Assembly: GCA_003280885.1 (NCBI GenBank)
Contig: QCDN01000005.1
Span: forward strand, 1 to 63,919
Length of the DNA stretch: 63,919 nucleotides
Direction: 5' to 3'
DNA from: Prochlorococcus sp. AG-355-J04
Lineage (GTDB): Bacteria; Cyanobacteriota; Cyanobacteriia; PCC-6307; Cyanobiaceae
The notes under the pieces were generated by a model. It ran no database searches. It was not told the DNA's origin and saw nothing but the letters and a program-made list of their open reading frames with translations. Position numbers and translations under genes: made by a program. Of the stretch, positions 1-63,919 are shown one piece after another. Position 1 is the first letter of the stretch; every line of letters begins with the position of its first letter.

Positions 1-708
1 AATAGATTGCATACTCTTTAGATCTACAAGATTACAATTTAATACCTCTTCATAATCCTGAACTGAAATAAAATTATTTAAAAAACCTGAATATTTTGCA
101 TCTCCGCCTATAGTACTTGAAAGTATATATTTTGGATTGAATTTGTTAATCAATTTAGGAATTACATCAGCACCTTTTACAAAAGAACCCACTAGGGGTA
201 ATTCTAAATTTTTTGTAGGAGTAATGACTGCATCAAGACTTTGCTTGTTTAAATTTTCATCAAGAAATCCATGGGGTTCTATATAAAACCCATTATCTAG
301 ATCGTCTTTAACAATATATCCGTTTTCTATTTGTGGTACTGGAGCCCCAGCAGTGGCTTCAAAACTTAAATTAAAATGATTTGTCTTTTCAGTTGGCTTA
401 AGCACTTTAATTGAACTAAAACCAATTTTTTTTAATGTTTCAACAGCACTTTTAGGGCAAATTATAGGAATATCCTTTCTGAACATTTCTAATGTTGGAA
501 CATGACAGTGGTCAGGTAATCCTTGGGTTAACAAAATAATATCTATTTTATTATCTATTGAAATTTCTTCTTCTAATGATCCTTTAAAAAACCACTCACC
601 TGGTGGAAATATTAAATCTCCTTTGAGCCAAGGATCAATAATTAAATTGGTTTTTTTAAATTTTATAAGCCAACCATTTGAACCAAGGTAGGTCGCTTCA
701 AAAGTCAT
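1..708 (-). CDS. Metallo-beta-lactamase-fold protein, 3' end cut by window edge
   Basis: The ATG lies at 708-706 and the frame stays open to the window edge (236 codons seen), so the C-terminus is missing. The start MTFEATYLGSNGWLIKF and the following IIDPWL stretch are typical of the beta-lactamase-like fold (Lactamase_B_2 type). The usual metal-binding HxHxDH motif is replaced by LTQGLPDHCH at about residues 81-90, keeping only the Asp-His part. From memory, plant and cyanobacterial relatives share this QGL.DHCH form, so it is probably a conserved subfamily rather than a damaged gene. Function unknown; perhaps a hydrolase with altered metal binding. Confidence 0.75.
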   Translation of the reverse strand, partial: MTFEATYLGSNGWLIKFKKTNLIIDPWLKGDLIFPPGEWFFKGSLEEEISIDNKIDIILLTQGLPDHCHVPTLEMFRKDIPIICPKSAVETLKKIGFSSIKVLKPTEKTNHFNLSFEATAGAPVPQIENGYIVKDDLDNGFYIEPHGFLDENLNKQSLDAVITPTKNLELPLVGSFVKGADVIPKLINKFNPKYILSSTIGGDAKYSGFLNNFISVQDYEEVLNCNLVDLKSMQSI

Positions 709-774
709 TATCAATTAATTGTTTTATTAGACTATAAGGTAATTTTGGCTTTATCGAGGAATTACTAATTTAGA

Positions 775-1077
775 TTAGTTTGCTTCATTTAAGATTTGAA
801 ATGACTTTCTTTTTAGATTAAATATTAGAACTTGATTATCTTTATAACTAATCTCAAGGTTTTCTTTTTCTAGCATTTGTATTGGTATTAGAGCTAATCC
901 TCCTGTCCCTGAAAATATGATTGGCATAGTACTATTTTTAGTCCCATTCATTTTTTGTAAATCAATAGCTTGAGAAACTATTTTTCTGGCTTTATCAAAT
1001 CCGTAGTCTTCTATTAATTCAGGCCATAAAAAGTTAACTAATTCATATTTCGAAAACTCAATTTGTACTGTTTTCAT
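775..1077 (-). CDS. Conserved hypothetical protein, 100 aa
   Basis: The ORF starts at ATG 1077 and encodes a soluble-looking 100-residue protein without membrane segment or signal peptide. I recognise no domain. The central part has a short GTGGLALIPIQML stretch followed by a charged C-terminal half. It lies 66 bp downstream of the next small gene on the same strand, which may share its transcript. Codon use matches the neighbours, supporting a real gene. Confidence 0.6.
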   Translation of the reverse strand: MKTVQIEFSKYELVNFLWPELIEDYGFDKARKIVSQAIDLQKMNGTKNSTMPIIFSGTGGLALIPIQMLEKENLEISYKDNQVLIFNLKRKSFQILNEAN

Positions 1078-1122
1078 TAAAAAATAATAGATATATAGAG
1101 ATTAATTAATTACGATATTTAC

Positions 1123-1308
1123 TTAATTACTATCTTTAAACCTATCCATGACTAGTTGCAACATATCCACTACATCACCATCTGTTAAATTTAAATCCTT
1201 CTTTAAATCATTGCAAGTTAAATTCATTTCAAGTGCCGCTTCAGCCATATGATTAACTTTTTGGTTATCACCGCCCAATGAAATAAAGGGATTGAAGTTT
1301 TCTATCAT
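1123..1308 (-). CDS. Small acidic hypothetical protein, 61 aa
   Basis: ATG at 1308. The protein is soluble and acidic, and its C-terminal half (NDLKKDLNLTDGDVVDMLQL) looks helical and could be a small helix-turn-helix-like or protein-binding segment. No family recognised. It is in line with the 100-aa gene downstream on the same strand. Confidence 0.5.
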   Translation of the reverse strand: MIENFNPFISLGGDNQKVNHMAEAALEMNLTCNDLKKDLNLTDGDVVDMLQLVMDRFKDSN

Positions 1309-1415
1309 TTAATACTTGTTGTTACTCCCTAGTTCTAGCTAAGAAATAATTAATTATCATTTATTGATACAGAAGCTTATAAATATGTTATTTAATGTTT
1401 AGAAAGTTTTTATTT

Positions 1416-1796
1416 TTAAACTAGCGATATTGATATACCTTTTGATATCAATGCGAATCTTCTGGCTCTGACTAGTAAAGGAAATATCAAATTTGTTCGT
1501 CTATTTGATTTAAAAACCCTAGAGAGTAACGAAAGTAAACTACTTGAGGGATTATTTATCTGTTTGCAAATAGTATTAATTGCATCTGCCCCATGAAAGA
1601 TATCTTCATCTTTCAGGAGAATAGCTCCTTTATCTAGGTCATAACCTTTGTCTAAGAGGGATTTAATTAGAGTTAAATTTTTACGACCATCAAGAATTTT
1701 AATATTATTTAGCTTGCTTTTGATCTCAAGGAGCTCAGCAAAATGATTGCAGAATGGGCATTCTCCATCATAAATAAAGGTATAGTTGGAAGTCAT
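1416..1796 (-). CDS. DCC-family thiol-disulfide oxidoreductase (DUF393)
   Basis: The N-terminus carries YDGECPFC, the defining DxxCxxC motif of the DCC family (DUF393), a predicted thiol-disulfide oxidoreductase fold. I start the gene at ATG 1796 because it places the motif about 10 residues from the N-terminus, as is usual; an upstream start at 1862 would add 22 residues with no family similarity. Length (126 aa) fits the family. Physiological substrate unknown; the two cysteines probably cycle between thiol and disulfide. Confidence 0.8.
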   Translation of the reverse strand: MTSNYTFIYDGECPFCNHFAELLEIKSKLNNIKILDGRKNLTLIKSLLDKGYDLDKGAILLKDEDIFHGADAINTICKQINNPSSSLLSLLSRVFKSNRRTNLIFPLLVRARRFALISKGISISLV

Positions 1797-1998
1797 TAGA
1801 AAAAAAGTTTTGGACGTCCTAAATAGCGCCAACAAAATAGACGTGCCTTGATAATAGAACAAATAATAAAAATTTTGTGGATTTCTTATGAAGGAATAGT
1901 TGTTAATCGATTCTAATAATTACGAAGAAATGTCTCAATATAGGTATATTTTTCATAATAATCTGTATGCTAACTCGGAGATATTATGTTTTAAAATC

Positions 1999-2136
1999 AT
2001 GAATTTATTAGCTTCTTTTGCTTTAGGTGGTTTCAATCCATGGGCAGCAGGGTTTGGAATTGGTTCTTTGATCCTTTTTGGGCTTGTCGGTCTTGTGGCG
2101 GGTCCAAACCTAAAGAATTTTGACCCTGATGCATAA
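1999..2136 (+). CDS. Small glycine-rich single-span membrane protein, 45 aa
   Basis: From ATG 1999 the product starts MNLLASFALGGFNPWAAGFG, continues through a hydrophobic Gly-rich span and ends in an acidic NFDPDA tail. An upstream in-frame start at 1900 would add 33 residues without hydrophobic character, so I prefer 1999. A strong rho-independent terminator follows 24 bp after the stop, supporting an expressed gene. It resembles the small membrane subunits of photosynthetic complexes in size and character, but I cannot match it to any named Psa, Psb, Pet or Ndh subunit. Confidence 0.6.
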   Translation: MNLLASFALGGFNPWAAGFGIGSLILFGLVGLVAGPNLKNFDPDA

Positions 2137-2160
2137 AACATCATATTCAATATAGATTTT

Positions 2161-2185
2161 AAAAGACTCATTTGAGTCTTTTTTT
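2161..2185 (+). terminator. Rho-independent terminator after the 45-aa gene
   Basis: AAGACTC (2163-2169), loop ATTT, GAGTCTT (2174-2180), then a run of T to 2185. A perfect 7-bp stem plus T-tract is a classic intrinsic terminator for the gene ending at 2136. Confidence 0.85.
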
Positions 2186-2241
2186 ATGCAGTTTTATAAA
2201 TTTATTTTTAGAATCGATCTAAATTATATTCTGCCAAAGAA

Positions 2242-2511
2242 ATGTTGTTAAATCCTTTTTATCCATTTACTTTTTTGAAAATCTCTTCTCTAAAAGCTAC
2301 GATTGTTTTTTTATCAATACTTTTAATTAAATCAAATTTGCTTAGATTAAAAGGGGGACTAATTGGAGCTCTTTTTGCCCTGATACTAATATCTGGTATT
2401 TTTGCCTCTAGTACCATAGCTTTAGGATCTTTAGTTTATGCCTATCGATTAAAAAAGAAATCCAATTCTGATGATAATCAAATACAAGATTTAGAAACTG
2501 TTAATGTTTAA
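2242..2511 (+). CDS. Small membrane protein, 89 aa
   Basis: ATG 2242. Two hydrophobic segments (about residues 18-33 and 39-67) separated by a short basic LLRLKGG link, followed by a basic stretch and an acidic C-terminus. No family recognised. It lies behind the terminator of the preceding gene, so it probably has its own promoter in the short spacer. The shorter start choices remove most of the first span. Confidence 0.5.
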   Translation: MLLNPFYPFTFLKISSLKATIVFLSILLIKSNLLRLKGGLIGALFALILISGIFASSTIALGSLVYAYRLKKKSNSDDNQIQDLETVNV

Positions 2512-2543
2512 TATATTTTGTGAATCAATCTCATTCGGATAAC

Positions 2544-2660
2544 CTAAAATGGAGTTCCAGGTACAAAATGCAAGATTAAAAATCCAAAACCGGCAGCAAA
2601 AATTATTGATACTGCGATGATTAGAAGGCCAGATGCCATCCCTCCTTCGTTAAAGGCCAT
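2544..2660 (-). CDS. Small single-span membrane protein, 38 aa
   Basis: ATG 2660 to TAG 2544 gives a 38-residue peptide beginning MAFNEGGMASGLLIIAVSII and ending in FVPGTPF, with one clear transmembrane segment. Size and composition resemble small thylakoid-complex subunits, and the ORF is convergent with the 89-aa gene. I cannot assign it to a named subunit. Confidence rests on coherent membrane-protein character and clean start and stop codons in an otherwise empty spacer. Confidence 0.6.
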   Translation of the reverse strand: MAFNEGGMASGLLIIAVSIIFAAGFGFLILHFVPGTPF

Positions 2661-2730
2661 TTAGTTAGTTATTCTTAAATAAATAATAGAACATATTTCT
2701 TTCCAGGTAATAGTTCTAATTACTCATATA

Positions 2731-2910
2731 TCATCCAAATTTATTATTAATGGTGAATAAAAGTAAAAAGATGGAAGTTAATGAGATGATAAAACCAAAT
2801 ATTATTAATGATTTAGATTTGACGTTTTCATCTTTCTTAAGCTTATTTTTTGAAGAAGGAAAATTTCTATCTTTTTTTTTATAAATAAAATTGGAAAAAG
2901 GTTTAATCAC
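2731..2910 (-). CDS. Possible small basic membrane protein, 59 aa (GTG start)
   Basis: A GTG at 2910 opens 59 codons to TGA at 2731. The N-terminal half is strongly basic (many Lys), followed by one hydrophobic segment (SLIIFGFIISLTSIFLLLF) and a short tail. This positive-inside pattern is what a real small membrane protein shows. There is no ATG, and the opposite strand also has a short ORF, so this is tentative. Confidence 0.4.
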   Translation of the reverse strand: MIKPFSNFIYKKKDRNFPSSKNKLKKDENVKSKSLIIFGFIISLTSIFLLLFTINNKFG

Positions 2911-2933
2911 GATAAATTTTAGATTTAAGCTAA

Positions 2934-3251
2934 TTACCCTATGTTTTTGAACAAATCTTTATGGTAATCAACAACATTTTGACAACTTATAACAGGTGTA
3001 AATTCCATATGAATGCCAAATTTGGCTCTCCATGGAGCAAAATGCTCGAAAATTTCTTTATCACTCTCTGCCTTACATAAACAAACTACTCTACCTTCCC
3101 CTGGAGCATGAACTCTAAATAACATCTCAAATTTATCTGTTTTATCAGATTTTGCAATTTCACCGTTTTCCCAAGCTTCTACAAATAATTGATAAGCTTT
3201 CACTTGATTCTCAATATCTGGGAATTGGCAGTCAGCAAGAAATAATTGCAT
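2934..3251 (-). CDS. DUF3303 family protein, 105 aa
   Basis: ATG 3251. The sequence matches the compact ferredoxin-like DUF3303 family found widely in cyanobacteria: MQLFLADCQFPD start, central RVHAPGEGRVVCLCKAES, and FEHFAPWRAKFGI near the C-terminus. Probably a small cytosolic dimeric alpha/beta-barrel-type protein of unknown function. Full length for the family. Confidence 0.75.
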   Translation of the reverse strand: MQLFLADCQFPDIENQVKAYQLFVEAWENGEIAKSDKTDKFEMLFRVHAPGEGRVVCLCKAESDKEIFEHFAPWRAKFGIHMEFTPVISCQNVVDYHKDLFKNIG

Positions 3252-3343
3252 TGGAGTATTCTTAAGGTTTTACTCATTATCCCTCAAATACTTATTTATT
3301 AATAGGACTGTTTGAATTTGAAGATCAGAAAAAGAATATTTTC

Positions 3344-3493
3344 CTAAATAAAGTAAGAAGAGAGAGTCTCAAGGAATTTCCCAATATCTTTTTTATATAA
3401 ACTATCTGTGATTTTTAAGGAGAATAATTCATAATCATTTATATCTTTTTTTTTATCAAAATTAATATTTCCCTTTAATGAAATATTTTTCAT
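3344..3493 (-). CDS. Possible small hypothetical protein, 49 aa
   Basis: In the 365-bp spacer between larger genes, ATG 3493 to TAG 3344 encodes 49 residues with mixed charged and hydrophobic composition (MKNISLKGNINFDKKKDIND start). It looks like a real soluble peptide rather than random AT-rich translation, but I recognise no family. Nothing else is seen in this spacer. Confidence 0.4.
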   Translation of the reverse strand: MKNISLKGNINFDKKKDINDYELFSLKITDSLYKKDIGKFLETLSSYFI

Positions 3494-3616
3494 GATTTTA
3501 TTGATCACTATTTAAAATTTAAACAAATATAAGTAAAAGGCAAATTTCTTTACATAATGTTTTTTTATGAGAGAAATTTCTAAGGCTAATAAATATTAAT
3601 TAATTTATTTATTTAT

Positions 3617-3940
3617 TTAAGAGTTAATTAATTTTCCTAAGATATATAAAAAAGAATTAGTTAAAGAAAAAATTACAGTTAATAAAGATGCAATAACAGG
3701 TAATAAATTGAACCATAATTGCGAAGTTGTCATTTTTGAATCAATAGGAAGAAAATTGGTTCTGTTTTTTATTCTTATTTGTAACCAAAAAATAGATAAT
3801 GGATAAATAATTCTTGAGAAAGTAATTATCAATGAAGGCAAAATACCTTGGTTTGAATAAAGTATATATCCTGAAAAAAAGTATAACGCCCAAATTAGAA
3901 CCCTTTGAATCAGAATTAATCCCTTGCTTTTGCCAGACAT
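3617..3940 (-). CDS. Small multi-span membrane protein, 107 aa
   Basis: ATG 3940. Three or four hydrophobic segments (about residues 8-26, 32-52, 75-92 and 93-105) with basic loops (RIKNRTN). No known family. It lies 10 bp after the GNAT gene upstream on the same strand, so the two are probably co-transcribed. Confidence 0.55.
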   Translation of the reverse strand: MSGKSKGLILIQRVLIWALYFFSGYILYSNQGILPSLIITFSRIIYPLSIFWLQIRIKNRTNFLPIDSKMTTSQLWFNLLPVIASLLTVIFSLTNSFLYILGKLINS

Positions 3941-3942
3941 TA

Positions 3943-3960
3943 TTAATTAATTAATTAATT
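3943..3960. repeat. TTAA tetranucleotide repeat
   Basis: Four tandem TTAA units plus TT span the junction between two minus-strand genes and include the stop codon of the GNAT gene. Such short repeats can vary in length between strains. Confidence 0.7.
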
Positions 3961-4421
3961 TTTATAATTTTAGTCATTTTATATCTTTCAAAAAAAATGT
4001 TATTTATAGTGACTTTTTCTTTACGAATAATTTTCCATTCATTTTTAAGAAATAATTCATAACTTATTAAGCTTGCTTCAGTATACAGAGAATTTAAACC
4101 TTCTTTCTTTGCTTCATCTTCTAATTTATGAAGCAACTTAGAGCCGAAGCCTTTTCTTTGGAATTTACCTTTACAGTAAAATAACGCAATTCTATCGGTG
4201 GGATATCTTGTGGCAAAAGCAATAATAATTCCTTTTTTACTTATAAGCCATCCTTTTCCATTAATTATTGACTTTTCAAAATTTGGGTTATTCCAAGCTT
4301 GGCTTGACCAAGCTCTTTTTTGTTCATGACTATAAATTTTTTCATCTAAAGATTGAATTGAATCAAAATAAACCTTTTTTAATTCCAGTTGATCTTTAAT
4401 GGTAATTTGTCTTAAATTCAT
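3951..4421 (-). CDS. GNAT-family N-acetyltransferase
   Basis: The start at ATG 4421 gives MNLRQITIKDQLELKKVYFD, a typical GNAT beginning; another ATG two codons upstream is possible. The acetyl-CoA-binding motif is GKFQRKGFGSKLLHKLEDEA, matching the R/QxxGxG/A signature, with preceding strand RIALFYC. The C-terminal YELFLKNEW segment also fits the fold. Length (156 aa) is normal. Substrate unknown. Divergent from the S51 peptidase gene, only 20 bp away. Confidence 0.8.
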   Translation of the reverse strand: MNLRQITIKDQLELKKVYFDSIQSLDEKIYSHEQKRAWSSQAWNNPNFEKSIINGKGWLISKKGIIIAFATRYPTDRIALFYCKGKFQRKGFGSKLLHKLEDEAKKEGLNSLYTEASLISYELFLKNEWKIIRKEKVTINNIFFERYKMTKIIKIN

Positions 4422-4441
4422 ATACAAATCTTTTATTTAAT

Positions 4442-5122
4442 ATGCCTAGTAAAAATATAGTTGCAATTGGGGGAGGAGGGTTTGGACGTTCATTAGGCTC
4501 TCTTGAAATTGAAAAATATATAGTTTCTTTAAGTGATAAAAAAAGACCTAAAATTTGCTTTATTCCAACAGCATCTGGCGATAGTAGTTTGTATAAACTA
4601 AATTTTTATAGAGCATTTTCTGAACTTGATTGTATAACAAGTCATATTGATTTCTTCTCTAGAACAGAAAACTTAGAAGAGAAAGTTTTAACTCAAGACA
4701 TCATTTATGTTGGCGGAGGAAATACAAAAAGTATGTTAGCTGTTTGGAAAGAATGGAATTTACATAATATTTTGCGAAATGCTTATGAAAAAGGAATTGT
4801 GATGAGCGGTGTAAGTGCTGGAGCTATTTGTTGGTTTGATAAAGGTATTACTGATTCTTATGCTAAAGAATTAGCCATAATTGATTGCTTAGGCATAGTT
4901 GAAGGTATTGCGTGCCCGCATTTCGATGAAGAGAAAGAGAGGGAACCTTACGTTAATGATGTTATTCGGAGAGAAATTATTGAATCTTGTATATGTATTG
5001 AGGGCAATTGTGCCTTGCATATTAAAAATGATTTTGACTATTCCTCAATAAATTTTGGTAAAGGTAGAAACTGCTTTAGAGTCACAAGGGAAAATAGTAT
5101 TGTAAAGAAAGAAATTCTTTGA
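4442..5122 (+). CDS. Peptidase S51 family (dipeptidase E / cyanophycinase-like)
   Basis: ATG 4442, 226 aa. The fold features IVAIGGGGFG, FIPTASGDS, IIYVGGGNTKSML and GVSAGAICWF with the nucleophilic Ser in SAGA, all typical of peptidase family S51. CPHFD.E (about residues 159-165) supplies the expected histidine region. The family includes aspartyl dipeptidase (PepE) and cyanophycinase; the short length and lack of extra domains favour a PepE-like cytosolic dipeptidase. Prochlorococcus is generally not thought to make cyanophycin, so Asp-X or isoaspartyl dipeptides are likelier substrates. Confidence 0.85.
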   Translation: MPSKNIVAIGGGGFGRSLGSLEIEKYIVSLSDKKRPKICFIPTASGDSSLYKLNFYRAFSELDCITSHIDFFSRTENLEEKVLTQDIIYVGGGNTKSMLAVWKEWNLHNILRNAYEKGIVMSGVSAGAICWFDKGITDSYAKELAIIDCLGIVEGIACPHFDEEKEREPYVNDVIRREIIESCICIEGNCALHIKNDFDYSSINFGKGRNCFRVTRENSIVKKEIL

Positions 5123-5145
5123 AAAGAAAATATTTTTAATATATT

Positions 5146-5550
5146 TTAGATCTCATCATTCTTAGAGATAGAAGTAAATTCAATCCCTTTGTATTTTACG
5201 AAAGAGGCAGTCCAAACTTCTTTTGAGAGATTGCCAAGGTATTTTAGAAACTGTTGTGTATCTCCATCTCTTATCCATTCAGATTTAATGAATGGAAGTT
5301 CTTTCTGCATTCTTTTAGGATGCATATGTACAAGGAGCAAACCTTTTTCTTCAGAAACCCTTTTTAAAGCACCTTCATCACTTCTTTGAAACACTCTCAT
5401 TAGAAGATTTAAAATTACCTCTTCTCCAAGTTTCTTGAAATTTTCTGATTCCTCTAAATTATCTTTAATTTCTTTACCTCCAAGAGGCATTGCTCTTACT
5501 AAGTTTTGCTCTATTAAAGCTATTGCAATTAGATAATTTTGGCTAGCCAT
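5146..5550 (-). CDS. Conserved hypothetical protein, 134 aa
   Basis: ATG 5550. A soluble helical protein without signal peptide or membrane span; no domain recognised. Features are an N-terminal hydrophobic helix (YLIAIALIEQNLVRAM) and a middle helical region rich in Glu and Lys. Convergent with the S51 peptidase gene, 23 bp apart. Confidence 0.6.
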   Translation of the reverse strand: MASQNYLIAIALIEQNLVRAMPLGGKEIKDNLEESENFKKLGEEVILNLLMRVFQRSDEGALKRVSEEKGLLLVHMHPKRMQKELPFIKSEWIRDGDTQQFLKYLGNLSKEVWTASFVKYKGIEFTSISKNDEI

Positions 5551-5718
5551 ATTCTAAAATAATACTTTTTTGTTATTCTACCCTCTAGAGTTAATGAAAA
5601 TCTTTCATGGATTAAATATCAGCGATAGAAGAGAGGAAATAATCTATTAATTATTTTCCAATACAGTTAAACTTTATTTTTTTTATTTCAATTAGTAAAA
5701 TTATAAATTTTATTTCTT

Positions 5719-5952
5719 ATGAAGTTTTTTTTATTTTTATTTTTCGGGATTTTTGTAGGTCTTTATTTAGCATGGCCCGGTTTAGTAATACCAGATAATT
5801 GGAAATGTTTTAATCAAATTATTGCACAATCCGCAGAAGATAAAATTTCTTTAAAAGCTGGATTAGAGATTTCCCCCAGTTATTTTCTAAAGGCTAAGAA
5901 TAAAAAGGCGACTTCCAAAATAAGAATCGTAGCAGATGCGTGTTTTCGTTAA
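5719..5952 (+). CDS. Small exported or membrane-anchored protein, 77 aa
   Basis: ATG 5719. The N-terminus MKFFLFLFFGIFVGLYLAWP is a signal-anchor or signal peptide; the remainder is polar with Cys at about residue 31 and near the C-terminus (DACFR). Similar small proteins are common in cyanobacteria but I cannot name the family. It precedes the MTHFR-like gene by 25 bp and may share its transcript. Confidence 0.6.
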   Translation: MKFFLFLFFGIFVGLYLAWPGLVIPDNWKCFNQIIAQSAEDKISLKAGLEISPSYFLKAKNKKATSKIRIVADACFR

Positions 5953-5977
5953 TATGTTGAGTGATTAAATATGAATA

Positions 5978-6781
5978 ATGAACAATAATATAAGATTTGA
6001 ATTGTCATTTAAAAATATTTCTCAGTTAGACAATAAACTTAATTTCTGCAAATTAAACAATATAAATAATATCAATATTCCATGTAAAGGACTTATAAAG
6101 AAGGATTTATTTAATTCAACTATTAAATATATATCTAAAAACTATAATGAATTTAATGTGACCTATCACTATAGTCTTTATCATCAATATTCAAAAAATA
6201 AAGAAAAATCCTATCAGAATTTATTAGATTTTGTTAAAAGTTCTCTGACTAATAAAAATTATGAAATTCTGCTTGTGTCGGGATCAAATAAGAAAAAAAA
6301 TTTTGAATCAGTTGATGTATTAGATTATTTAAAAAAAGAAAAAAATTTAAAAGTTAAATTAGGTATAGCTTACAATCCATATTTGAAAAAATATTATAAT
6401 ATTTCTTCAGAAAGAGAGAGGTTCGAAAGAAAAATTTCGACTGGATTAATAAATTCAATTTGGTTCCAATATGGTACAGATATAAAAGTTCTTCAGAATG
6501 AGGTTAATTATATTAAAAACGTAGCAAAAAAAGAAAAATTAAATTTATTTGGAAGTTTATTTATTCCTTCTAAACAATTTATAGCACGGTTTAAATTTCG
6601 ACCTTGGAAAGAGGTATATATATCTGAAAAGTGTTTATATGCCTTGGAGAATTTTTTTGATTTCACATACGATTTAGTTAGTTTTTATAAAAAAAATAAT
6701 ATTACACCTGTAATTGAGTCAGATTTTTCATCATCAGAGAAACTTGATTCTGTTTATAGTTTTTTAGAAAATGAAAGATAA
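5978..6781 (+). CDS. Methylenetetrahydrofolate reductase-like TIM-barrel protein
   Basis: 267 aa. The order of elements VTYHYSLYHQY, ILLVSGSNKK, KLGIAYNPY, FERKISTGLINSIWFQYGTD and LFGSLFIPSKQF resembles the reduced, mycobacterial-type MTHFR family, in which the canonical GDP loop is replaced by VSGS. This would bind flavin and act on a folate or related cofactor. The match is by pattern only and the sequence is strongly AT-drifted, rich in Lys and Asn. It is followed 19 bp later by an FAD oxidoreductase, suggesting an operon. Exact reaction unproven. Confidence 0.55.
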   Translation: MNNNIRFELSFKNISQLDNKLNFCKLNNINNINIPCKGLIKKDLFNSTIKYISKNYNEFNVTYHYSLYHQYSKNKEKSYQNLLDFVKSSLTNKNYEILLVSGSNKKKNFESVDVLDYLKKEKNLKVKLGIAYNPYLKKYYNISSERERFERKISTGLINSIWFQYGTDIKVLQNEVNYIKNVAKKEKLNLFGSLFIPSKQFIARFKFRPWKEVYISEKCLYALENFFDFTYDLVSFYKKNNITPVIESDFSSSEKLDSVYSFLENER

Positions 6782-6800
6782 TTTCTGTTAATAGGTAATT

Positions 6801-7967
6801 ATGAAAAGTGATTTTACATATGACTTAGTAATAATAGGTGGAGGAATATCTGCATGCGTCTTCGCTTCGAAGTATCTAAAAAATAATATTACAAAAAAAA
6901 TTGCATTAGTTGAAATTGGTCGTGGACTTGGAGGAAGATCAAGTACAAGAATAAGCAAAAGATTTAAAGGATGGAAACTAAACCATGGGGCTCCAAACTT
7001 TAATATATCTAACAGTAAAAATAATCTTCTATTAAAAAGTTATATTGATGAATTATTGGAAAATCAATTTATTAAAATTGACGATTCTGATGCATTTTTT
7101 CTAAATCAAGATTTAAATTTAGAAACACAAAAAATATCTAAATTTTCTTGCGGGGTTAATTATCTATCTTTAGATTCTATGGGTCAATTATCGCAAAAAA
7201 TAATTGAGTCTAATAATTTAAAGGGAAAAATTGATTTTTACTTTGAAACTTTAATTGTTGATTTGAAGTTTAATGATAAGGAATGGGTAATAACATCAAA
7301 AAATGGAAAAAAATTTAAATCTAAGTATCTTATTTGCTCAACTAATTTGTTGTTACATAAAAGGTCATTGAAAATATTGAATATTAATCAAATTCCATTA
7401 AGAAAAGCTATTCCTATAAATCATGACAAAAAAATAGATTTACTTTTAAATTTTTTAGAAGAACAATCATTTATTCCTAGGTTAACTTTCTTAATTTATA
7501 CAAATGAAAATTATAGTTATAAAGATTTTTATTCCAAAAAACAAAGGTATTTTTATTTAAGAAAAAATTTAGAAAATAAATTTAAATTTGAAAGAATTAT
7601 TTTTCAGCTGCAAGATAATAATAAATTAGGTATTGTCGTACATACAAAAAATATAGAGTTCATTAATTATTATTTAAATGCAAATAATGAAGAAGTTTTT
7701 AAACAAAAAATAATTACAAATTTCAATAAACTATTTGAAAATAATTCAGTAGTAAATAAATTAACTTTTGATCCAAAAATATCTATTATGAAATGGAGAG
7801 CTTCTCAACCTATTGGCGTTGCCGTTCCATTATCTTTACAAGTTAATAGAAAATATAGAATTGGATTTTGCGGAGACTGGTTTGAAGGTGATGGATTTGG
7901 CAGAATTGAAGGCTCAATTTTAAGTGCTTTAATATTAGAAAAAAAAATTAGTGATTTAATTAAATAA
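6801..7967 (+). CDS. FAD-dependent amine oxidase-like (renalase-type) oxidoreductase
   Basis: 388 aa. The N-terminal Rossmann motif VIIGGGISACVFA is followed by a VEIGRGLGGRSSTR stretch, as in renalase and related amine-oxidase-fold enzymes. A C-terminal GFCGDWFEGDGFGRIEGSILSA matches the FAD-closing motif with GD. The protein is complete. Renalases oxidise wrongly reduced NAD(P)H isomers; whether this one does so is inference. It follows the MTHFR-like gene by 19 bp and overlaps the convergent kinase gene by 8 bp. Confidence 0.75.
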   Translation: MKSDFTYDLVIIGGGISACVFASKYLKNNITKKIALVEIGRGLGGRSSTRISKRFKGWKLNHGAPNFNISNSKNNLLLKSYIDELLENQFIKIDDSDAFFLNQDLNLETQKISKFSCGVNYLSLDSMGQLSQKIIESNNLKGKIDFYFETLIVDLKFNDKEWVITSKNGKKFKSKYLICSTNLLLHKRSLKILNINQIPLRKAIPINHDKKIDLLLNFLEEQSFIPRLTFLIYTNENYSYKDFYSKKQRYFYLRKNLENKFKFERIIFQLQDNNKLGIVVHTKNIEFINYYLNANNEEVFKQKIITNFNKLFENNSVVNKLTFDPKISIMKWRASQPIGVAVPLSLQVNRKYRIGFCGDWFEGDGFGRIEGSILSALILEKKISDLIK

Positions 7968-8553
7968 TTTTTTTCAGAATGTGATCTATATCAGAGTTAT
8001 TTTCAATAATGAATTTATTTGTATTATATTTTATGCTATTAGGTTTGAATTTTTTGTAATAAATGTCCCAAGATTTTAAGAAATCGTTTTCAGCTTGTTT
8101 TTTATCCTTCCCCCTTTCATTGATATCTCTTTGCAAAACTCTTTTCATGCACTCATTTTTTTTAGTTTTTATTTCTAAAAAATAATAATCTTTAATATTT
8201 AAAGTGCTTGAGAATTCTTTAGCAAAAATACCTTCAACAATTAAAAAACTAATATTATTTGTTTCGTTTAAGATATTTTGAACTTTTTTCTTTTCAAAAT
8301 TATAATAACGACTATATATTGAAATTCCATTCTTAAAAATAAAATCAAAATCTTTTTTGAATAGTTTATGATTAAAACTAATTCTTCTATCAAAATAACC
8401 GTCTATGAATTTTGATAGTAATTTACTTTTTATACCTGTTTTATAATAATTATCGGTACTTAAAACAAAACCATTTTTATTTTTTTTAATTATTTGATTT
8501 GATAAAGTTGTTTTACCACTTCCAGAAGGACCACTTATAAATATAAGTTTCAT
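7960..8553 (-). CDS. P-loop kinase, uridine kinase-like
   Basis: ATG 8553, 197 aa. The Walker A motif is GPSGSGKTT (residues 8-16), followed by LSTDNYYKTG, which corresponds to the uridine kinase/phosphoribulokinase DDFY region. VEGIFA is the Walker B-like strand and LQRDINERGK matches the RDxxxRG lid motif of uridine kinases. Substrate probably a nucleoside or small alcohol; not proven. It converges with the FAD oxidoreductase gene with an 8-bp overlap of 3' ends. Confidence 0.75.
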   Translation of the reverse strand: MKLIFISGPSGSGKTTLSNQIIKKNKNGFVLSTDNYYKTGIKSKLLSKFIDGYFDRRISFNHKLFKKDFDFIFKNGISIYSRYYNFEKKKVQNILNETNNISFLIVEGIFAKEFSSTLNIKDYYFLEIKTKKNECMKRVLQRDINERGKDKKQAENDFLKSWDIYYKKFKPNSIKYNTNKFIIENNSDIDHILKKII

Positions 8554-8821
8554 TTTATTTATCTGCTTTTTATTAAGACTACAACTTTACTTTTAATAAG
8601 TGCTTTTAGTTTTTTAAAATACACTTTTTCTAATTTTATAGTTTCTAGACTAATATTAAATACCTTGCAATAGCTTGTAAGCTTGCATAAATATTAAATA
8701 TGTGTCTTTATATAATTGTAAATAAATTATTTGTAATCAATTTCCAATTCTTTGTTATTGATTCTTCTTGGAATTAATAATAAATTATATTGAAGGTTTA
8801 TTTCATTACTTGTATATCGCA

Positions 8822-9136
8822 ATGATTTCTAAATTTCTAAGTAAGCTAAAATCTATTCTATCTAAAAGTGAAGTATCCCCTGAAACTCCCTTAAAGAAAG
8901 AAAAAAAAGCTACTAAGTCTGCAAAAACTTCAAAAACAAAAACAAAAACAGCTAACTCGAAGAAAAATATAGAAACTTTAGCTACACTTCCCGGTGTTGG
9001 AGCAAAAAGCGCAAAAGCTTTGTATGAGGCAGGATTTAAAACAAAAAAAGCAATTATTGCCGCTGATGAAAAAGATCTTCTTGCTGTGTCAGGAGTTGGA
9101 ATAAATCTTGTTAAAAAGCTTAAAAATCTCAAATAA
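8822..9136 (+). CDS. Helix-hairpin-helix protein with lysine-rich linker
   Basis: I start at ATG 8822 (MISKFLSKLKSILSK); a TTG at 8768 would add 18 residues of unlikely sequence. The middle (about residues 18-48) is a Lys/Thr/Ser-rich, histone-like linker. The C-terminal half contains two helix-hairpin-helix motifs, LPGVGAKSAKAL and VSGVGINLVKKL, which bind DNA non-specifically. 104 aa and very basic, so a nucleoid-associated or repair-accessory role is plausible. The 268 bp upstream hold no other gene that I can see. Confidence 0.7.
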   Translation: MISKFLSKLKSILSKSEVSPETPLKKEKKATKSAKTSKTKTKTANSKKNIETLATLPGVGAKSAKALYEAGFKTKKAIIAADEKDLLAVSGVGINLVKKLKNLK

Positions 9137-9198
9137 TTTAAAATTTTTTAAAAATTAATAACAAATTAATTTGCTGTTAATTTATAAGCTTTAGCAAA

Positions 9199-9375
9199 TC
9201 ATCTCCTTTTTGCTTTTCTTCTCTGTTGCAATTTTCTTTTATATTTTTCAATAGGTGTTTCGTGATGCCTAAGTCTTTTTAGGTCAGCAAAGATTCCCGA
9301 TTTGGATACTTGTCTTTTAAATCTTCTAAGGGCAGACTCAATTCCCTCATTTTCTCCAACTGTAACTTGTGTCAA
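9199..9375 (-). CDS. rpsU: 30S ribosomal protein S21
   Basis: Reading from TTG 9375 gives 58 residues that begin with [20 protein letters not shown] and end with a strongly basic [12 protein letters not shown] tail, the hallmark of S21. No ATG is available in frame, so TTG is the probable start. S21 binds the 30S platform near the anti-Shine-Dalgarno and helps initiation. Confidence 0.93.
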
Positions 9376-9470
9376 AATTTTCTAAATAAATCTTATTTTA
9401 GCACTTAAACAGATATATTTAAAACTTAAAATTTCCACCAAAAATTTATAGTTTATTTAGCTTAATTGAC

Positions 9471-9929
9471 TTATTTTTTTGTCCACTCCACAAATCTTTT
9501 TTTATTACTTTTTATATCTCGTAATGACTCAAAATAATATTTTTCCCAATTATCTTTAGGCAGTCCAAGAAATAACATTAGATTTAATGGGTATTGATTG
9601 CTATCAGAACAATTTCTAAAATCATCCCTGAATAAAAAGATTTCCTTTTTTAGAGCAATTGCGATACCCAATTCAATCATTACACCTTCATCTGGTGGAT
9701 TTCCATTAACAATCGCAAAAATACAATCACATTCTTTTAAATCATGGAAATTACTTTTTGCAACTTCATATGCCCATTCACTTTCTTGTTGTGTTAATGG
9801 TTTTGCTCTCTCGAAAGGTTCAAATACTTCTACATTTAAATCATTGAAGATTTCAATAAATTCATATAAGAGAGTTTTTGTTTGTTTTGAAAATCCATAT
9901 GGATTTGCCAAATATAATTTCTTTCTCAT
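9471..9929 (-). CDS. Nucleoside 2-deoxyribosyltransferase family protein
   Basis: 152 aa. KLYLANPYGFS at the N-terminus, EPFERAKP, and NPPDEGVMIELGIAIAL with the catalytic Glu fit the nucleoside 2-deoxyribosyltransferase fold (DxGxxxExG-type region). The enzyme would transfer 2-deoxyribose between bases or hydrolyse the glycosidic bond. The ATG overlaps the stop of the upstream phosphoribosyltransferase gene by 4 bp, so translation is probably coupled and the two likely act in one base or nucleoside salvage pathway. Confidence 0.85.
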   Translation of the reverse strand: MRKKLYLANPYGFSKQTKTLLYEFIEIFNDLNVEVFEPFERAKPLTQQESEWAYEVAKSNFHDLKECDCIFAIVNGNPPDEGVMIELGIAIALKKEIFLFRDDFRNCSDSNQYPLNLMLFLGLPKDNWEKYYFESLRDIKSNKKRFVEWTKK

Positions 9930-10321
9930 CTTAGGCCTCTTTTTTTGAGGAACTCTTCGCGGTCACTTTTTGAATTTAAGGAATTTTCCCATGGGAATAC
10001 TATCCATTGGCTTTTTTTAGATATAAATACTGTATTCCACCATGTAGGTTTGATTTTACTAAATAATACAAAAAACATTGCTCCTTCAATATTCTTGAAG
10101 TTAGTTAGTGTAAGACCAGTTTCATAAACATCATCTACTATTAGTGAATTGCTTACTGGTTTTGAAATTAATTCAATTTTTAATTTATGGCTTAGTGCTA
10201 CAGCCAGACATAATCCACCACGAGGAACTCCATATATTCCAGAAAACTCCTTAAACCTACATTTATTAGCTATTTGTTCTACGCTCTTATCAAATTCGCT
10301 CCAAGTAAAGTAACTTATCAT
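9926..10321 (-). CDS. Phosphoribosyltransferase
   Basis: Start ATG 10321 immediately follows the stop of the preceding small gene. SLIVDDVYETGLTL is the PRPP-binding loop of type I phosphoribosyltransferases, and IYGVPRGGLCLAVALSH is the upstream PPi-loop region. The C-terminal VFPWE fits short purine-type PRTases of bacteria and phages. 131 aa, cytosolic. Substrate likely a purine base, inferred from neighbours. Part of a three-gene operon with the deoxyribosyltransferase. Confidence 0.85.
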   Translation of the reverse strand: MISYFTWSEFDKSVEQIANKCRFKEFSGIYGVPRGGLCLAVALSHKLKIELISKPVSNSLIVDDVYETGLTLTNFKNIEGAMFFVLFSKIKPTWWNTVFISKKSQWIVFPWENSLNSKSDREEFLKKRGLR

Positions 10322-10322
10322 C

Positions 10323-10508
10323 TTAATTTTCGTTTTTTTCTTTTGTAGAAGTGTAATTTGAAGCAATTACACTTAAAAGTGCTAATACTTGCTCATTTGG
10401 ACAATTAGTATTTTTTTTTAAATTTTCACATTCATTTATTATCTTAGCGTATGTATCCTCTACAATACCGTTCATTTGATCGACACTAAAAGAATATGGT
10501 TTATTCAT
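10323..10508 (-). CDS. Small hypothetical protein in the salvage operon, 61 aa
   Basis: ATG 10508, stop TAA 1 bp before the PRTase ATG, so the two are probably translationally coupled. Soluble, acidic, helical composition; two Cys (NECENLKKNTNCPNEQ). No family recognised. Its fixed position suggests a partner or regulator of the salvage enzymes, but that is inference. Confidence 0.6.
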   Translation of the reverse strand: MNKPYSFSVDQMNGIVEDTYAKIINECENLKKNTNCPNEQVLALLSVIASNYTSTKEKNEN

Positions 10509-10582
10509 TTTTTAATTATTAGTTATTTTATTTTTACTTAAATATCTATCGAAGTAAATATTTTGAGTATTTAAAGATAAAG

Positions 10583-11086
10583 TTATTCCCACATGGGATC
10601 ATTTAATTTTTCAATTCTTAGTGAAGAAGGAATATAAGTATGTAAAGTTTCAATTTTTATAGCCCATTTTTTTGAGTTACCTTTTAAACTTTCGCTTTCA
10701 ATTAGGTTTGTTAGGGGAATTCTTTTTCTAACTTTAAGAAGACCTAAACAAGCTTCCCAGGCTTCATGATTTTTATAAATATCTAACCAAAAATCAAAAA
10801 TGTTTTCCAATATTTCTAGAGGAATATCAAATGAAATTCCCATAGAAGGTTTTTCAATTAAAAAATTTTTGTTTTTTAGTTCATTTAATAAATTATTTAC
10901 GTTTAAATTAATAGCTAAAAGGATATCTTTTGCCGATTCATTTCCTAGTAATTCTTTTCTATGGCAATCTAAAAGATTTTCATCTTCAAGGATATTTTCA
11001 TCGCAATTTTTTATTCCCACAATCCAAAACCCTTCTCCATTATTTACTCCACTAGCAAGAAATAGATATTGAGGTGAATTCTCCAA
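10583..11086 (-). CDS. Conserved hypothetical protein, 167 aa
   Basis: ATG 11086. Soluble, acidic in the N-terminal half, with many Leu and Ile; ends in DPMWE. No signal peptide or membrane span. I recognise no domain. It stands 74 bp upstream of the salvage operon on the same strand and may be co-transcribed. Confidence 0.6.
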   Translation of the reverse strand: MENSPQYLFLASGVNNGEGFWIVGIKNCDENILEDENLLDCHRKELLGNESAKDILLAINLNVNNLLNELKNKNFLIEKPSMGISFDIPLEILENIFDFWLDIYKNHEAWEACLGLLKVRKRIPLTNLIESESLKGNSKKWAIKIETLHTYIPSSLRIEKLNDPMWE

Positions 11087-11308
11087 GATTAAAAATTATT
11101 TTTCCCATTTTTAACATTTTTTGCTTGATATGAAAATAATTTTGCTGTCCAATTAACAATATAAACTCCCCATATAAAATATTTAGTTGTTAATATGAAG
11201 TTTTGAAAATGTTTGATGTAAACGAACTAAAACTTATGTTTTTGGATCCCACTGATTTGATAATCAATTATATAAACATATACCTTTATAGTTATAAAAC
11301 AATTAAAT
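11087..11308. other. Spacer without a convincing gene
   Basis: About 220 bp, AT-rich. One minus-strand frame stays open for about 40 codons ending at about 11088 and translates into protein-like sequence (YFIWGVYIVNWTAKLFSYQA), but it has no start codon. A plus-strand 37-codon ORF (11209-11322) runs into the 3' end of the neighbouring gene. Neither is good enough to call a gene. Confidence 0.4.
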
Positions 11309-11536
11309 CTATTTTTTCTTAGGAAATAATTTTCCTATTTTCTCCTTTTGCAAATACTCTTTTTTAGTTCTTATTTTTTTATCTTCTATTGATTCTTTAT
11401 TAATACTTACTGCATAAATGATATAGAAAATCATACCAGTGAATATTAGTCCTAAAAAAATAATCAATATTCCTATAGGTTCACTGGGGCTGAAAATTTT
11501 GAGATCTAAACCTGTATTTAGGGAAGCTATCATCAA
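11309..11536 (-). CDS. Small single-span membrane protein, 75 aa
   Basis: ATG 11536. One strong transmembrane segment (about residues 21-44, ILIIFLGLIFTGMIFYII) followed by a basic Lys-rich tail. No named family. It lies 33 bp downstream of another small membrane-type gene on the same strand, probably co-transcribed. Confidence 0.55.
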   Translation of the reverse strand: MMIASLNTGLDLKIFSPSEPIGILIIFLGLIFTGMIFYIIYAVSINKESIEDKKIRTKKEYLQKEKIGKLFPKKK

Positions 11537-11569
11537 TAAACTAATTCCTTAAAGCAATTTTAAGTAAAT

Positions 11570-11803
11570 CTAATTGATTTCTTCGTATCCAAAAAATGTA
11601 GCATTGTCTGAATTTTTATACCCGTTAGCTGCTTCCTGTGGGTTTTGACTGTCAATTTTTCTTGCTTTAGCATGAATCATGTTGAATGGAAAAATCACAG
11701 CTCCTACAAAAAAATGAAGAATTAAGAAATCTGAAGGAAGTCCATTTGTCCAATCAGGGAAAAAAAGCAATGTCATCAATGATTCGTACATATAAGTAGT
11801 CAA
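11570..11803 (-). CDS. Small membrane-associated protein, 77 aa
   Basis: ATG 11803. A hydrophobic middle (FLILHFFVGAVIFPFNMI) follows an aromatic LLFFPDWTNGLP motif; the C-terminal part is polar and ends in FFGYEEIN. No family recognised. Paired with the downstream 75-aa membrane protein. Confidence 0.55.
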   Translation of the reverse strand: MTTYMYESLMTLLFFPDWTNGLPSDFLILHFFVGAVIFPFNMIHAKARKIDSQNPQEAANGYKNSDNATFFGYEEIN

Positions 11804-11955
11804 ATTAACCTCTGACTATTATTACTGAACTTATCGCAATACTTTTAATTTTTAATAAATTGAAATTTAATTTGCTTTTAATAATTATTAGATTTGATTG
11901 AAAAGACAATTTAAAAACTCTATTATAATATTTATAAAGTATCAATTAATAGCTG

Positions 11956-12357
11956 TTGTTAAAATTCTTTTTTGGCTTATTTTTATTTATATTTTTTCAA
12001 TTAAAGCCTGCAATAGGCTTAGCTTTTGATACTTCAGACCCAAGTGTTAGTTTGCTACAAAATAGGATCTCTAATAATTTCTCTAAGAAATATTGCAATG
12101 CTATTCAAAATGGTTTTTCTAAAGATGAAGCAATGAAATCAGCTATAGTAAAAACTGAAAATATTATATCTTTCTCTTACAATCCACAGAAAAAATGGAT
12201 TGAGAAAAATGACTTGGCAAATCAGATTTCTCTGCAGGTAGTAAATGATTGTGGATGGTTATTTGGATTAATTGGAAAGGAGGGCGTTGATTATTTTAAA
12301 TCTTATTTTCTTGAAATTTACGAAAAAACTACTCCTGACAAAAATTTTTCAAGATAG
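11956..12357 (+). CDS. Exported hypothetical protein, 133 aa (TTG start)
   Basis: TTG 11956 followed by LKFFFGLFLFIFFQLKPAIGLA, a clear signal peptide with likely cleavage after GLA. The mature part contains CNAIQNGFSKDEAMKSA and two conserved-looking Cys (residues about 47 and 100), which may form a disulfide. No ATG is available. Unrecognised family but a coherent periplasmic or lumenal protein. It precedes a small membrane gene by 9 bp. Confidence 0.6.
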   Translation: MLKFFFGLFLFIFFQLKPAIGLAFDTSDPSVSLLQNRISNNFSKKYCNAIQNGFSKDEAMKSAIVKTENIISFSYNPQKKWIEKNDLANQISLQVVNDCGWLFGLIGKEGVDYFKSYFLEIYEKTTPDKNFSR

Positions 12358-12366
12358 AGAAGGTTA

Positions 12367-12558
12367 ATGAATAATATTTCAGATAAATTAGTGTTGACTA
12401 TAATTTTGATTACTATCCTTTTAGTATTTGGATTGATTTTTTCAGTAAAGTCTCCAGAGAGAAAGGTTATAGATTCGCCAATAATGTGGAAAGATGATTA
12501 TTCAAATATTACGATTTTCAGGAATAAAATAAATTCAGAAAGAAAAAGAATAATTTAA
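12367..12558 (+). CDS. Small single-span membrane protein, 63 aa
   Basis: ATG 12367, preceded by a purine-rich ribosome binding site (GAGAAGG). One transmembrane span (residues 9-26, LVLTIILITILLVFGLIF) and a polar basic C-terminus. Nine bp behind the exported 133-aa protein; probably one operon. Family unknown. Confidence 0.6.
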   Translation: MNNISDKLVLTIILITILLVFGLIFSVKSPERKVIDSPIMWKDDYSNITIFRNKINSERKRII

Positions 12559-12651
12559 ATAAAAAATCATTACTTACTAAAAATAGAATGATACTATTCA
12601 AACTTATTCAAAAAAATTTTTCTAGGCTAATTGCATTTATGAATCCATTTT

Positions 12652-12993
12652 TTAATTTAAGTAGTTCAAAAGAACTGATGCTAGTTTTAAATCATCATTA
12701 AACCACGCTCGTATCGCCATAGCCCTTCGAGGATCATAAAAATTTTGTTTTCTGTACCAACTAAGAACTTCTGAATCTGATTTCTTACCATTACATGACA
12801 AACAACACGGGACGCAGTTCCTTGTACTGCTAGTACCACCTTTTGACATTGGATGAAGATGATCAAGTGATTCTGATGGTTTACCGCAATAAATACATTT
12901 AAACTTGGTAACTTTATTAAGAGATTCTCTCCAATTTTTATTACTTATCTTTGGACAAAACTGTTCAAGGTAAATTGCATCTTGTTTATGCAT
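12652..12993 (-). CDS. HNH endonuclease family protein
   Basis: 113 aa. CIYCGK, DHLHPMSKGGTSSTRNCVPCCLSCNGKKSD carries the two CxxC zinc knuckles and the D-H...N pattern of the HNH fold, with N in CVPCCLSCN. Standalone short HNH proteins like this occur across marine picocyanobacteria. It could be a homing-type or repair nuclease; there is no intron or mobile element around it. Confidence 0.85.
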   Translation of the reverse strand: MHKQDAIYLEQFCPKISNKNWRESLNKVTKFKCIYCGKPSESLDHLHPMSKGGTSSTRNCVPCCLSCNGKKSDSEVLSWYRKQNFYDPRRAMAIRAWFNDDLKLASVLLNYLN

Positions 12994-13122
12994 GATATTC
13001 TTGACATTTTTCTGATAATAACAGTTATTTCTTAAATATGATTGATAAAGATAAGATAATACTTTCTAAGTCTTATGCTTATTATGAAAATAATTTTCTA
13101 GAACACAGGTAATTTGTAGTTT

Positions 13123-13938
13123 GTGCTTTATTTATTAACCAAATTTTTAGGTAGTTCTCATCATTCTTTATTTAAAAGTATTTATATCTTTTTGATATCC
13201 TTTTTTTCTAATAGTTTCTCAGCAATTTCTGGAGGAGGAGCAGGATTACTTCAATTGCCAGCATTGATTTTATCTGGTGTTCCTTATTATCAGTCTCTGG
13301 CTAGTCATAAATTTGCAACAGTAGCATTAGGAATCGGAAGTTCACTAAGAAATTATAAATCTTTAGGGAATGATATTAGTATTGCTCGTCAAATTTTAAT
13401 TTTTGGATTGCCAGGTGTAATTTTAGGGTCTTTTATCGTTGAATATATTTCAGAAAAGTATTTGTACTTAATCTTAGGAATTATTTCAATATTATTAGCT
13501 TTTTACTCATTCTTTAAACCAGATTTGGGATTGTCATCTGGGAATAATAAGCTTTACAAAGTTCATAAAATTAGATTTTTAATTTTTATATTCCTTATAG
13601 GGATTTTGAATGGTTCTATTTCTTCAGGTACTGGATTGCTTGTAACAATACTTTTAATAAAAACTTTTGAAATGGATTTTCTTCGAGCTATAAGTTTGAC
13701 ATTCTTTACCGTTGGGATTTTTTGGAATTTTATCGGAGCAGTTTTTTTGACTAAAATAGGATCAGTTCCTTCAAATATATTAATATTATTAATAATTGGT
13801 TCTTTTTCAGGGGGATATTTTGGGGCTCACTTATCAAAATTAAATGGAAATATATTAATTAAGAAAACTTTTACAATAGTTTGTATTTCAGTTGGTACTT
13901 CCTTGTTGATTAAATCCATAAAAAATTTTTTTAATTAA
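13123..13938 (+). CDS. TauE/SafE (DUF81) family membrane transporter
   Basis: GTG 13123, 271 aa with about eight membrane spans. The N-terminal SAISGGGAGLLQLPALILSGVP and the second-half SSGTGLLV repeat are typical of the sulfite/organosulfonate exporter family TauE/SafE, which has two homologous halves. Likely exports or imports a small anion such as sulfite or sulfoacetate; specificity cannot be read from the sequence. Confidence 0.85.
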   Translation: MLYLLTKFLGSSHHSLFKSIYIFLISFFSNSFSAISGGGAGLLQLPALILSGVPYYQSLASHKFATVALGIGSSLRNYKSLGNDISIARQILIFGLPGVILGSFIVEYISEKYLYLILGIISILLAFYSFFKPDLGLSSGNNKLYKVHKIRFLIFIFLIGILNGSISSGTGLLVTILLIKTFEMDFLRAISLTFFTVGIFWNFIGAVFLTKIGSVPSNILILLIIGSFSGGYFGAHLSKLNGNILIKKTFTIVCISVGTSLLIKSIKNFFN

Positions 13939-13992
13939 TTGATAATAACAGTACACTTTTTGTGAAAAGTCTAAGACAGGTTAATTAGTTAA

Positions 13993-14016
13993 AAAGATAA
14001 ATTAATTTTTATCTTT
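13993..14016 (+). terminator. Weak AT-rich hairpin after the TauE gene
   Basis: AAAGATAAA (13993-14001) and TTTATCTTT (14008-14016) form a perfect 9-bp stem about 55 bp after the stop codon, followed by TATTATT. It is AT-only apart from one G-C pair, so it is a weak terminator or processing hairpin. Confidence 0.4.
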
Positions 14017-14077
14017 ATTATTAAAAAGGGGTTATGAACAACTCGTTCATTAAATAATACTTTTAGAGAGACCTTAT

Positions 14078-14106
14078 AAAAAAAAAGGCCTCACATTTGT
14101 GGGGCC
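14078..14106 (-). terminator. Rho-independent terminator, minus strand
   Basis: Plus-strand A-run 14078-14086, then GGCCTCAC (14087-14094), loop ATTT, GTGGGGCC (14099-14106). On the minus strand it is an 8-bp GC-rich stem (one G-U pair) followed by nine T. No minus-strand protein gene ends here, so it must serve a non-coding transcript. Confidence 0.8.
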
Positions 14107-14215
14107 GGGTGATGGGGAACCTTATTTTTAAACCAATTTCTTAAAAAATGCAACCCCCTATCTGTAGCGCAAATATGACTAACCTAATACACCACAGATA
14201 GTGCTTTGTCGATTT
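14078..14215 (-). ncRNA. Candidate small RNA ending in a strong terminator
   Basis: The 13939-14374 spacer has no coding frame but contains local G+C-rich blocks unusual for this genome. Read on the minus strand, an 8-bp perfect stem (plus-strand CTATCTGT 14158-14165 and ACAGATAG 14194-14201) is followed by GGGGG, a short AT stretch, GGTTCCCC and a GC-rich hairpin with a 9-T tail. This is the layout of a transcribed structured small RNA. The 5' end is a guess. I cannot equate it with any named cyanobacterial sRNA (Yfr series, 6S). Confidence 0.5.
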
Positions 14216-14374
14216 TCTTATATTTGAATTAATAAATTCCGAAATAATTTTGTAATTTTAAAGTTTCTTATTAAAAATCGAATTTCACGATTTGAAGTGT
14301 TTTTGGTAATTTTACTTGTTAAAAATTTCATGCATTGTATTATTCGTAAGAACTTTGCTAGTTAGAATGCTTTA

Positions 14375-14602
14375 ATGATTGAATTAACTTTACTTACTCT
14401 TTTGAACTATGTTGGGGATAATTTCTGTGAATATAGAAATATAGGCCATGATAATTATAAATCTTTACTTCTTTCATACAGTGATGCAAGTAATAAATTT
14501 GGAGCATTAGAGGTTAAAAGGGTTATCGAAAAGTCAGACAATTTTAAAGTTACGGCAGTTGCTATTGCTGCAATTAAATGCCCTCAGCATATAGTTAAGT
14601 AA
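14375..14602 (+). CDS. Hypothetical protein, 75 aa
   Basis: ATG 14375. Soluble or weakly hydrophobic at the N-terminus; contains two Cys and a C-terminal AVAIAAIKCPQHI helix. Its stop overlaps the ATG of the next gene (TAATG), so translation is probably coupled. No family recognised. Confidence 0.5.
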   Translation: MIELTLLTLLNYVGDNFCEYRNIGHDNYKSLLLSYSDASNKFGALEVKRVIEKSDNFKVTAVAIAAIKCPQHIVK

Positions 14603-14868
14603 TGAAGTTTGAATTAAAAACTGAAAATGAAAATTATTCAAAATCAATTTCAAAATTTTTTGGTGTAGTTTTTGTTATCACATTAATAATTATCATTTGT
14701 GATATTGCACTAAAATTAGGAACCATATCTAGAAATCATGAAATCGAATACAACTGTAGACTATTATCTGTTGAAAAATCTAAACGTTATTTTAGGAAAT
14801 TATCTAGGCTTTCTAATTTGAAAAGTAAACAACAAATTTGGGAATTTTGTAGGGAAGTTATTGAATAA
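14602..14868 (+). CDS. Small single-span membrane protein, 88 aa
   Basis: The ATG overlaps the stop of the preceding 75-aa gene by 1 bp. One transmembrane segment (about residues 20-42, VVFVITLIIIICDIALKLG) and a basic C-terminal domain with two Cys (YNCRLL and WEFCREV). Unknown function; probably acts with the preceding small protein. Confidence 0.55.
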   Translation: MKFELKTENENYSKSISKFFGVVFVITLIIIICDIALKLGTISRNHEIEYNCRLLSVEKSKRYFRKLSRLSNLKSKQQIWEFCREVIE

Positions 14869-14871
14869 TAT

Positions 14872-15666
14872 TTAGCTAGACGCTGATGAATAAAACTTTA
14901 ATGCAAATAACCAGAACTTTCTTGAAGTCTTTATAAATACTGCTGCAACAATAATTTCAAGCAATATTTTCCACAATTGAGAAAGACCTAGAAAAACTTC
15001 AGAAGGAATTGTAGTTATAAAAGCAATAGGAATGAAAACACTAAAAAATATTCTTAAAGAAAATGAAAATGAATTTAGAGGAAATCTTCCAATATAAAGA
15101 AATGATCTTAATACTTCTATTGCATTCCAAGTCTTAACAAACCAAATAGTAGTAGTAGATATAAAAAACCATAGGCTATATAAAATACAAATCGAGCAAC
15201 TTATCGTAATCAAGGATAAGCTTAGAAAACTTAAACTTAAAATTATTTGATTTATTCTTATGCAGAAGAGCAATAAGAAAAATCCAAGCATAATTTCTAA
15301 AAAACCAGATGGATTTATTTTTTTTAATGAAATAAAAAACTGACTATCAATAGGTTTTAAAAGTACGAAGTCTAATGTTCCTTCTCTTATATGTTTAACT
15401 ATTTCTGTAAGATTAGGATTGAACCATGTATTTGTTATTCCATTCAAAATTGTATAAATAGCTTGGATTATTAGTGCCTGTTCAAATTTCCACCCTCCAA
15501 TAAATCCATTATTTTGAAAGAAAATAGATAATAGAAAAATACTCCCTACTAAACTTAAAATTGCAGTAATTAAATCTACTAATATATTTGTCTTATACTC
15601 CAATTCAGAAGCTAAAGAAGTATGTAAGAATTTTTTATAAACTTTTAAATATTTTCTTAAATTCAT
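14872..15666 (-). CDS. ABC-2 type permease (DUF990-like), second subunit
   Basis: 264 aa, six predicted membrane spans. It resembles the ABC2_membrane_6 (DUF990) permeases, with LEYKTNILVDLI near the start and FVLLKPID in the loop before span 3. The ATG overlaps the stop of the sister permease by 4 bp. With the ATPase (16447-17442) it forms an ABC exporter of unknown cargo; related systems export drugs or lipids. Confidence 0.8.
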   Translation of the reverse strand: MNLRKYLKVYKKFLHTSLASELEYKTNILVDLITAILSLVGSIFLLSIFFQNNGFIGGWKFEQALIIQAIYTILNGITNTWFNPNLTEIVKHIREGTLDFVLLKPIDSQFFISLKKINPSGFLEIMLGFFLLLFCIRINQIILSLSFLSLSLITISCSICILYSLWFFISTTTIWFVKTWNAIEVLRSFLYIGRFPLNSFSFSLRIFFSVFIPIAFITTIPSEVFLGLSQLWKILLEIIVAAVFIKTSRKFWLFALKFYSSASS

Positions 15667-16457
15667 GACCCCATTGCTGTATATTTTTTCGTTCCTTCAG
15701 ACCAGATTCTTTTAAATAATGGGAAAAGTAAAAAAATCCATAGAATTTGCATACTTAAGCCTCCGCTAATATTTGTTTCATTACCTGACAGTAAGTTCGC
15801 AGGGAAATCAATTAAATATGGAAAAGGAGTCAAATAAATCCAAGATTTAACATATGTGGGGAATGAGACTACTGGTGCTAAAAGACCTGAGAGAAATAAA
15901 GTTGGAATAAATAACAATCTTTCTATCGATGATGCTTTCTCTGTCCAGAAACATAGACATGCAACTATTGACTGAATTAAAAATTGAATCAAGAAGGATA
16001 AGAAAGTAGATACTATCGATAGGAGTAAAATACCTAAATTTGGTATCCATAAACTTTCTGGATTAAAAATAAAAAAGAAAAATGCGATTATTAGTGCGAA
16101 AGGAAATCTTGTTATTTGTTCAGCAAGATGTTGTGCAAAATACCTGAAAAATGGATTTAAGGGTTGGATTAAATATGGAGATACTTTCCCCATAAGAGAA
16201 TCCTCTTCAAAACTAAATACAACCCAAACTACAGAAAACTGTCTTACAAAAAAAGCACATAAGAAATACCTTGAAAGCATAACATCACTAATGTTTATGG
16301 ATTCATTAAGATTATTGTTTGTCCAAATATTTAACATGAAAAAAGGAATAATCCCTGAAATTGCCCATAATGCAATTTCTACCCTATATTCCAACATGTT
16401 TGAATATTGGACTTTTAATAAGGTTAATAATTTACGGTTAATCAATTTAAATATCAT
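15663..16457 (-). CDS. ABC-2 type permease (DUF990-like), first subunit
   Basis: 264 aa with six hydrophobic spans and the loop VSPYLIQPLNPFFRYF, the same position as LLKPIDSQF in the sister permease. The two probably form a heterodimeric channel. Overlaps the ATPase gene 3' end by 11 bp and the next permease by 4 bp, showing a tightly coupled operon. Confidence 0.8.
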   Translation of the reverse strand: MIFKLINRKLLTLLKVQYSNMLEYRVEIALWAISGIIPFFMLNIWTNNNLNESINISDVMLSRYFLCAFFVRQFSVVWVVFSFEEDSLMGKVSPYLIQPLNPFFRYFAQHLAEQITRFPFALIIAFFFFIFNPESLWIPNLGILLLSIVSTFLSFLIQFLIQSIVACLCFWTEKASSIERLLFIPTLFLSGLLAPVVSFPTYVKSWIYLTPFPYLIDFPANLLSGNETNISGGLSMQILWIFLLFPLFKRIWSEGTKKYTAMGS

Positions 16458-17442
16458 AATCTTTTTTGATTAATACCTTCCCAATAACTTCATCTATAGG
16501 TGGTTCATTTATATAAAGGTCTTCAATATCAAAATTATTTAGGATAGTTTTTAGCGAAGAGGTAATAGAGTTTTTTTCGATTTTTATAGTGATTTCATTC
16601 TTTATTCTATTTTTAACAGTAAAACAGGAATTTTCTAATTTAATTGCTTCCTCTTCTGAGCGACAAACTATTAATATTTCTTTAACAGGAGAAAGTTTTT
16701 TTAATAATAGGTCAAGTTTTCCATCATATGATATCGCCCCTTCGTGCACACATATAACTCTCTTGCATAGCGATGTAATATCTTTCATGTAATGACTGGT
16801 TAGGCATATCGTTGCATTAGTTTCCTTATTGTATTTTTGAAGGAATTTTCTTAAATTTCTCTGTGCATTAATATCTAATCCAAGTGTCGGCTCGTCTAAA
16901 AATAGAATATTTGGTTCATGTATCAAAGCTGCAAGTAATTCTGATTTCATACGCTGACCTAATGAAAGTTTTCTAACGGGTATGAATAGCTCTTCATCAA
17001 TTTCAAGCATTTCCGATAGTTTTTTTATTCTCTTTTTAGCTTCGAACTTATCTAAGTCATATATTGATGCATTCAAATAGAATGATTCAATTGGCGGAAG
17101 ATCCCAAATAAGCTGTTGCTTTTGTCCCATTATTAAGGTGATATTCTTTAGGAAATTTTCTTTTCTCCTGTAAGGTAAGTAGCCTGAAACCAAAATCGAA
17201 CCTTCACTTGGATAAATTAAGCCACAAAGCATTTTTAATATTGTTGTTTTTCCAGCTCCATTAGCACCTAGAAAACCTACTATTTCTCCCTCTTTAATTT
17301 CAAAACTTATATCTTTTATAACTTTTATACTTTTTGTTTGTCTTCTAAAAAAATGTTTAATTGTTCCTTTTAAGCCTGGTTCTTTGGAAGAGATATCAAA
17401 TGACTTAGATAAATTTCTTACATCGATAATATTTTGTACCAT
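16447..17442 (-). CDS. ABC transporter ATP-binding protein (exporter type)
   Basis: 331 aa. Walker A GANGAGKTT, signature LSLGQRMKSE, Walker B ILFLDEPTLGLD and the His switch LTSHYMKD. The C-terminal about 80 residues form an extension seen in NatA/BcrA-like ATPases. First gene of a three-gene operon with two ABC-2 permeases. Drives export of an unknown substrate across the plasma membrane. Confidence 0.9.
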   Translation of the reverse strand: MVQNIIDVRNLSKSFDISSKEPGLKGTIKHFFRRQTKSIKVIKDISFEIKEGEIVGFLGANGAGKTTILKMLCGLIYPSEGSILVSGYLPYRRKENFLKNITLIMGQKQQLIWDLPPIESFYLNASIYDLDKFEAKKRIKKLSEMLEIDEELFIPVRKLSLGQRMKSELLAALIHEPNILFLDEPTLGLDINAQRNLRKFLQKYNKETNATICLTSHYMKDITSLCKRVICVHEGAISYDGKLDLLLKKLSPVKEILIVCRSEEEAIKLENSCFTVKNRIKNEITIKIEKNSITSSLKTILNNFDIEDLYINEPPIDEVIGKVLIKKDYDI

Positions 17443-17519
17443 TTAAAAATTTAAATTATTGAAATTTTATATTTAAATAAATTTTTGAATTATCTTATTT
17501 TAGAAAATTTTTCAACCAA

Positions 17520-17909
17520 TTAAAAAATATCTTTAAACGACACAACCAGCCAGATAAAAAAGTTAATTGGATTAAGTAACTCGCTTACCTTATTTTTGTT
17601 TTCATAATTTAATCCTCTTAAAAAATCAAATATAAAATTACTATTCTCTTTTTTATCATTATTTTTTTTAATTACATTACCATTTTCGTCGAGCAGATCA
17701 ATTTCATCCTCAAAAAACCATTGCTCTTTCCCATTAGATAATTGCAAGACGACTCCAATGCCTTTGCCATCAGTTATTCTGAAATCACTTATCTTACCCA
17801 ATGAAGAAAAATTTATCGCATCAATAGTTTCTTTGGTAAGTCTATCCTTAGATAGTTCTAGGTTAACTTGAACAGAATTTCCTATCTTAACCTTGTCTAA
17901 AATTGACAT
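17520..17909 (-). CDS. DUF2862 family protein
   Basis: ATG 17909, 129 aa. The core LGKISDFRITDGKGIGVVLQLSNG followed by WFFEDEIDLL is the DUF2862 signature, a small cyanobacterial/plastid family of unknown function. The C-terminal half is a less conserved extension that ends in a hydrophobic stretch (INFFIWLVVSF), perhaps a membrane anchor. Confidence 0.75.
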   Translation of the reverse strand: MSILDKVKIGNSVQVNLELSKDRLTKETIDAINFSSLGKISDFRITDGKGIGVVLQLSNGKEQWFFEDEIDLLDENGNVIKKNNDKKENSNFIFDFLRGLNYENKNKVSELLNPINFFIWLVVSFKDIF

Positions 17910-17981
17910 TTTTTTAGGTTATTATACTTAGTCATAAGGGATTTATGCGATTAATTCAGAATTATTGATTTATTTCAATAT

Positions 17982-18128
17982 TTACGATTTTTTGAAAACA
18001 GCTTCAAGGATTCTCTTTATTGTAATTGTTAATACTCTTAAAAATACAAAAAATAGACCTAACCAACCTAATATGACAGCTATTGATAACAAGCTTGAAC
18101 CTAAATCACGCTGTAGCAAATTCTGCAT
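17982..18128 (-). CDS. Small single-span membrane protein, 48 aa
   Basis: ATG 18128 to TAA 17982. The product MQNLLQRDLGSSLLSIAVIL continues through a transmembrane segment to a basic helix ending EAVFKKS. Typical of real cyanobacterial small membrane proteins: clear start, one span, positive C-terminus. Family not recognised. Confidence 0.6.
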   Translation of the reverse strand: MQNLLQRDLGSSLLSIAVILGWLGLFFVFLRVLTITIKRILEAVFKKS

Positions 18129-18299
18129 ATAGTATTTCTAAATTAGATAGTTGTAACTCTACTTTATGAGATTACTTATTAAAGATAAAAATGTTTAAAA
18201 TTCAGATTTATTAAATAATTTTTTTATTGGCGTATTTATTAGATATGATTTGTAAGTTAAAATTTAGCTAGAAATTAATTTAATATTTTGGATCTATCT

Positions 18300-18389
18300 T
18301 TGAACTCATACATTGGAATGCTTTTTATCATTATTGGCCTAATTGTTAGAGTTGACTTGAAATTCTCCATTCAAAAAGATCTAAAATAA
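18300..18389 (+). CDS. Possible very small membrane peptide, 29 aa
   Basis: TTG 18300 to TAA 18387-18389 encodes 29 residues with one hydrophobic segment (IGMLFIIIGLIV) and a basic tail. Only the hydrophobic pattern supports it; there is no clear ribosome binding site. The rest of the 18129-18460 spacer shows nothing else. Confidence 0.25.
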   Translation: MNSYIGMLFIIIGLIVRVDLKFSIQKDLK

Positions 18390-18460
18390 TTACTAATAAG
18401 CTCTTTTGAAGTAGGAATTAATAATCTTTTTTTTAAATTGCTGTAACTATTGCAAAGACT

Positions 18461-18484
18461 AAAAAAGCAGCCTTAAAGCTGCTT
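18461..18484 (-). terminator. Rho-independent terminator after tRNA-fMet
   Basis: AAGCAGC (18465-18471), loop CTTAAA, GCTGCTT (18478-18484), with A-run at 18461-18466 giving a T-tail on the minus strand. Lies directly downstream of the tRNA. Confidence 0.85.
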
Positions 18485-18489
18485 CCAAA

Positions 18490-18566
<77 letters not shown>

Positions 18567-18611
18567 TCATATACATAGCATACATCTGAAAGGGTTATTT
18601 TTCCTGTTTTT

Positions 18612-19577
18612 TTAGGATTCTTGGAATTTTAATTTACCTTTAACTTCAAGTCGCACTCCTTCGGAAAAATTAAAAACCTTTTCTTCGATGTCTTGAATTC
18701 TTAAGTCAGATATCCACTCTAATTGTTTTAGTAAGTGAAGACTAACAGCATGCTTTGCTCTCTTTGAACCGTCTTCTACTTTTAAAGCTAGTCCTATCCC
18801 TTCATTTACCTTACATAGGCACTGTATTCCTTCGGCACCACCTTTACCTATAACTTTCCCATGTGAAGCTTTAATTATTTCTGTATCAAATTTATTTTTG
18901 TCACTTATCATTGTTGGGTTTATTGTTATGGCTCTACTGATTTGTTCTAATTCAGCATTTTCGGAACTACTTAGAAGTGAATATAACCTCGACATTTCTA
19001 ATAGTTTTAAATACAGAGTGGGAGCACCACAATCATCACGTTCTGCGTTTATTTCAGATGCCGGGATTTCAAGGAGTTCAGAAACTATTCTGAATATTTC
19101 GATTTGAAGTGGATGATCCCCCTTTAGGTAACTATCTAATGGCCAATTCATTTTTTTGCATGTTGCTAAAAAAGCAGCATGTTTACCCGAACAATTATGT
19201 TCTAATGGACTCGTCTTGTTTATTGGACATTTCAGATTATCGATATCAATGTCATATTCCCATAAAATTTTGAAAGCTTCCCTTGAATGTAGTTTTGATC
19301 CACTGTGTGACCCGCATGCTAAAGCAATTGATTTTGTTTCATTATTGATTTTTGATGCAGCCCCACTACTAACGAAAGGAATTGCTTGAAACGGTTTTAG
19401 TGCAGACCTTATGAAACTCTTATATTCTGGATTCCCTGCGCACATTAAAACTCTTCCTTTTTTGTCAGTAATGACAGCATGAATTTTATGGATCGACTCA
19501 ATATTTGATCCTCTCATTAAGGTTGCTTGTATAGGAGGATTGTTAGAAGTATAGAGGTTTTTAAAATTAGAACTCAT
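18612..19577 (-). CDS. Type II-family asparaginase (Asparaginase_II fold)
   Basis: 321 aa, ATG 19577. The Asparaginase_II family (PF06089 type) is recognised from GSNIESIHKIHAVI, RSALKPFQAIPFV, LACGSHSG, HNCSGKHAAFL and DDCGAPT blocks. It would hydrolyse L-asparagine to aspartate and ammonium, useful for nitrogen scavenging. It lies just upstream of the tRNA-fMet on the same strand. The stop/start junction with the CGLD27 gene is immediate (19577/19578), so they are probably co-translated. Confidence 0.87.
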   Translation of the reverse strand: MSSNFKNLYTSNNPPIQATLMRGSNIESIHKIHAVITDKKGRVLMCAGNPEYKSFIRSALKPFQAIPFVSSGAASKINNETKSIALACGSHSGSKLHSREAFKILWEYDIDIDNLKCPINKTSPLEHNCSGKHAAFLATCKKMNWPLDSYLKGDHPLQIEIFRIVSELLEIPASEINAERDDCGAPTLYLKLLEMSRLYSLLSSSENAELEQISRAITINPTMISDKNKFDTEIIKASHGKVIGKGGAEGIQCLCKVNEGIGLALKVEDGSKRAKHAVSLHLLKQLEWISDLRIQDIEEKVFNFSEGVRLEVKGKLKFQES

Positions 19578-20072
19578 TTAAAAATCGTTATTTTGAAAAA
19601 TCAAAATGCCAGACAAAGCTAAGACAGAAATAATAGAAAGAATTTGAATTAAATTTTTTAAAATAGGCTTTACCTCAATTGAGGCAATAAGTGATTCTTT
19701 TTCTTTCAAAGCTAATGGTTTTTCCCATACTTGTCCGTCATACCAACCTGATTCCTCATATTCAACTTTTTCGGATGTTAATCTTTTAAAAATATGATTC
19801 CAACCTAAAAATAATCTTATTGAAATTAAAAGAGGTATTGATAAGCTGCTAAAAAAACTTAATAGAATATACTTTAAAAGGGACGTTTTGAAATATACAC
19901 TTCCTGAAGAAATAACAAGAAATAGAACAAAAGCTCCTACCCAGAACTTTATCAATATAAGAATTAGTGACTTTTTTGTTTTTGGCCAAGAAAAAATTTT
20001 TGATTTTGATAATTCTATGAATTCATTTGTGGGTTGTTGTTCTCTAGGAACAGGACATTTAGATTGATTCAT
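19578..20072 (-). CDS. CGLD27/Ycf36 family protein (DUF1230)
   Basis: 164 aa. The N-terminal CPVPREQQPTNEF motif is the signature of the DUF1230 (Ycf36, CGLD27) family conserved in cyanobacteria, algae and plants. Two membrane spans (about 37-58 and 66-84), RLFLGWNHIFKRLTSE, SGWYDGQVWEKP, and a C-terminal span. In plants it has been linked to chloroplast iron or photosynthetic function; its exact role is unsettled. Confidence 0.85.
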   Translation of the reverse strand: MNQSKCPVPREQQPTNEFIELSKSKIFSWPKTKKSLILILIKFWVGAFVLFLVISSGSVYFKTSLLKYILLSFFSSLSIPLLISIRLFLGWNHIFKRLTSEKVEYEESGWYDGQVWEKPLALKEKESLIASIEVKPILKNLIQILSIISVLALSGILIFQNNDF

Positions 20073-20081
20073 AAAATAAAA

Positions 20082-20432
20082 TTATGGAAATATAAGATTT
20101 TCTCCATTACTCCAGAATGATTCAAGATCATAATATTTTCTTATTTCTGGCTGAAAAATATTTACTATCAAATCACCATAATCGAGTAAAGCCCATTTCG
20201 CTTCGTTAACCCCTTCTTTTCGTATCGGTTCAACTTTAGCCTTTTCTCTAAGCTCTCCCTCTACAGAATTAGTTATAGATCTAACCTGTACATCAGATAA
20301 TCCTTCTGCAATCAAAATCCATTCGCTTATAAATGATACTTTGTCAATTTTTATGAGTTTTATATCTCTTGCCTTTTTTTCATCACATGCTTTAGCTGCC
20401 ATTAAAACCAAACTTTTATTGTCCATAAACAT
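20082..20432 (-). CDS. rsfS: Ribosomal silencing factor RsfS (Iojap family)
   Basis: Start at ATG 20432 (or 20426); an upstream in-frame ATG at 20498 lies well inside the preceding gene. DIKLIKIDKVSFISEWILIAEGLSD, RSITNSV, WALLDYGDLIVNIFQPEIRKYYDLE are typical of the RsfS/Iojap family, which binds uL14 and blocks subunit joining. Overlaps the DUF3318 gene end by 17 bp. Confidence 0.9.
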   Translation of the reverse strand: MFMDNKSLVLMAAKACDEKKARDIKLIKIDKVSFISEWILIAEGLSDVQVRSITNSVEGELREKAKVEPIRKEGVNEAKWALLDYGDLIVNIFQPEIRKYYDLESFWSNGENLIFP

Positions 20433-21054
20433 TTTCACTTGAAACAGATTTTTCTGAACCTTCTTGCTGAGATAATTCTGATCTTGCTTTTTCTGCACTT
20501 TTTCTTAAGGCATCTAATCTATCTTCAAAAAAACTTCTTTTTTTCTTTTTTCGTGTCTTTTCTATTAGCTCCTTTAATGCTCCTCCAAGACTTTTATAAG
20601 CATTTGGAATGCTGTATCCAAATCTACAAGCAAGATCTATAGCTCTTTCATCTGCATAAATAGCATCTTGAAGCTTTTTTTCGGAATTATTTTTTAAATA
20701 TAATCTATATCCTGCAAAACTTGATAAACCAAGCGCGAGTAATAAAAGTAACCCATCTTGGACCCACAACTCACCTATCGCACCTCCAAGTCCTATGGCA
20801 AGAGCTGCCATTTCCCAGCCATCTCTTGGAATTGTGTCATTTTGGATTTTCCCAACTTCGTGCCAAAATAATAAATTTCTATGGTCAATAGCAAAGTTAT
20901 CCCATTCATCTAAATCTATTTGGATTTCTACTTCGTCACGACCGATTTCCTCAAGTGTGATTAAAGGTGGATCTATTGCCGCAGCAGCTTCAACAAATAC
21001 CCAACTTTCATTCTCTGGAGGCAACAAACTTTTAAGTCGCTGAAGTTCGCTCAT
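20416..21054 (-). CDS. DUF3318 family membrane protein
   Basis: 212 aa. LQRLKSLLPPENESWVFVEAA, EEIGRDEVEIQIDLDEWDN, HRNLLFWHEVGKIQ and DGWEMAALAIGLGGAIGE are the conserved blocks of DUF3318. Two membrane spans (about 84-98 and 100-118) and a coiled basic C-terminus. A cyanobacterium-specific family of unknown function, coupled to rsfS by overlap. Divergent from carB. Confidence 0.8.
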   Translation of the reverse strand: MSELQRLKSLLPPENESWVFVEAAAAIDPPLITLEEIGRDEVEIQIDLDEWDNFAIDHRNLLFWHEVGKIQNDTIPRDGWEMAALAIGLGGAIGELWVQDGLLLLLALGLSSFAGYRLYLKNNSEKKLQDAIYADERAIDLACRFGYSIPNAYKSLGGALKELIEKTRKKKKRSFFEDRLDALRKSAEKARSELSQQEGSEKSVSSENVYGQ

Positions 21055-21161
21055 AAAAAATTAATTTCTTTCAATACTATAGAAACAAATGTTGCTTTTC
21101 AAGTAACTTGATTAACATCTGATGATTTATAAGTACCATGAAATAAATGAAGGTTTAAATT

Positions 21162-24100
21162 ATGCCTCAAAGAGGTGATCTTAAAAAAATTCTTATTCTA
21201 GGTTCGGGACCGATTGTTATAGGACAAGCATGCGAATTTGATTACTCTGGCACTCAAGCTTGCAAAGCACTAAGAAATGCTGGTTATGAAATTGTCTTGA
21301 TAAATTCAAATCCAGCTTCAATAATGACTGATCCTGATATCGCAAGTAAAACATATATTGAACCATTGACTCCTGAAATTGTTTCTCAGATCATTCTAAG
21401 AGAAAAACCTGATGCGATTCTTCCCACTATGGGAGGTCAAACCGCTTTGAATCTTGCGGTTAAATTATCAGAGTCAGATTTTTTAAAACATAATAATATT
21501 GAATTAATTGGAGCTGATTTAAGGGCTATTCATAAAGCTGAGGATAGAAAATTATTTAAAGAATCGATGGAGAAAATAAATGTAAATGTTTGTCCATCTG
21601 GTATTGCATCTAACTTGGATGAAGCTATTAAGGTATCAAAAAAAATTAGTTCCTATCCTCTTATAATCAGGCCTGCATTTACTTTAGGTGGAGTAGGAGG
21701 TGGAATTGCTTTTAACCTTGAAGAATTTGTCGAGCTGTGTAAATCAGGTTTAGAGGAAAGTCCAAGTAATCAAATATTAATTGAAAAATCACTCATTGGA
21801 TGGAAGGAATTTGAGCTAGAAGTAATGAGAGATACTGCTGACAATGTGGTGATAGTTTGCAGTATTGAAAATTTAGACCCAATGGGTGTCCACACTGGAG
21901 ATTCGATTACTGTAGCTCCTGCACAGACTTTAACAGATAAGGAGTATCAGAGATTGCGTGATTTGTCTTTGAAAATCATTAGGGAGGTAGGAGTTGAAAC
22001 AGGAGGGAGTAATATTCAATTTGCAATAAATCCATCTAATGGAGAAGTAATTGTCATAGAAATGAATCCTCGTGTGAGTAGATCCTCTGCTTTAGCAAGC
22101 AAAGCAACTGGATTCCCCATAGCTAAGATTGCAGCTTTATTATCTGTTGGCTATACACTTGATGAAATTATTAATGACATTACAAAAAAAACACCTGCAT
22201 GTTTTGAGCCATCAATTGATTACGTAGTTACTAAAATTCCAAGATTTGCCTTTGAAAAGTTTAAAGGCTCATCTAATACCTTAAGTACTTCGATGAAATC
22301 CGTTGGTGAGTCAATGGCAATAGGTCGTTCTTTTGAAGAATCATTTCAGAAAGCATTAAGATCATTGGAAGTAGGTGTTTTTGGTTGGGAATGTGATTCA
22401 TTAGATGAATTTAAAAACGAGAGTCACATTAAAAATAGTTTAAGAAACCCTACATCTGAAAGAATTCTCTTAGTTAAAAAAGCTATGCAGCTTGGGAAAA
22501 CTAATTCTTATATTCAAAAAGTTACAAATATAGATTTATGGTTTATAGAAAAATTACGTAATATCTTTAATTTTGAAAATGATTTTTTGAAAAATAAAGA
22601 ACTTTATTCTCTAGATAGGGATTTGATGTTGCATGCTAAACAATTAGGCTTTTCAGATCAACAGATAGCAAAGTTAACTAATTCTGAGTTCTTTGAAGTG
22701 AGAAGACATAGAAAAGAACTAAATATAATACCAATTTATAAAACTGTTGATACTTGTTCAGCAGAATTCTCATCATCAACTCCCTACCATTATTCAACTT
22801 ACGAAGAATCTTTCATTAATTTTAATTCTCAAATTTTTGATAGCGAGATTTTAGATAATAGTAAATCAAAAAAAATTATGATTCTAGGAGGAGGTCCAAA
22901 CAGAATTGGACAGGGAATAGAATTTGATTACTGTTGCTGTCATGCTTCATATCAAGCCTCTACGAGTGGTTATAAAACAATAATGGTAAATAGTAACCCT
23001 GAAACTGTATCGACAGACTATGATACTAGCGATATTTTATATTTTGAACCTGTAACTTTGGAGGATATACTCAATATAATAGAAGCTGAAAATCCTTATG
23101 GTTTGATTGTTCAATTTGGAGGACAAACTCCACTGAAATTATCATTACCTTTATTTGAATGGCTAAAATCAAAAGATGGGATTAGAACTGGATCAAAAAT
23201 TCTTGGGACTTCTCCAATATCTATCGATTTAGCAGAAGATAGAGAGGAATTTACAAAAATACTTGAAGAATTAAATATTAGACAACCTTTTAACGGTATT
23301 GCACGTAATCAAAATGAAGCAGAAATAGTAGCAAAAAGTATTGGGTTCCCCTTGGTTGTAAGACCTTCTTATGTTTTAGGAGGAAGGGCAATGGAAATTG
23401 TTAAAGATGAAAATGAATTATCGAGATACATCTCTGAAGCAGTTAAGGTATCGCCTGATCATCCTATTCTTCTTGATCAATATTTGAATAATGCTATCGA
23501 GATAGATGTTGATGCTTTATGTGACTCAGAGGGTTCGGTTGTAATTGCTGGTCTAATGGAACATGTGGAACCTGCAGGAATTCATTCAGGAGATTCAGCT
23601 TGTTGTTTGCCATCCATTTCTCTTTCAACGTCCACAATAGAAAATGTAAGGTACTGGACTAAATTAATTGCACAAAGATTAAATGTTGTTGGTTTAATTA
23701 ATTTGCAATTTGCAGTCATAAATACAAATAACAAAGAAAATAAATTATTTATTCTTGAAGCAAATCCAAGAGCATCTCGGACAGTCCCATTTGTTTCAAA
23801 AGCCATTGGTAAACCAGTAGCAAAATTAGCTACGCAGCTAATGCAAGGTTTTAAATTGGAAGATATTAATTTCACCCAAGAATTTTTTCCAAAATATCAG
23901 GCAGTAAAAGAGGCTGTTTTACCCTTTAAAAGATTTCCTGGATCTGATACATTACTTGGCCCTGAAATGAGATCTACTGGAGAAGTAATGGGTTTAGCTA
24001 AAGATTTTGGTATCGCTTATGCTAAGTCTGAATTGGCAGCAGGTAATGGCGTACCTTCAGAAGGAGTAGCTTTTTTGTCTACAAATGATTTAGATAAAAA

Positions 24101-24458
24101 AAATCTTGAAGAGGTTGCTAGAGAACTATTGAATTTAGGGTTTAAATTAATAGCAACAAAAGGTACAGCTGCATATTTGGTGAATTTAGGTATCCAAGTT
24201 GAAGAAGTGCTAAAAGTTCATGAAGGTAGACCAAATATTGAAGACTTAATTCGTTCGGGACTTGTTCAATTAATAATTAATACTCCAATCGGCTCACAAG
24301 CTCTTCATGATGATGCTTATTTAAGACGTGCTGCTTTAGAGTATAATATACCAACTTTTACAACTATCCCTGGAGCAAAGGCAGCCATTAAAGCAATCAA
24401 AGCTTTGAAATGTTATAAAATTGATACTTACTCGCTACAAGAGATCCATAATTATTAA
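21162..24458 (+). CDS. carB: Carbamoyl-phosphate synthase large subunit
   Basis: 1098 aa, full length. Two homologous ATP-grasp halves: first begins [19 protein letters not shown], second [19 protein letters not shown]. Glycine-rich loops (FTLGGVGGG and YVLGGRAME) and metal-binding [10 protein letters not shown] and EANPRASRT are all present, and the C-terminal allosteric MGS-like domain (about 960-1090) is intact. It makes carbamoyl phosphate from glutamine-derived ammonia, bicarbonate and two ATP for arginine and pyrimidine synthesis. The partner carA is not in this window. Confidence 0.98.
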
Positions 24459-24462
24459 GATT

Positions 24463-24687
24463 TTAATCTAGGTTTTTTAGTTTTTCTCTTAATTGATTAG
24501 CTAAAGAGTTTCGGCTAATTGAAAGTAAATTAAGTGTATCTTGATGCATTTTAAGTTGTGTTTCTGCTATTTGTAATACTTTTATAGATTCTTTTATTTC
24601 ATTAGAAAGTTCATTTATTAAATATTTTTTCCCTTCAAAGGTTAATACTGGATTTGCAGAATCATTTGTGTTTTCGCTCATGGACAT
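24463..24687 (-). CDS. Small helical protein (DUF6447-like), 74 aa
   Basis: ATG 24687 (a second Met at residue 3). LTFEGKKYLINELSNEIKE is followed by a long coiled-coil-like helix (LQIAETQLKMHQDTLNLLSISRNSL). The pattern agrees with what I remember of the DUF6447 family of bacterial and phage small proteins, but I cannot verify this. Convergent with carB, 5 bp apart. Confidence 0.6.
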   Translation of the reverse strand: MSMSENTNDSANPVLTFEGKKYLINELSNEIKESIKVLQIAETQLKMHQDTLNLLSISRNSLANQLREKLKNLD

Positions 24688-24710
24688 AGCTTTTAATAAC
24701 TAAAATAGAG

Positions 24711-26417
24711 TTATTTTTTTTTAATCAATTGTTTTTCACATAATTCTTTATATATTCCGTTTTTATTGATTAAATCAATATGTCTACCAACTTCAATAAT
24801 TTCCCCTTTATCGAAAACAATAATTTTATTGGCCTCTTGAGTAGTGGCTAATCTATGAGCAATTACAATGACTGTTCTATCTTTCATAGCTTTATTAAGC
24901 CCTTCTTGTACTTCAGATTCTGATTCTGCATCTAACGCACTTGTGGCCTCATCTAAAAGAAGAATAGATGGGTTTCCAAGTATTGCTCTTGCAATTGCTA
25001 TTCTCTGGATCTGACCCCCTGAGAAATTTGATCCTCTTTCAGACATCTTAGTTTCATATTTCTCAGGAAGCTTTTGAATAAAGTTGTGAGCGTTTGCTTT
25101 TCTTGCGGATTCTATAACTTCTTCTTTGGTAAAACTTCTGCCCATCCTTATTACATCAATAATCTTTCCCGAAAATAAAAAAGGTTGTTGTTGTACTAAT
25201 GCAATATTTTTTCTAATGTCTTTTGTATTTAATAATTTGAGATTTTTGTCATCAATAAAAATGTATCCATTATTTGGAGTTATAAATTTTAATATCAGAG
25301 CTAACATTGTACTTTTGCCAGCCCCTGAAGCTCCAACAAAAGCTGTGACTTCCCCTTTTTTAATTTCTAAATTGATATTTTTAAGAACTTGATTATCTTT
25401 TTTGTAAGCGAAATTAACTTTCTTGAAACTTATATTGCCTTCAATATTTGATATTCTTGTTGAATTTCCTTTATCATCTTCGATAGGTTCTAGATTTATG
25501 TTTTTCAACCTTTTTATTGAGGCTTCTGCCTGTTTATAGTCATTAAAATTTGTGCTTACATGGCTTATTGGATCAATAAGCATCAATATTGCGGCAAAGA
25601 AACTACTAAATTCTTCGCTTGTTAGAAGGCCTAGATTGATTCTTGCGGCTCCTAAACCTAGTATTGCTAATATTCCAAATGCTTCAACAAATCCTACAAC
25701 TGGATGTTGAAATGCAAGTAATTTTAGTGTTTTATATTTTGCTTTTTTATTTGTACTTAATCTTTTATAAAATCTATTCTCAATCCATTTTTCTGCAGCA
25801 AAAGCTCTTATAGTGGACATTCCATTTATAGATTCACCTATTAGACCTGCTAAATTACTTGTTGATTCTTGACTTTTTTCGGATGCTACTAAAACTCTTC
25901 TTCCAAAACTATTAACTGAAAGAATAATCAATGGTGCTAAGACAAAAGTTGATAATGTTAGTGACCAGTCTAAATAAAACATGTAGATTATTACCGCTAA
26001 CAATTGTAGAGTGCATGGAATAGTATCCTGAGCTGTTTTATAAATAACTTCGCTTACCCTGTCTGCATCTTCTGTAAGTCTATATGTGATGTCCCCGGCT
26101 GAAATCTTTTCAACTGAATTCATCTCTATTTTTTGAATTCTTCTAAATAAATTTCCTCTCATTACTTCACTAATTTCTAAAGATGGTTTTGCTATGAATA
26201 CATCCTGTCCAAATTGAGCAGTTTTCTGAATTAAAAATACAAATAAAGACTTAATTATTATGCTAGAAACTTTTGTGAGATCACCAGATCCAATTGCTGG
26301 GATTAAGTTTCCAGCTAAATAAGCTAATAATGGCCAACAAGCAACGTAAATAAGCATGCATATAAAACCTTTTATAAACCTATTTGAATATGGTCTGACT
26401 GGTGGTATTAGTCTCAA
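24711..26417 (-). CDS. ABC transporter, MsbA-type half-transporter
   Basis: 568 aa: N-terminal six-span ABC exporter membrane domain (about residues 15-300) and a C-terminal ATPase with Walker A GASGAGKST, signature FSGGQIQRIAIARA, Walker B ILLLDEATSALD and the H-loop IAHRLAT. Probably a homodimeric lipid or multidrug flippase; in this organism the substrate is unknown. The gene is convergent with carB and follows a small helical gene. Confidence 0.9.
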   Translation of the reverse strand: MRLIPPVRPYSNRFIKGFICMLIYVACWPLLAYLAGNLIPAIGSGDLTKVSSIIIKSLFVFLIQKTAQFGQDVFIAKPSLEISEVMRGNLFRRIQKIEMNSVEKISAGDITYRLTEDADRVSEVIYKTAQDTIPCTLQLLAVIIYMFYLDWSLTLSTFVLAPLIILSVNSFGRRVLVASEKSQESTSNLAGLIGESINGMSTIRAFAAEKWIENRFYKRLSTNKKAKYKTLKLLAFQHPVVGFVEAFGILAILGLGAARINLGLLTSEEFSSFFAAILMLIDPISHVSTNFNDYKQAEASIKRLKNINLEPIEDDKGNSTRISNIEGNISFKKVNFAYKKDNQVLKNINLEIKKGEVTAFVGASGAGKSTMLALILKFITPNNGYIFIDDKNLKLLNTKDIRKNIALVQQQPFLFSGKIIDVIRMGRSFTKEEVIESARKANAHNFIQKLPEKYETKMSERGSNFSGGQIQRIAIARAILGNPSILLLDEATSALDAESESEVQEGLNKAMKDRTVIVIAHRLATTQEANKIIVFDKGEIIEVGRHIDLINKNGIYKELCEKQLIKKK

Positions 26418-26474
26418 AATATTATATATTTAATTATTTATCTTACTTTATCAATATTTTTGGGTATAAAAACA

Positions 26475-26651
26475 ATGAAATTGGATCAATTCTTAAAATG
26501 GAAAAATCTTGTATCTTCTGGTGGCGAAGCAAAATTTTTTATTAAATCCGGTTCTGTCAAGGTTAATGGTGTTATAGAGACTAGGAGAGGAAGGAAGTTA
26601 AACAAGGGAGATAAAATAATATTTCTAAAAAATGAATTAATTTTTGAATAG
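26475..26651 (+). CDS. S4-domain RNA-binding protein
   Basis: I start at ATG 26475 (MKLDQFLKWKNLVSSGGEAK). GSVKVNGVIETRRGRKLNKGDKI is the S4 fold of the short YbcJ/YaaA-type family (about 58 aa), which binds structured RNA. A TTG at 26460 would add five residues and is less likely. Confidence 0.85.
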   Translation: MKLDQFLKWKNLVSSGGEAKFFIKSGSVKVNGVIETRRGRKLNKGDKIIFLKNELIFE

Positions 26652-26703
26652 TTAGCTTATTCAACTCACTTTGTATTAGTATATTTTTCTTGGAGATAGT
26701 ATT

Positions 26704-27429
26704 TTGAGAAAATCTGTAATTGCTGGTAATTGGAAAATGCACATGACTTGTGCTGAAGCTAAGTCCTATTTAGAAGAGTTTATCCCTTTAATAAAAAACA
26801 TAAAAGACGATCGTAAAATTATTATTGCTCCACCTTTTACCGCTATATCAACCTTTTCTGAACATTCTGATTTTGATTATTTAGATATTTCTAGTCAAAA
26901 TATTCATTGGGAAGATCAAGGAGCATTTACTGCAGAAATATCTCCAAAAATGCTTCTTGAACATGGTGTCTCATATGCAATCGTTGGACATAGTGAACCA
27001 AGGAAATATTTTAGTGAAAGTGATGAACAAATTAATAAAAGAGCAGTTTTTGCTCAATCTAGTGGACTTACTCCAATAGTTTGTGTTGGAGAAACATTAG
27101 AGCAAAGAGAGAGAGGAGAAGCTGATAGGGTTATTACTAGACAGGTTGAACAAGGATTAGAAAATACAGATCCATCTAATTTAATTGTTGCCTACGAACC
27201 GATATGGGCTATTGGGACAGGTAAAACATGTGAAGCTAAAGACGCTAACAAGATATGTTCTTTGATTCGGAAATTAATAGGTTTTGATGATGTGATTATT
27301 CAATATGGAGGATCTGTCAAACCTAATAATATTGACGAAATTATGTCAATGACTGATATAGATGGGGTTTTAGTTGGAGGTGCTTCATTAGATCCAAAAA
27401 ATTTTGCAAGAATTGCCAATTATCAATAA
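26704..27429 (+). CDS. tpiA: Triosephosphate isomerase
   Basis: 241 aa. TTG start with AGNWKMH (Asn and catalytic Lys), GHSEPRKYF with catalytic His, [13 protein letters not shown] with catalytic Glu and the flexible lid, and IQYGGSVKP phosphate-binding loop. The usual GHSERR reads GHSEPR here, an Arg-to-Pro change outside the catalytic residues. It interconverts DHAP and glyceraldehyde-3-phosphate in the Calvin cycle and glycolysis. Its 3' end overlaps folP by 26 bp. Confidence 0.97.
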
Positions 27430-28258
27430 GAAAGATCCATGGCCAAAAGGCTGGGGACAAAAAACTTCAATTATGGGGGTTATTAATTTAACTCCAGATT
27501 CATTTAGTGATGGTGGAGAAATAAACTCTTCAAAAAAAGTTTTGGATCAAGTTAATCATTTTTTGAGTAATGGTGTCGATGTTATAGATCTTGGTGCTCA
27601 GAGTACAAGGCCTGGGGCTGATGAAGTGGCCCCTTGTATAGAAATAAAAAGATTGATCCCATATCTGAAATTAATAAAATCTGAATATCCAGATGTTTTA
27701 ATTTCTATAGATACCTTTAATTCTGAGGTCGCTTATGAAGCGCTTTCAAATGGTGCGAATTGGATAAATGATGTCACTGGAGGAAGAAGAGATATAAATA
27801 TTTTGGATGTTGTATCAAAATTCGACTGTCCATTCGTCATAACTCATAGTCGTGGAAATAGTCAAAATATGAATGAACTCTCTAATTACGAAGATGTATT
27901 GAATGATGTTAAGGATTCGCTTGATAATTTAATAAAAAATGCTTTAGAAAAAAATATTTCTGAAAAAAATATAATAATTGATCCTGGAATTGGTTTTTCA
28001 AAGGACATTATTCATAATTTAGAAATCTTAAAAAACTTAGATGCATTAAAAAAATGGAATTTGCCAATTTTGATAGGTGCATCAAGGAAAAGATTTTTAG
28101 GTGAAATTTTGAATGAGAAAAACCCAAAAGAAAGAGATATTGGAACACTTGCAGTAAGTTGTCTTTGTTCTCAATTTAATATTGATATTGTGAGAGTTCA
28201 CAACGTGAAACTAAATTATCAAATTCTTAAAGTAGCTGATAGGATTTACAGAAAATAA
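27404..28258 (+). CDS. folP: Dihydropteroate synthase
   Basis: 284 aa from a TTG inside the end of tpiA; the first in-frame Met (residue 24) lies within the conserved [15 protein letters not shown] block, so a start upstream of it is required. [27 protein letters not shown] and [12 protein letters not shown] complete the family. It joins dihydropterin pyrophosphate and p-aminobenzoate in folate synthesis. A non-ATG start plus overlap suggests translation coupled to tpiA. Confidence 0.95.
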
Positions 28259-28266
28259 TAAGTTTA

Positions 28267-31200
28267 TTAATCTTTAACTCCTTCGATTTTATCCTCTACC
28301 TCTTGGTATAGTTCTTTCAACTGTTCTATATTTTCATCTGATGTTTCCCAATATCCTCTACCATTAACTTCTAGCAAAGTTCCAACAATTCTTCTAAAAC
28401 TATTAGGATTTAGATCCATTAATCTTTTCCTCATTGCTTCGTCATTTATGAATGTTTCATTAGTTTCTTCATATACAAAATTATCTACTTGGCCACTTGT
28501 CGCACTCCAACCAAGGGTGTAATTAAGTCTGTTAGAAAGTTCTCTAACTCCTTCATAACCAGAATTGAGCATACCTTCATACCATTTAGGATTTAAAAGT
28601 TTTGTTCTTGAGTCTAATCTTATGGTTTCTCCAAGTGTTCTAACTTGAGCATTAGAAGTGGTAGTGTCTGCTATATAGCTACTTGGTTCTTTTCCGTCAT
28701 CTCTTAGTGTCTTAATCAATTTTGTTGGATCTGAATCAAAATAATGACTTACATCTGTTAATGAAATCTCTGAGGAGTCAAGATTTTGAAATGTAACATC
28801 TGCTGTTTTCATTACTGACTCAAATACCTCTCTTTTTTGATTCATCTCACCTGGATTATCAGCATTAAAAGCATAAGTTTTGCGTGATAAATACATTTCT
28901 TGTAATTCATTTTCTTCCTCCCATGTTGAGTTTTCTACGGCTAAATTAACATTTGAACTGTAGCTTCCACTTGCGTTAGAGAATACTCTCGCTGAAGCTT
29001 CTCTGACAGAGGTACCTTCTTTTTCTGCTTGTTCTAGTGAATGTTTTCTTACAAAATTAGATTCCAATGGTTCATCAGCCTCAGCCGCTAATTTGACCGC
29101 TTGATCTATTAATGCCATCTGATTTATAAATAGATCTCTAAATACTCCTGAGCAGTTAACTACTACATCTATTCTTGGCCTACCTAATTCTTCTAAAGGG
29201 ATTAATTCTAATTTATTGATTCTTCCAACAGAATCTGGTTTTGGTTTTACCCCAACAAACCATAAGATTTGAGCAAGTGATTCTCCATAAGTTTTGATGT
29301 TATCAGTTCCCCATAAAACACAAGCAATTGTTTCAGGCCAGGTCCCTTGCTCCTCCTTTTGTCTCTCAATTAATTTGTCAACAACCGACTTTGCAGCAGC
29401 TACTGCTGCTGTAGTAGGGATTGATTGTGGATCAAGTGCATGAATATTTTTACCACTGGGTAAAACACCAGGATTTCTTATAGGATCTCCACCTGGTCCA
29501 GGTAATACATAATTTCCATCTAATGCTTTAATAAGACTATCCATTTCTTTATCAGCACAGACCTGTTCCAAGCAGAAAAGTAAGTAATCAAATAATTTAT
29601 TTAATTCCTTCTGATTAACTTCATTAAATCCATTTAAGTTACACACCCTCAGCCAAGGGGTAGGTAAATTCAGACCAAATACTTTAAGAAAGTCAAATAA
29701 TTTGGAAAGAAGTGATTTTTCTAAATAAACTCTGCCATCAACAATTTTTAAAGAGTTGACCATCGCAAAAATAGACTCTCTTGCTGTCTTTAGGATTTTT
29801 TCATTTAACTCTACAAATTTGAGTTCGCCTTTATTATTACCATCATAAATTTGTTCAATGGTCAGACCCATGGATTCAGCAAGCAGTCCAGGAAGGGATC
29901 TTAATCCCTCTTGTTCTCTTTCTAAAGATGCAATATTTACAAGAGTTGCAACAGCTTCTTCTGCTGTTGGAGCTTCTCCTATAGTATGAAGACCGCAAGG
30001 TAATAATCTACTTTCAATTTCCATCAACTGTTTATAGATATTACCAACAAATAAATCTCTTTCATCTATTGAGAGTTCTTCTACATCTTTTGAAGGTAGC
30101 TCAACATCCTTATCAAGATTACATTGTTTAGAAGTCTCTACAATTGCATTAACTATTTGAATGCCCCTACTATTTTCTCTTAGTTGTTGATATGAACCAA
30201 CAAGTTCGCTTAGTTCTTTAAGTCCTTTGTAGAGGCCAGCATTTTCTGCTGGAGGAGTTAAATAGCTAATGGTTGAAGCGTAACCTCTTCTTTTGGCGAT
30301 TGTTGCTTCAGAAGGATTATTAGCAGCGTAGTAATACAAATTAGGTAATGATCCAATGAGAGAATCCGGATAGCATGTTTCACTCATGCCCATCTGTTTA
30401 CCAGGCATAAATTCAAGTGATCCGTGAGTTCCAAAATGAAGAACTGCATCAGCTCCCCAGATTTTTTCTACATAGGTGTAATAAGCGGCAAAACCGTGGT
30501 GAGGACTTGCACTTCTTGAATAAAGTAACCTCATTGGATCACCTTCATAACCGAATGTAGGTTGAACACCTATAAAAACATTCCCAAAATGTTTTCCATA
30601 AATAAGAAGATTTTGTCCATCACTATTTAAGTTTCCAGGAGGTTTACCCCAATTCTCTTCAAGTCTTTGTGAATATGGTGTGAACTCTTCGTATTCTTTT
30701 ACTGACATTTTATGAGCAATATTTAACTCGGGAGAGCCATCCATCGCTTCAGGGTTATTAATTACTTTTTCCATTAATTCTTTTGAATTACTTGGAAGAT
30801 CATCTATTTGATATCCTTTCGATTTCATTTCAAGAAGAACTCTATAAATTGAACCGAAAACATTTAAGTATGCTGCTGTACCAACATTTCCTTTGTCTGG
30901 TGGAAAACTAAATACTGTGATGGCTAATTTTTTGTCCTTTCTTTGTTTAACTCTTAAAGTTGACCATTTTATGGCTCTTTCTGCGATTACATCAACTCGA
31001 TCTTGGAGCGTATGAGCCTTACCTGTAGCATCATCACGACCTGAGAGAATAATAGGTTCAATTGCACCATCAAGCTCTGGAATCGCAATCTGAAGTGCTA
31101 CCTGAACTGGGTGTAAACCTAGATCACTATCTTCCCATTCTTGCGTGGTTTGGAAGACTAATGGAAGAGCAACCATGTAGGGTCTGTTTAACCTTTTTAG

Positions 31201-32277
31201 GGCTTCAATAGCTTTAGGATGATCTTGTCTTGCTGGTCCACCAACTAGTGCAAATCCTGTTAGAGATACAACTCCATCTACTATAGGTTGATCCTTATTT
31301 ATTGAATCATAATAAAATTCATTAACTGGTTTAGAAAAATCTAGACCTCCGCAGAAAATAGGTAGCACTCTAGCACCTCTGTATTCCAATTCTTGAATAA
31401 CAGCAACGTAATGAGCATCATCTCCCGTAACGATATGACTCCTTTGAAGAACTAATCCTATTGTCGGAGTTTTGTCATTTTTAGGATTTATATCTTTTCT
31501 ATTATTTTCCCAATTTTGGTATTCTTTGAGACTTTCAAACATGCAAGGAGCAAGAGGATGCCAAATTCCTAAATCTGGGAATGTTTCAGGGTCTTGAATT
31601 TTGAATTCTTCTATTTGATCTTTTATGATCTCTGAAACAGCGTACTTTTCAGAAATCATTAACAAGAAGTTTTTTAAGTTCTCAGTGGTACCACCTAACC
31701 AGTATTGAAAACTCAGAATAAATGTTCTAGCATCTTGAGCTTTTTCTACAGGAAGATATTTAAGTATTGAAGGTAGTGTATTTAATAACTTCAACATTGA
31801 ATCTTGGAAATTTGCTCCATCAGATTCTTTTTTCTTTTTTATTAAATCTCCAATAATACTTTTAGATTGACCAAGTTGGGCCATACTAAATGAACCTAAC
31901 TTATTTAATCTCATTACCTCTGGCATGGAGGGGAAAACAATTGATGCTTTAAGTTTGTCTTTAAATGGAGATACTGCATCAACTACTTTTTGAGCAAGAT
32001 CTTCAATGAAAATTAGAGAAGCAACAAATATATCTGCATTAGCTATATCTTCTTTAAAATCTTCAAAATTACTATCATTCCTAAGTTCCTCGATAAGATA
32101 ACCGCTAAGGTCTATACCTATTGGCCCATTCATCTTATTTATTGACTTTGCAGCTTCCGTTAAGGAGTTTTGGTATTGTGGCTCAAGGACAACATAAACT
32201 GCTTTTATTACAACTTTGTGTTTGTTATCCTCAACAGGAGATACTCTGCGGTTTGCTGAGCGGACCTGCGTAAACAT
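28267..32277 (-). CDS. chlH: Magnesium chelatase subunit H
   Basis: 1336 aa, ATG 32277. The whole CobN/ChlH family architecture is present: [73 protein letters not shown] and [12 protein letters not shown]. It binds protoporphyrin IX and, with ChlI and ChlD, inserts Mg, the first committed step to chlorophyll. Divergently transcribed from dapB over about 100 bp containing only A/T-rich promoter-like sequence. Confidence 0.98.
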
Positions 32278-32379
32278 TGATTTTCTTTAAGTATTTCTAC
32301 CAGACTACGAATGAAAAGACGTTATTGTGTGCAATATAAATAGCGTGTAACAACCTTTAAAAAAAAATTTTTTAAAAAA

Positions 32380-33228
32380 ATGATTGAAAATTCCAAAAAA
32401 ACCATACCAGTACTAGTTTCCGGAGCTTTAGGCAGAATGGGTAGCGAAGTTGTTAATTCTGTATTAAATTCCACAGATTGTGAACTTGTTGCAGCAATCG
32501 ACATAAACGAAAAGAACAATGGCTCAAATATTTCTGAATTATTAAATGTTGAAAATTGTGATGTTATTGTTTCAAATGATTTTGAAGGAACTTTATGTTC
32601 TGTTAGTCAAAATTACAGAAATGAAAAAATCAAACCTGTTCTGGTTGATTTTACTCATCCTGATTCTGTATATATAAATACCAGATCAGCTATTGCATAT
32701 GGTGTATCACCAGTCGTAGGAACTACAGGTCTAAGCCCTTCGCAAATACAAGATTTGTCTGATTTTGCTCAGAAAGCATCCGTTGGTTGTGCAATAATTC
32801 CTAATTTTTCAGTAGGTATGGTTCTTCTTCAGCAGGCGGCATCGGTAGCTGCAAGATTTTATAACAATATTGAATTAATAGAGATGCATCATAATCAAAA
32901 AGCTGATTCTCCTAGTGGGACATGTATAAAAACTGCAGAAATGATTGAAGAATATCCAAAGAAATTTAATCAGAATTTAGTAAAAGAGTCTGAGTCATTG
33001 AAAGGTGTACGAGGTGGGCTTAGAGATTCAGGAATTAATATACATTCTGTACGATTACCCGGATTACTCGCTCATCAGTTAGTAATTATGGGATCTCCAG
33101 GTGAAACTTATACAATTAAGCATGACACTATTGATAGAAAGGCTTATATGCCAGGAGTTTTACAGGCTATTAAAAAAATTGGTAATTATGAAACTTTAGT
33201 TTACGGACTTGAAAAATTGATTTTTTAA
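32380..33228 (+). CDS. dapB: 4-hydroxy-tetrahydrodipicolinate reductase
   Basis: 282 aa, ATG 32380. Nucleotide-binding [22 protein letters not shown], and the substrate-binding motif [14 protein letters not shown] are diagnostic of DapB; the C-terminus [11 protein letters not shown] and [12 protein letters not shown] complete the fold. It reduces hydroxytetrahydrodipicolinate in lysine and diaminopimelate (peptidoglycan) synthesis. It is followed 1 bp later by a conserved membrane-protein gene. Confidence 0.96.
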
Positions 33229-33229
33229 A

Positions 33230-33871
33230 ATGTTAATTCCAATTAATTCAAGTCAAATTTCAAAACTTATTCCTGCAGTTGGTACTGGAAGTCAATTTAA
33301 GTATGCGTTGGGGAATCCGAGAAAAATTCTTCAAAGAGTAATAGTTTCTTCAATTGGTGGATTTATCTCATTAATTATAAGTTCGACTGGAGATCAAACT
33401 AATAATTTCTGGTTATTCATATGTGTAGGTTTCTTTTTGTATATCATCTGGGGGCCAATTCTTGAATCTAGTAGAAAAAATTTGCAATTTAGGAAATATA
33501 AATTTTATTCTATATTTGATGGCTATATATCAGATATCTATAAAACAGAAAAGATTGAAAGTTCAAGAGAACAATCTAATAGGCAAGGTCGATTAGAAGT
33601 TATCGAAAACAAAAGGACTTGGTTAGTACTTGAATTAGAAGATGAAGATGGTTATTTGGAAAAGTTAAGTTTTCCTATGGAAAATAAGCACAGTCAAATT
33701 ATGGTGGGTTCGAGTATTAGATGTTTAATAACATCTGACAACCGTATTTTTGACAGAGATTTTTATTTGACCGATGCTTGGCTTCCTGAAATTAACTTAT
33801 GGGTTGGTGAGTACCCCTATTTATTAAGACCAGCATTTGAGGAAATTTGCTATATTTATTTGAATAGATAG
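33230..33871 (+). CDS. Conserved membrane protein, 213 aa
   Basis: ATG 33230. Two membrane spans (about 38-53 and 61-78) in the first third, then a soluble domain beginning FDGYISDIYKTE and containing RLEVIENKRTWLVLELEDEDG, ending in a conserved-looking WVGEYPYLLRPAF. Looks like a cyanobacterial/plastid conserved protein, but I cannot name the family. Tightly follows dapB and precedes the FAD monooxygenase by 19 bp, so likely one operon. Confidence 0.65.
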   Translation: MLIPINSSQISKLIPAVGTGSQFKYALGNPRKILQRVIVSSIGGFISLIISSTGDQTNNFWLFICVGFFLYIIWGPILESSRKNLQFRKYKFYSIFDGYISDIYKTEKIESSREQSNRQGRLEVIENKRTWLVLELEDEDGYLEKLSFPMENKHSQIMVGSSIRCLITSDNRIFDRDFYLTDAWLPEINLWVGEYPYLLRPAFEEICYIYLNR

Positions 33872-33890
33872 TAGATACTTATATAATCTA

Positions 33891-35045
33891 ATGAAAAATA
33901 AATTCAATTTTAAAATTGATGGATCTGGTCCCACGGGTCTTTTACTTTCAATTGCACTTTCAAAATTTGACTGCAATATTTTTTTAACTGATTTATTAAC
34001 AAAAGATAGATTAATTGATAAAGATAAAACTTATGCAATTACGCACTCAACAAGAAAGATCTTATCTAAATTCAGACTTTGGGAAAAATTAGAACCATTT
34101 TTATTTGGCTTTGATACCCTTTCCATTTCAGATAGCGTTACTTCTGCTATGACCAATTTATCAACTTCTGACTTAGATGAAGATATAAGTTCTGCTAAAA
34201 ATATTGGCTGGGTAGTTAGACATTCGGATCTCATGAACGTATTTTTTCAAGAGATTGATAATTATGAAAATATTTTTTTTATGACACCACAGAGATTGTT
34301 ACGTAAAAAAATATTATTTGATTATCAATTCTTTTCAACAGGAGCAAATTCACTTGATAAAAAATTCTTAGATTTTGTTGATATAAAAAAATCTTATAGT
34401 CAGTCTTGTTTAACTTTTAAAGTATCTATTAGAGGTCATTGTGAAAAGCGCGCTTATGAAATTTTTAGAAAAGAAGGACCCCTCGCATTATTACCTTTAG
34501 AAAAAAACTTATATCAAGTAATTTGGACTTCCAGTACATTAAAGGCAACTGAAAGGTTAAATTCTGATAAGAATTTTTTAATGGATAATTTATCAACTAT
34601 CTTGCCGGACGAATTTAAGTTGGATCAAATAGTTGGCGAATTTAATATTTTTCCTGTTTCATTATCCTTAAATTTACCAGTTTTAAATTTTAAAAAATTA
34701 GTTTTTGTAGGAGATGCATTTCATACATTTCATCCTGTCGGTGGTCAAGGTCTAAATATTTGTTGGAGAGATGTTAATACTATTTATGATCTTTTTAATC
34801 AAAATACTCCTATTACCAATATTCAATTGATATCCTTTAAATTTAAGTATTTTTTAAGCAGGCTTTTAGATATTATCGTTACTATTTTCATAACTGACTC
34901 ATTGATATCAATTTTTGCTAATAGAAACGTTTTTTTATTTCCAATAAGGAAATTTTCATTTTTACTTTTAAATAATTTTCTTTTTATAAGAAAATTAGTC
35001 TTAAATCAAATGACTAAATCTCTTATTTACTCAAATATTAAATAG
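33891..35045 (+). CDS. UbiH-like FAD-dependent monooxygenase
   Basis: 384 aa. The N-terminal Rossmann motif is DGSGPTGLLLSIAL, the FAD-binding C-terminal motif is FVGDAFHTFHPVGGQGLN, and a central DLMNVFF-type motif fits the UbiH/UbiF/COQ6 group of aromatic hydroxylases. In cyanobacteria such proteins are candidates for quinone or carotenoid ring hydroxylation; the substrate is unknown. Followed 5 bp later by the DUF2949 gene. Confidence 0.85.
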   Translation: MKNKFNFKIDGSGPTGLLLSIALSKFDCNIFLTDLLTKDRLIDKDKTYAITHSTRKILSKFRLWEKLEPFLFGFDTLSISDSVTSAMTNLSTSDLDEDISSAKNIGWVVRHSDLMNVFFQEIDNYENIFFMTPQRLLRKKILFDYQFFSTGANSLDKKFLDFVDIKKSYSQSCLTFKVSIRGHCEKRAYEIFRKEGPLALLPLEKNLYQVIWTSSTLKATERLNSDKNFLMDNLSTILPDEFKLDQIVGEFNIFPVSLSLNLPVLNFKKLVFVGDAFHTFHPVGGQGLNICWRDVNTIYDLFNQNTPITNIQLISFKFKYFLSRLLDIIVTIFITDSLISIFANRNVFLFPIRKFSFLLLNNFLFIRKLVLNQMTKSLIYSNIK

Positions 35046-35050
35046 AACTC

Positions 35051-35248
35051 ATGCATAATTATGTATCTAGAGAAATGATAATTTATTTATTAAATGTAAT
35101 AGGTTTAGATGAATCTTCTATTGAACTTGGTATAAAATTATCCATAAAAAATAAAACTCCTTTACCAATATTATTATGGAGTTATGGAATGCTAACTATT
35201 GAAGAACTAGATAAGTTATATTCATTTTTATTTCAAAAAATGGATTAA
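35051..35248 (+). CDS. DUF2949 family protein
   Basis: 65 aa. IIYLLNVIGLDESSIELGIK and PLPILLWSYGMLTIEELDKLYSF match the DUF2949 pattern (short cyanobacterial protein, PLP.LLWxYGLLTLEQLD type). Small, soluble, likely a helical adaptor. It closely follows the UbiH-like gene and precedes DUF3038. Confidence 0.7.
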   Translation: MHNYVSREMIIYLLNVIGLDESSIELGIKLSIKNKTPLPILLWSYGMLTIEELDKLYSFLFQKMD

Positions 35249-35311
35249 TAATTCTGTTATACTTTGTCCATATTCTAATGAAGAACAATTACAGTATTAA
35301 CTAGAGGAAAT

Positions 35312-35812
35312 TTGATATCAAGAAAATCTATAGAGAAGCTTGATTTATTATTATTAATACTAGAAACCATTGACTTAAATGGTATCCAATCCCTTTACGC
35401 TTTATCAAATACGCTTAATTTAAATAATGTTTTGCCAAATAAAGTTACTATTTGGAAATTAAGGAACAATAATCCATTAAGAAAATCTTATGTTACAAAC
35501 AATATTAAACTTAAAGAATTCGATGCCTTAATTAGAATTACGGTTGAAATGTCTAAATATTTATATCCTTATATCAGAGAGATACTGAAATCTAAAGAAG
35601 ATATTGAAAAGAATTCAGTTATTTGGAATGATTTTAATACGAGATTTATTGAGTTGATTAATGAGAGATTTAATATAGATAGTATGAGAGTGAAAAAGCT
35701 TTTAAATCAATCTGAAAATGATGAAATTATCATAAAATCTTTGCTTATTTTATCTTTTTGCATTTCAAATCAAGGTTATCAAAAGTTGAAAAATTTTTTG
35801 TACGATTTTTAA
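35312..35812 (+). CDS. DUF3038 family protein
   Basis: TTG 35312 with a good ribosome binding site (AGAGGAAA) 3-9 bp upstream. 166 aa, all helical: LDLLLLILETIDLNGIQSLYALSNTL is the DUF3038 signature. DUF3038 genes are typically next to DUF4335 genes in cyanobacteria, as here (1-bp gap). Function unknown; the pair probably forms a complex. Confidence 0.75.
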   Translation: MISRKSIEKLDLLLLILETIDLNGIQSLYALSNTLNLNNVLPNKVTIWKLRNNNPLRKSYVTNNIKLKEFDALIRITVEMSKYLYPYIREILKSKEDIEKNSVIWNDFNTRFIELINERFNIDSMRVKKLLNQSENDEIIIKSLLILSFCISNQGYQKLKNFLYDF

Positions 35813-35813
35813 T

Positions 35814-36401
35814 ATGATCCAAAATAAATTGTTATTTCATCAATCTTCAGTAAGTCTAGAAATAATCGGATTGCCAGATTATTCAAATAATGAAAATAAA
35901 GATCAAATATCTATAATTTCTGAATGGAAATTAACCATAGTTGATAAACCACTTATTGAAGGCAAATTTGAACATCTAGGGCCTATTATGAATGCTTTTT
36001 ATATTTATTCAAATCTTTTAATCAAAAACGAAACCCCAATATATGAGTCTAAATTAATTGATATAAAAGCCGATAATCTCCACATACATAATATTGTTCT
36101 CAAGAGCTCTAAACCAAATGTAAATCCATTAAATATAAAGATTGGTAATACATCTTTGACAGACACCATAAATTGTTTTGATCAGTTAAATGAATCACCA
36201 AAAGTAAGAATAAAGAAAACTGTCGGACCTAATTACATACCTAAAAAAGGAAGATTTGGTTTAAACAACAAAGTTAAATTTTTGAATTTCATTATGCCGC
36301 CTTTTATTGCAATTTTTTCCTTAATTCTATGTTCCTCTACTTTTATTTATTTTTATGATCCTGTTGAAGATAAGGAAAGTGAACTAATAAATACAGAATA
36401 A
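35814..36401 (+). CDS. DUF4335 family protein
   Basis: 195 aa. SVSLEIIGLPDYS followed by WKLTIVDKPLIEGKFEHLG and a hydrophobic helix near the C-terminus (FIMPPFIAIFSLILCSSTF, about residues 160-178) match the DUF4335 pattern that accompanies DUF3038. It is probably anchored in a membrane by the C-terminal span. Directly behind the DUF3038 gene. Confidence 0.72.
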   Translation: MIQNKLLFHQSSVSLEIIGLPDYSNNENKDQISIISEWKLTIVDKPLIEGKFEHLGPIMNAFYIYSNLLIKNETPIYESKLIDIKADNLHIHNIVLKSSKPNVNPLNIKIGNTSLTDTINCFDQLNESPKVRIKKTVGPNYIPKKGRFGLNNKVKFLNFIMPPFIAIFSLILCSSTFIYFYDPVEDKESELINTE

Positions 36402-36488
36402 AGAGTCATTAGCATCTTAAATACAAACACGATATGATAGGTTAATTTCTTTTCAGAGTAATTCAAGTTTATTCTTTGACCTTCATCT

Positions 36489-36857
36489 ATGGCAGATTTA
36501 AACATCCCAAATTTGAATATTAAATCTGATAAATATATTTTAAAAAAAAAATTAAATTTAAGAAGAAAATCTAAAAGAAGAATATTTACTGAATCTTTCT
36601 TTTTGTTTATTTTGAGTGTTTTATTAGTTTATATAAATTACTTAATTCCTAATAAAAATTTGCTTATACAGAATTTACCTTCAACAATTAATAAATCTTT
36701 TTTATTATTAATAAATCTCTTTTCATATCTTTATGAAATATTCTTGGTAATCTTTATTTTTGCCTCTTCTTTGACTGCTATGGTATTGATGATAGGTTCT
36801 TTTAATAGATTATTTAGAGTATCTAAAAGAAAGTCAAAACAAATAAATTATAAATAA
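36489..36857 (+). CDS. Membrane protein, 122 aa
   Basis: ATG 36489. The N-terminus is basic (KKKLNLRRKSKRR), followed by two membrane spans (about 36-51 and 80-104), and a basic tail (RVSKRKSKQ). Unrecognised family. Shares strand and spacing with the DUF4335 gene but has an 87-bp gap that could hold a promoter. Confidence 0.5.
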   Translation: MADLNIPNLNIKSDKYILKKKLNLRRKSKRRIFTESFFLFILSVLLVYINYLIPNKNLLIQNLPSTINKSFLLLINLFSYLYEIFLVIFIFASSLTAMVLMIGSFNRLFRVSKRKSKQINYK

Positions 36858-36859
36858 TT

Positions 36860-37021
36860 TCAAATTGGTTGCATTAAGCCACCACTTCCTGAATCAGAAT
36901 CGTCATCATCATTTTCTGTTTCCTCGCCAAATAAGGCAAATATACCAAGTACAATTGATGAAATAATAATTGATAAGGGTAAAATTGAAGTTTGGATTCC
37001 GACGTCTATATATTCACCCAT
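36860..37021 (-). CDS. Small single-span membrane protein with acidic tail, 53 aa
   Basis: ATG 37021 to TGA 36860. MGEYIDVGIQTSILPLSIII is followed by the rest of one transmembrane span, a run of acidic residues (EETENDDDDSDSGS) and a conserved-looking GGLMQPI end. This architecture looks like a real conserved cyanobacterial mini-protein. Convergent with the 122-aa gene, 2 bp apart. Confidence 0.65.
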   Translation of the reverse strand: MGEYIDVGIQTSILPLSIIISSIVLGIFALFGEETENDDDDSDSGSGGLMQPI

Positions 37022-37099
37022 AAAACAAATAAATTTTTATAAACCTAACCGAAATCAAACTCTTTCGCGGATTTTAAAAGATTATTTAATAATTTATTC

Positions 37100-40000
37100 T
37101 TATTTAATAAGAAGTTCTTTATCGAAATTCTTTATTTCTCTTTCAAAAGATCTAAACCATAACATTAGTTGATCAATTTGATTCTGAATTTCAGTTGCTC
37201 CTAAACCCCTTATGGTTATGATTGATATTTGCTCTCCTTCATCAAAATTAAATTTATTTTGAACACTACTTGGTAAGGAATTTTTAAGAATTTTAAAAGT
37301 AGAATTTTTTAATTTGGTTTCTATCACGATGTTTGGCTTTTTGAGTTTGATCTTATTAAAACCACATTTTTTAGCTAGTAATTTTAGTCTCATTATTAGA
37401 ATTAAGGACTCCACAGGTTTGGGTAAGATACCATATCTATTTACCCAGTCTGTAGCTAATTCAGTTAACTCATCATTGTTTGAACATTCAGTAGCAGATT
37501 TGTAAGCCTCCAGCTTCTCTTCTCTGTTTAATATCCATGTTGCAGGTATAAATGCATTTATCGGAAGATCAATTTGTGTGTCGCTAACTTCTGGTATTTC
37601 TTGCCCACTAATTTCTGAAATAGCCTCATGGAGCATTTCTATATATAAATCATAACCTATAGCATTAACCTTTCCACTTTGTTCTTCTCCTAGTAAACTT
37701 CCGACACCTCTTATTTCCATATCTTTCATTGCAAGTTGGTATCCGCTTCCTAGTTCCGAAAAGTCTTTAATCGCTTTTAATCTTTGTTTTGCAGCGTCAT
37801 TAATTTTATTTATATTTGGATAAAATAACCAAGCATGTGCTTGTACACCGCTTCTACCGACTCTTCCTCTAAGTTGATAAAGTTGTGAAAGTCCAAATTT
37901 GTGTGAATCTTCAATAATAATTGTATTTACTTTAGGGATGTCTAATCCACTTTCAATGATCGTTGTGCATATCATTAGATCTACTTCTCCATTATTAAAA
38001 GCAATCATTGCATTTTCAAGGTCTGTTTCGTTCATTTGCCCATGAGCAACAATAAATTTTAAGTTGGGAAACATATTTTTTAATTTGTTTACAGCTTGAT
38101 CAATATCAGAAATTCTTGGAAGAACATAAAATATTTGACCTCCCCTATCAAGTTCTTGATTAATTGCAGTTCTTATAACATCCATATCTATTTCAGATAA
38201 ATATGTTTTTATTGATCTTCTTGATGGTGGAGGAGTATTTAATAAGCTCATTTGTCTCAGTCCAGATAAACTCATGTAAAGAGTTCTTGGAATTGGAGTT
38301 GCCGAGAGAGTTAACACGTCTATGTTGGTTTTGATTTTTTTAATTTTCTCCTTTTGTCTTACTCCAAATCTTTGTTCTTCATCAATAACGAGTAGCCCTA
38401 AGTTTTTAATTTCAATTTCTTTTCCTAAAATTTGGTGCGTTGCTACAACTAAATCAATTTTGTTATTTTTTAACCCTGCATAGATTTCCTTTCTCTCATT
38501 AACGGTTTTGAATCTATTGAGTAATGAAACTTTTATTGGGTAAGGTGAAAATCTATTATTTATTGTTCTCCAATGTTGCTGAGCTAAGATTGTTGTTGGT
38601 GCTAGTAATATTACCTGTTTGCCCGATGTAATAGCTTTAAAAATAGCCCGAACAGCTACTTCTGTTTTGCCAAATCCTACATCTCCACAAACTAGCCTGT
38701 CCATTGGCTTATCACTTTCCATATCAGATTTTATTTCTTCTACAGCAGTAATTTGATCAGGTGTTGGTTGATAAGGGAATGATTCCTCTAATTCATCTTG
38801 CCAAGGACCATCTTCTGGGTATATGTGCCCCTTTAATTTTTCTCTCTTTGCATAAAGTTTTAATATATCGACAGCAACTTTTTTGATTTGTTTCTTATTT
38901 TTATCTTTTATTCTTTCCCATTCTGTTCCTCCTAATTTATTTATTTTCGGCTTTATTTTTCCGCTTGATCTATATCTGTTAATACTACCAAGTTGATCAG
39001 CGGCAACACTTATCTTCCCATCTTGATACTGAATAACTAAATAATCTCTTGAATCTCCAGTTATATTTATTTTTTCTATTTTTAAAAATTTTCCTATTCC
39101 GTGATTTTTATGAACTATAAAATCACCCGGACTAATCTTATTCACATTTATATTTGAATTGACACTTCTTTTTTTTCTTCTTATGAATACATTATTAAAA
39201 AGAGATTGTTGTGAAAATAATTCTTTATCTGTTATGAGGACAACCTTCCATATCGGAAGATAAAAACCCTCGATTTCATAATTATTCTTGTTTTTTATAA
39301 TTAAAGGAGTTGAGTTTTTAATTGACTTATATGCTTCATCAATATCTTTAGGATTGTTTATGAAGTTTGTATTACATTCGTGCTCATAAAGTAAAGTCCT
39401 AGTTCTTAATGGCTGTGCTGATAATATCCATACTTTTTCATTATTTTTTATATTCTTATTTATATCAATGGATAATTTTCCTATATTTTTAGAGTATGAA
39501 TTTAATCTTTTATCGTTTAACAAAAACCTATTATTAATATTGACTTTAGATTCAAATTCATAAAATTTTATTAAATTAAAATTTCCAAGTGAATTTATTA
39601 TTTCGTCAAATTTTAAATGCAAATTAGCTTTGGCCTCTAAATTAATGTCATTATTTTTAAGGTTCTCATTTAATTCATACGCACAATTATCAAAATTACT
39701 TTCTGAATCTAGATACCAATTATTTGCAAATTTTTTACAATCTTCTAATTCATCAATTACTAGAATTGTTTGCCTGTTTATAAAATCTATTATATTTGAG
39801 GGTTCTTTTTCAATTATTCCTAAATAACGATCAAGATTATTTTTATTTATATCTTCTGAATTAAAAATACTGTTCCTAGATAAATTGTTTAACTTATCTT
39901 TTATAAGCAAATCAAATCCAGCCTGTATTATTTCAATATTATTGATACTTTCTAATGTTTTCTGTGTATTGGGATCATATTCTCTTATTTTCTCAATTAC

Positions 40001-40606
40001 ATTATCAAAAAATTCTAATCTTATAGGAAACTCATTATTGACAGGATAAATATCTATTATTTCCCCTCTCCTACTCCAGAAACCTTCTGTTGTAGTAACA
40101 TTTTCTTTTGTATAACCTAGCAAAGTAAGTTTATTTGCTAATTCTTGAATCTCGATTCGAACCCCTTTTTGCAAATCTAACTTGTTTTCAATAAATAAGT
40201 TTTTATTTAGTAGATGAGGTTGTAGTGATCTTTCTGTTGATATAACAATATTAAGTTCCTTTTTCTCTTTTTTTATTAATTTGGATAAAACAGTAAGCTG
40301 ACTAAATTCAATCTCCTTGGATTTATTAATTGATGAATATGGTAGATGTTCTGTTGGAGGATAATATAAAACTGCTTTATCATTTATACTTTCAAAATAA
40401 CCAATCCATTTGTAGGCAATTTCTACATTAGGACAAATTAATAATATATTTTTTTCCTCTTTTTTTGCGATACTATTTAAGATTATTGATTTAGCATATC
40501 TACTTGAACCAACAATATTTAATTCATTATTTTTTGAAATTCTTTTTATTAATTCAGATGTAATTTGTGAGTTAGAAATATAATCAACTAAAGTATTTAA
40601 ACTCAT
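37100..40606 (-). CDS. mfd: Transcription-repair coupling factor
   Basis: 1168 aa, full length. The UvrB-homology part is at the N-terminus; SPGDFIVHKNHGIGKF is the RNA-polymerase interaction domain; VCGDVGFGKTEVAVRA is Walker A; VIDEEQRFGVRQ is the DEEQ box; ATPIPRTLYMS, TTIIESGLDIP and QLYQLRGRVGRSG are helicase motifs III, V and VI. Mfd removes stalled RNA polymerase at lesions and recruits UvrA. Divergent from the TerC gene over about 75 bp. Confidence 0.97.
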   Translation of the reverse strand: MSLNTLVDYISNSQITSELIKRISKNNELNIVGSSRYAKSIILNSIAKKEEKNILLICPNVEIAYKWIGYFESINDKAVLYYPPTEHLPYSSINKSKEIEFSQLTVLSKLIKKEKKELNIVISTERSLQPHLLNKNLFIENKLDLQKGVRIEIQELANKLTLLGYTKENVTTTEGFWSRRGEIIDIYPVNNEFPIRLEFFDNVIEKIREYDPNTQKTLESINNIEIIQAGFDLLIKDKLNNLSRNSIFNSEDINKNNLDRYLGIIEKEPSNIIDFINRQTILVIDELEDCKKFANNWYLDSESNFDNCAYELNENLKNNDINLEAKANLHLKFDEIINSLGNFNLIKFYEFESKVNINNRFLLNDKRLNSYSKNIGKLSIDINKNIKNNEKVWILSAQPLRTRTLLYEHECNTNFINNPKDIDEAYKSIKNSTPLIIKNKNNYEIEGFYLPIWKVVLITDKELFSQQSLFNNVFIRRKKRSVNSNINVNKISPGDFIVHKNHGIGKFLKIEKINITGDSRDYLVIQYQDGKISVAADQLGSINRYRSSGKIKPKINKLGGTEWERIKDKNKKQIKKVAVDILKLYAKREKLKGHIYPEDGPWQDELEESFPYQPTPDQITAVEEIKSDMESDKPMDRLVCGDVGFGKTEVAVRAIFKAITSGKQVILLAPTTILAQQHWRTINNRFSPYPIKVSLLNRFKTVNERKEIYAGLKNNKIDLVVATHQILGKEIEIKNLGLLVIDEEQRFGVRQKEKIKKIKTNIDVLTLSATPIPRTLYMSLSGLRQMSLLNTPPPSRRSIKTYLSEIDMDVIRTAINQELDRGGQIFYVLPRISDIDQAVNKLKNMFPNLKFIVAHGQMNETDLENAMIAFNNGEVDLMICTTIIESGLDIPKVNTIIIEDSHKFGLSQLYQLRGRVGRSGVQAHAWLFYPNINKINDAAKQRLKAIKDFSELGSGYQLAMKDMEIRGVGSLLGEEQSGKVNAIGYDLYIEMLHEAISEISGQEIPEVSDTQIDLPINAFIPATWILNREEKLEAYKSATECSNNDELTELATDWVNRYGILPKPVESLILIMRLKLLAKKCGFNKIKLKKPNIVIETKLKNSTFKILKNSLPSSVQNKFNFDEGEQISIITIRGLGATEIQNQIDQLMLWFRSFEREIKNFDKELLIK

Positions 40607-40679
40607 TTATATTTTCAATCTTGATTACAAATAACCGATACATTATATTAGATTTTATACTGATTGTGAATAATATTTG

Positions 40680-41390
40680 ATGGATTCAGCCGCTATAAAT
40701 TCTTTTATACCCACACTAGATCAAGTAGATAGTTGGTACGAAATCTTTACACTTTTACCAATATTAATTGCTCTAGAATTATTATTATCGGCAGATAATG
40801 CTGTAGCACTAGCTTCTCTTACTAAATCTCTCGACAGTTCAGAATTAAGGTCAAGAGCCTTAAATATTGGTATAACAATATCTTTATTATTTAGAATTAT
40901 TCTCATCATATTATCTAATGTTCTTCTTAAATTTACTCTTATTAGAGTTTTTGCTGGTTTTTATTTAATATACTTATTCTTCTCTAATGTTTTTTTAAAT
41001 TCAAATCTAGAAAACGCTGAAAATGGGGCAGATAATAATAAAAATAATTTTAGGTTCTTAAGGGTTGTAGCGCTTCTTTCAATTACTGATTTTGCATTTT
41101 CTATAGACAGCATCACTACAGCAGTAGCTATAAGCGATCAATATATATTAATTATATTTGGAGCATTAATTGGAGTATTAGCCTTAAGATTTACATCCGG
41201 GATTTTTCTAAAACTTCTGGATATATTTTCTAGATTAGAAACAGCGGGTTACGTAGCAATTTTAATCGTTGGAATTAAACTTTTACTAAATACGTTAATT
41301 AATGAATCTATTCTTCCGGACTATTATTTTTATATTTTGATTCTTTTTGCTTTCATTTGGGGATTCTCTAAAAAAGAATCTAAAACTTAA
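40680..41390 (+). CDS. TerC family integral membrane protein
   Basis: Start ATG 40680 (a TTG one codon upstream is possible). 236 aa with about seven membrane spans. LLSADNAVALASL and the second-half ITDFAFSIDSITTAVA are the TerC signature repeats with acidic residues in the membrane, implicated in metal (Mn) transport or thylakoid protein insertion. The 3' end overlaps fmt by 4 bp on the opposite strand. Confidence 0.85.
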   Translation: MDSAAINSFIPTLDQVDSWYEIFTLLPILIALELLLSADNAVALASLTKSLDSSELRSRALNIGITISLLFRIILIILSNVLLKFTLIRVFAGFYLIYLFFSNVFLNSNLENAENGADNNKNNFRFLRVVALLSITDFAFSIDSITTAVAISDQYILIIFGALIGVLALRFTSGIFLKLLDIFSRLETAGYVAILIVGIKLLLNTLINESILPDYYFYILILFAFIWGFSKKESKT

Positions 41391-42373
41391 TTTGAGAGAT
41401 ATTCACCTACTGATGGATTTAACTGTTGTATCAATTGATTTTTGCTAGAAATGTTTTTGCCTTCAAGTTTTGCTTCTAACAAAATAATCGGATCAGTTTT
41501 AGTTGAAATTATTATCCCTTCATTTTCTACAACAGCAAGAATAATACCTGTTCTTGAATTATTGCTCATGAAAAGGTATTTTTCATTTTTAATTACATCA
41601 ATACTCAAAACTTTGATTTTAAGTATTTTTAAGTTCTTGCCTCTAAAAGTAGTATTTGCTCGCGGGTGTAATGCTTTTATTTTTTGAGAAATTTTAATTG
41701 CCTCATTACCCCAATCAACTTTAAAGTCTGATTTTTCAATCATTCTTGCGTAAGTAATTTCTCTTTCAAGCGTATTTTGTTTTGTTAATTGGGGATTAGT
41801 ATTTTTTTTAATATTTTCTTCGATTAAAGATGTAGCATTTAAAAATAATTTTGCCGATAAAAAACTAAGTTTTTCCGAAAGTGTATTTAAATTATCGTTA
41901 TTATTGATTTTAATTTTTTCTTCCAACAATATGTCGCCAGTATCTAGTCCCTCATTCATTTTCATAATTCCTACACCAGTAAATTCATCGCCTTCTATTA
42001 GGGACCATTGAATTGGGGCGGCACCACGCCATCTTGGAAGTAATGAAGCATGTGCGTTCCAACAACCATATTTTGGGATTTCCAATATCTCTTTGGGTAA
42101 AATTTTCCCATAAGCTATAACAATAAATAAATCACAAGAAAGTGATTTAAGTTCATTTATAAAATCTATATTGCCCCTGATTTTTTCTGGACTACAAATT
42201 TTTATAGATTCTTGCTCAGCAAAGCTTTTTACAGGAGAGGCTGTTAATTTATTTCCCCTAGATCTCTTCTTATCAGGTTGGCTAACTACTGCAATTACCT
42301 CGTGCTTAGATTTAATAAAAATATCAAGACTAGGAATTGAATATTCAGGTGTTCCCCAGAATATAATTCTCAC
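41387..42373 (-). CDS. fmt: Methionyl-tRNA formyltransferase
   Basis: 328 aa. IIFWGTPEYSIPSL start, CDLFIVIAYGKILPKEIL, WNAHASLLPRWRGAAPIQWSL with catalytic N-H, and GLDTGDILLEE with catalytic D are diagnostic. Formylates Met-tRNAfMet with 10-formyl-THF. The C-terminal OB-like domain is present. Overlaps the tldE-like gene upstream by 4 bp (coupled), and the initiator tRNA is also in this window. Confidence 0.97.
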   Translation of the reverse strand: MRIIFWGTPEYSIPSLDIFIKSKHEVIAVVSQPDKKRSRGNKLTASPVKSFAEQESIKICSPEKIRGNIDFINELKSLSCDLFIVIAYGKILPKEILEIPKYGCWNAHASLLPRWRGAAPIQWSLIEGDEFTGVGIMKMNEGLDTGDILLEEKIKINNNDNLNTLSEKLSFLSAKLFLNATSLIEENIKKNTNPQLTKQNTLEREITYARMIEKSDFKVDWGNEAIKISQKIKALHPRANTTFRGKNLKILKIKVLSIDVIKNEKYLFMSNNSRTGIILAVVENEGIIISTKTDPIILLEAKLEGKNISSKNQLIQQLNPSVGEYLSN

Positions 42374-43722
42374 GCGTCACCAGTTATTGATAATTCATCT
42401 ACCCATATATGTGGAGAAATTCCACTTGTTGTTACCTCTTGGCTTGATTCAATATTTACTATGTTTTTCAAAAGATATTTGATATCTCCTGCTACGGTGG
42501 CAGATTCTATTGAGATTTTGTTACCGTTTCTGTAGAGCCATCCATCAAATGGAAGAGAAAATGAACCTTGACTTGCTCTGACACCTGCATGGATTGCATT
42601 AAGTTCTTCAATATAAACAAATTCACCCTCATAAGTAGAGTGATCTAGTGATGTTTTTAGATCAAATTTTTCTTCTGATTTTTCAACTACGATCCAATCA
42701 GGAGATACTGAGACTTTTGATCCTAGTCCAGCGTGGCCAGTGGGAGTTGTTTTAAATATTCTTGCAGTTGATTCAGAATGTATAAAATTTTCAATTCTCC
42801 CTCTGTTAATTAGACATAGTCTTTTGGTTGGGGTTCCTTCTCCATCAAATGGTGTTGAAGAAATATTCTTTTCGTGAAGGCCATCATCATAAATATTAAG
42901 TGCTTCTGTAGATAGTTTCTCTCCGATTGAATTTTTATTAGATAAGCTCACTCCATCTATGATGCTTCTAGCATTAAACATTGAGCTAAAGGCATTAATG
43001 ATAGTTAAAAAAGACTCTGGGGAAAAACATATTAAATATTTATCAGTTTTAATAGATGAATAATTTAAATGAGAAATTGTTTTATTTGAAGCCTCTTTAA
43101 TACACGACTCAATATCTATATCATCAGCTCCATATCCAAGTTTTACGGAACCTGAACTACGAGGCTTCTTATCTTTCTCTTCTGCTCTTGCATATAAATA
43201 TAGCGCTGCTTGACTTTTGGAATAACTTCGAAAGGCACCCTCACTATTTGCATAAACTCTCTCAAAGAAACTCTCAGATAAACCATTATATGGAACAGAT
43301 TTTATGGATTCATGACTTTCTATTAGTTTTACTTCCGCTCCTCTTAAAAGTGTAAGTAATTTTTTTATTCCAACAGGATTTCTTTTTTTAACTTCCTTAA
43401 CTTTAATAGGATCCTTCGCTAGTGGTGAAAATTCTGTAGTTTCATTCTTATTGCCGAAATCAGAAGCTATATTTGCTTGCTTAAGAGCCTTTTTAATACC
43501 AGATTCACTAATATCACTTGTTGTAGTAATACCAACTAGATTAGATTGATTCCAAACTCTTATAGTTAAAATTTGCTTTTGTGATGCCTTAAGTTGTTTA
43601 GCCTCTCCTTTATCTACTTGCACAGAATAATCATTAGAAAAACTTGCTCCATAATCCCATTTTTTAAGATTTAGGAAATCTGCAGCTTTGGAGATTTGAG
43701 TTGTGATTTCTCTTGAATTCAT
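42370..43722 (-). CDS. tldE: TldE/PmbA family metalloprotease partner
   Basis: 450 aa. The PmbA/TldE fold is recognised from the N-terminal DKGEAKQLKASQKQ region, FDGEGTPTKRLCLINRG, and the C-terminal VYIEELNAIHAGV followed by a GSFSLPFDGWLYRNG block. Like other TldE proteins it lacks the HExxxH zinc motif and would work as the inactive partner of TldD. Sits 3 bp after tldD and overlaps fmt. Confidence 0.88.
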   Translation of the reverse strand: MNSREITTQISKAADFLNLKKWDYGASFSNDYSVQVDKGEAKQLKASQKQILTIRVWNQSNLVGITTTSDISESGIKKALKQANIASDFGNKNETTEFSPLAKDPIKVKEVKKRNPVGIKKLLTLLRGAEVKLIESHESIKSVPYNGLSESFFERVYANSEGAFRSYSKSQAALYLYARAEEKDKKPRSSGSVKLGYGADDIDIESCIKEASNKTISHLNYSSIKTDKYLICFSPESFLTIINAFSSMFNARSIIDGVSLSNKNSIGEKLSTEALNIYDDGLHEKNISSTPFDGEGTPTKRLCLINRGRIENFIHSESTARIFKTTPTGHAGLGSKVSVSPDWIVVEKSEEKFDLKTSLDHSTYEGEFVYIEELNAIHAGVRASQGSFSLPFDGWLYRNGNKISIESATVAGDIKYLLKNIVNIESSQEVTTSGISPHIWVDELSITGDA

Positions 43723-43725
43723 ATC

Positions 43726-45147
43726 CTATCTTCCGCCAACAGTGATTGAATCAACCTTAATGTGAGGTTGGCCCACAGTTACGTTGACACTTCCACTAAT
43801 TGATCCACAGAATCCAGGAGCCAATTCGAGATCATTTCCGCACATTGATATTTTTGGCATAACTTCTTTAGCCTCACCGATCAATGTTGCTCCCTTTACT
43901 GGACAAGTTAATTTTCCATTTTTAATAAGATATCCTTCTTCTACCGCAAAATTAAATTGTCCTGTAGCACCTACACTGCCACCACCCATTGATTTGCAGT
44001 AAAGACCTTCACTAATACTATTGATTAAATCCTCTTTCGAGTGCTCACCTTTAGCTATATAAGTATTTCTCATTCTTGAAGCTGCAGCAAAAGAATAATT
44101 TTGTCTTCTTCCACTTCCCGTTCTTTTATGGCCAGTTCTTAATTCACCTGCCCTGTCGGATATGAATTTTTTTAAAATTCCATCTTTTATAAGAACTGAT
44201 TTTTCGGGTTCCATACCTTCATCATCTACTGATAATGAACCGAAGGATCCTTCTGATATTCCTTCATCTATTGCTGTTACAGATTCATGTGCAATTTTTT
44301 CATTCAATTTATTCTCAAATGGTGTTGTTCCTCTCTCTATTTGAGTAGTTTCAAGTAAATGACCGCAGGCTTCATGGAATATAACGCCACCAAATTTATT
44401 AGCTAATACAACAGGCATTTGTCCTGCATCAACATAATCTGCATACAACATGTTCATTGAACTTTCAAACACATCGTTAGCTGCTTTTTCGTGATCCCAT
44501 AATCTGAATTCATTAGGCATTCCTGATGATCCAAATCTTCTACTTCCACTAGATCTATATTGGGCATCACTTGCAATTACGTTGAGTCCAACTGTTTGAT
44601 GTAATCTAGTATCTGAGACATAGGTTCCGTCACTGGAGGCTATAATTACTTCTTGAAGATTTCTTGAATAACTTCCTTTTCTAGTTATTATTTTATTATT
44701 TTTTTTTAAAGACTTTGTGCTGACTAGTAGTTTTTCACTTATCTCATGAATAGATGGGACCTCATTAATCCATTTTTTCTTGGATAAACTATAGTCCCTA
44801 TGTTTATTTAAACCGTTAAATACTTCTCTTTTGTTTTCTGTTATGTCTAACATCTCAATAGCCTGAGATACCGATCTCATCAAGCCATGCTTTGTTAAAT
44901 CATTTGTACTTACAAATCCATCCTTTTTCCCCTTGAAGATTCTAATGCCAGCACCTCTTCCAAATGATGGACTTACACTTGTAATAAAATCTTCTTCAGC
45001 TAAAACGCTTGAGTTGTCAGTATTCTCTAAAAATATTTCTACAAAATCAGCACCAAGTCCAATGCCGAAGAAAATAATTTCTTCTAATAAATCTTTATTG
45101 CAACTACCAAAAACTATTTCATTTGATTTGATTTGTGACGAAAGCAT
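43726..45147 (-). CDS. tldD: TldD family metalloprotease
   Basis: 473 aa. GGVIFHEACGHLLETTQ carries the HExxxH zinc-binding motif of TldD; DEGISEGSFGSLSVDDEG and MRNTYIAKGEHSKEDL are further family blocks. With TldE it forms the protease that trims unfolded peptides and, in other bacteria, matures microcin B17-like peptides. First gene of a tldD-tldE-fmt run downstream of acsF. Confidence 0.93.
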   Translation of the reverse strand: MLSSQIKSNEIVFGSCNKDLLEEIIFFGIGLGADFVEIFLENTDNSSVLAEEDFITSVSPSFGRGAGIRIFKGKKDGFVSTNDLTKHGLMRSVSQAIEMLDITENKREVFNGLNKHRDYSLSKKKWINEVPSIHEISEKLLVSTKSLKKNNKIITRKGSYSRNLQEVIIASSDGTYVSDTRLHQTVGLNVIASDAQYRSSGSRRFGSSGMPNEFRLWDHEKAANDVFESSMNMLYADYVDAGQMPVVLANKFGGVIFHEACGHLLETTQIERGTTPFENKLNEKIAHESVTAIDEGISEGSFGSLSVDDEGMEPEKSVLIKDGILKKFISDRAGELRTGHKRTGSGRRQNYSFAAASRMRNTYIAKGEHSKEDLINSISEGLYCKSMGGGSVGATGQFNFAVEEGYLIKNGKLTCPVKGATLIGEAKEVMPKISMCGNDLELAPGFCGSISGSVNVTVGQPHIKVDSITVGGR

Positions 45148-45178
45148 ATGAGTTTATAAATCTTCTCTGTAATAAAGA

Positions 45179-46351
45179 TTATCTAATCGAAGGTTGGAAA
45201 TCTTTGCTATCAAGAGGTTTTAATAAGTATAGTCTTAATAACTGGTATCCGTTTGATAAATATTTAGGTAATTTTTTAAAATTTTTAAATACATTATTTC
45301 CATGACTGTTTGCAATATCTGAAAGAACCTTATTATTCTCTACTATTTTATCTAATCTTCCATAAAAAGATTTATCATAAACGTCCATTACTACAGGGAA
45401 AACTCTAGCTGCAGTTTCATTTGTTTTATTAATAACAAACTGGTCGTAGTCTCTGGCATCTAAACCTAAAGAACTGTAGAAATCTTTTTTAATTCCCAAA
45501 TCCCTTGCATACATAGTTGCAAATACAGCTAATAGAAAGAACCTAGACCATAACTTGGATGTTAATGAAAGATTATTCAAAAAATATCTAAACCTATGGA
45601 AGTAGTCAAATAATGGGTGTGTAAAAGTAGAGCCGCCAATGGTAATTTTTTGGCTTAAAGATTTAACAGTACGTGGCTGTGCTTTCATTAATGCGTCAAA
45701 GAAATCCCCATGTCTATTTTCATCTTGACACCAATTTTCAAAGTAATTAAATAGTGGAAAAATTTTGCTATCAGGGTTCTTTTCGAGATGCCTATAAATT
45801 GCTATGTATCTCCAATAACCTATTTTTTCGGATAAATAAGTAGCGTAAAAAATACTTCTTGGAGGGAAATAAGTGTAATCTTTATTGGCTGTTAAAAAAC
45901 CTAAATCTAACTGAAGTCCAAAGTCACTCAATGATTTATTTAAAAAACCTGCATGTCTTGCTTCATCTCTGGCCATATGAGCAAAACATTCAGCAAGTAG
46001 AGGGTTTTTGACTTTAATTCTCTTACTAAGTTCCTTATAAAGTAAAAAACCTGAAAATTCTGAAGTACAACTTCCCTCGAGAAAATCAACAAAAAGCTCT
46101 CTTGTCTCAGGATCTAATTTTTCTGCAGCGCCTTCAAATTCACTATTTCTTACAAAATGATGTCTGTTGTAATCTTTCCTAAATTCCTCACATATAGCTT
46201 CCAATTCCTCCTCGTTTATTGATAAATCCATATTTTCCATGGCCTCAAAGTCTGTTGTATAGAATCTTGGGGACAAAATTGTTTCTTTTGCTGGTATCTT
46301 TCCATTATTAATATCTTTTTTATTTTTTGATTCAACAGTTGATTGAGCCAT
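45179..46351 (-). CDS. acsF: Mg-protoporphyrin IX monomethyl ester oxidative cyclase
   Basis: 390 aa. The diiron ligand motifs are [12 protein letters not shown] (E..H) and [11 protein letters not shown] (E..H), with the family blocks [15 protein letters not shown] near the start, [16 protein letters not shown] and [14 protein letters not shown]. AcsF/ChlE uses O2 to form the fifth ring of chlorophyll. It lies about 14 kb from chlH, so the two are not one operon here. A short spacer (about 79 bp) precedes the next upstream gene. Confidence 0.97.
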
Positions 46352-46430
46352 TTTTATTCGGTTTATTAATACTATTATTTACTATGATTTGTATTTTCGA
46401 GGGAAAAGTTAACTTGGTGTTATTGTTTTT

Positions 46431-46997
46431 CTAATTAACTCCTATTAACTTTTGCCCATTCAATCTTTGAAGTACTCTTGAAATAATTAATTTTAGGGTA
46501 ATTCTTTTTTCGTCAATAAGAAAAGATTCAATAATACTTGGTTTTTGATTAGGTTTTGATAAAGAAATACTTTTTAATGAACTAATGTCATCCTTCTCAA
46601 AGGATAACCAAAAGTTACATGTATCTTTAATTTCACAATTTATTACCCAACATTTATCTCCAGCAATAGGTCTATTTGTGTTAGTGAGGTTAATATTGTT
46701 TATTTCTAATCCTCTTTGATTAATTTCCTCAGTAAGTGAAGGAATTAGGTGTATGTTAATAAATTCTTGGAAAGGCTTTTTCTCTACTGGGAGTTCTTTT
46801 TTTGGTTTTGTTATAGGTTTTTCGGGAGTATTAATTTCATTATTTATAACAACTTTAGTAGCAGAATCAACATTATTTATATCCATATTGATAACTTTTT
46901 CTGATTTAGGTCCTTTTATTTCCTCAGAATTTGATTTAGTAGTGTTGTCAGATGTTTCTTTATTTACTTCATTATTTTTGTTTGAATTTTCTTCCAT
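46431..46997 (-). CDS. DUF2996 family protein
   Basis: 188 aa. A long, disordered N-terminus rich in Asn, Lys, Glu and Thr (about residues 1-75) precedes the DUF2996 core, with KKPFQEFINIHLIPSL, DKCWVINCEI and SIIESFLIDEKRITLKLIISRVLQRLNGQKL. The family is found in cyanobacteria and plastids with unknown function. The repetitive Lys/Glu N-tail looks AT-drifted and probably flexible. Confidence 0.82.
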   Translation of the reverse strand: MEENSNKNNEVNKETSDNTTKSNSEEIKGPKSEKVINMDINNVDSATKVVINNEINTPEKPITKPKKELPVEKKPFQEFINIHLIPSLTEEINQRGLEINNINLTNTNRPIAGDKCWVINCEIKDTCNFWLSFEKDDISSLKSISLSKPNQKPSIIESFLIDEKRITLKLIISRVLQRLNGQKLIGVN

Positions 46998-47056
46998 AAA
47001 AAAAATTATTTATTCCATTATAAATTAAAAAAACTTTTTTTAATTAATTTATTTTT

Positions 47057-47500
47057 CTACCAATCGTTATCAGCATTATCCCAGTCATCTTTAATATCTT
47101 GATTTGAATAAATTTGATCTTTTTTAAAATTATTATCATTCATATTTTTGACTACTCTGTAATTGACAGAAATTGTTGGTTGAGTTTCTCTAATATCCCT
47201 TTGTGGTGGCATCTCAACGTTTGGTTCCATTTCCTCCTCATTATCATTAGATACAACATCATCTTCTACATTTTCGAAAGCTTTTTTTCTGAAACTAGTA
47301 CTAGTAATTGTTGTATTCAGTAAAGTGCTTACAAATAAACCAGAAAAAAACGAAATACTGATTAACTTACCTATACTTACCTCTTGTAGGGTCCATTTAA
47401 AGTATCTAAACGAAGTCTTCTGATTATTATTTGTAAATAATAAAATTTGACAAAAAATTATTAAAAAAAGAGTTAAAAGTAAATATTTTTTCTTAAACAT
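47057..47500 (-). CDS. Membrane protein with acidic C-terminus, 147 aa
   Basis: ATG 47500. Two membrane spans (about 4-21 and 44-62; the second is IGKLISISFFSGLFVSTLL), then an acidic, disordered tail containing EEEMEPNVEMPPQ and a DDWDNADNDW end. The two-span start is slightly reminiscent of LapA/DUF1049 proteins but the match is weak. Function unknown. Confidence 0.55.
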   Translation of the reverse strand: MFKKKYLLLTLFLIIFCQILLFTNNNQKTSFRYFKWTLQEVSIGKLISISFFSGLFVSTLLNTTITSTSFRKKAFENVEDDVVSNDNEEEMEPNVEMPPQRDIRETQPTISVNYRVVKNMNDNNFKKDQIYSNQDIKDDWDNADNDW

Positions 47501-47567
47501 AATTATAAAAAGTTATCTTAAATTTTTTTTGTTAATATTTTTCATAATATATTTTGTGGAAATTTAT

Positions 47568-49790
47568 TTATGTTAATTCTAAATCAATTTGATATTTAAG
47601 TATATCGACTTTTATTATTTTTACTTCTATTGCATCTCCAACTTTATATGATTTTTTAGATTTTCTTCCAATCAATAGATTTTGCCTTGACCTGTACTCA
47701 TACCAATCATTATTAAGAGTGCTTACGTGTACTAAACCCTCTACATTTAGTTCTGATATCTCAACAAAGAAACCATATGTTTGAACTGATAAAATAAACC
47801 CACCATAAATATTACCTAGTAATTTTTCTGCTTTTCTTACTTTTTTTATATTTATCATATTAGATTTATATTGTTTAACTTTGTACTTGAATTCATTAAG
47901 TTTATCTATCACGAACTTGTTAAATAATATTTCTAGATTTTTTGAAATTGATGAATTAAATATATCCCAATTTACTAATTCTAATGAATTACTCTCAGAT
48001 ATATTAATTTCATTTATATTATTTTTCTTTGATTTCTTACCATTTATTATCATATTTGAAATACAGTACTGATTTATAAGATTTGTAAAGTCAAATCCAG
48101 GAATTGTCCATGGAGAAATAAATAATTTTTCTGATTCATCATTATCAGGATCTTTAGATATCAACATTATTTCATTGTCCTTAAATTCATTAATTAGAAG
48201 TTTATGTAAGATTCTTTTTTTATTATCGTCGTCACATAATTTAATTACTTGACTAAATGTCAAATTGCCATCTTCATTAAGCTCTACATCATTATCAATA
48301 AATTCTGAATATTTGATAATTTCATTAGCATTAACGTTATCTTTTCCATGTGAGATGTATCCTGCACTTTTTAAGCCATATTGATTTGAATGTTTGAACC
48401 ATATTAAATTAGCTTCATATAGTATTGGTGAAAGGTAAGTTTGGCAATCTTCTTTATTTAATGATTCAAAATATCCTTTTGAATATTCAGCTGGATTGTG
48501 AATAAAAAATTCTTCTAGTGCTTCAATCTTATTCAGTGGCGCAGGAATTTCCACCTTACCCTCCAAAAGATGGTTTTCTCTAAATGAACATGAAATTTCT
48601 AGTATTTTATCTAAATCGTCGATATATTCCTTTATAGGTTTTAATACCCGAGAGGTTATTCTTGATTTGCTTTTTCTAGATAGAAGCGCGTCAGTATGAT
48701 CACTTCCAACAATAAGGGTGCATTTTACTAAAGTAAGATGAAATGACCAATCAATTATTTCATTTTCACTATTTAAATTGATACAGAGGCTTATTGCTTC
48801 ATTCTTTTCACCAAATTTAAATTCAGAATCATTTCTTATGGCTTCACCAAGGTAGTTTTGCCAATCATTTAATAAGGGTAATGATTCAAAGCCTTTGAAT
48901 AATATTTCTAGGGATTTTTTACTATTTAGATCTACTCTTTCAGCAAGATTATTTGTATGTATCCATAATTTAGTATTTTTATTTTTTCCCTGCTCTATTT
49001 GAATCATTGGGAGCATTGGAGAATTATTAGAATTCCAACTTTTGAATAAATAAGAATTTTTATCTGTAAGGTCAATCCTCTCCCTTTGTTCTATTTTTTT
49101 TGATTCAATATGATTTAAATCATATGATTTAAAGATATTGCTTTTAGATAAAACAAAGTCTGTATCATAGTCTTCATTATTGTTTAGTTTTAGTTCTTGT
49201 ATCACATGACCTAGTCCTTCTTCTTGACCTATGGGGAATCTATCAATCTCAACTTTTACTATATTCTTATTGTCTGGATTGAAAGTGTATTTTTTATTCT
49301 CTTTTGGAAGTTTAATTTTAGAAAGGATCCTATCGTCTATTGGGATTGCATATACATCATTGTTTATTATTTCTACTTTAGAAAGAAGTATTTGATTTGA
49401 TCTTTCAAGAATACAATCAACTATTCCTTCAGGTGATCTTCTTCTATATCCCTCTTTTATAATCCTTACTAAAACTTTATCACCATTCCATGCATAGTTA
49501 AGTAGATTTTCTTTAATGTAGATATCTTCTTTGTCTTTTCCTCTTACAGCAAAGCAATAGCCTTTGCTACTACATCTTATTTTGGCGACAAGATGATCAT
49601 TATCCTTTATGCAAGTATATTCATCATTTTCATTTTTATTAATTATTTCAAGTTTTTCTAGAGCTGTTAAAGCAATATCTAATTTATCCTTATCAGATTT
49701 CTTTGTTATTTTTAATAATCTGCATAATTTTTTATATTCTAACCCTTCTGACTGATTAAGATTATCAATTATTGAGGATGATGTGAACAT
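47568..49790 (-). CDS. RNase II/R-family (Zam-like) protein with degenerate catalytic centre
   Basis: 740 aa. The architecture is that of the RNB family: N-terminal winged-helix and cold-shock-like domains (about residues 1-230), RNB domain (about 250-620) and a C-terminal S1 domain (about 660-740, GGFILSVQTYGFFVEI). The catalytic DxxDxDDA cluster expected before LWIHTNNLAERV is replaced by MLPMIQIEQGKNKNTK, and the later SPIRRYAD motif reads SPWTIPGFDF, so nuclease activity looks lost. The family in cyanobacteria is sometimes called Zam (acetazolamide resistance). May act as an RNA-binding protein. Confidence 0.78.
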   Translation of the reverse strand: MFTSSSIIDNLNQSEGLEYKKLCRLLKITKKSDKDKLDIALTALEKLEIINKNENDEYTCIKDNDHLVAKIRCSSKGYCFAVRGKDKEDIYIKENLLNYAWNGDKVLVRIIKEGYRRRSPEGIVDCILERSNQILLSKVEIINNDVYAIPIDDRILSKIKLPKENKKYTFNPDNKNIVKVEIDRFPIGQEEGLGHVIQELKLNNNEDYDTDFVLSKSNIFKSYDLNHIESKKIEQRERIDLTDKNSYLFKSWNSNNSPMLPMIQIEQGKNKNTKLWIHTNNLAERVDLNSKKSLEILFKGFESLPLLNDWQNYLGEAIRNDSEFKFGEKNEAISLCINLNSENEIIDWSFHLTLVKCTLIVGSDHTDALLSRKSKSRITSRVLKPIKEYIDDLDKILEISCSFRENHLLEGKVEIPAPLNKIEALEEFFIHNPAEYSKGYFESLNKEDCQTYLSPILYEANLIWFKHSNQYGLKSAGYISHGKDNVNANEIIKYSEFIDNDVELNEDGNLTFSQVIKLCDDDNKKRILHKLLINEFKDNEIMLISKDPDNDESEKLFISPWTIPGFDFTNLINQYCISNMIINGKKSKKNNINEINISESNSLELVNWDIFNSSISKNLEILFNKFVIDKLNEFKYKVKQYKSNMINIKKVRKAEKLLGNIYGGFILSVQTYGFFVEISELNVEGLVHVSTLNNDWYEYRSRQNLLIGRKSKKSYKVGDAIEVKIIKVDILKYQIDLELT

Positions 49791-49862
49791 AATCTAAATG
49801 AAATTATAAATTAATTTAGGGGTATACACTTCATTATTACACCTTATTATCCAAGCTTAAAA

Positions 49863-50174
49863 CTAATTATTTTCTTTCTCTTCTTTTTCTTCTATTTCGA
49901 TGGTGAAAGAGTTGATAAAAAGCCTTATACCAATGATGAAAAATGTAATGGACGCTATTGACTTAAGAACTACTTCGGGTAAAAAACTTGAAATAGAACC
50001 ACCTGTTAAAGCTCCTAGTAAACTTGCAAAAACAAGTGCTGAAGAAGATCCTAGAAAAACTGCTAATGGTTTATTTGAAGTGCCACTTATAGTTAAAGTA
50101 GCTAGTTGAGTTTTGTCACCTAATTCAGCTATGAAAACGGTTAGAAATGTTGATAGTAATAAACTTAAAACCAT
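49863..50174 (-). CDS. GDT1/UPF0016 half-protein, second subunit (Mn2+ exporter-like)
   Basis: 103 aa, three membrane spans. FIAELGDKTQLATLTISGTS contains the ExGD-KT motif of the GDT1/UPF0016 (TMEM165) family, exporters of Mn and perhaps Ca by cation/H exchange. Full-length relatives carry two copies of the motif; here each gene has one, and it pairs with the adjacent 50175-50501 gene (ATG next to TAA). In cyanobacteria such hemi-exporters act as heterodimers in Mn homeostasis for photosystem II. Confidence 0.9.
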   Translation of the reverse strand: MVLSLLLSTFLTVFIAELGDKTQLATLTISGTSNKPLAVFLGSSSALVFASLLGALTGGSISSFLPEVVLKSIASITFFIIGIRLFINSFTIEIEEKEEKENN

Positions 50175-50501
50175 TTATAAATAATTTTTGAATGTTTCAT
50201 AAGCTAAAAATATACTTATCAATATCATTAAAGTACCAGTAGATAAAGCAAATTTGCTAGGAGATATTTTTTTTGATACCCATTTACCAATAAGAACTCC
50301 TACTATGCTAGAGCTTATTAATGCTAGAGAACTTCCAAGAAAAACAACTATTGGCCTGCCTGATTCGGCAGAAAGCATTAATGTGGCTATCTGAGTTTTA
50401 TCGCCAAGTTCAGCAATAAAAATTGTTGTAAAAGTCGTTATAAATATTGAAAAAAAACTTTTTTCTAGATTGTTTTCTTTTTTTTCTAATTTACTATTCA
50501 T
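50175..50501 (-). CDS. GDT1/UPF0016 half-protein, first subunit (Mn2+ exporter-like)
   Basis: 108 aa, three spans with FIAELGDKTQIATLMLSAES. Same family as its neighbour but only about 40% alike by eye, suggesting an old duplication. Its ATG overlaps the YkgJ-like gene stop by 4 bp, and its stop is adjacent to the next ATG, giving a tight three-gene operon. Confidence 0.9.
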   Translation of the reverse strand: MNSKLEKKENNLEKSFFSIFITTFTTIFIAELGDKTQIATLMLSAESGRPIVVFLGSSLALISSSIVGVLIGKWVSKKISPSKFALSTGTLMILISIFLAYETFKNYL

Positions 50502-50845
50502 TTTCCTGAAACAGCAATTCTAAAAGTTTTCATCTCTTTACTTTGGTATCCATAATTTGATGAAATATGTTGTTTGCAGCAATCTATTAAAAATTTATCA
50601 CCAGATTTCAAATATCCTTTAAATGAAGTTGAAAATTCACTTACGCGGCAAAAATGTGGCCTGGTTTCATAAATTAAGCATTTTTTATTTTCTCTGTCCA
50701 GGTTTTTACACCAACCGTCTTTAGACGTCATCGAATTTATCAAAGCTATATCTTCTTTGTTAAGTTTGTTAGCTAAATCGCTTCTTTCGTTCATGTCGAA
50801 TTTACAACATGCTCCGCAATTTTCTATACATGTCCATGATTTCAT
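50498..50845 (-). CDS. YkgJ-type cysteine-cluster (putative Fe-S or Zn) protein
   Basis: 115 aa. CIENCGACCKFD at the N-terminus is the CxxxCxxCC motif of the UPF0153/YkgJ family, with more cysteines at WCKNLDRENKKCLIY and RPHFCRVSEFS and IDCCKQH. Such cysteine-rich folds bind a metal, probably zinc or Fe-S. Overlaps the GDT1-like gene, hinting at a role in metal or thylakoid biogenesis, but this is inference. Confidence 0.85.
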   Translation of the reverse strand: MKSWTCIENCGACCKFDMNERSDLANKLNKEDIALINSMTSKDGWCKNLDRENKKCLIYETRPHFCRVSEFSTSFKGYLKSGDKFLIDCCKQHISSNYGYQSKEMKTFRIAVSGK

Positions 50846-50927
50846 AATTTAATTCAATCTTGTAACGTATCAGTACAGTTTCGACATTTATTTGTAAAAA
50901 TAGTATCACAAAACATATTCATTAATC

Positions 50928-51005
50928 ATGGCAACACTTATTCCTTTGGCTGTAGTTGCGTTAGCAGGACCAGCAATAATTGCTCTTGTATTTTACCGTA
51001 AATAA
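50928..51005 (+). CDS. psb30: Photosystem II protein Psb30 (Ycf12)
   Basis: ATG 50928 to TAA 51005 gives 25 residues starting MATLIPLAVVALAGPAIIA and ending LVFYRK. The single span with LAGPAII and a basic end matches Psb30/Ycf12, a small PSII core subunit. It lies between two divergent gene groups and is too short for normal ORF calling. An alternative would be another tiny thylakoid subunit. Confidence 0.7.
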   Translation: MATLIPLAVVALAGPAIIALVFYRK

Positions 51006-51020
51006 AAGAAATTTTTTTTG

Positions 51021-51782
51021 GTGACTTATCTGGAGGGTGTTTATTGGGATTTAGATGGTACCATCGCAAATACTGAATTAGAGGCCCATTTACCTGCTTT
51101 TAATAATGCTTTTAATGACCTTGGTATTGATTGGAATTGGGATACTAATACATATATAAAACTTCTGAAGATAAATGGGGGCAAAAATAGGATTGCTTAT
51201 TACGCTAAATCTAATAATGATAATTTCTCAGAAGATTTAATTCTCAAAATTCATGAAACAAAGCAGGTTCATTATTTAGAAATTATAAAAAAAAATTGCG
51301 TTAGTTTAAAAACTGGTGTTTTTAGATTGATAAATGAATTACATAGAAAAAAAGTAAGACAATTTGTTGTTACTTCAAGTTCAAGAATTCAAGTCAATCT
51401 ACTTGTTGATTATCTTTTTAATGGCTTCAACCCTTTTGAGTTCATTATTTCAAGCGAAGACGTTGAATTAAAGAAACCAAATCCATTACCATATTTAAAG
51501 GCAATCCAATTAAGTGGTATAAACAAAAACAACTCAATTGTTTTTGAAGACTCCAATCCAGGATTGAAATCTTCCTTGGCAGCTAACTTACCAACAATTT
51601 TTGTTCCTTCAAATATCCCAATTGTTCTTGAGGAAAATATTAAATTAGATTGTATTTTAGACAGTCTTGGTGATCAGAATAATGTGGCAAATGTAATTAA
51701 AGGACCTAAACTAAAAAAATCATATATTGACTATAACTTTCTAATTGATTATTTAATGTCCTTTAGTAATGCAAAAAACTAA
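51021..51782 (+). CDS. HAD-family hydrolase (CbbY/phosphoglycolate phosphatase-like)
   Basis: Start GTG 51021 or TTG 51018; 253 aa from GTG. YWDLDGTIANTELEAHLPAF carries the DxDGT nucleophile motif, VVTSSSR is motif II, VELKKPNPLPYL motif III and VFEDSNPGLKSS motif IV. Dephosphorylates a small sugar phosphate; CbbY-type enzymes remove xylulose-1,5-bisphosphate, an inhibitor of Rubisco, but this assignment is not certain. Overlaps the next gene by 14 bp. Confidence 0.87.
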   Translation: MTYLEGVYWDLDGTIANTELEAHLPAFNNAFNDLGIDWNWDTNTYIKLLKINGGKNRIAYYAKSNNDNFSEDLILKIHETKQVHYLEIIKKNCVSLKTGVFRLINELHRKKVRQFVVTSSSRIQVNLLVDYLFNGFNPFEFIISSEDVELKKPNPLPYLKAIQLSGINKNNSIVFEDSNPGLKSSLAANLPTIFVPSNIPIVLEENIKLDCILDSLGDQNNVANVIKGPKLKKSYIDYNFLIDYLMSFSNAKN

Positions 51783-52095
51783 TTTTTCAAGAATCACCTA
51801 CCAGTTAAATAATTTATTTTTTGGTTTTCTAAGTGATACTTGGAGAACAAAATCTATTGGTCTAATTTCTGTTTTGACAGGTTATTTTTTGTTCGCAAAT
51901 TTTATTACAAAATTTATATCTGAAGGTAAAAATGAGTTGATAATGGTCCCAATAATTATTATTTTCATTGAAATCATTATAAGAATTAAACCTGCGGCAA
52001 GTTCAAAATTTTATTATCTATGGACCGTAGTTGATAAATTAAGAATTGGAGCAATTTATGCCATTATTCTTGAAGCATTTAAATTAGGATCTTAA
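51769..52095 (+). CDS. Ycf20/DUF565 family membrane protein
   Basis: 108 aa. WRTKSIGLISVLTGYFLFAN and VPIIIIFIEIIIRI, with a C-terminal VDKLRIGAIYAIILEAFKLG, match the DUF565 (Ycf20) family conserved in cyanobacteria and plastids; plant homologues affect non-photochemical quenching. Two or three membrane spans. ATG is inside the 3' end of the HAD gene. Confidence 0.78.
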   Translation: MQKTNFSRITYQLNNLFFGFLSDTWRTKSIGLISVLTGYFLFANFITKFISEGKNELIMVPIIIIFIEIIIRIKPAASSKFYYLWTVVDKLRIGAIYAIILEAFKLGS

Positions 52096-52098
52096 AAG

Positions 52099-52272
52099 CT
52101 ACTCTTCTTCTTCTTCTTCTTCAATAGGATAAACAAATCCTTGAGCTTTCCCAGTTAAAACTGATTTACCTAAAGATATAGCTTTTTGAGCTGCTATAGC
52201 TGCTTTTCCTTTCCAAACAGCGTGCCTGTGGTTCCTTTTGCTCTTAGATTTTTTCTTCTTTGGTACAGCCAT
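52099..52272 (-). CDS. rpmF: 50S ribosomal protein L32
   Basis: 57 aa, ATG 52272. [20 protein letters not shown] is the typical L32 start; [20 protein letters not shown] follows. The C-terminus carries an unusual run of seven Glu encoded by a GAA repeat. Divergent from the FtsH paralogue. Confidence 0.95.
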
Positions 52273-52403
52273 TCTGTTTCTTTATTTCCATATAATAATA
52301 TAACCTTTAACTGGTTATCTCCAAAACTTTTGAGTATATTTTGTTTATATACGTCAATTTTTTAAATAAGCATATATGCTTTATTAATCACTTGTAAAGA
52401 TTA

Positions 52404-54158
52404 GTGTTTAGATCAAAATTCTCATATTCAGATTCTAAATCAAGTTATTCTGATCTTCTAGAAGATATAGAGACGGGGAAAATAGAATCAATATTTTTCT
52501 ATCCAAGGCAGAGAGAAATTGATGTTCTGTATAAAAATGGGGATAAATTTAAAATACCTATCCTTTACAACGATCAATTAATCCTTGAAAAGGCTACTGA
52601 AAATAAGGTAGATCTAACTATTAATAATAGTAGAAAAGAAGCCTCAGCTGCTAATTCATTTGCTTCAATAAGTCTTTTCCTGATTTTCATATTAGCTATA
52701 GTCTTAATCTTGAGGAGTACATCAAAATTGGCTTCCAGAGCTTTTGGTTTTACCAAAAATCAAGCTAAATTTATAACTATTGATGATGTAGAAACGAGAT
52801 TCGATGATGTAGCTGGCGTCCCTGAAGCCGCTGAGGAATTAAAAGAGGTAATAACATTTTTGAAAGAACCAAAGAAATTTGAAAATCTTGGAGCAAGAGT
52901 TCCTAAGGGAGTTCTTCTAATAGGCCCACCAGGAACAGGTAAAACATTATTAGCTAAAGCAATTGCTGGTGAATCAGGAGTCCCTTTTCTCTCAATATCG
53001 GCATCAGAGTTTGTAGAACTTTTTGTTGGTGTTGGAGCAAGCCGAGTTCGTGATCTTTTCTCTAAGGCTAAGGAAAAATCTCCTTGTATAATTTTCATTG
53101 ATGAAATTGATTCCATTGGTAGACAAAGAGGGTCTGGGATCGGAGGTGGAAATGATGAAAGAGAACAAACCCTTAATCAGCTTCTAACTGAATTAGATGG
53201 TTTTGCTGATAATTCTGGGATTATTGTTTTAGCAGCAACAAATAGACCAGATATTTTGGATGCAGCATTATTAAGACCAGGTAGATTTGATAGGAAAATT
53301 GAAGTAATGCTTCCAGATTTAGATGGAAGAAAAAAAATTCTTTCAGTTCACTCACTTTCCAAACCACTTTCAAGCGAAGTTGAGTTAGGATATTGGGCTT
53401 CTAGAACAGTTGGATTTTCGGGAGCCGATCTTGCAAACTTGATGAACGAGAGTGCTATTCACTGTGCAAGAGACGAATCTAAATTAATCAGTGATCTTCA
53501 TATAGAAAATGCTCTTGATAAAATTACCATTGGCCTGAGAAGCTCATTAATAACTTCTCCTAATATGAAAAAAATTATTGCTTATAACGAAGTAGGTAGA
53601 GCAATTGTATCTGCTGCGAGAAATGGAATTGAATCAGTTGATAAGATTACGATTTTACCTAGATCTGGATCTATAGGAGGATATACAAAAATATGCCCTG
53701 ACGAAGATGCAATTTCTAGTGGATTGATTTCAAAAAAATTATTATTTTCAAAAATTGAAATTGCTCTAGCTGGAAGAGCAGCAGAAACGATAGTTTTTGG
53801 TGAAGGTGAAATTACACAATGCTCCATAAATGATATCTCTTATGCAACAAATATCGTAAGGGAAATGGTTACAAAATATGGATTTTCAATTATTGGTCCA
53901 ATTTCAATGGATTCTGATAATAATGAAATGTATTTAGGAGATGGATTATTTAGAAAAAAACCTCTCATAGCAGAAAATACCAGTTCTAGAATAGATAATG
54001 AAATTATAAATATTTCTAAAATTTCATTAAATAATTCAATAAAAATATTGAAAAAAAATAGGGTCTTACTAGATAAATTAGTTGATATACTTTTAAATCA
54101 AGAAACTATAGATAAAAAAGTTTTTAAATTAACTACTTCTAAATTGTTGAAAGTTTGA
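52404..54158 (+). CDS. FtsH-like AAA protein lacking the zinc-protease motif
   Basis: 584 aa from GTG 52404; an in-frame TAA lies just upstream (52395-52397). The AAA module is intact: Walker A GPPGTGKT (residues 174-181), Walker B FIDEID (231-236), [23 protein letters not shown] (278-297). The protease site should read HEAGH; here it is NEVGR (395-399), so both zinc-binding His are lost; the third ligand Asp in IND (about 477) remains. Only one membrane span (about 87-104) is found; the usual N-terminal span is missing. Probably a protease-inactive FtsH, like plant FtsHi proteins, acting as chaperone or unfoldase partner. Confidence 0.9.
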
Positions 54159-54190
54159 TTTAATTGCTTTAAATTAAAAAAAATATTTTC

Positions 54191-54943
54191 TTGATAATTA
54201 AAAACAATACAACGAAGTTAATAGTTACGCTTTCATTTTTACTTATTCTTCCATTTGTACAAAAACAATGGTTTAATTTGTATTCACTCAATATTAATGA
54301 TATTTCCTTTTATTCAATACTTTACTATTTGAGCGGTGCAATTTGTCCATCTTTGGTGTATATAAACTCTTTAAAAAACTATACATACTATAATTTTACA
54401 AAGGATAAAATCCATAGTATAAAAATAATTAAAGGAAAAAGATTATTATTCTTAGTAGCAATAAATTTAGTATTTCTCTCTTACTTAATAGCTTATTACA
54501 TATATATAAATTTTGATCTTATATTTAATTTATTTCTTGAAGGAATTAATCTACCAAAACCGGATATTCAGCAGTTAGGTTTTTTAATATTTTTAATTTC
54601 TATCCTATTAATTTTTAAGAAATCTAGGTTTCTGTTAAAAAAAATAATATTGGTAAATTTTATTTTGATTTCTCTCTATCTGTGGCATCTTCAAATTAAT
54701 AATATTAGTGTTGATGATCAGTTTCATATTTATAGATATTTTGGTTTAAATGACTTAAATTTAATTAATCTTTTTATGCTAGTCGCCATAGAAATTTCTT
54801 TTTACACGTGGTCCTTTATATCATATAAAACTAATTTGAGCGATTGGATAGTGCCAAAACCTCAAAAAAGGGATTTTGTCCCCTTTTTGAATATATTTAT
54901 TTTTTATTTTTTTATAATTATTTACTACTCAATACTTACTTAA
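54191..54943 (+). CDS. Multi-span membrane protein, 250 aa (TTG start)
   Basis: TTG 54191; no Met occurs near the N-terminus, so a non-ATG start is required. Six to seven hydrophobic segments, with a loop containing DWIVPKPQKRDFVP near the C-terminus. Family not recognised. It follows the FtsH-like gene by 32 bp on the same strand, so both may be co-transcribed; a shared function in membrane quality control is speculative. Confidence 0.6.
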   Translation: MIIKNNTTKLIVTLSFLLILPFVQKQWFNLYSLNINDISFYSILYYLSGAICPSLVYINSLKNYTYYNFTKDKIHSIKIIKGKRLLFLVAINLVFLSYLIAYYIYINFDLIFNLFLEGINLPKPDIQQLGFLIFLISILLIFKKSRFLLKKIILVNFILISLYLWHLQINNISVDDQFHIYRYFGLNDLNLINLFMLVAIEISFYTWSFISYKTNLSDWIVPKPQKRDFVPFLNIFIFYFFIIIYYSILT

Positions 54944-54958
54944 ATGTTTCTAATACTT

Positions 54959-55543
54959 CTAAAGCGCAGAAAAATATTCCTTACTACCTTTGGGGTCCTC
55001 TAACATTGTTTTCTCGCCGGGGGTCCAGTTTGCTGGACATACTTCATCAGGGTTTGCCGCAACGTATTGATAACCTTGAAGAATCCTTAGCGTTTCATCA
55101 ACATTTCTACCTACAGGAGCCTTGTTAACAGTCGTATGCATAACTACTCCTTCGGGATTGATAAGAAATAAACCTCTATCAGCCTCTCCATCATCATTTA
55201 GAACATTGTACGCCTGGCAAATTTCTCTTTTTAAGTCAGAAACTAACGGATAGTTAATATCCCCTATACCACCTTCATTTCTTGGGGTTTGTATCCAAGC
55301 CAAATGACAGTGTTTGCTATCAACTGATACCCCAAGTATTTCCGTATTAAGTTCCGAGAAATCTTTGTATCTATCACTAAATGCAGTGATTTCAGTTGGA
55401 CATACAAATGTAAAATCAAGTGGGTAAAAGAATAGAACAACCCATTTACCTCTTAGACCTGAAAGTGTAATCTCCTTAAACTCTTGATCATATACTGCTG
55501 TAGCACTAAAGTCTGGTGCTTCTTGGCCAACTCTTAAGCTCAT
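54959..55543 (-). CDS. 2-Cys peroxiredoxin
   Basis: 194 aa. [23 protein letters not shown] carries the peroxidatic Cys (FTFVCPTE) and [11 protein letters not shown] the resolving Cys. The C-terminal YF-type end (KEYFSAL) fits the typical, oxidation-sensitive eukaryote-like 2-Cys form. Reduces peroxides with thioredoxin or NTRC in the cytosol. Convergent with the membrane-protein gene. Confidence 0.97.
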
Positions 55544-55642
55544 GAAAAAATTTGTCCTAATTTAAATTATGTATGGTCTGATTGACCGTAATAAGTATTA
55601 TAATTTTATTAATAATGAATTAGCAAGTTTTTTTTTAATTCA

Positions 55643-55768
55643 ATGAAATGGCATTATTCCTTTACTAGGAAATTTACAATTTTGAATCACAATAAACTTT
55701 TAAAAAATCTCAAAAAGGAGTTAATTAAATATCCCATTAACAGGCCTGACAATAAAAATTCGCATTAA
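55643..55768 (+). CDS. Possible small basic protein, 41 aa
   Basis: In the 304-bp spacer downstream of the peroxiredoxin start, ATG 55643 to TAA 55768 encodes a basic, soluble peptide (MKWHYSFTRKFTILNHNKLL start). No family. The coding look is moderate, and nothing else is seen in this spacer. Confidence 0.3.
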   Translation: MKWHYSFTRKFTILNHNKLLKNLKKELIKYPINRPDNKNSH

Positions 55769-55847
55769 AAGAAATTTTATTTTATTTAAGATTCCTTAAA
55801 AATTAACTCTCTATAATTAGAGAATATTCTTTTTAATATTTTTAATT

Positions 55848-56006
55848 ATGGCTAAATATATTGAAAGACTAAAGGAAAAAGTTAAAATAAAAAAATTTGA
55901 TTCTAATCAGCCAATTGGAGCTTGGATTTTCGTTGTAATTTTGAATATAGTTGGATTTGCCGGTTATTTTTACTTAAAAGTAAATCATATACAACTAGGT
56001 AGTTAA
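55848..56006 (+). CDS. Small single-span membrane protein, 52 aa
   Basis: ATG 55848 to TAA 56006. A basic N-terminal helix (MAKYIERLKEKVKIKK) is followed by FDSNQPIGAW and one transmembrane span (IFVVILNIVGFAGYFYL). Convergent with the 73-aa gene, 4 bp apart. Typical picocyanobacterial mini-protein; family unknown. Confidence 0.6.
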   Translation: MAKYIERLKEKVKIKKFDSNQPIGAWIFVVILNIVGFAGYFYLKVNHIQLGS

Positions 56007-56010
56007 AAAC

Positions 56011-56232
56011 TTATCTTATTTCCTTCTTAATTGAGCGACAAAAATTTTTTAGTCTTTCATTTCTCGTTAAGTCAGGTAAAGTCCAAATTGATTCTGTCTC
56101 GGGGAATGGATCTTTACTCCATTCTTTGAATTCTTCCATTATCGAAGCATTATTTAGTTTTGATGTATACTGTTTTCGTTTTTTTAAATACTTTCTTATT
56201 ACTGTAAGATTTGCCTCAATATATTCCCTCAT
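56011..56232 (-). CDS. Small basic hypothetical protein, 73 aa
   Basis: ATG 56232. Helical, Lys/Arg- and Glu-rich with a FPETESIWTLPDLTRNERL segment. No membrane span. Unrecognised. One of the cluster of small genes between 55.6 and 59.4 kb. Confidence 0.5.
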   Translation of the reverse strand: MREYIEANLTVIRKYLKKRKQYTSKLNNASIMEEFKEWSKDPFPETESIWTLPDLTRNERLKNFCRSIKKEIR

Positions 56233-56296
56233 AATAAATACTTAATCTTATATTAATTTATCATCTTGCAAGTTCTACTTATAAAGAAAAGATAAA

Positions 56297-56467
56297 TTAA
56301 ACATTTTGAACTGCTTGAAAAAGTCCAAACGAATAACCTCCTATTAGAATCCAGCCAAGTACGCTTGATATTATTGTAGATCTTCTATTATGTCTCCTTA
56401 AAGCTGATTCAATCATTTCATTAACTTCATCTCTGTTAAGGTATTCTTTCTTGGAATTTTTTTTCAT
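56297..56467 (-). CDS. Small single-span membrane protein, 56 aa
   Basis: ATG 56467 to TAA 56297. A charged N-terminal helix (NRDEVNEMIESALRRHNRRS) precedes one membrane span (IISSVLGWILIGGYSFGLF). The amphipathic helix plus span layout is coherent and I take it as a real gene, family unknown. Confidence 0.6.
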   Translation of the reverse strand: MKKNSKKEYLNRDEVNEMIESALRRHNRRSTIISSVLGWILIGGYSFGLFQAVQNV

Positions 56468-56665
56468 TTTTTTTTCTTTTACAATAAACGAATTTATAAG
56501 AAAGTGAGCTTAAAATAATTTCTTATAAGTGAAAGTTTTATTTTTGATGATTTTATAAATATTTTTTATATTTAGCAAAAATATATTTAATGAAACCTTA
56601 AAAGAAATTTTAAAATTATAAGATAAACTATTTGAATCGAAGTATCATAGTTTTTTATACAAACA

Positions 56666-56842
56666 ATGAATATTAATGATAAATCTGTTTTAGAAATGCT
56701 TAATAAACTTATTGTTATTAATAGGCTAAATAAAAGTCAAATTCTTCAAATGGTGAATTTAGTTTCAATATCAAATGATATCAATGATTTAAAGGATAAC
56801 TTGAAATGGGAAAGTTCTAAATCATTCCACAATAATATTTAA
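56666..56842 (+). CDS. Small soluble hypothetical protein, 58 aa
   Basis: ATG 56666 to TAA 56842. Helical heptad-like pattern (VLEMLNKLIVINRLNKSQIL) suggests a short coiled coil. No family recognised. Confidence 0.5.
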   Translation: MNINDKSVLEMLNKLIVINRLNKSQILQMVNLVSISNDINDLKDNLKWESSKSFHNNI

Positions 56843-56952
56843 AATACATAAACTCATTGTTTGAGAATTATGAATTTTTGAAATTTACATAAGAAAAAAA
56901 TAATTGTTAAATCAATTAATTATGAGTTATATAAATAATTTATATAAGCTAT

Positions 56953-57126
56953 TCAAATAAATTTTTGATAATAATTTTTCTTATAAGAAACTTGCTCTTG
57001 ATTACCATAATTAAGTGTTGTTTTCTTATCCTTGCTAAATGATTTAATTAATATTGTAGAAGTGATTATTATTATTAGTATGATTAGTAAGTCTCCAACA
57101 GTAATCCCTCTCTCCTTAAGATTCAT
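56953..57126 (-). CDS. Small membrane protein with prepilin-like N-terminus, 57 aa
   Basis: Start ATG 57126 (an upstream start at 57189 adds unlikely sequence). MNLKERGITVGDLLIILIII shows Gly followed by a hydrophobic start, an acidic residue at +5 (D), and a long hydrophobic helix: the layout of a type IV pilin-like signal, although +5 is normally Glu. The rest is short and polar. Could instead be a simple membrane anchor. Confidence 0.55.
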   Translation of the reverse strand: MNLKERGITVGDLLIILIIIITSTILIKSFSKDKKTTLNYGNQEQVSYKKNYYQKFI

Positions 57127-57287
57127 AATAAAACATATATTTTGTTTAAATATAGCCTTTTTTACTTGATTAATTAATAGTTTTAACAAACGTGCTAAAA
57201 ATATATATTAAGGAAATATAAAATGAATATAAAAATTTTAGGACTATAATCAATTGAGTTATATAAAAAAATAAGTGAATTACTTAT

Positions 57288-57461
57288 ATGGAAGTCAAAA
57301 AAAAAATTAGTAGCTACAACACCCCTGATTTTTTCTCTGAAGAGATGATTATCACAAAAAAAACACTCAATGAAAATCAACTAAAATTAACTTATCAAAA
57401 ACGGTTAATCTCAGATCTAGACTACAAGCACAAGGAATGGTCAAAGTCGATTGAAAGTTAA
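57288..57461 (+). CDS. Small soluble hypothetical protein, 57 aa
   Basis: ATG 57288 to TAA 57461. Charged, helix-rich (MEVKKKISSYNTPDFFSEEM, then basic C-terminus). It lies opposite a Phe/Ile-rich minus-strand frame that I reject. Stop is 2 bp from the stop of the convergent 50-aa gene. Unrecognised family. Confidence 0.5.
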   Translation: MEVKKKISSYNTPDFFSEEMIITKKTLNENQLKLTYQKRLISDLDYKHKEWSKSIES

Positions 57462-57463
57462 TT

Positions 57464-57616
57464 TTAAAAGCTTTCGTTGATTATATTAAAAAGTTTATTT
57501 CTTTTGTTTTTATTTTTTTCTTCCCAATAATGTGTTACTTCATCATTAATGATAGGTTTTGCTTCGTAAGCTAGATACCAAAGAATAAATCCGACAGGAA
57601 ATATTAAAATATGCAT
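57464..57616 (-). CDS. Small membrane protein, 50 aa
   Basis: ATG 57616 to TAA 57464. One N-terminal hydrophobic helix (MHILIFPVGFILWYLAYEAK) and a charged C-terminus. Divergent from the ribbon-helix-helix gene, so its promoter overlaps the putative operator region at 57.65 kb. Confidence 0.55.
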   Translation of the reverse strand: MHILIFPVGFILWYLAYEAKPIINDEVTHYWEEKNKNKRNKLFNIINESF

Positions 57617-57642
57617 AGTATAATTAGTTGACTTAAATCAAA

Positions 57643-57648
57643 TATAAT
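57643..57648 (+). promoter_or_regulatory. Likely -10 box (TATAAT) of the ribbon-helix-helix gene
   Basis: A perfect TATAAT, 45 bp before the ATG. No good -35 at the usual spacing, but the expected transcription start (about 57655) falls directly in the inverted repeat that follows. Confidence 0.5.
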
Positions 57649-57651
57649 GCA

Positions 57652-57678
57652 ACACTTGTAATGTGCAAGTGTGACACT
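57652..57678 (+). promoter_or_regulatory. Putative operator: overlapping inverted repeats
   Basis: ACACTTG (57652-57658) and CAAGTGT (57666-57672) form a 7-bp inverted repeat, and AGTGT-G-ACACT (57668-57678) is a perfect 11-bp palindrome sharing bases with it. Located between the -10 box and the start codon of a DNA-binding gene. A similar palindrome follows the gene. Suggests autoregulation. Confidence 0.6.
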
Positions 57679-57692
57679 AATTTATTTAAATT

Positions 57693-58058
57693 ATGCCCTC
57701 TCCGAGGAAAAGAATTGGTTTTTTGCCAAGTGAAGAAGTGCATGAAATTATTGAAAAATTGTGCAGAGCAAATGAGTATAGTCAGTCAAAAGTCACAGGT
57801 TTATTGGTTGAGGAAGCGTTGAGATCTCGAGGTGTGTTAAGTGAATCTTATGGTCAAAATCAAAATGATAAAGGGGATTTTATAAACTTTTATTTTGATC
57901 ACGAAACATTTTCTGAAAGTAATAGATCTCCACTTAATTTGGACGAATATGCAGTTAATAAAAACGTATTATCTGATGATATCAAAATGATGCATGAATT
58001 TATTGAGTTTAAGTATTTTAAGAAAGTTATGAGGCGAAATAACAACATTATTAAATAA
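57693..58058 (+). CDS. Ribbon-helix-helix (CopG-like) regulator
   Basis: 121 aa, ATG 57693. KRIGFLPSEEVHEIIEKLCR and SQSKVTGLLVEEALRSRGV show the strand, helix and GLLVEEAL helix of an RHH domain. The C-terminal 70 residues are charged and may dimerise or bind a partner. No toxin gene is adjacent in an obvious pair. Flanked by palindromes, so probably autoregulatory; may also control the divergent 50-aa gene. Confidence 0.7.
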   Translation: MPSPRKRIGFLPSEEVHEIIEKLCRANEYSQSKVTGLLVEEALRSRGVLSESYGQNQNDKGDFINFYFDHETFSESNRSPLNLDEYAVNKNVLSDDIKMMHEFIEFKYFKKVMRRNNNIIK

Positions 58059-58074
58059 ATAGTGTCACACTATT
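58058..58074. promoter_or_regulatory. 17-bp perfect palindrome after the RHH gene
   Basis: AATAGTGT-C-ACACTATT is a perfect palindrome (8 bp arms) starting at the last base of the RHH stop codon. Its core AGTGTCACACT (58061-58071) is the reverse complement of the upstream operator core AGTGTGACACT. No T-tract follows, so it is not a standard terminator; more likely a second binding site. Confidence 0.6.
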
Positions 58075-58195
58075 AATGTTTATATGAGAATGCTTTTCAA
58101 TGGAATTTAGAAATTAAGCAGAGATAAATATTTTTGAATATTTCTAATCAACTTCTTAAAAAAGGATCCAAAATAAATTGAATCTTTAAAAATTT

Positions 58196-58236
58196 AGCGG
58201 ACTAAATCCTCGTGGAGATATGAACCTTAGCCCGCT
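58196..58236. other. Structured element: 10-bp stem-loop
   Basis: AGCGGACTAA (58196-58205) and TTAGCCCGCT (58227-58236) pair with a single A-C mismatch; the loop holds a small CTC/GAG nested stem. GC-rich relative to its AT-rich surroundings. No T-tract on the plus strand; on the minus strand a short T run follows. Could be a small RNA, a processing site or a terminator for the minus strand. The rest of the 58075-58326 spacer shows no gene. Confidence 0.4.
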
Positions 58237-58326
58237 TTAAAAAAATAGCAATAAAAAAATATAAATACAATAAGTATGTAAATTTACTTTTGATTTAAAA
58301 TTGGATTATAAAAACTCTAAATATAA

Positions 58327-58479
58327 ATGGCAGTAAGTGAATTTAATGAAGATACACAGGATCAAATATGTGATCTTCTTGAAAATCTTCAGCAAATAGA
58401 GAAACTTAAAAATAAAGATATACGAATTTTGGTTGATAAAATAGTTAGAAAATATGGAGGAAAAGTAGTAAATAAATGA
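58327..58479 (+). CDS. Small soluble protein, 50 aa
   Basis: ATG 58327 to TGA 58479. Helical, with acidic start and basic end (MAVSEFNEDTQDQICDLLEN). It overlaps the ATG of the exported thioredoxin-like gene by 4 bp (ATGA), so translation is coupled. Unknown function; perhaps a partner or regulator of the downstream protein. Confidence 0.6.
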   Translation: MAVSEFNEDTQDQICDLLENLQQIEKLKNKDIRILVDKIVRKYGGKVVNK

Positions 58480-58865
58480 AACGCCTATTAATCCCACTAT
58501 TAGTTTTGTTTACTTTACCAAGTGTTGTAAATAGCTCCCACTTAAATAATCAGAGAGAACTTATAGTCACCTCAGAGAGCACTAGGGAATCAATAGAGTT
58601 GGCAAAATACCTTAAAGCTAATGGTGTAGTTAAATATTCAGCATATTGGTGTCCTAATTGCCTTAATCAAAGTGAATTATTTGGTAAGCAAGCTTATAGA
58701 GAACTTAATGTAGTTGAATGTGCAAGAGATGGGATAAACAGTCAAACTCAATTATGCATTGATAAACAAATTAAAGGGTTTCCAACATGGGAAATAAATG
58801 GAAAACTAATTTTAGGTGTGCTTTCACTAAAAGAGTTATCAAAGTTGACTGGATTTAAGAATTAA
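58476..58865 (+). CDS. Exported thioredoxin-like protein with CPNC active site
   Basis: 129 aa. Signal peptide (MKRLLIPLLVLFTLPSVVNS), then a thioredoxin-like domain with AYWCPNCLNQSELFGKQA active site (CxxC), CARDGINSQTQLC and IKGFPTWEING with the cis-Pro. It resembles the thioredoxin-like C-terminal domain fused to VKOR in many cyanobacteria, here as a free, exported protein. Probably a periplasmic or lumenal disulfide oxidoreductase; no VKOR/DsbB partner is nearby. Confidence 0.85.
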   Translation: MKRLLIPLLVLFTLPSVVNSSHLNNQRELIVTSESTRESIELAKYLKANGVVKYSAYWCPNCLNQSELFGKQAYRELNVVECARDGINSQTQLCIDKQIKGFPTWEINGKLILGVLSLKELSKLTGFKN

Positions 58866-58888
58866 GGAAAATGTAAGATGATTAATGG

Positions 58889-59038
58889 CTAGATATTAAA
58901 GGTTATTTCTTGAGTACCTTTCATACATCCTCCAGCTGGATAGTTAATTACTTTTTTTGATATTAATCCAATACTTATAGCAACTATTCCAATACCAAAT
59001 AAAGCTCTTGATCTTTTGCTTGAGATGAGATACTTCAT
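58889..59038 (-). CDS. Small membrane protein, 49 aa
   Basis: ATG 59038 to TAG 58889. Basic N-terminus (MKYLISSKRSRALFG), one hydrophobic helix (IGIVAISIGLI) and a YPAGGCMKGTQEITF end with a single Cys. Convergent with the thioredoxin-like gene, 23 bp apart. Unrecognised. Confidence 0.5.
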   Translation of the reverse strand: MKYLISSKRSRALFGIGIVAISIGLISKKVINYPAGGCMKGTQEITFNI

Positions 59039-59261
59039 TGGGTATTTATAAGTATTAAATAGTAGGTATTATTAAATTATAACGTTGATTTTTTTTAAAA
59101 AAAATAACAAGTAACCCTAAATCTATAATTTTTTAAAATAAGTTTTAGATATTAGATATCTTGAAAATCCTTAATCAATAAATACTTATATATCTTTTTT
59201 TCAGTATTTTTAGTTTGTAATTGACAGTCTTTTTATAATTAAATGAGACTTTTATTTTTTT

Positions 59262-59393
59262 ATGAAAAATAAAGAATTTAATGTGACTCAAGGAATGGCT
59301 TTGTTACTTTTGAAGCCATTAAATTTACCCGCTAACTATGTCCTTAATCTCATAATTTATATAACTAACCCTAGCAAAAATATTGGTTACTAA
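59262..59393 (+). CDS. Possible small membrane-type protein, 43 aa
   Basis: ATG 59262 to TAA 59391-59393. MKNKEFNVTQGMALLLLKPL followed by a hydrophobic stretch and an NIGY end. Its stop overlaps the stop of the DUF1651 gene by 4 bp (convergent). The preceding stretch from 59039 is AT-rich with nothing convincing. Confidence 0.35.
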   Translation: MKNKEFNVTQGMALLLLKPLNLPANYVLNLIIYITNPSKNIGY

Positions 59394-59641
59394 GATTCTT
59401 CCCAAACTGGTTTAGTTCTCCTCCAACCTTGAGCGATTAACTTTTTCCATTCATCTCTAGCTTTATCAACTTTAATTTCTTCTCTGGTTGTCATAAGAGG
59501 TTGTTCTTTTCCTAAAACACCAATAATTCTCCCAGAGTCAATAAACATATATTCAAAAAATTTATCTTTATTTTGATTATTCTTTGAAAACCTTTTAACC
59601 CTTGAACGTTTCGAATTTATAAGCCAAAAATATTCTGTCAA
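59390..59641 (-). CDS. DUF1651 family protein
   Basis: 83 aa, ATG 59641. Start MTEYFWLINSKRSRVKRFSKN and end DEWKKLIAQGWRRTKPVWEES match the short picocyanobacterial DUF1651 family (final GW...P.W motif). Unknown function. Adjacent to clpS on the same strand, 11 bp apart. Confidence 0.78.
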   Translation of the reverse strand: MTEYFWLINSKRSRVKRFSKNNQNKDKFFEYMFIDSGRIIGVLGKEQPLMTTREEIKVDKARDEWKKLIAQGWRRTKPVWEES

Positions 59642-59652
59642 TCTTTCTTATT

Positions 59653-59940
59653 TTATGTTTCCTCAATCGGAGCCATTGTTAATCCTTTGCTGAGGAGTTG
59701 CTCATGATATAGCTCTGACTGTTCAAGATTACCTCTCCATACCTCCGCCGACCCCGTCTTATCAACTTTGATGGTTAGATCCCATGCCCTTTTTCTACTC
59801 ATACTTGGAATTATTGTTAGAAGACAATTTGCTACATGCTGAAAAGTATTAAAACTGTCATCAAGAACAATTACCCTTGCTTCTGGATATTTTGCTTTAG
59901 TTTTCTTTGGATGTGAGACAGTCCCGAGTGAATTAATCAT
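59653..59940 (-). CDS. clpS: ATP-dependent Clp protease adaptor ClpS
   Basis: 95 aa. VIVLDDSFNTFQHVANCLLTIIP is the ClpS core with the DD.xNT region that binds N-degrons, and AEVWRGNLEQSELYHEQLL completes the domain. Delivers N-degron proteins to ClpAP/ClpCP. The N-terminal tail (about 18 residues) fits the family. Followed by DUF1651. Confidence 0.9.
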   Translation of the reverse strand: MINSLGTVSHPKKTKAKYPEARVIVLDDSFNTFQHVANCLLTIIPSMSRKRAWDLTIKVDKTGSAEVWRGNLEQSELYHEQLLSKGLTMAPIEET

Positions 59941-60007
59941 TATTGTCTTTGCAAGTTTAAGTCAATTAAAATTTTAGCTAAAATCTTCAATTGAAAAGTA
60001 TTGAAAA

Positions 60008-60081
<74 letters not shown>

Positions 60082-60110
60082 ATGGGAATATTGTAAGGCA
60101 TTGGTTGTAC

Positions 60111-60593
60111 TTAATTACCATTTTGAAAATTTATTTGTTTGTGGGCCTCATATATTGCAATTCCGCATGCTACAGAAAGGTTTAGACTTCTAACACCTTT
60201 TTGATTATTGTTTCCAGTCTGTAAATTAGGCATAAATATTGATATTAAAGAGTCGCTTTTATTAATAATGGAATCTGGTAATCCTGAATCTTCTCTCCCA
60301 AATAACAAAATATCATCTTGCTTAAATTTAAAATCCTTCAAATATAATCCATTTTTTTTACTAAAAGAAATTATTCTTTTTGTTGCTTTTGACGTCAAAA
60401 ATTTATCAAAATTCTCATACTTATTAACAGTAACTAGAGGCCAATAATCTAATCCTGCTCTTTTTAAATATTTATCTTCTAGTTTAAAACCTAAGGGCTC
60501 TATAAGATTTAAAGGCATATTAAATGCAGCACATGATCTGGCAATATTACCAGTATTTTGTGGGATTCTAGGTTCAAAAAGAGCGACTTCCAA
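60111..60593 (-). CDS. trmL: tRNA (cytidine/uridine-34-2'-O)-methyltransferase TrmL
   Basis: 160 aa. ALFEPRIPQNTGNIARSCAA start, FGREDSGLPD and VRSLNLSVACGIAIYEA are the SPOUT-family TrmL motifs (knot region). It methylates the wobble ribose of leucine tRNAs. Two bp downstream of the cobU stop; likely one operon. Confidence 0.93.
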   Translation of the reverse strand: MEVALFEPRIPQNTGNIARSCAAFNMPLNLIEPLGFKLEDKYLKRAGLDYWPLVTVNKYENFDKFLTSKATKRIISFSKKNGLYLKDFKFKQDDILLFGREDSGLPDSIINKSDSLISIFMPNLQTGNNNQKGVRSLNLSVACGIAIYEAHKQINFQNGN

Positions 60594-60595
60594 TT

Positions 60596-61156
60596 TTAAG
60601 TAGGTATTTCAATACTTATTTCATCTATTTTGATTGCTCTGCCATTTATTGCCAGCCAATTATCTTTTGATATTTTGGTTATTCTCTTTTGAAGTTCACC
60701 GATTCTTTCAATATAAGTATTACCAATTTTATATTCAGAGACTAGACTCCAACCTACTTGTTCTCCAACAATAATTGTTACTCTTTTTCTTTTCATTAAG
60801 AGACTTATAAGTGAATTCAATTTTGTTGACCATTCATTTTGTTCCTTGCCAATACTTTTCATAACAAATCCGCCAATAGAATCTATTAATAATGGACCTT
60901 CTTCTTTTCTTAATGTATTTAATAGATCTGTCGTTTCTATTAATTTCCAATCTTTTGGCCTTCTTTTTCGATGTAAATTAATTTTATCTTGCCATTCTTT
61001 ATCATCCAAATTGTTTTCTGATAAGGCAACATATGATAATTCTTTTACCTCCTTTGCAAGATACTCCGCGAATTCACTTTTGCCACTCTTTGTCCCCCCT
61101 GTAATAAAAATAATATTAGATAAATAATCTCCGATAATTAGATCCTTGGCATTCAT
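60596..61156 (-). CDS. cobU: Adenosylcobinamide kinase / guanylyltransferase
   Basis: 186 aa. IIFITGGTKSGKSEFAEYLA is the P-loop of CobU/CobP, with INLHRKRRPKDWKLIET (guanylylated His region) and GEQVGWSLVSEYKIGNTYIERIGELQ. It phosphorylates and guanylylates adenosylcobinamide in (pseudo)cobalamin synthesis. A short N-terminal extension of about 15 residues precedes the P-loop. Confidence 0.93.
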   Translation of the reverse strand: MNAKDLIIGDYLSNIIFITGGTKSGKSEFAEYLAKEVKELSYVALSENNLDDKEWQDKINLHRKRRPKDWKLIETTDLLNTLRKEEGPLLIDSIGGFVMKSIGKEQNEWSTKLNSLISLLMKRKRVTIIVGEQVGWSLVSEYKIGNTYIERIGELQKRITKISKDNWLAINGRAIKIDEISIEIPT

Positions 61157-61166
61157 AAATTCTCTA

Positions 61167-61478
61167 TTATTTAGAGAAATACCACCATGTTGCTAAAGGA
61201 ATAATTGTGGCAGCAATTAACAAACCTATAACTATATAAGTAGCAGTAGAACTCTCAGTATCTTTTGATCTCATAGTGTTAAAATTTGGATCCACTACGG
61301 GGTTGTCAATAGATGAAGGCTGACTTTTTTCGTAATTTATGACATTCTTCTGTTGAGTAATACCAAAATATTTATTTATAGTACTAATTTCATTTGCGTA
61401 TGTAGTCGAGGGGATAAGAATAAAAATTAAGCCAGTAAAGATAAAAGAAAGTATATATTTATTGATGTTTAGTTTCAT
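61167..61478 (-). CDS. Exported protein with C-terminal membrane anchor, 103 aa
   Basis: ATG 61478. N-terminal signal peptide (about residues 1-28, ending TTYANE), a polar middle (about 45 residues) and a C-terminal transmembrane segment (YIVIGLLIAATIIPLATWWYF). Looks like a small tail-anchored exported protein. Unrecognised. 10 bp upstream of cobU. Confidence 0.6.
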   Translation of the reverse strand: MKLNINKYILSFIFTGLIFILIPSTTYANEISTINKYFGITQQKNVINYEKSQPSSIDNPVVDPNFNTMRSKDTESSTATYIVIGLLIAATIIPLATWWYFSK

Positions 61479-61588
61479 TTTGAAAGGTTTTGGTTAATTA
61501 TATATTAAAAACTATATGTTTGAGTATTTAAAAAGTACTAAACAATATAATATTTGCATAATTTAATTAGAAATAACATATTTAAAAT

Positions 61589-62215
61589 ATGGGATTCAAT
61601 GGGAAATCATTAATATTAGTCGGTGCAATACTCTTTATTTTTCAGATAGCAAATTTCATTTCAATAGAAACAATCACTCCTGAGCTTGAAAGAGCACAAG
61701 TGTTAGCTGCGATAGCTTCATTAATTATTATTTTGATAGGTTTTTTATTTAAACAATTCGAACCATTAGCTGGTGAGAAAGCTGCTTTAAAAGGAGAAAA
61801 TAAGTTTTTCTTCGATAGAAACATTCCTGATGAAGTTATTGATGAGCTTGCATGGGGTTCTGAAGCTATATTAACTTCTACTGCTGCGGCCACAATACTA
61901 ATCCACAATGATGGAGTAAATATATTAAGAAGAGGAATTACTACAAGTAATGAGTTTAAACCTGGAGAAACTTGTCTGAGATCAACAAAAGATATGAAAT
62001 TAATATCATTAGCAAATACTAAATTTTATCCAGGAAGAGACGAATTTTTTAATTTTTGTGCTGATATTCCATCCATTTTAGTTGTACCTATAAATAGTAA
62101 AGCCTTTATATTGGTTGGAGGCTGGAGTGCTAAATGTTTTACAAAGTCTGATGAAAACTGGATAAATAATTGGTCAAAGAAAATTAATAATATTTTTTTA
62201 AAATATAATATTTAA
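61589..62215 (+). CDS. Cofactor assembly of complex C subunit B (CCB) family
   Basis: 208 aa. Two N-terminal spans (about 5-25 and 38-56), LERAQVLAAIASLIIILIG, IDELAWGSEAILTSTAAATI and NILRRGI, PGRDEF, ILVGGWSAKCF match the CCB2/CCB4 (DUF2930) family, which helps attach heme c' to cytochrome b6. Thylakoid membrane. Overlaps lptC end by 4 bp (convergent). Confidence 0.82.
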   Translation: MGFNGKSLILVGAILFIFQIANFISIETITPELERAQVLAAIASLIIILIGFLFKQFEPLAGEKAALKGENKFFFDRNIPDEVIDELAWGSEAILTSTAAATILIHNDGVNILRRGITTSNEFKPGETCLRSTKDMKLISLANTKFYPGRDEFFNFCADIPSILVVPINSKAFILVGGWSAKCFTKSDENWINNWSKKINNIFLKYNI

Positions 62216-62835
62216 AAATAAATAATTGATTTAACTCTTTTATCTTTTGCATTAAAACTTACTGTTTCAGTATCTAAATCATAGTAGGCGTTTTCTGAAG
62301 TTGTTTCAAATCTATTATTGTTATTCACATCTTTTATTATATATTTTACTGGACTGAAAAATTCAATTTTGTTGTCTGAACCCATTATGGCTTTTGATGA
62401 ATTTAAGATGATATTTTGATTTTCAAATCTTATATTTCCTTCCAACAAATATTTAGTATCTTCTGTATTCCAAAAAAAATTATCAGCATATAAAAAATCC
62501 TCTTCTTCATTAATAGTTCTTAATTTTACATTTCCACTCATTTTTACGAGTCTATTGTTATCTGATAGTGTTGATTCTTCTGAAATAATAATATATTTAG
62601 TTTCTTCCCCTTTAAATATTTTTACAATAGGTTTTTTTAATTCAAATTTTAATTTACTATTGTTGTAAATTAAATCTGGACTTGTAATAGAATATATTTT
62701 ATTTCCCTTTTTAGAGAAAATATTCATATCCAAACTTTCAATTTTTTGGACTAATTTATTCTCATCAATTACATTTGGTGTACAACCAAGTAAGAGAAAT
62801 GGTAGGAAAATTATTAATCTATATTTGTTGGTCAT
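62212..62835 (-). CDS. lptC: LPS export protein LptC, lipoprotein
   Basis: Start ATG 62835 (an upstream TTG is possible). MTNKYRLIIFLPFLLLGC ends in a lipobox, so a lipid anchor is likely. The domain has ITSPDLIYNNSKLKFELKKP, KMSGNVKLRTINEE, and the LLEGNIRFENQ repeat typical of LptC beta-jellyroll. It carries LPS from inner membrane to LptA. Overlaps the metG end by 17 bp, same strand. Confidence 0.8.
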   Translation of the reverse strand: MTNKYRLIIFLPFLLLGCTPNVIDENKLVQKIESLDMNIFSKKGNKIYSITSPDLIYNNSKLKFELKKPIVKIFKGEETKYIIISEESTLSDNNRLVKMSGNVKLRTINEEEDFLYADNFFWNTEDTKYLLEGNIRFENQNIILNSSKAIMGSDNKIEFFSPVKYIIKDVNNNNRFETTSENAYYDLDTETVSFNAKDKRVKSIIYF

Positions 62836-63919
62836 ATTCAAGCTTATTCATAATTGGAGTAGGTTTAGGGAGACTAGAGTTTCTAACTAATAATCCCCAA
62901 GTTAATTGTTGTTTCCAAGGAATTTCCTCTGCGTATATGGATCCCAGTTGTTCATTAATTTTTGAAGACAATTCGGGCAATAAAGGTAGCAATAATAAGC
63001 CTATAATTCGGGTACTTTCTAATACATTGTAAATAATTTCTTTAACAAGAGGTAAATTATCTTTCTCTTTAATTAACATCCATGGTTGATTATCATTCAA
63101 GTACAAATTTGTATTAATTGCTAGGCTAAGTACTTCATTAGCTGCTAAATCTAATTTGTAGTTATCAAAGTTATAAATATAGTTTTCGACTGCAATTTTG
63201 GCATAATTCTCTAATTTATTATCACCTAAAACTTTTTCATTATTTGGCACTTTATTATCAAACCATTTTCTAGACATAGATGATGTTCTATTTAATAAAT
63301 TTCCAATTGTATTAGCTAAGTCATTATTGATAATGTCAACGAATCTTTTATCTTGAAAATCTCCATCATTTCCTAGTGATATGTCTTTAATGAGATACCA
63401 CCTTACAGGATCATTTCCATATTTTGTAAGCAATAAATCAGGGTCGAGTACATTGCCCAAGCTTTTACCCATTTTTTGCCCCTCTCTTGTAAGAAACCCA
63501 TGCCCAAATACCTTTTTAGGAACATTCATATTGGCAGAAATGAGCATTGCGGGCCAATATACAGCATGGAATCTCAAAATATCTTTACCAATAAAATGAA
63601 CATCAGCTGGCCATCCTCCATTAATAGATTTTTCTAATGAATGTTCTGTCGCATTAGAACTAATGGCGCTTACATATCCAAGTAAAGCATCAAACCATAC
63701 ATAAAAAGTATGGTTATCGTAACCAGGGACAGGAATTCCCCAAGTGACATTTGTTCTTGAAATTGAAAAATCCTTTAAACCTTTAGACACAAAATTTATA
63801 ATTTCATTCTTTCTTTCTATTGGCTCTATAAAAAAAGGTTCGTTGATTATTTTCTCAATTTCTTTTTGATATTTTGAAAGCCTAAAAAAGAGATTCTCTT
63901 CATTTTTCCATTCTAGATT
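62819..63919 (-). CDS. metG: Methionyl-tRNA synthetase, 5' end cut by window edge
   Basis: 367 codons seen to the window edge; the real gene continues beyond 63919. WGIPVPGYDNHTFYVWFDALLGY, HFIGKDILRFHAVYWPAML and GQKMGKSLGNVLDP (KMSKS loop, with G instead of S) are diagnostic. The C-terminal anticodon-binding helices follow. Charges Met tRNAs, including the initiator tRNA in this window. Confidence 0.96.
   Translation of the reverse strand, partial: NLEWKNEENLFFRLSKYQKEIEKIINEPFFIEPIERKNEIINFVSKGLKDFSISRTNVTWGIPVPGYDNHTFYVWFDALLGYVSAISSNATEHSLEKSINGGWPADVHFIGKDILRFHAVYWPAMLISANMNVPKKVFGHGFLTREGQKMGKSLGNVLDPDLLLTKYGNDPVRWYLIKDISLGNDGDFQDKRFVDIINNDLANTIGNLLNRTSSMSRKWFDNKVPNNEKVLGDNKLENYAKIAVENYIYNFDNYKLDLAANEVLSLAINTNLYLNDNQPWMLIKEKDNLPLVKEIIYNVLESTRIIGLLLLPLLPELSSKINEQLGSIYAEEIPWKQQLTWGLLVRNSSLPKPTPIMNKLEYDQQI

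Follow-up and report, generated by a model that had tools for sequence, protein, structure and literature searches.

FtsH4 of Prochlorococcus, an FtsHi-like FtsH whose degenerate zinc site points to a single loss within the picocyanobacteria

Proteins that share the FtsH fold and retain its AAA+ motor, but in which the HExxH zinc site is mutated, have been described in plants and algae as FtsHi (Arabidopsis FtsHi1, 2, 4 and 5, and the Ycf2-FtsHi motor), and are presumed to be non-proteolytic (PMC8197885). Within the cyanobacteria one FtsHi has been reported in P. marinus SS120 (Mishra et al. 2019, PMC6460958; Mishra and Funk 2021, PMC8197885), and none in the chlorophyll-a cyanobacteria examined by Mishra et al. 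2019 (PMC6460958). The passages of these papers that deal with the cyanobacterial protein name SS120 alone, and do not give its orthology, the breadth of its distribution, its origin, the order in which its site decayed or a basic residue at that site. Four FtsH isoforms have been named in Prochlorococcus, and the picocyanobacterial FtsH4 was grouped, by a link called 'less obvious than the others', with Synechocystis FtsH1 (Slr1390; PMC6300248). The latter forms part of FtsH1/3, a heterocomplex described as essential to Synechocystis, as degrading Fur in vitro and as implicated in the control of PhoU and NdhR (PMC11287208). Here we describe an FtsH gene from Prochlorococcus sp. AG-355-J04 (GenBank GCA_003280885.1), located on the 63,919-nucleotide stretch of contig QCDN01000005.1 that was analysed as a whole and is referred to below as the window.

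An FtsH4 gene with a degenerate zinc site

The gene, its domains and its conserved neighbour occupy the following window positions:

52404..54158, + strand: FtsH4-type putative pseudoprotease gene, an open reading frame with a GTG start encoding 584 aa; orthologue of MED4 FtsH4
52656..52712, + strand: single transmembrane (TM) helix predicted from hydropathy (residues 85-103); the first TM helix is absent upstream
52791..53528, + strand: AAA+ ATPase module including the lid (residues 130-375), from Pfam; motifs kept in 40 degenerate rows
52923..52946, + strand: Walker A, GPPGTGKT (residues 174-181), from sequence and alignment
53094..53111, + strand: Walker B, FIDEID (residues 231-236), from sequence and alignment
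53529..54119, + strand: residues 376-572, Peptidase M41 region with a degenerate catalytic site, from Pfam and alignments
53586..53600, + strand: residues 395-399, NEVGR where HExGH would be expected, from translation, alignment and DNA pattern
53598..53600, + strand: Arg399, aligned with the second zinc-binding His; Lys or Arg in all degenerate sequences read
53832..53834, + strand: Asp477, once the third ligand of the zinc; replaced by N, E or Q in some relatives
52099..52272, - strand: rpmF (ribosomal protein bL32), divergent neighbour in conserved synteny, read by eye

Pfam recognised AAA (159 bits) and M41 (152 bits) domains in the window protein along with the AAA lid and FtsH_ext, in keeping with the conserved AAA module of the initial annotation, and the motor motifs expected of an FtsH (Walker A and B, the pore loop FVG and the SRH arginines) are all in place. 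The HExxH zinc site that is likewise expected of the family is missing, NEVGR standing at residues 395-399 as had first been read from the letters, although its codons lie a few bases away from the positions originally assigned to them (53593-53607). With its AAA and M41 domains, mutated HExxH and conservation among genomes, the protein corresponds to the functional definition of an FtsHi. Not one histidine was found in its M41 region (residues 376-572), and hence there is no visible substitute zinc ligand or site. The whole protein nevertheless scored 647 bits against TIGR01241, the NCBIfam FtsH model, whose curated cut-off is 600; since this curated zinc-metalloprotease model accepts a protein that lacks the site, annotation derived from it will label the product an active protease.

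The window protein aligns over residues 11-572 with the best solved FtsH chains (7tdo and 7vhp). In an AlphaFold2 model of moderate confidence (43 sequences; mean pLDDT 76.4, pTM 0.59) the active-site helix (residues 386-405) is predicted to be intact, and the model also points to persistence of the M41 fold. Foldseek matches to the model included FtsH structures and the Ycf2-FtsHi motor, chains of that complex standing at ranks 7 and 10.

Several lines of comparison identify the gene as Prochlorococcus FtsH4, of the Synechocystis FtsH1 type. Each of 13 single-contig genomes encodes exactly four M41 proteins, three of which score strongly against the M41 model (229-257 bits) and one weakly (99-183 bits), and the weak one is always of the window type. 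Both published MED4 FtsH4 primers (PMC6300248) match one of our loci (L208, genome G149) with 0 mismatches, which identifies that locus as MED4 FtsH4, and it too reads NEVGR; the MIT 9313 primers of the same study gave no match among the 15 loci compared. In a 102-row FtsH tree the picocyanobacterial FtsH4 rows form one clade (SH-aLRT 100) that groups with one divergent FtsH each from 11 of 14 other cyanobacterial genomes (SH-aLRT 100); the tree holds no named Synechocystis sequence, and the label FtsH1 is taken from PMC6300248. In 28 of 29 orthologous loci the gene is preceded by a divergent start resembling that of rpmF, whether the zinc site is intact or degenerate.

An FtsH typically possesses two TM helices flanking an extracytoplasmic domain, an arrangement that the window protein does not share, although one or two helices are both described for FtsH in a review. 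By hydropathy a single helix was predicted in all 40 picocyanobacterial FtsH4 orthologues tested, again irrespective of the state of the site. Two were predicted in each of three proteins used for comparison, one each of the FtsH2, FtsH3 and Synechocystis-FtsH4 types. Among the 11 FtsH1-like relatives from other cyanobacteria the first helix was predicted in 7 and fell below threshold in the other 4.

Distribution and origin of the degenerate site

Orthologues were present in 117 of the 151 genomes drawn from the same genus, and the same 117 match a DNA pattern for NE[V/A/G]GR, the middle residue being A in one genome, G in another and V in the rest. Beyond that, the synonymous positions of the motif codons are highly variable, and the encoded residues are retained. 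Fixation of the motif across strains, the check that the initial annotation had called for, is thus seen in every carrier. When only genus genomes at least 90% complete are considered, 48 of 51 carry the motif; in the other three (G231, G235 and G260) a 5.4-kb query hit nothing but stretches of AAA paralogues plus two short fragments (31 and 44 bases). It recovered none of the neighbouring genes in these three, so the whole locus seems to be unassembled, and the missing FtsH4 is best explained as an assembly gap. NEVGR was also read in 80 of 80 named loci (79 by alignment, the 80th having its start cut by a contig end), 75 of which are titled Prochlorococcus (including MIT 9314 and MIT 9201) and 5 uncultured Synechococcaceae. 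These loci are the best 80 of 359 relatives, are 96-99% identical to the window over M41, and so reach to the level of the genus and leave deeper lineages out.

For those lineages we turned to 121 genomes of the family, of which 79 had the site read, 20 were searched for M41 only, and 22 had an orthologue match with the site unread. The counts rest on alignment reading and on the DNA pattern, and leave out three paralogues (L080, L083 and L084), a duplicate (L085) and three unreadable loci (L004, L140 and L183). Intact HExGH was found in 59 of the 79, all 59 of which also keep the Asp, and a degenerate site in the remaining 20. Twelve degenerate site sequences occur in this draw: NEVGR, NEVGK, NEAGK, NEIGR, YEIGR, HEIGK, HEAGR, HQIGK, QIIGK, QQVGR, RESAR and RNASK. 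The initial annotation had named HExxH in close relatives as a finding that would count against it: none occurs among the 117 carriers of the genus, and the intact site of other genera dates the loss of the zinc site without refuting the pseudoprotease reading. The genomes compared include G010, G078, G110, G117 and G095, which we provisionally take to be SS120, MIT 9211, NATL2A, MIT 9312 and MIT 9301, respectively. G010 reads NEAGK, and the published FtsHi of SS120 is very likely the same orthologue.

The other FtsH groups read differ in this respect. All 59 readable loci of the other three types (L086-L145) keep HExGH, and so does each of the 11 FtsH1-like relatives from other cyanobacteria. 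Just outside the degenerate clade lie small, AT-rich genomes whose site is intact (G052 and G031 among them, with loci of 34-37% GC), so low GC alone does not accompany the loss. As a separate observation, many contigs catalogued as viral (IMG/VR, L296-L345) hold long FtsH frames, and all 46 readable ones longer than 430 aa carry HExGH.

Because 59 of 79 orthologues keep HExGH, the loss is derived within the picocyanobacteria. With 12 site sequences in hand we considered several independent losses of the second His, an idea rejected when one clade proved to fit both the gene and the RpoB trees. In the FtsH tree the 18 degenerate rows fall into one clade by a quick method (SH-aLRT 97); in an FtsH4 tree computed without the motif columns 17 degenerate rows again form one clade (95/95, 96% of bootstrap trees); and an independent RpoB tree of 27 genomes, 16 of them degenerate (30 had been chosen, 3 of which lacked a usable rpoB), likewise recovers a single degenerate clade (100/97, 100% of bootstrap trees). 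The agreement of the FtsH4 and RpoB trees argues for one ancestral loss. On the RpoB tree the fewest changes required are 1 loss of the second His (7 changes among the letters H, K and R, six of them exchanges of Lys and Arg), 4 changes between kept and lost for the first His (8 among its letters), 3 for the Glu and 6 for the Asp, the states of the last having been entered by hand from alignments.

What replaced the second His is uniform. Residue 399 is Lys or Arg, and nothing else, in every degenerate sequence read, and this is the only alignment column that is K/R in 17 of 17 degenerate rows and not K/R in the 22 intact rows. As the exchange of Lys and Arg is an easy mutation, the fixed K/R is a strong hint of constraint and not a proof of it. 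The other site residues are less stable. The initial annotation had the catalytic Glu and the third-ligand Asp retained, which holds for Glu396 and Asp477 of the window protein and does not extend to its relatives: the position of Asp477 is N in 3 of 20 divergent loci of the same genus, and Glu and Asp are both lost in other genera, the Glu in the QIIGK, QQVGR, HQIGK and RNASK lineages.

A few genomes depart further. In the single-contig genome G003 the FtsH4 (L195, G003:C1:286700-288750) is far more decayed, reads RNASK, scores 99 bits for M41 and sits on an end branch of 1.9; its frame is still open, and Walker A, Walker B and the pore loop are present. Two drafts from other genera, G026 (99% complete) and G073 (94%), show three M41 proteins only, which may reflect either true loss of FtsH4 or an assembly gap.

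Selection on the motor and the M41 domain

Degenerate FtsH4 is under purifying selection, with dN/dS far below 1, and this selection is weaker than that on its active relatives. Within the genus (five pairs) dN/dS was 0.05-0.07 for AAA and 0.08-0.21 for M41, and in the other degenerate lineages (three pairs) 0.046-0.048 and 0.06-0.14. The corresponding values were 0-0.015 and 0.013-0.026 for the FtsH3- and FtsH2-type paralogues of the same genus (eight pairs), and 0.005-0.032 and 0.024-0.048 for FtsH4 of genera with an intact site (seven pairs). The ratio of M41 to AAA dN was 1.8-2.4 in dead FtsH4 and 0.8-7.6 in active controls; since M41 evolves faster than AAA in most active controls too, this gives no sign that the dead domain is specially relaxed. 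Of the 246 columns of the AAA module, 96 are invariant among the degenerate rows and 126 among the intact ones; of the 197 columns of M41, 14 and 43 are.

The motor motifs themselves are kept. All 40 degenerate rows compared, 20 of which are the most divergent loci of the genus, have Walker A (G[PSA]PGTGKT), Walker B (FIDEID), the pore loop (F[VI]G[VI]G) and the two SRH arginines; DGF is present in 38. Together with the orthologue counts and dN/dS, this bears out the initial proposal: the FtsH is conserved, retains its AAA motor and presumably does not act by proteolysis.

Possible roles of FtsH4

From these comparisons we infer that FtsH4 has lost proteolysis and retained its ATPase. The balance of evidence tips slightly towards a subunit competent as an ATPase but dead as a protease, whose most likely partner is an active FtsH3-type paralogue; a hexamer partner of an active FtsH was among the roles suggested in the initial annotation, and of these it fits best. 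The phylogeny shows a large Prochlorococcus clade descending from an ancestor in which the second zinc His had been exchanged for Lys or Arg; the clade takes in the genus of the window with MED4 and, by our assignment of genomes to strains, presumably SS120, MIT 9211 and NATL2A. On chemical grounds zinc would no longer be properly held and proteolysis would be lost. The comparison shows that the remaining site residues (first His, Glu and Asp) later drifted several times and that, at the level of sequence, selection kept the ATPase, the pore loop and the arginine fingers. FtsH4 would then assemble with the active FtsH3-type subunit into mixed hexamers, on the precedent of its relative in Synechocystis FtsH1/3, and in such a ring may bind substrate, hydrolyse ATP and pull, the sites of its partner doing the cutting, with fewer cutting sites per ring as the outcome.

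We put the chances of the mixed hexamer itself at about even. It is suggested by the nearest characterised relative, which works as FtsH1/3, and an active partner would explain how cutting sites could be lost without loss of the job. Against pairing, the first TM helix of the tested paralogues is absent from FtsH4, which could alter it; the MED4 ftsH transcript pool is described as common to isoforms 1-3 (PMC6300248); a figure legend of an ocean metaproteome study names FtsH1-3 only (PMC11262661); and the faster evolution of FtsH4 compared with its paralogues and with intact FtsH4 also fits loosened constraint. The decayed copy of G003, the drafts G026 and G073 with their three M41 proteins, and a tie to Synechocystis FtsH1 that its own source ranks as less obvious (PMC6300248) weigh on the same side. 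A bolder version, which we offer tentatively and would not expect to hold in full, is that the single exchange of His for Lys or Arg made a permanent pseudosubunit, in which the basic side chain would replace the zinc charge (by salt bridges to the old Glu and Asp or to the backbone) and hold the protease ring together; the resulting partly active heterohexamer would slow or re-target the turnover of nutrient regulators, and FtsH4 would be an independently evolved bacterial counterpart of plant FtsHi.

The same data can be read without a partner. Homohexamers of FtsH4 might unfold or extract membrane proteins as a chaperone or dislocase, which the complete set of AAA motifs in all 40 degenerate rows, the intact active-site helix of the model and a single-TM N terminus that might hinder mixing with the tested paralogues would suit; the heterocomplex formed by the nearest characterised relative (PMC11287208) speaks against it, and we consider this reading rather unlikely. 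We find it harder still to believe that FtsH4 is a relic, its activity no longer needed and the protein slowly decaying towards loss. Such decay would account for a dN/dS several-fold above that of the paralogues and of intact FtsH4, for the larger number of variable columns that both domains show relative to the intact group, and for the repeated losses of Glu and Asp; but all 117 carriers keep NE[VAG]GR, nearly all of the most complete genus genomes retain the gene and in the three exceptions the query found no neighbouring genes either, both domains have a dN/dS well under 1, and residue 399 has stayed K or R through repeated exchanges. Decay is therefore less likely than a mixed hexamer or an unfoldase, yet the long-branched RNASK copy of G003 and the missing fourth M41 protein of G026 and G073 favour it in some lineages.

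The two remaining alternatives carry little weight. Residual proteolysis through another metal site or catalytic arrangement might be entertained given that Glu396 and Asp477 remain in the window and that the M41 helices are predicted to persist, but it is highly improbable with no His in residues 376-572, a basic residue at a metal-ligand position and the Glu lost in four lineages. A sequencing or assembly error, against which the initial annotation had itself cautioned, or a pseudogene of one genome, is hardly credible when the motif recurs in all 80 named loci and in 117 of the 151 genomes drawn from the genus. For the genus as a whole a pseudogene was ruled out by dN/dS and open frames, though constraint is weaker than on the paralogues.

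An FtsHi-like pseudoprotease is as such a known kind of protein, and what is peculiar here is its picocyanobacterial origin and the fixed basic residue. Within the open-access literature searched, we did not find the clade-wide single origin, the order of decay or the fixed basic residue described. The initial annotation had likened the site to that of plant FtsHi. Descent from the plant proteins finds no support in a tree, built without plant sequences, in which the closest relatives are active picocyanobacterial FtsH4; unlike plant FtsHi, the degenerate state of Prochlorococcus arose inside the picocyanobacteria beside active FtsH4, which speaks for a separate origin. A further difference from the plant proteins as described is the Lys or Arg fixed at the second His. 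The protein-import role that had also been suggested, after the plant type, is unsupported for FtsH4. The active FtsH4 of other picocyanobacteria shares the rpmF-divergent locus, the one predicted TM helix and 48-56% identity, and differs in its intact HExGH and Asp; the homologous FtsH1-like group is set apart by its uniformly kept HExGH and by the first TM helix predicted in most of its members.

Prochlorococcus is an abundant photosynthesiser of the ocean, and FtsH4 is one of its four membrane protein-degrading FtsH machines. If confirmed, proteolysis would have been lost here in a subunit whose relative, together with FtsH3, is described as degrading Fur in vitro (PMC11287208). Intact (HExGH), half-lost (HEIGK, HEAGR) and further decayed (NEVGR, QIIGK, RNASK) sites stand side by side as a natural series, so that the question of why a pseudoprotease is kept becomes directly testable in bacteria.
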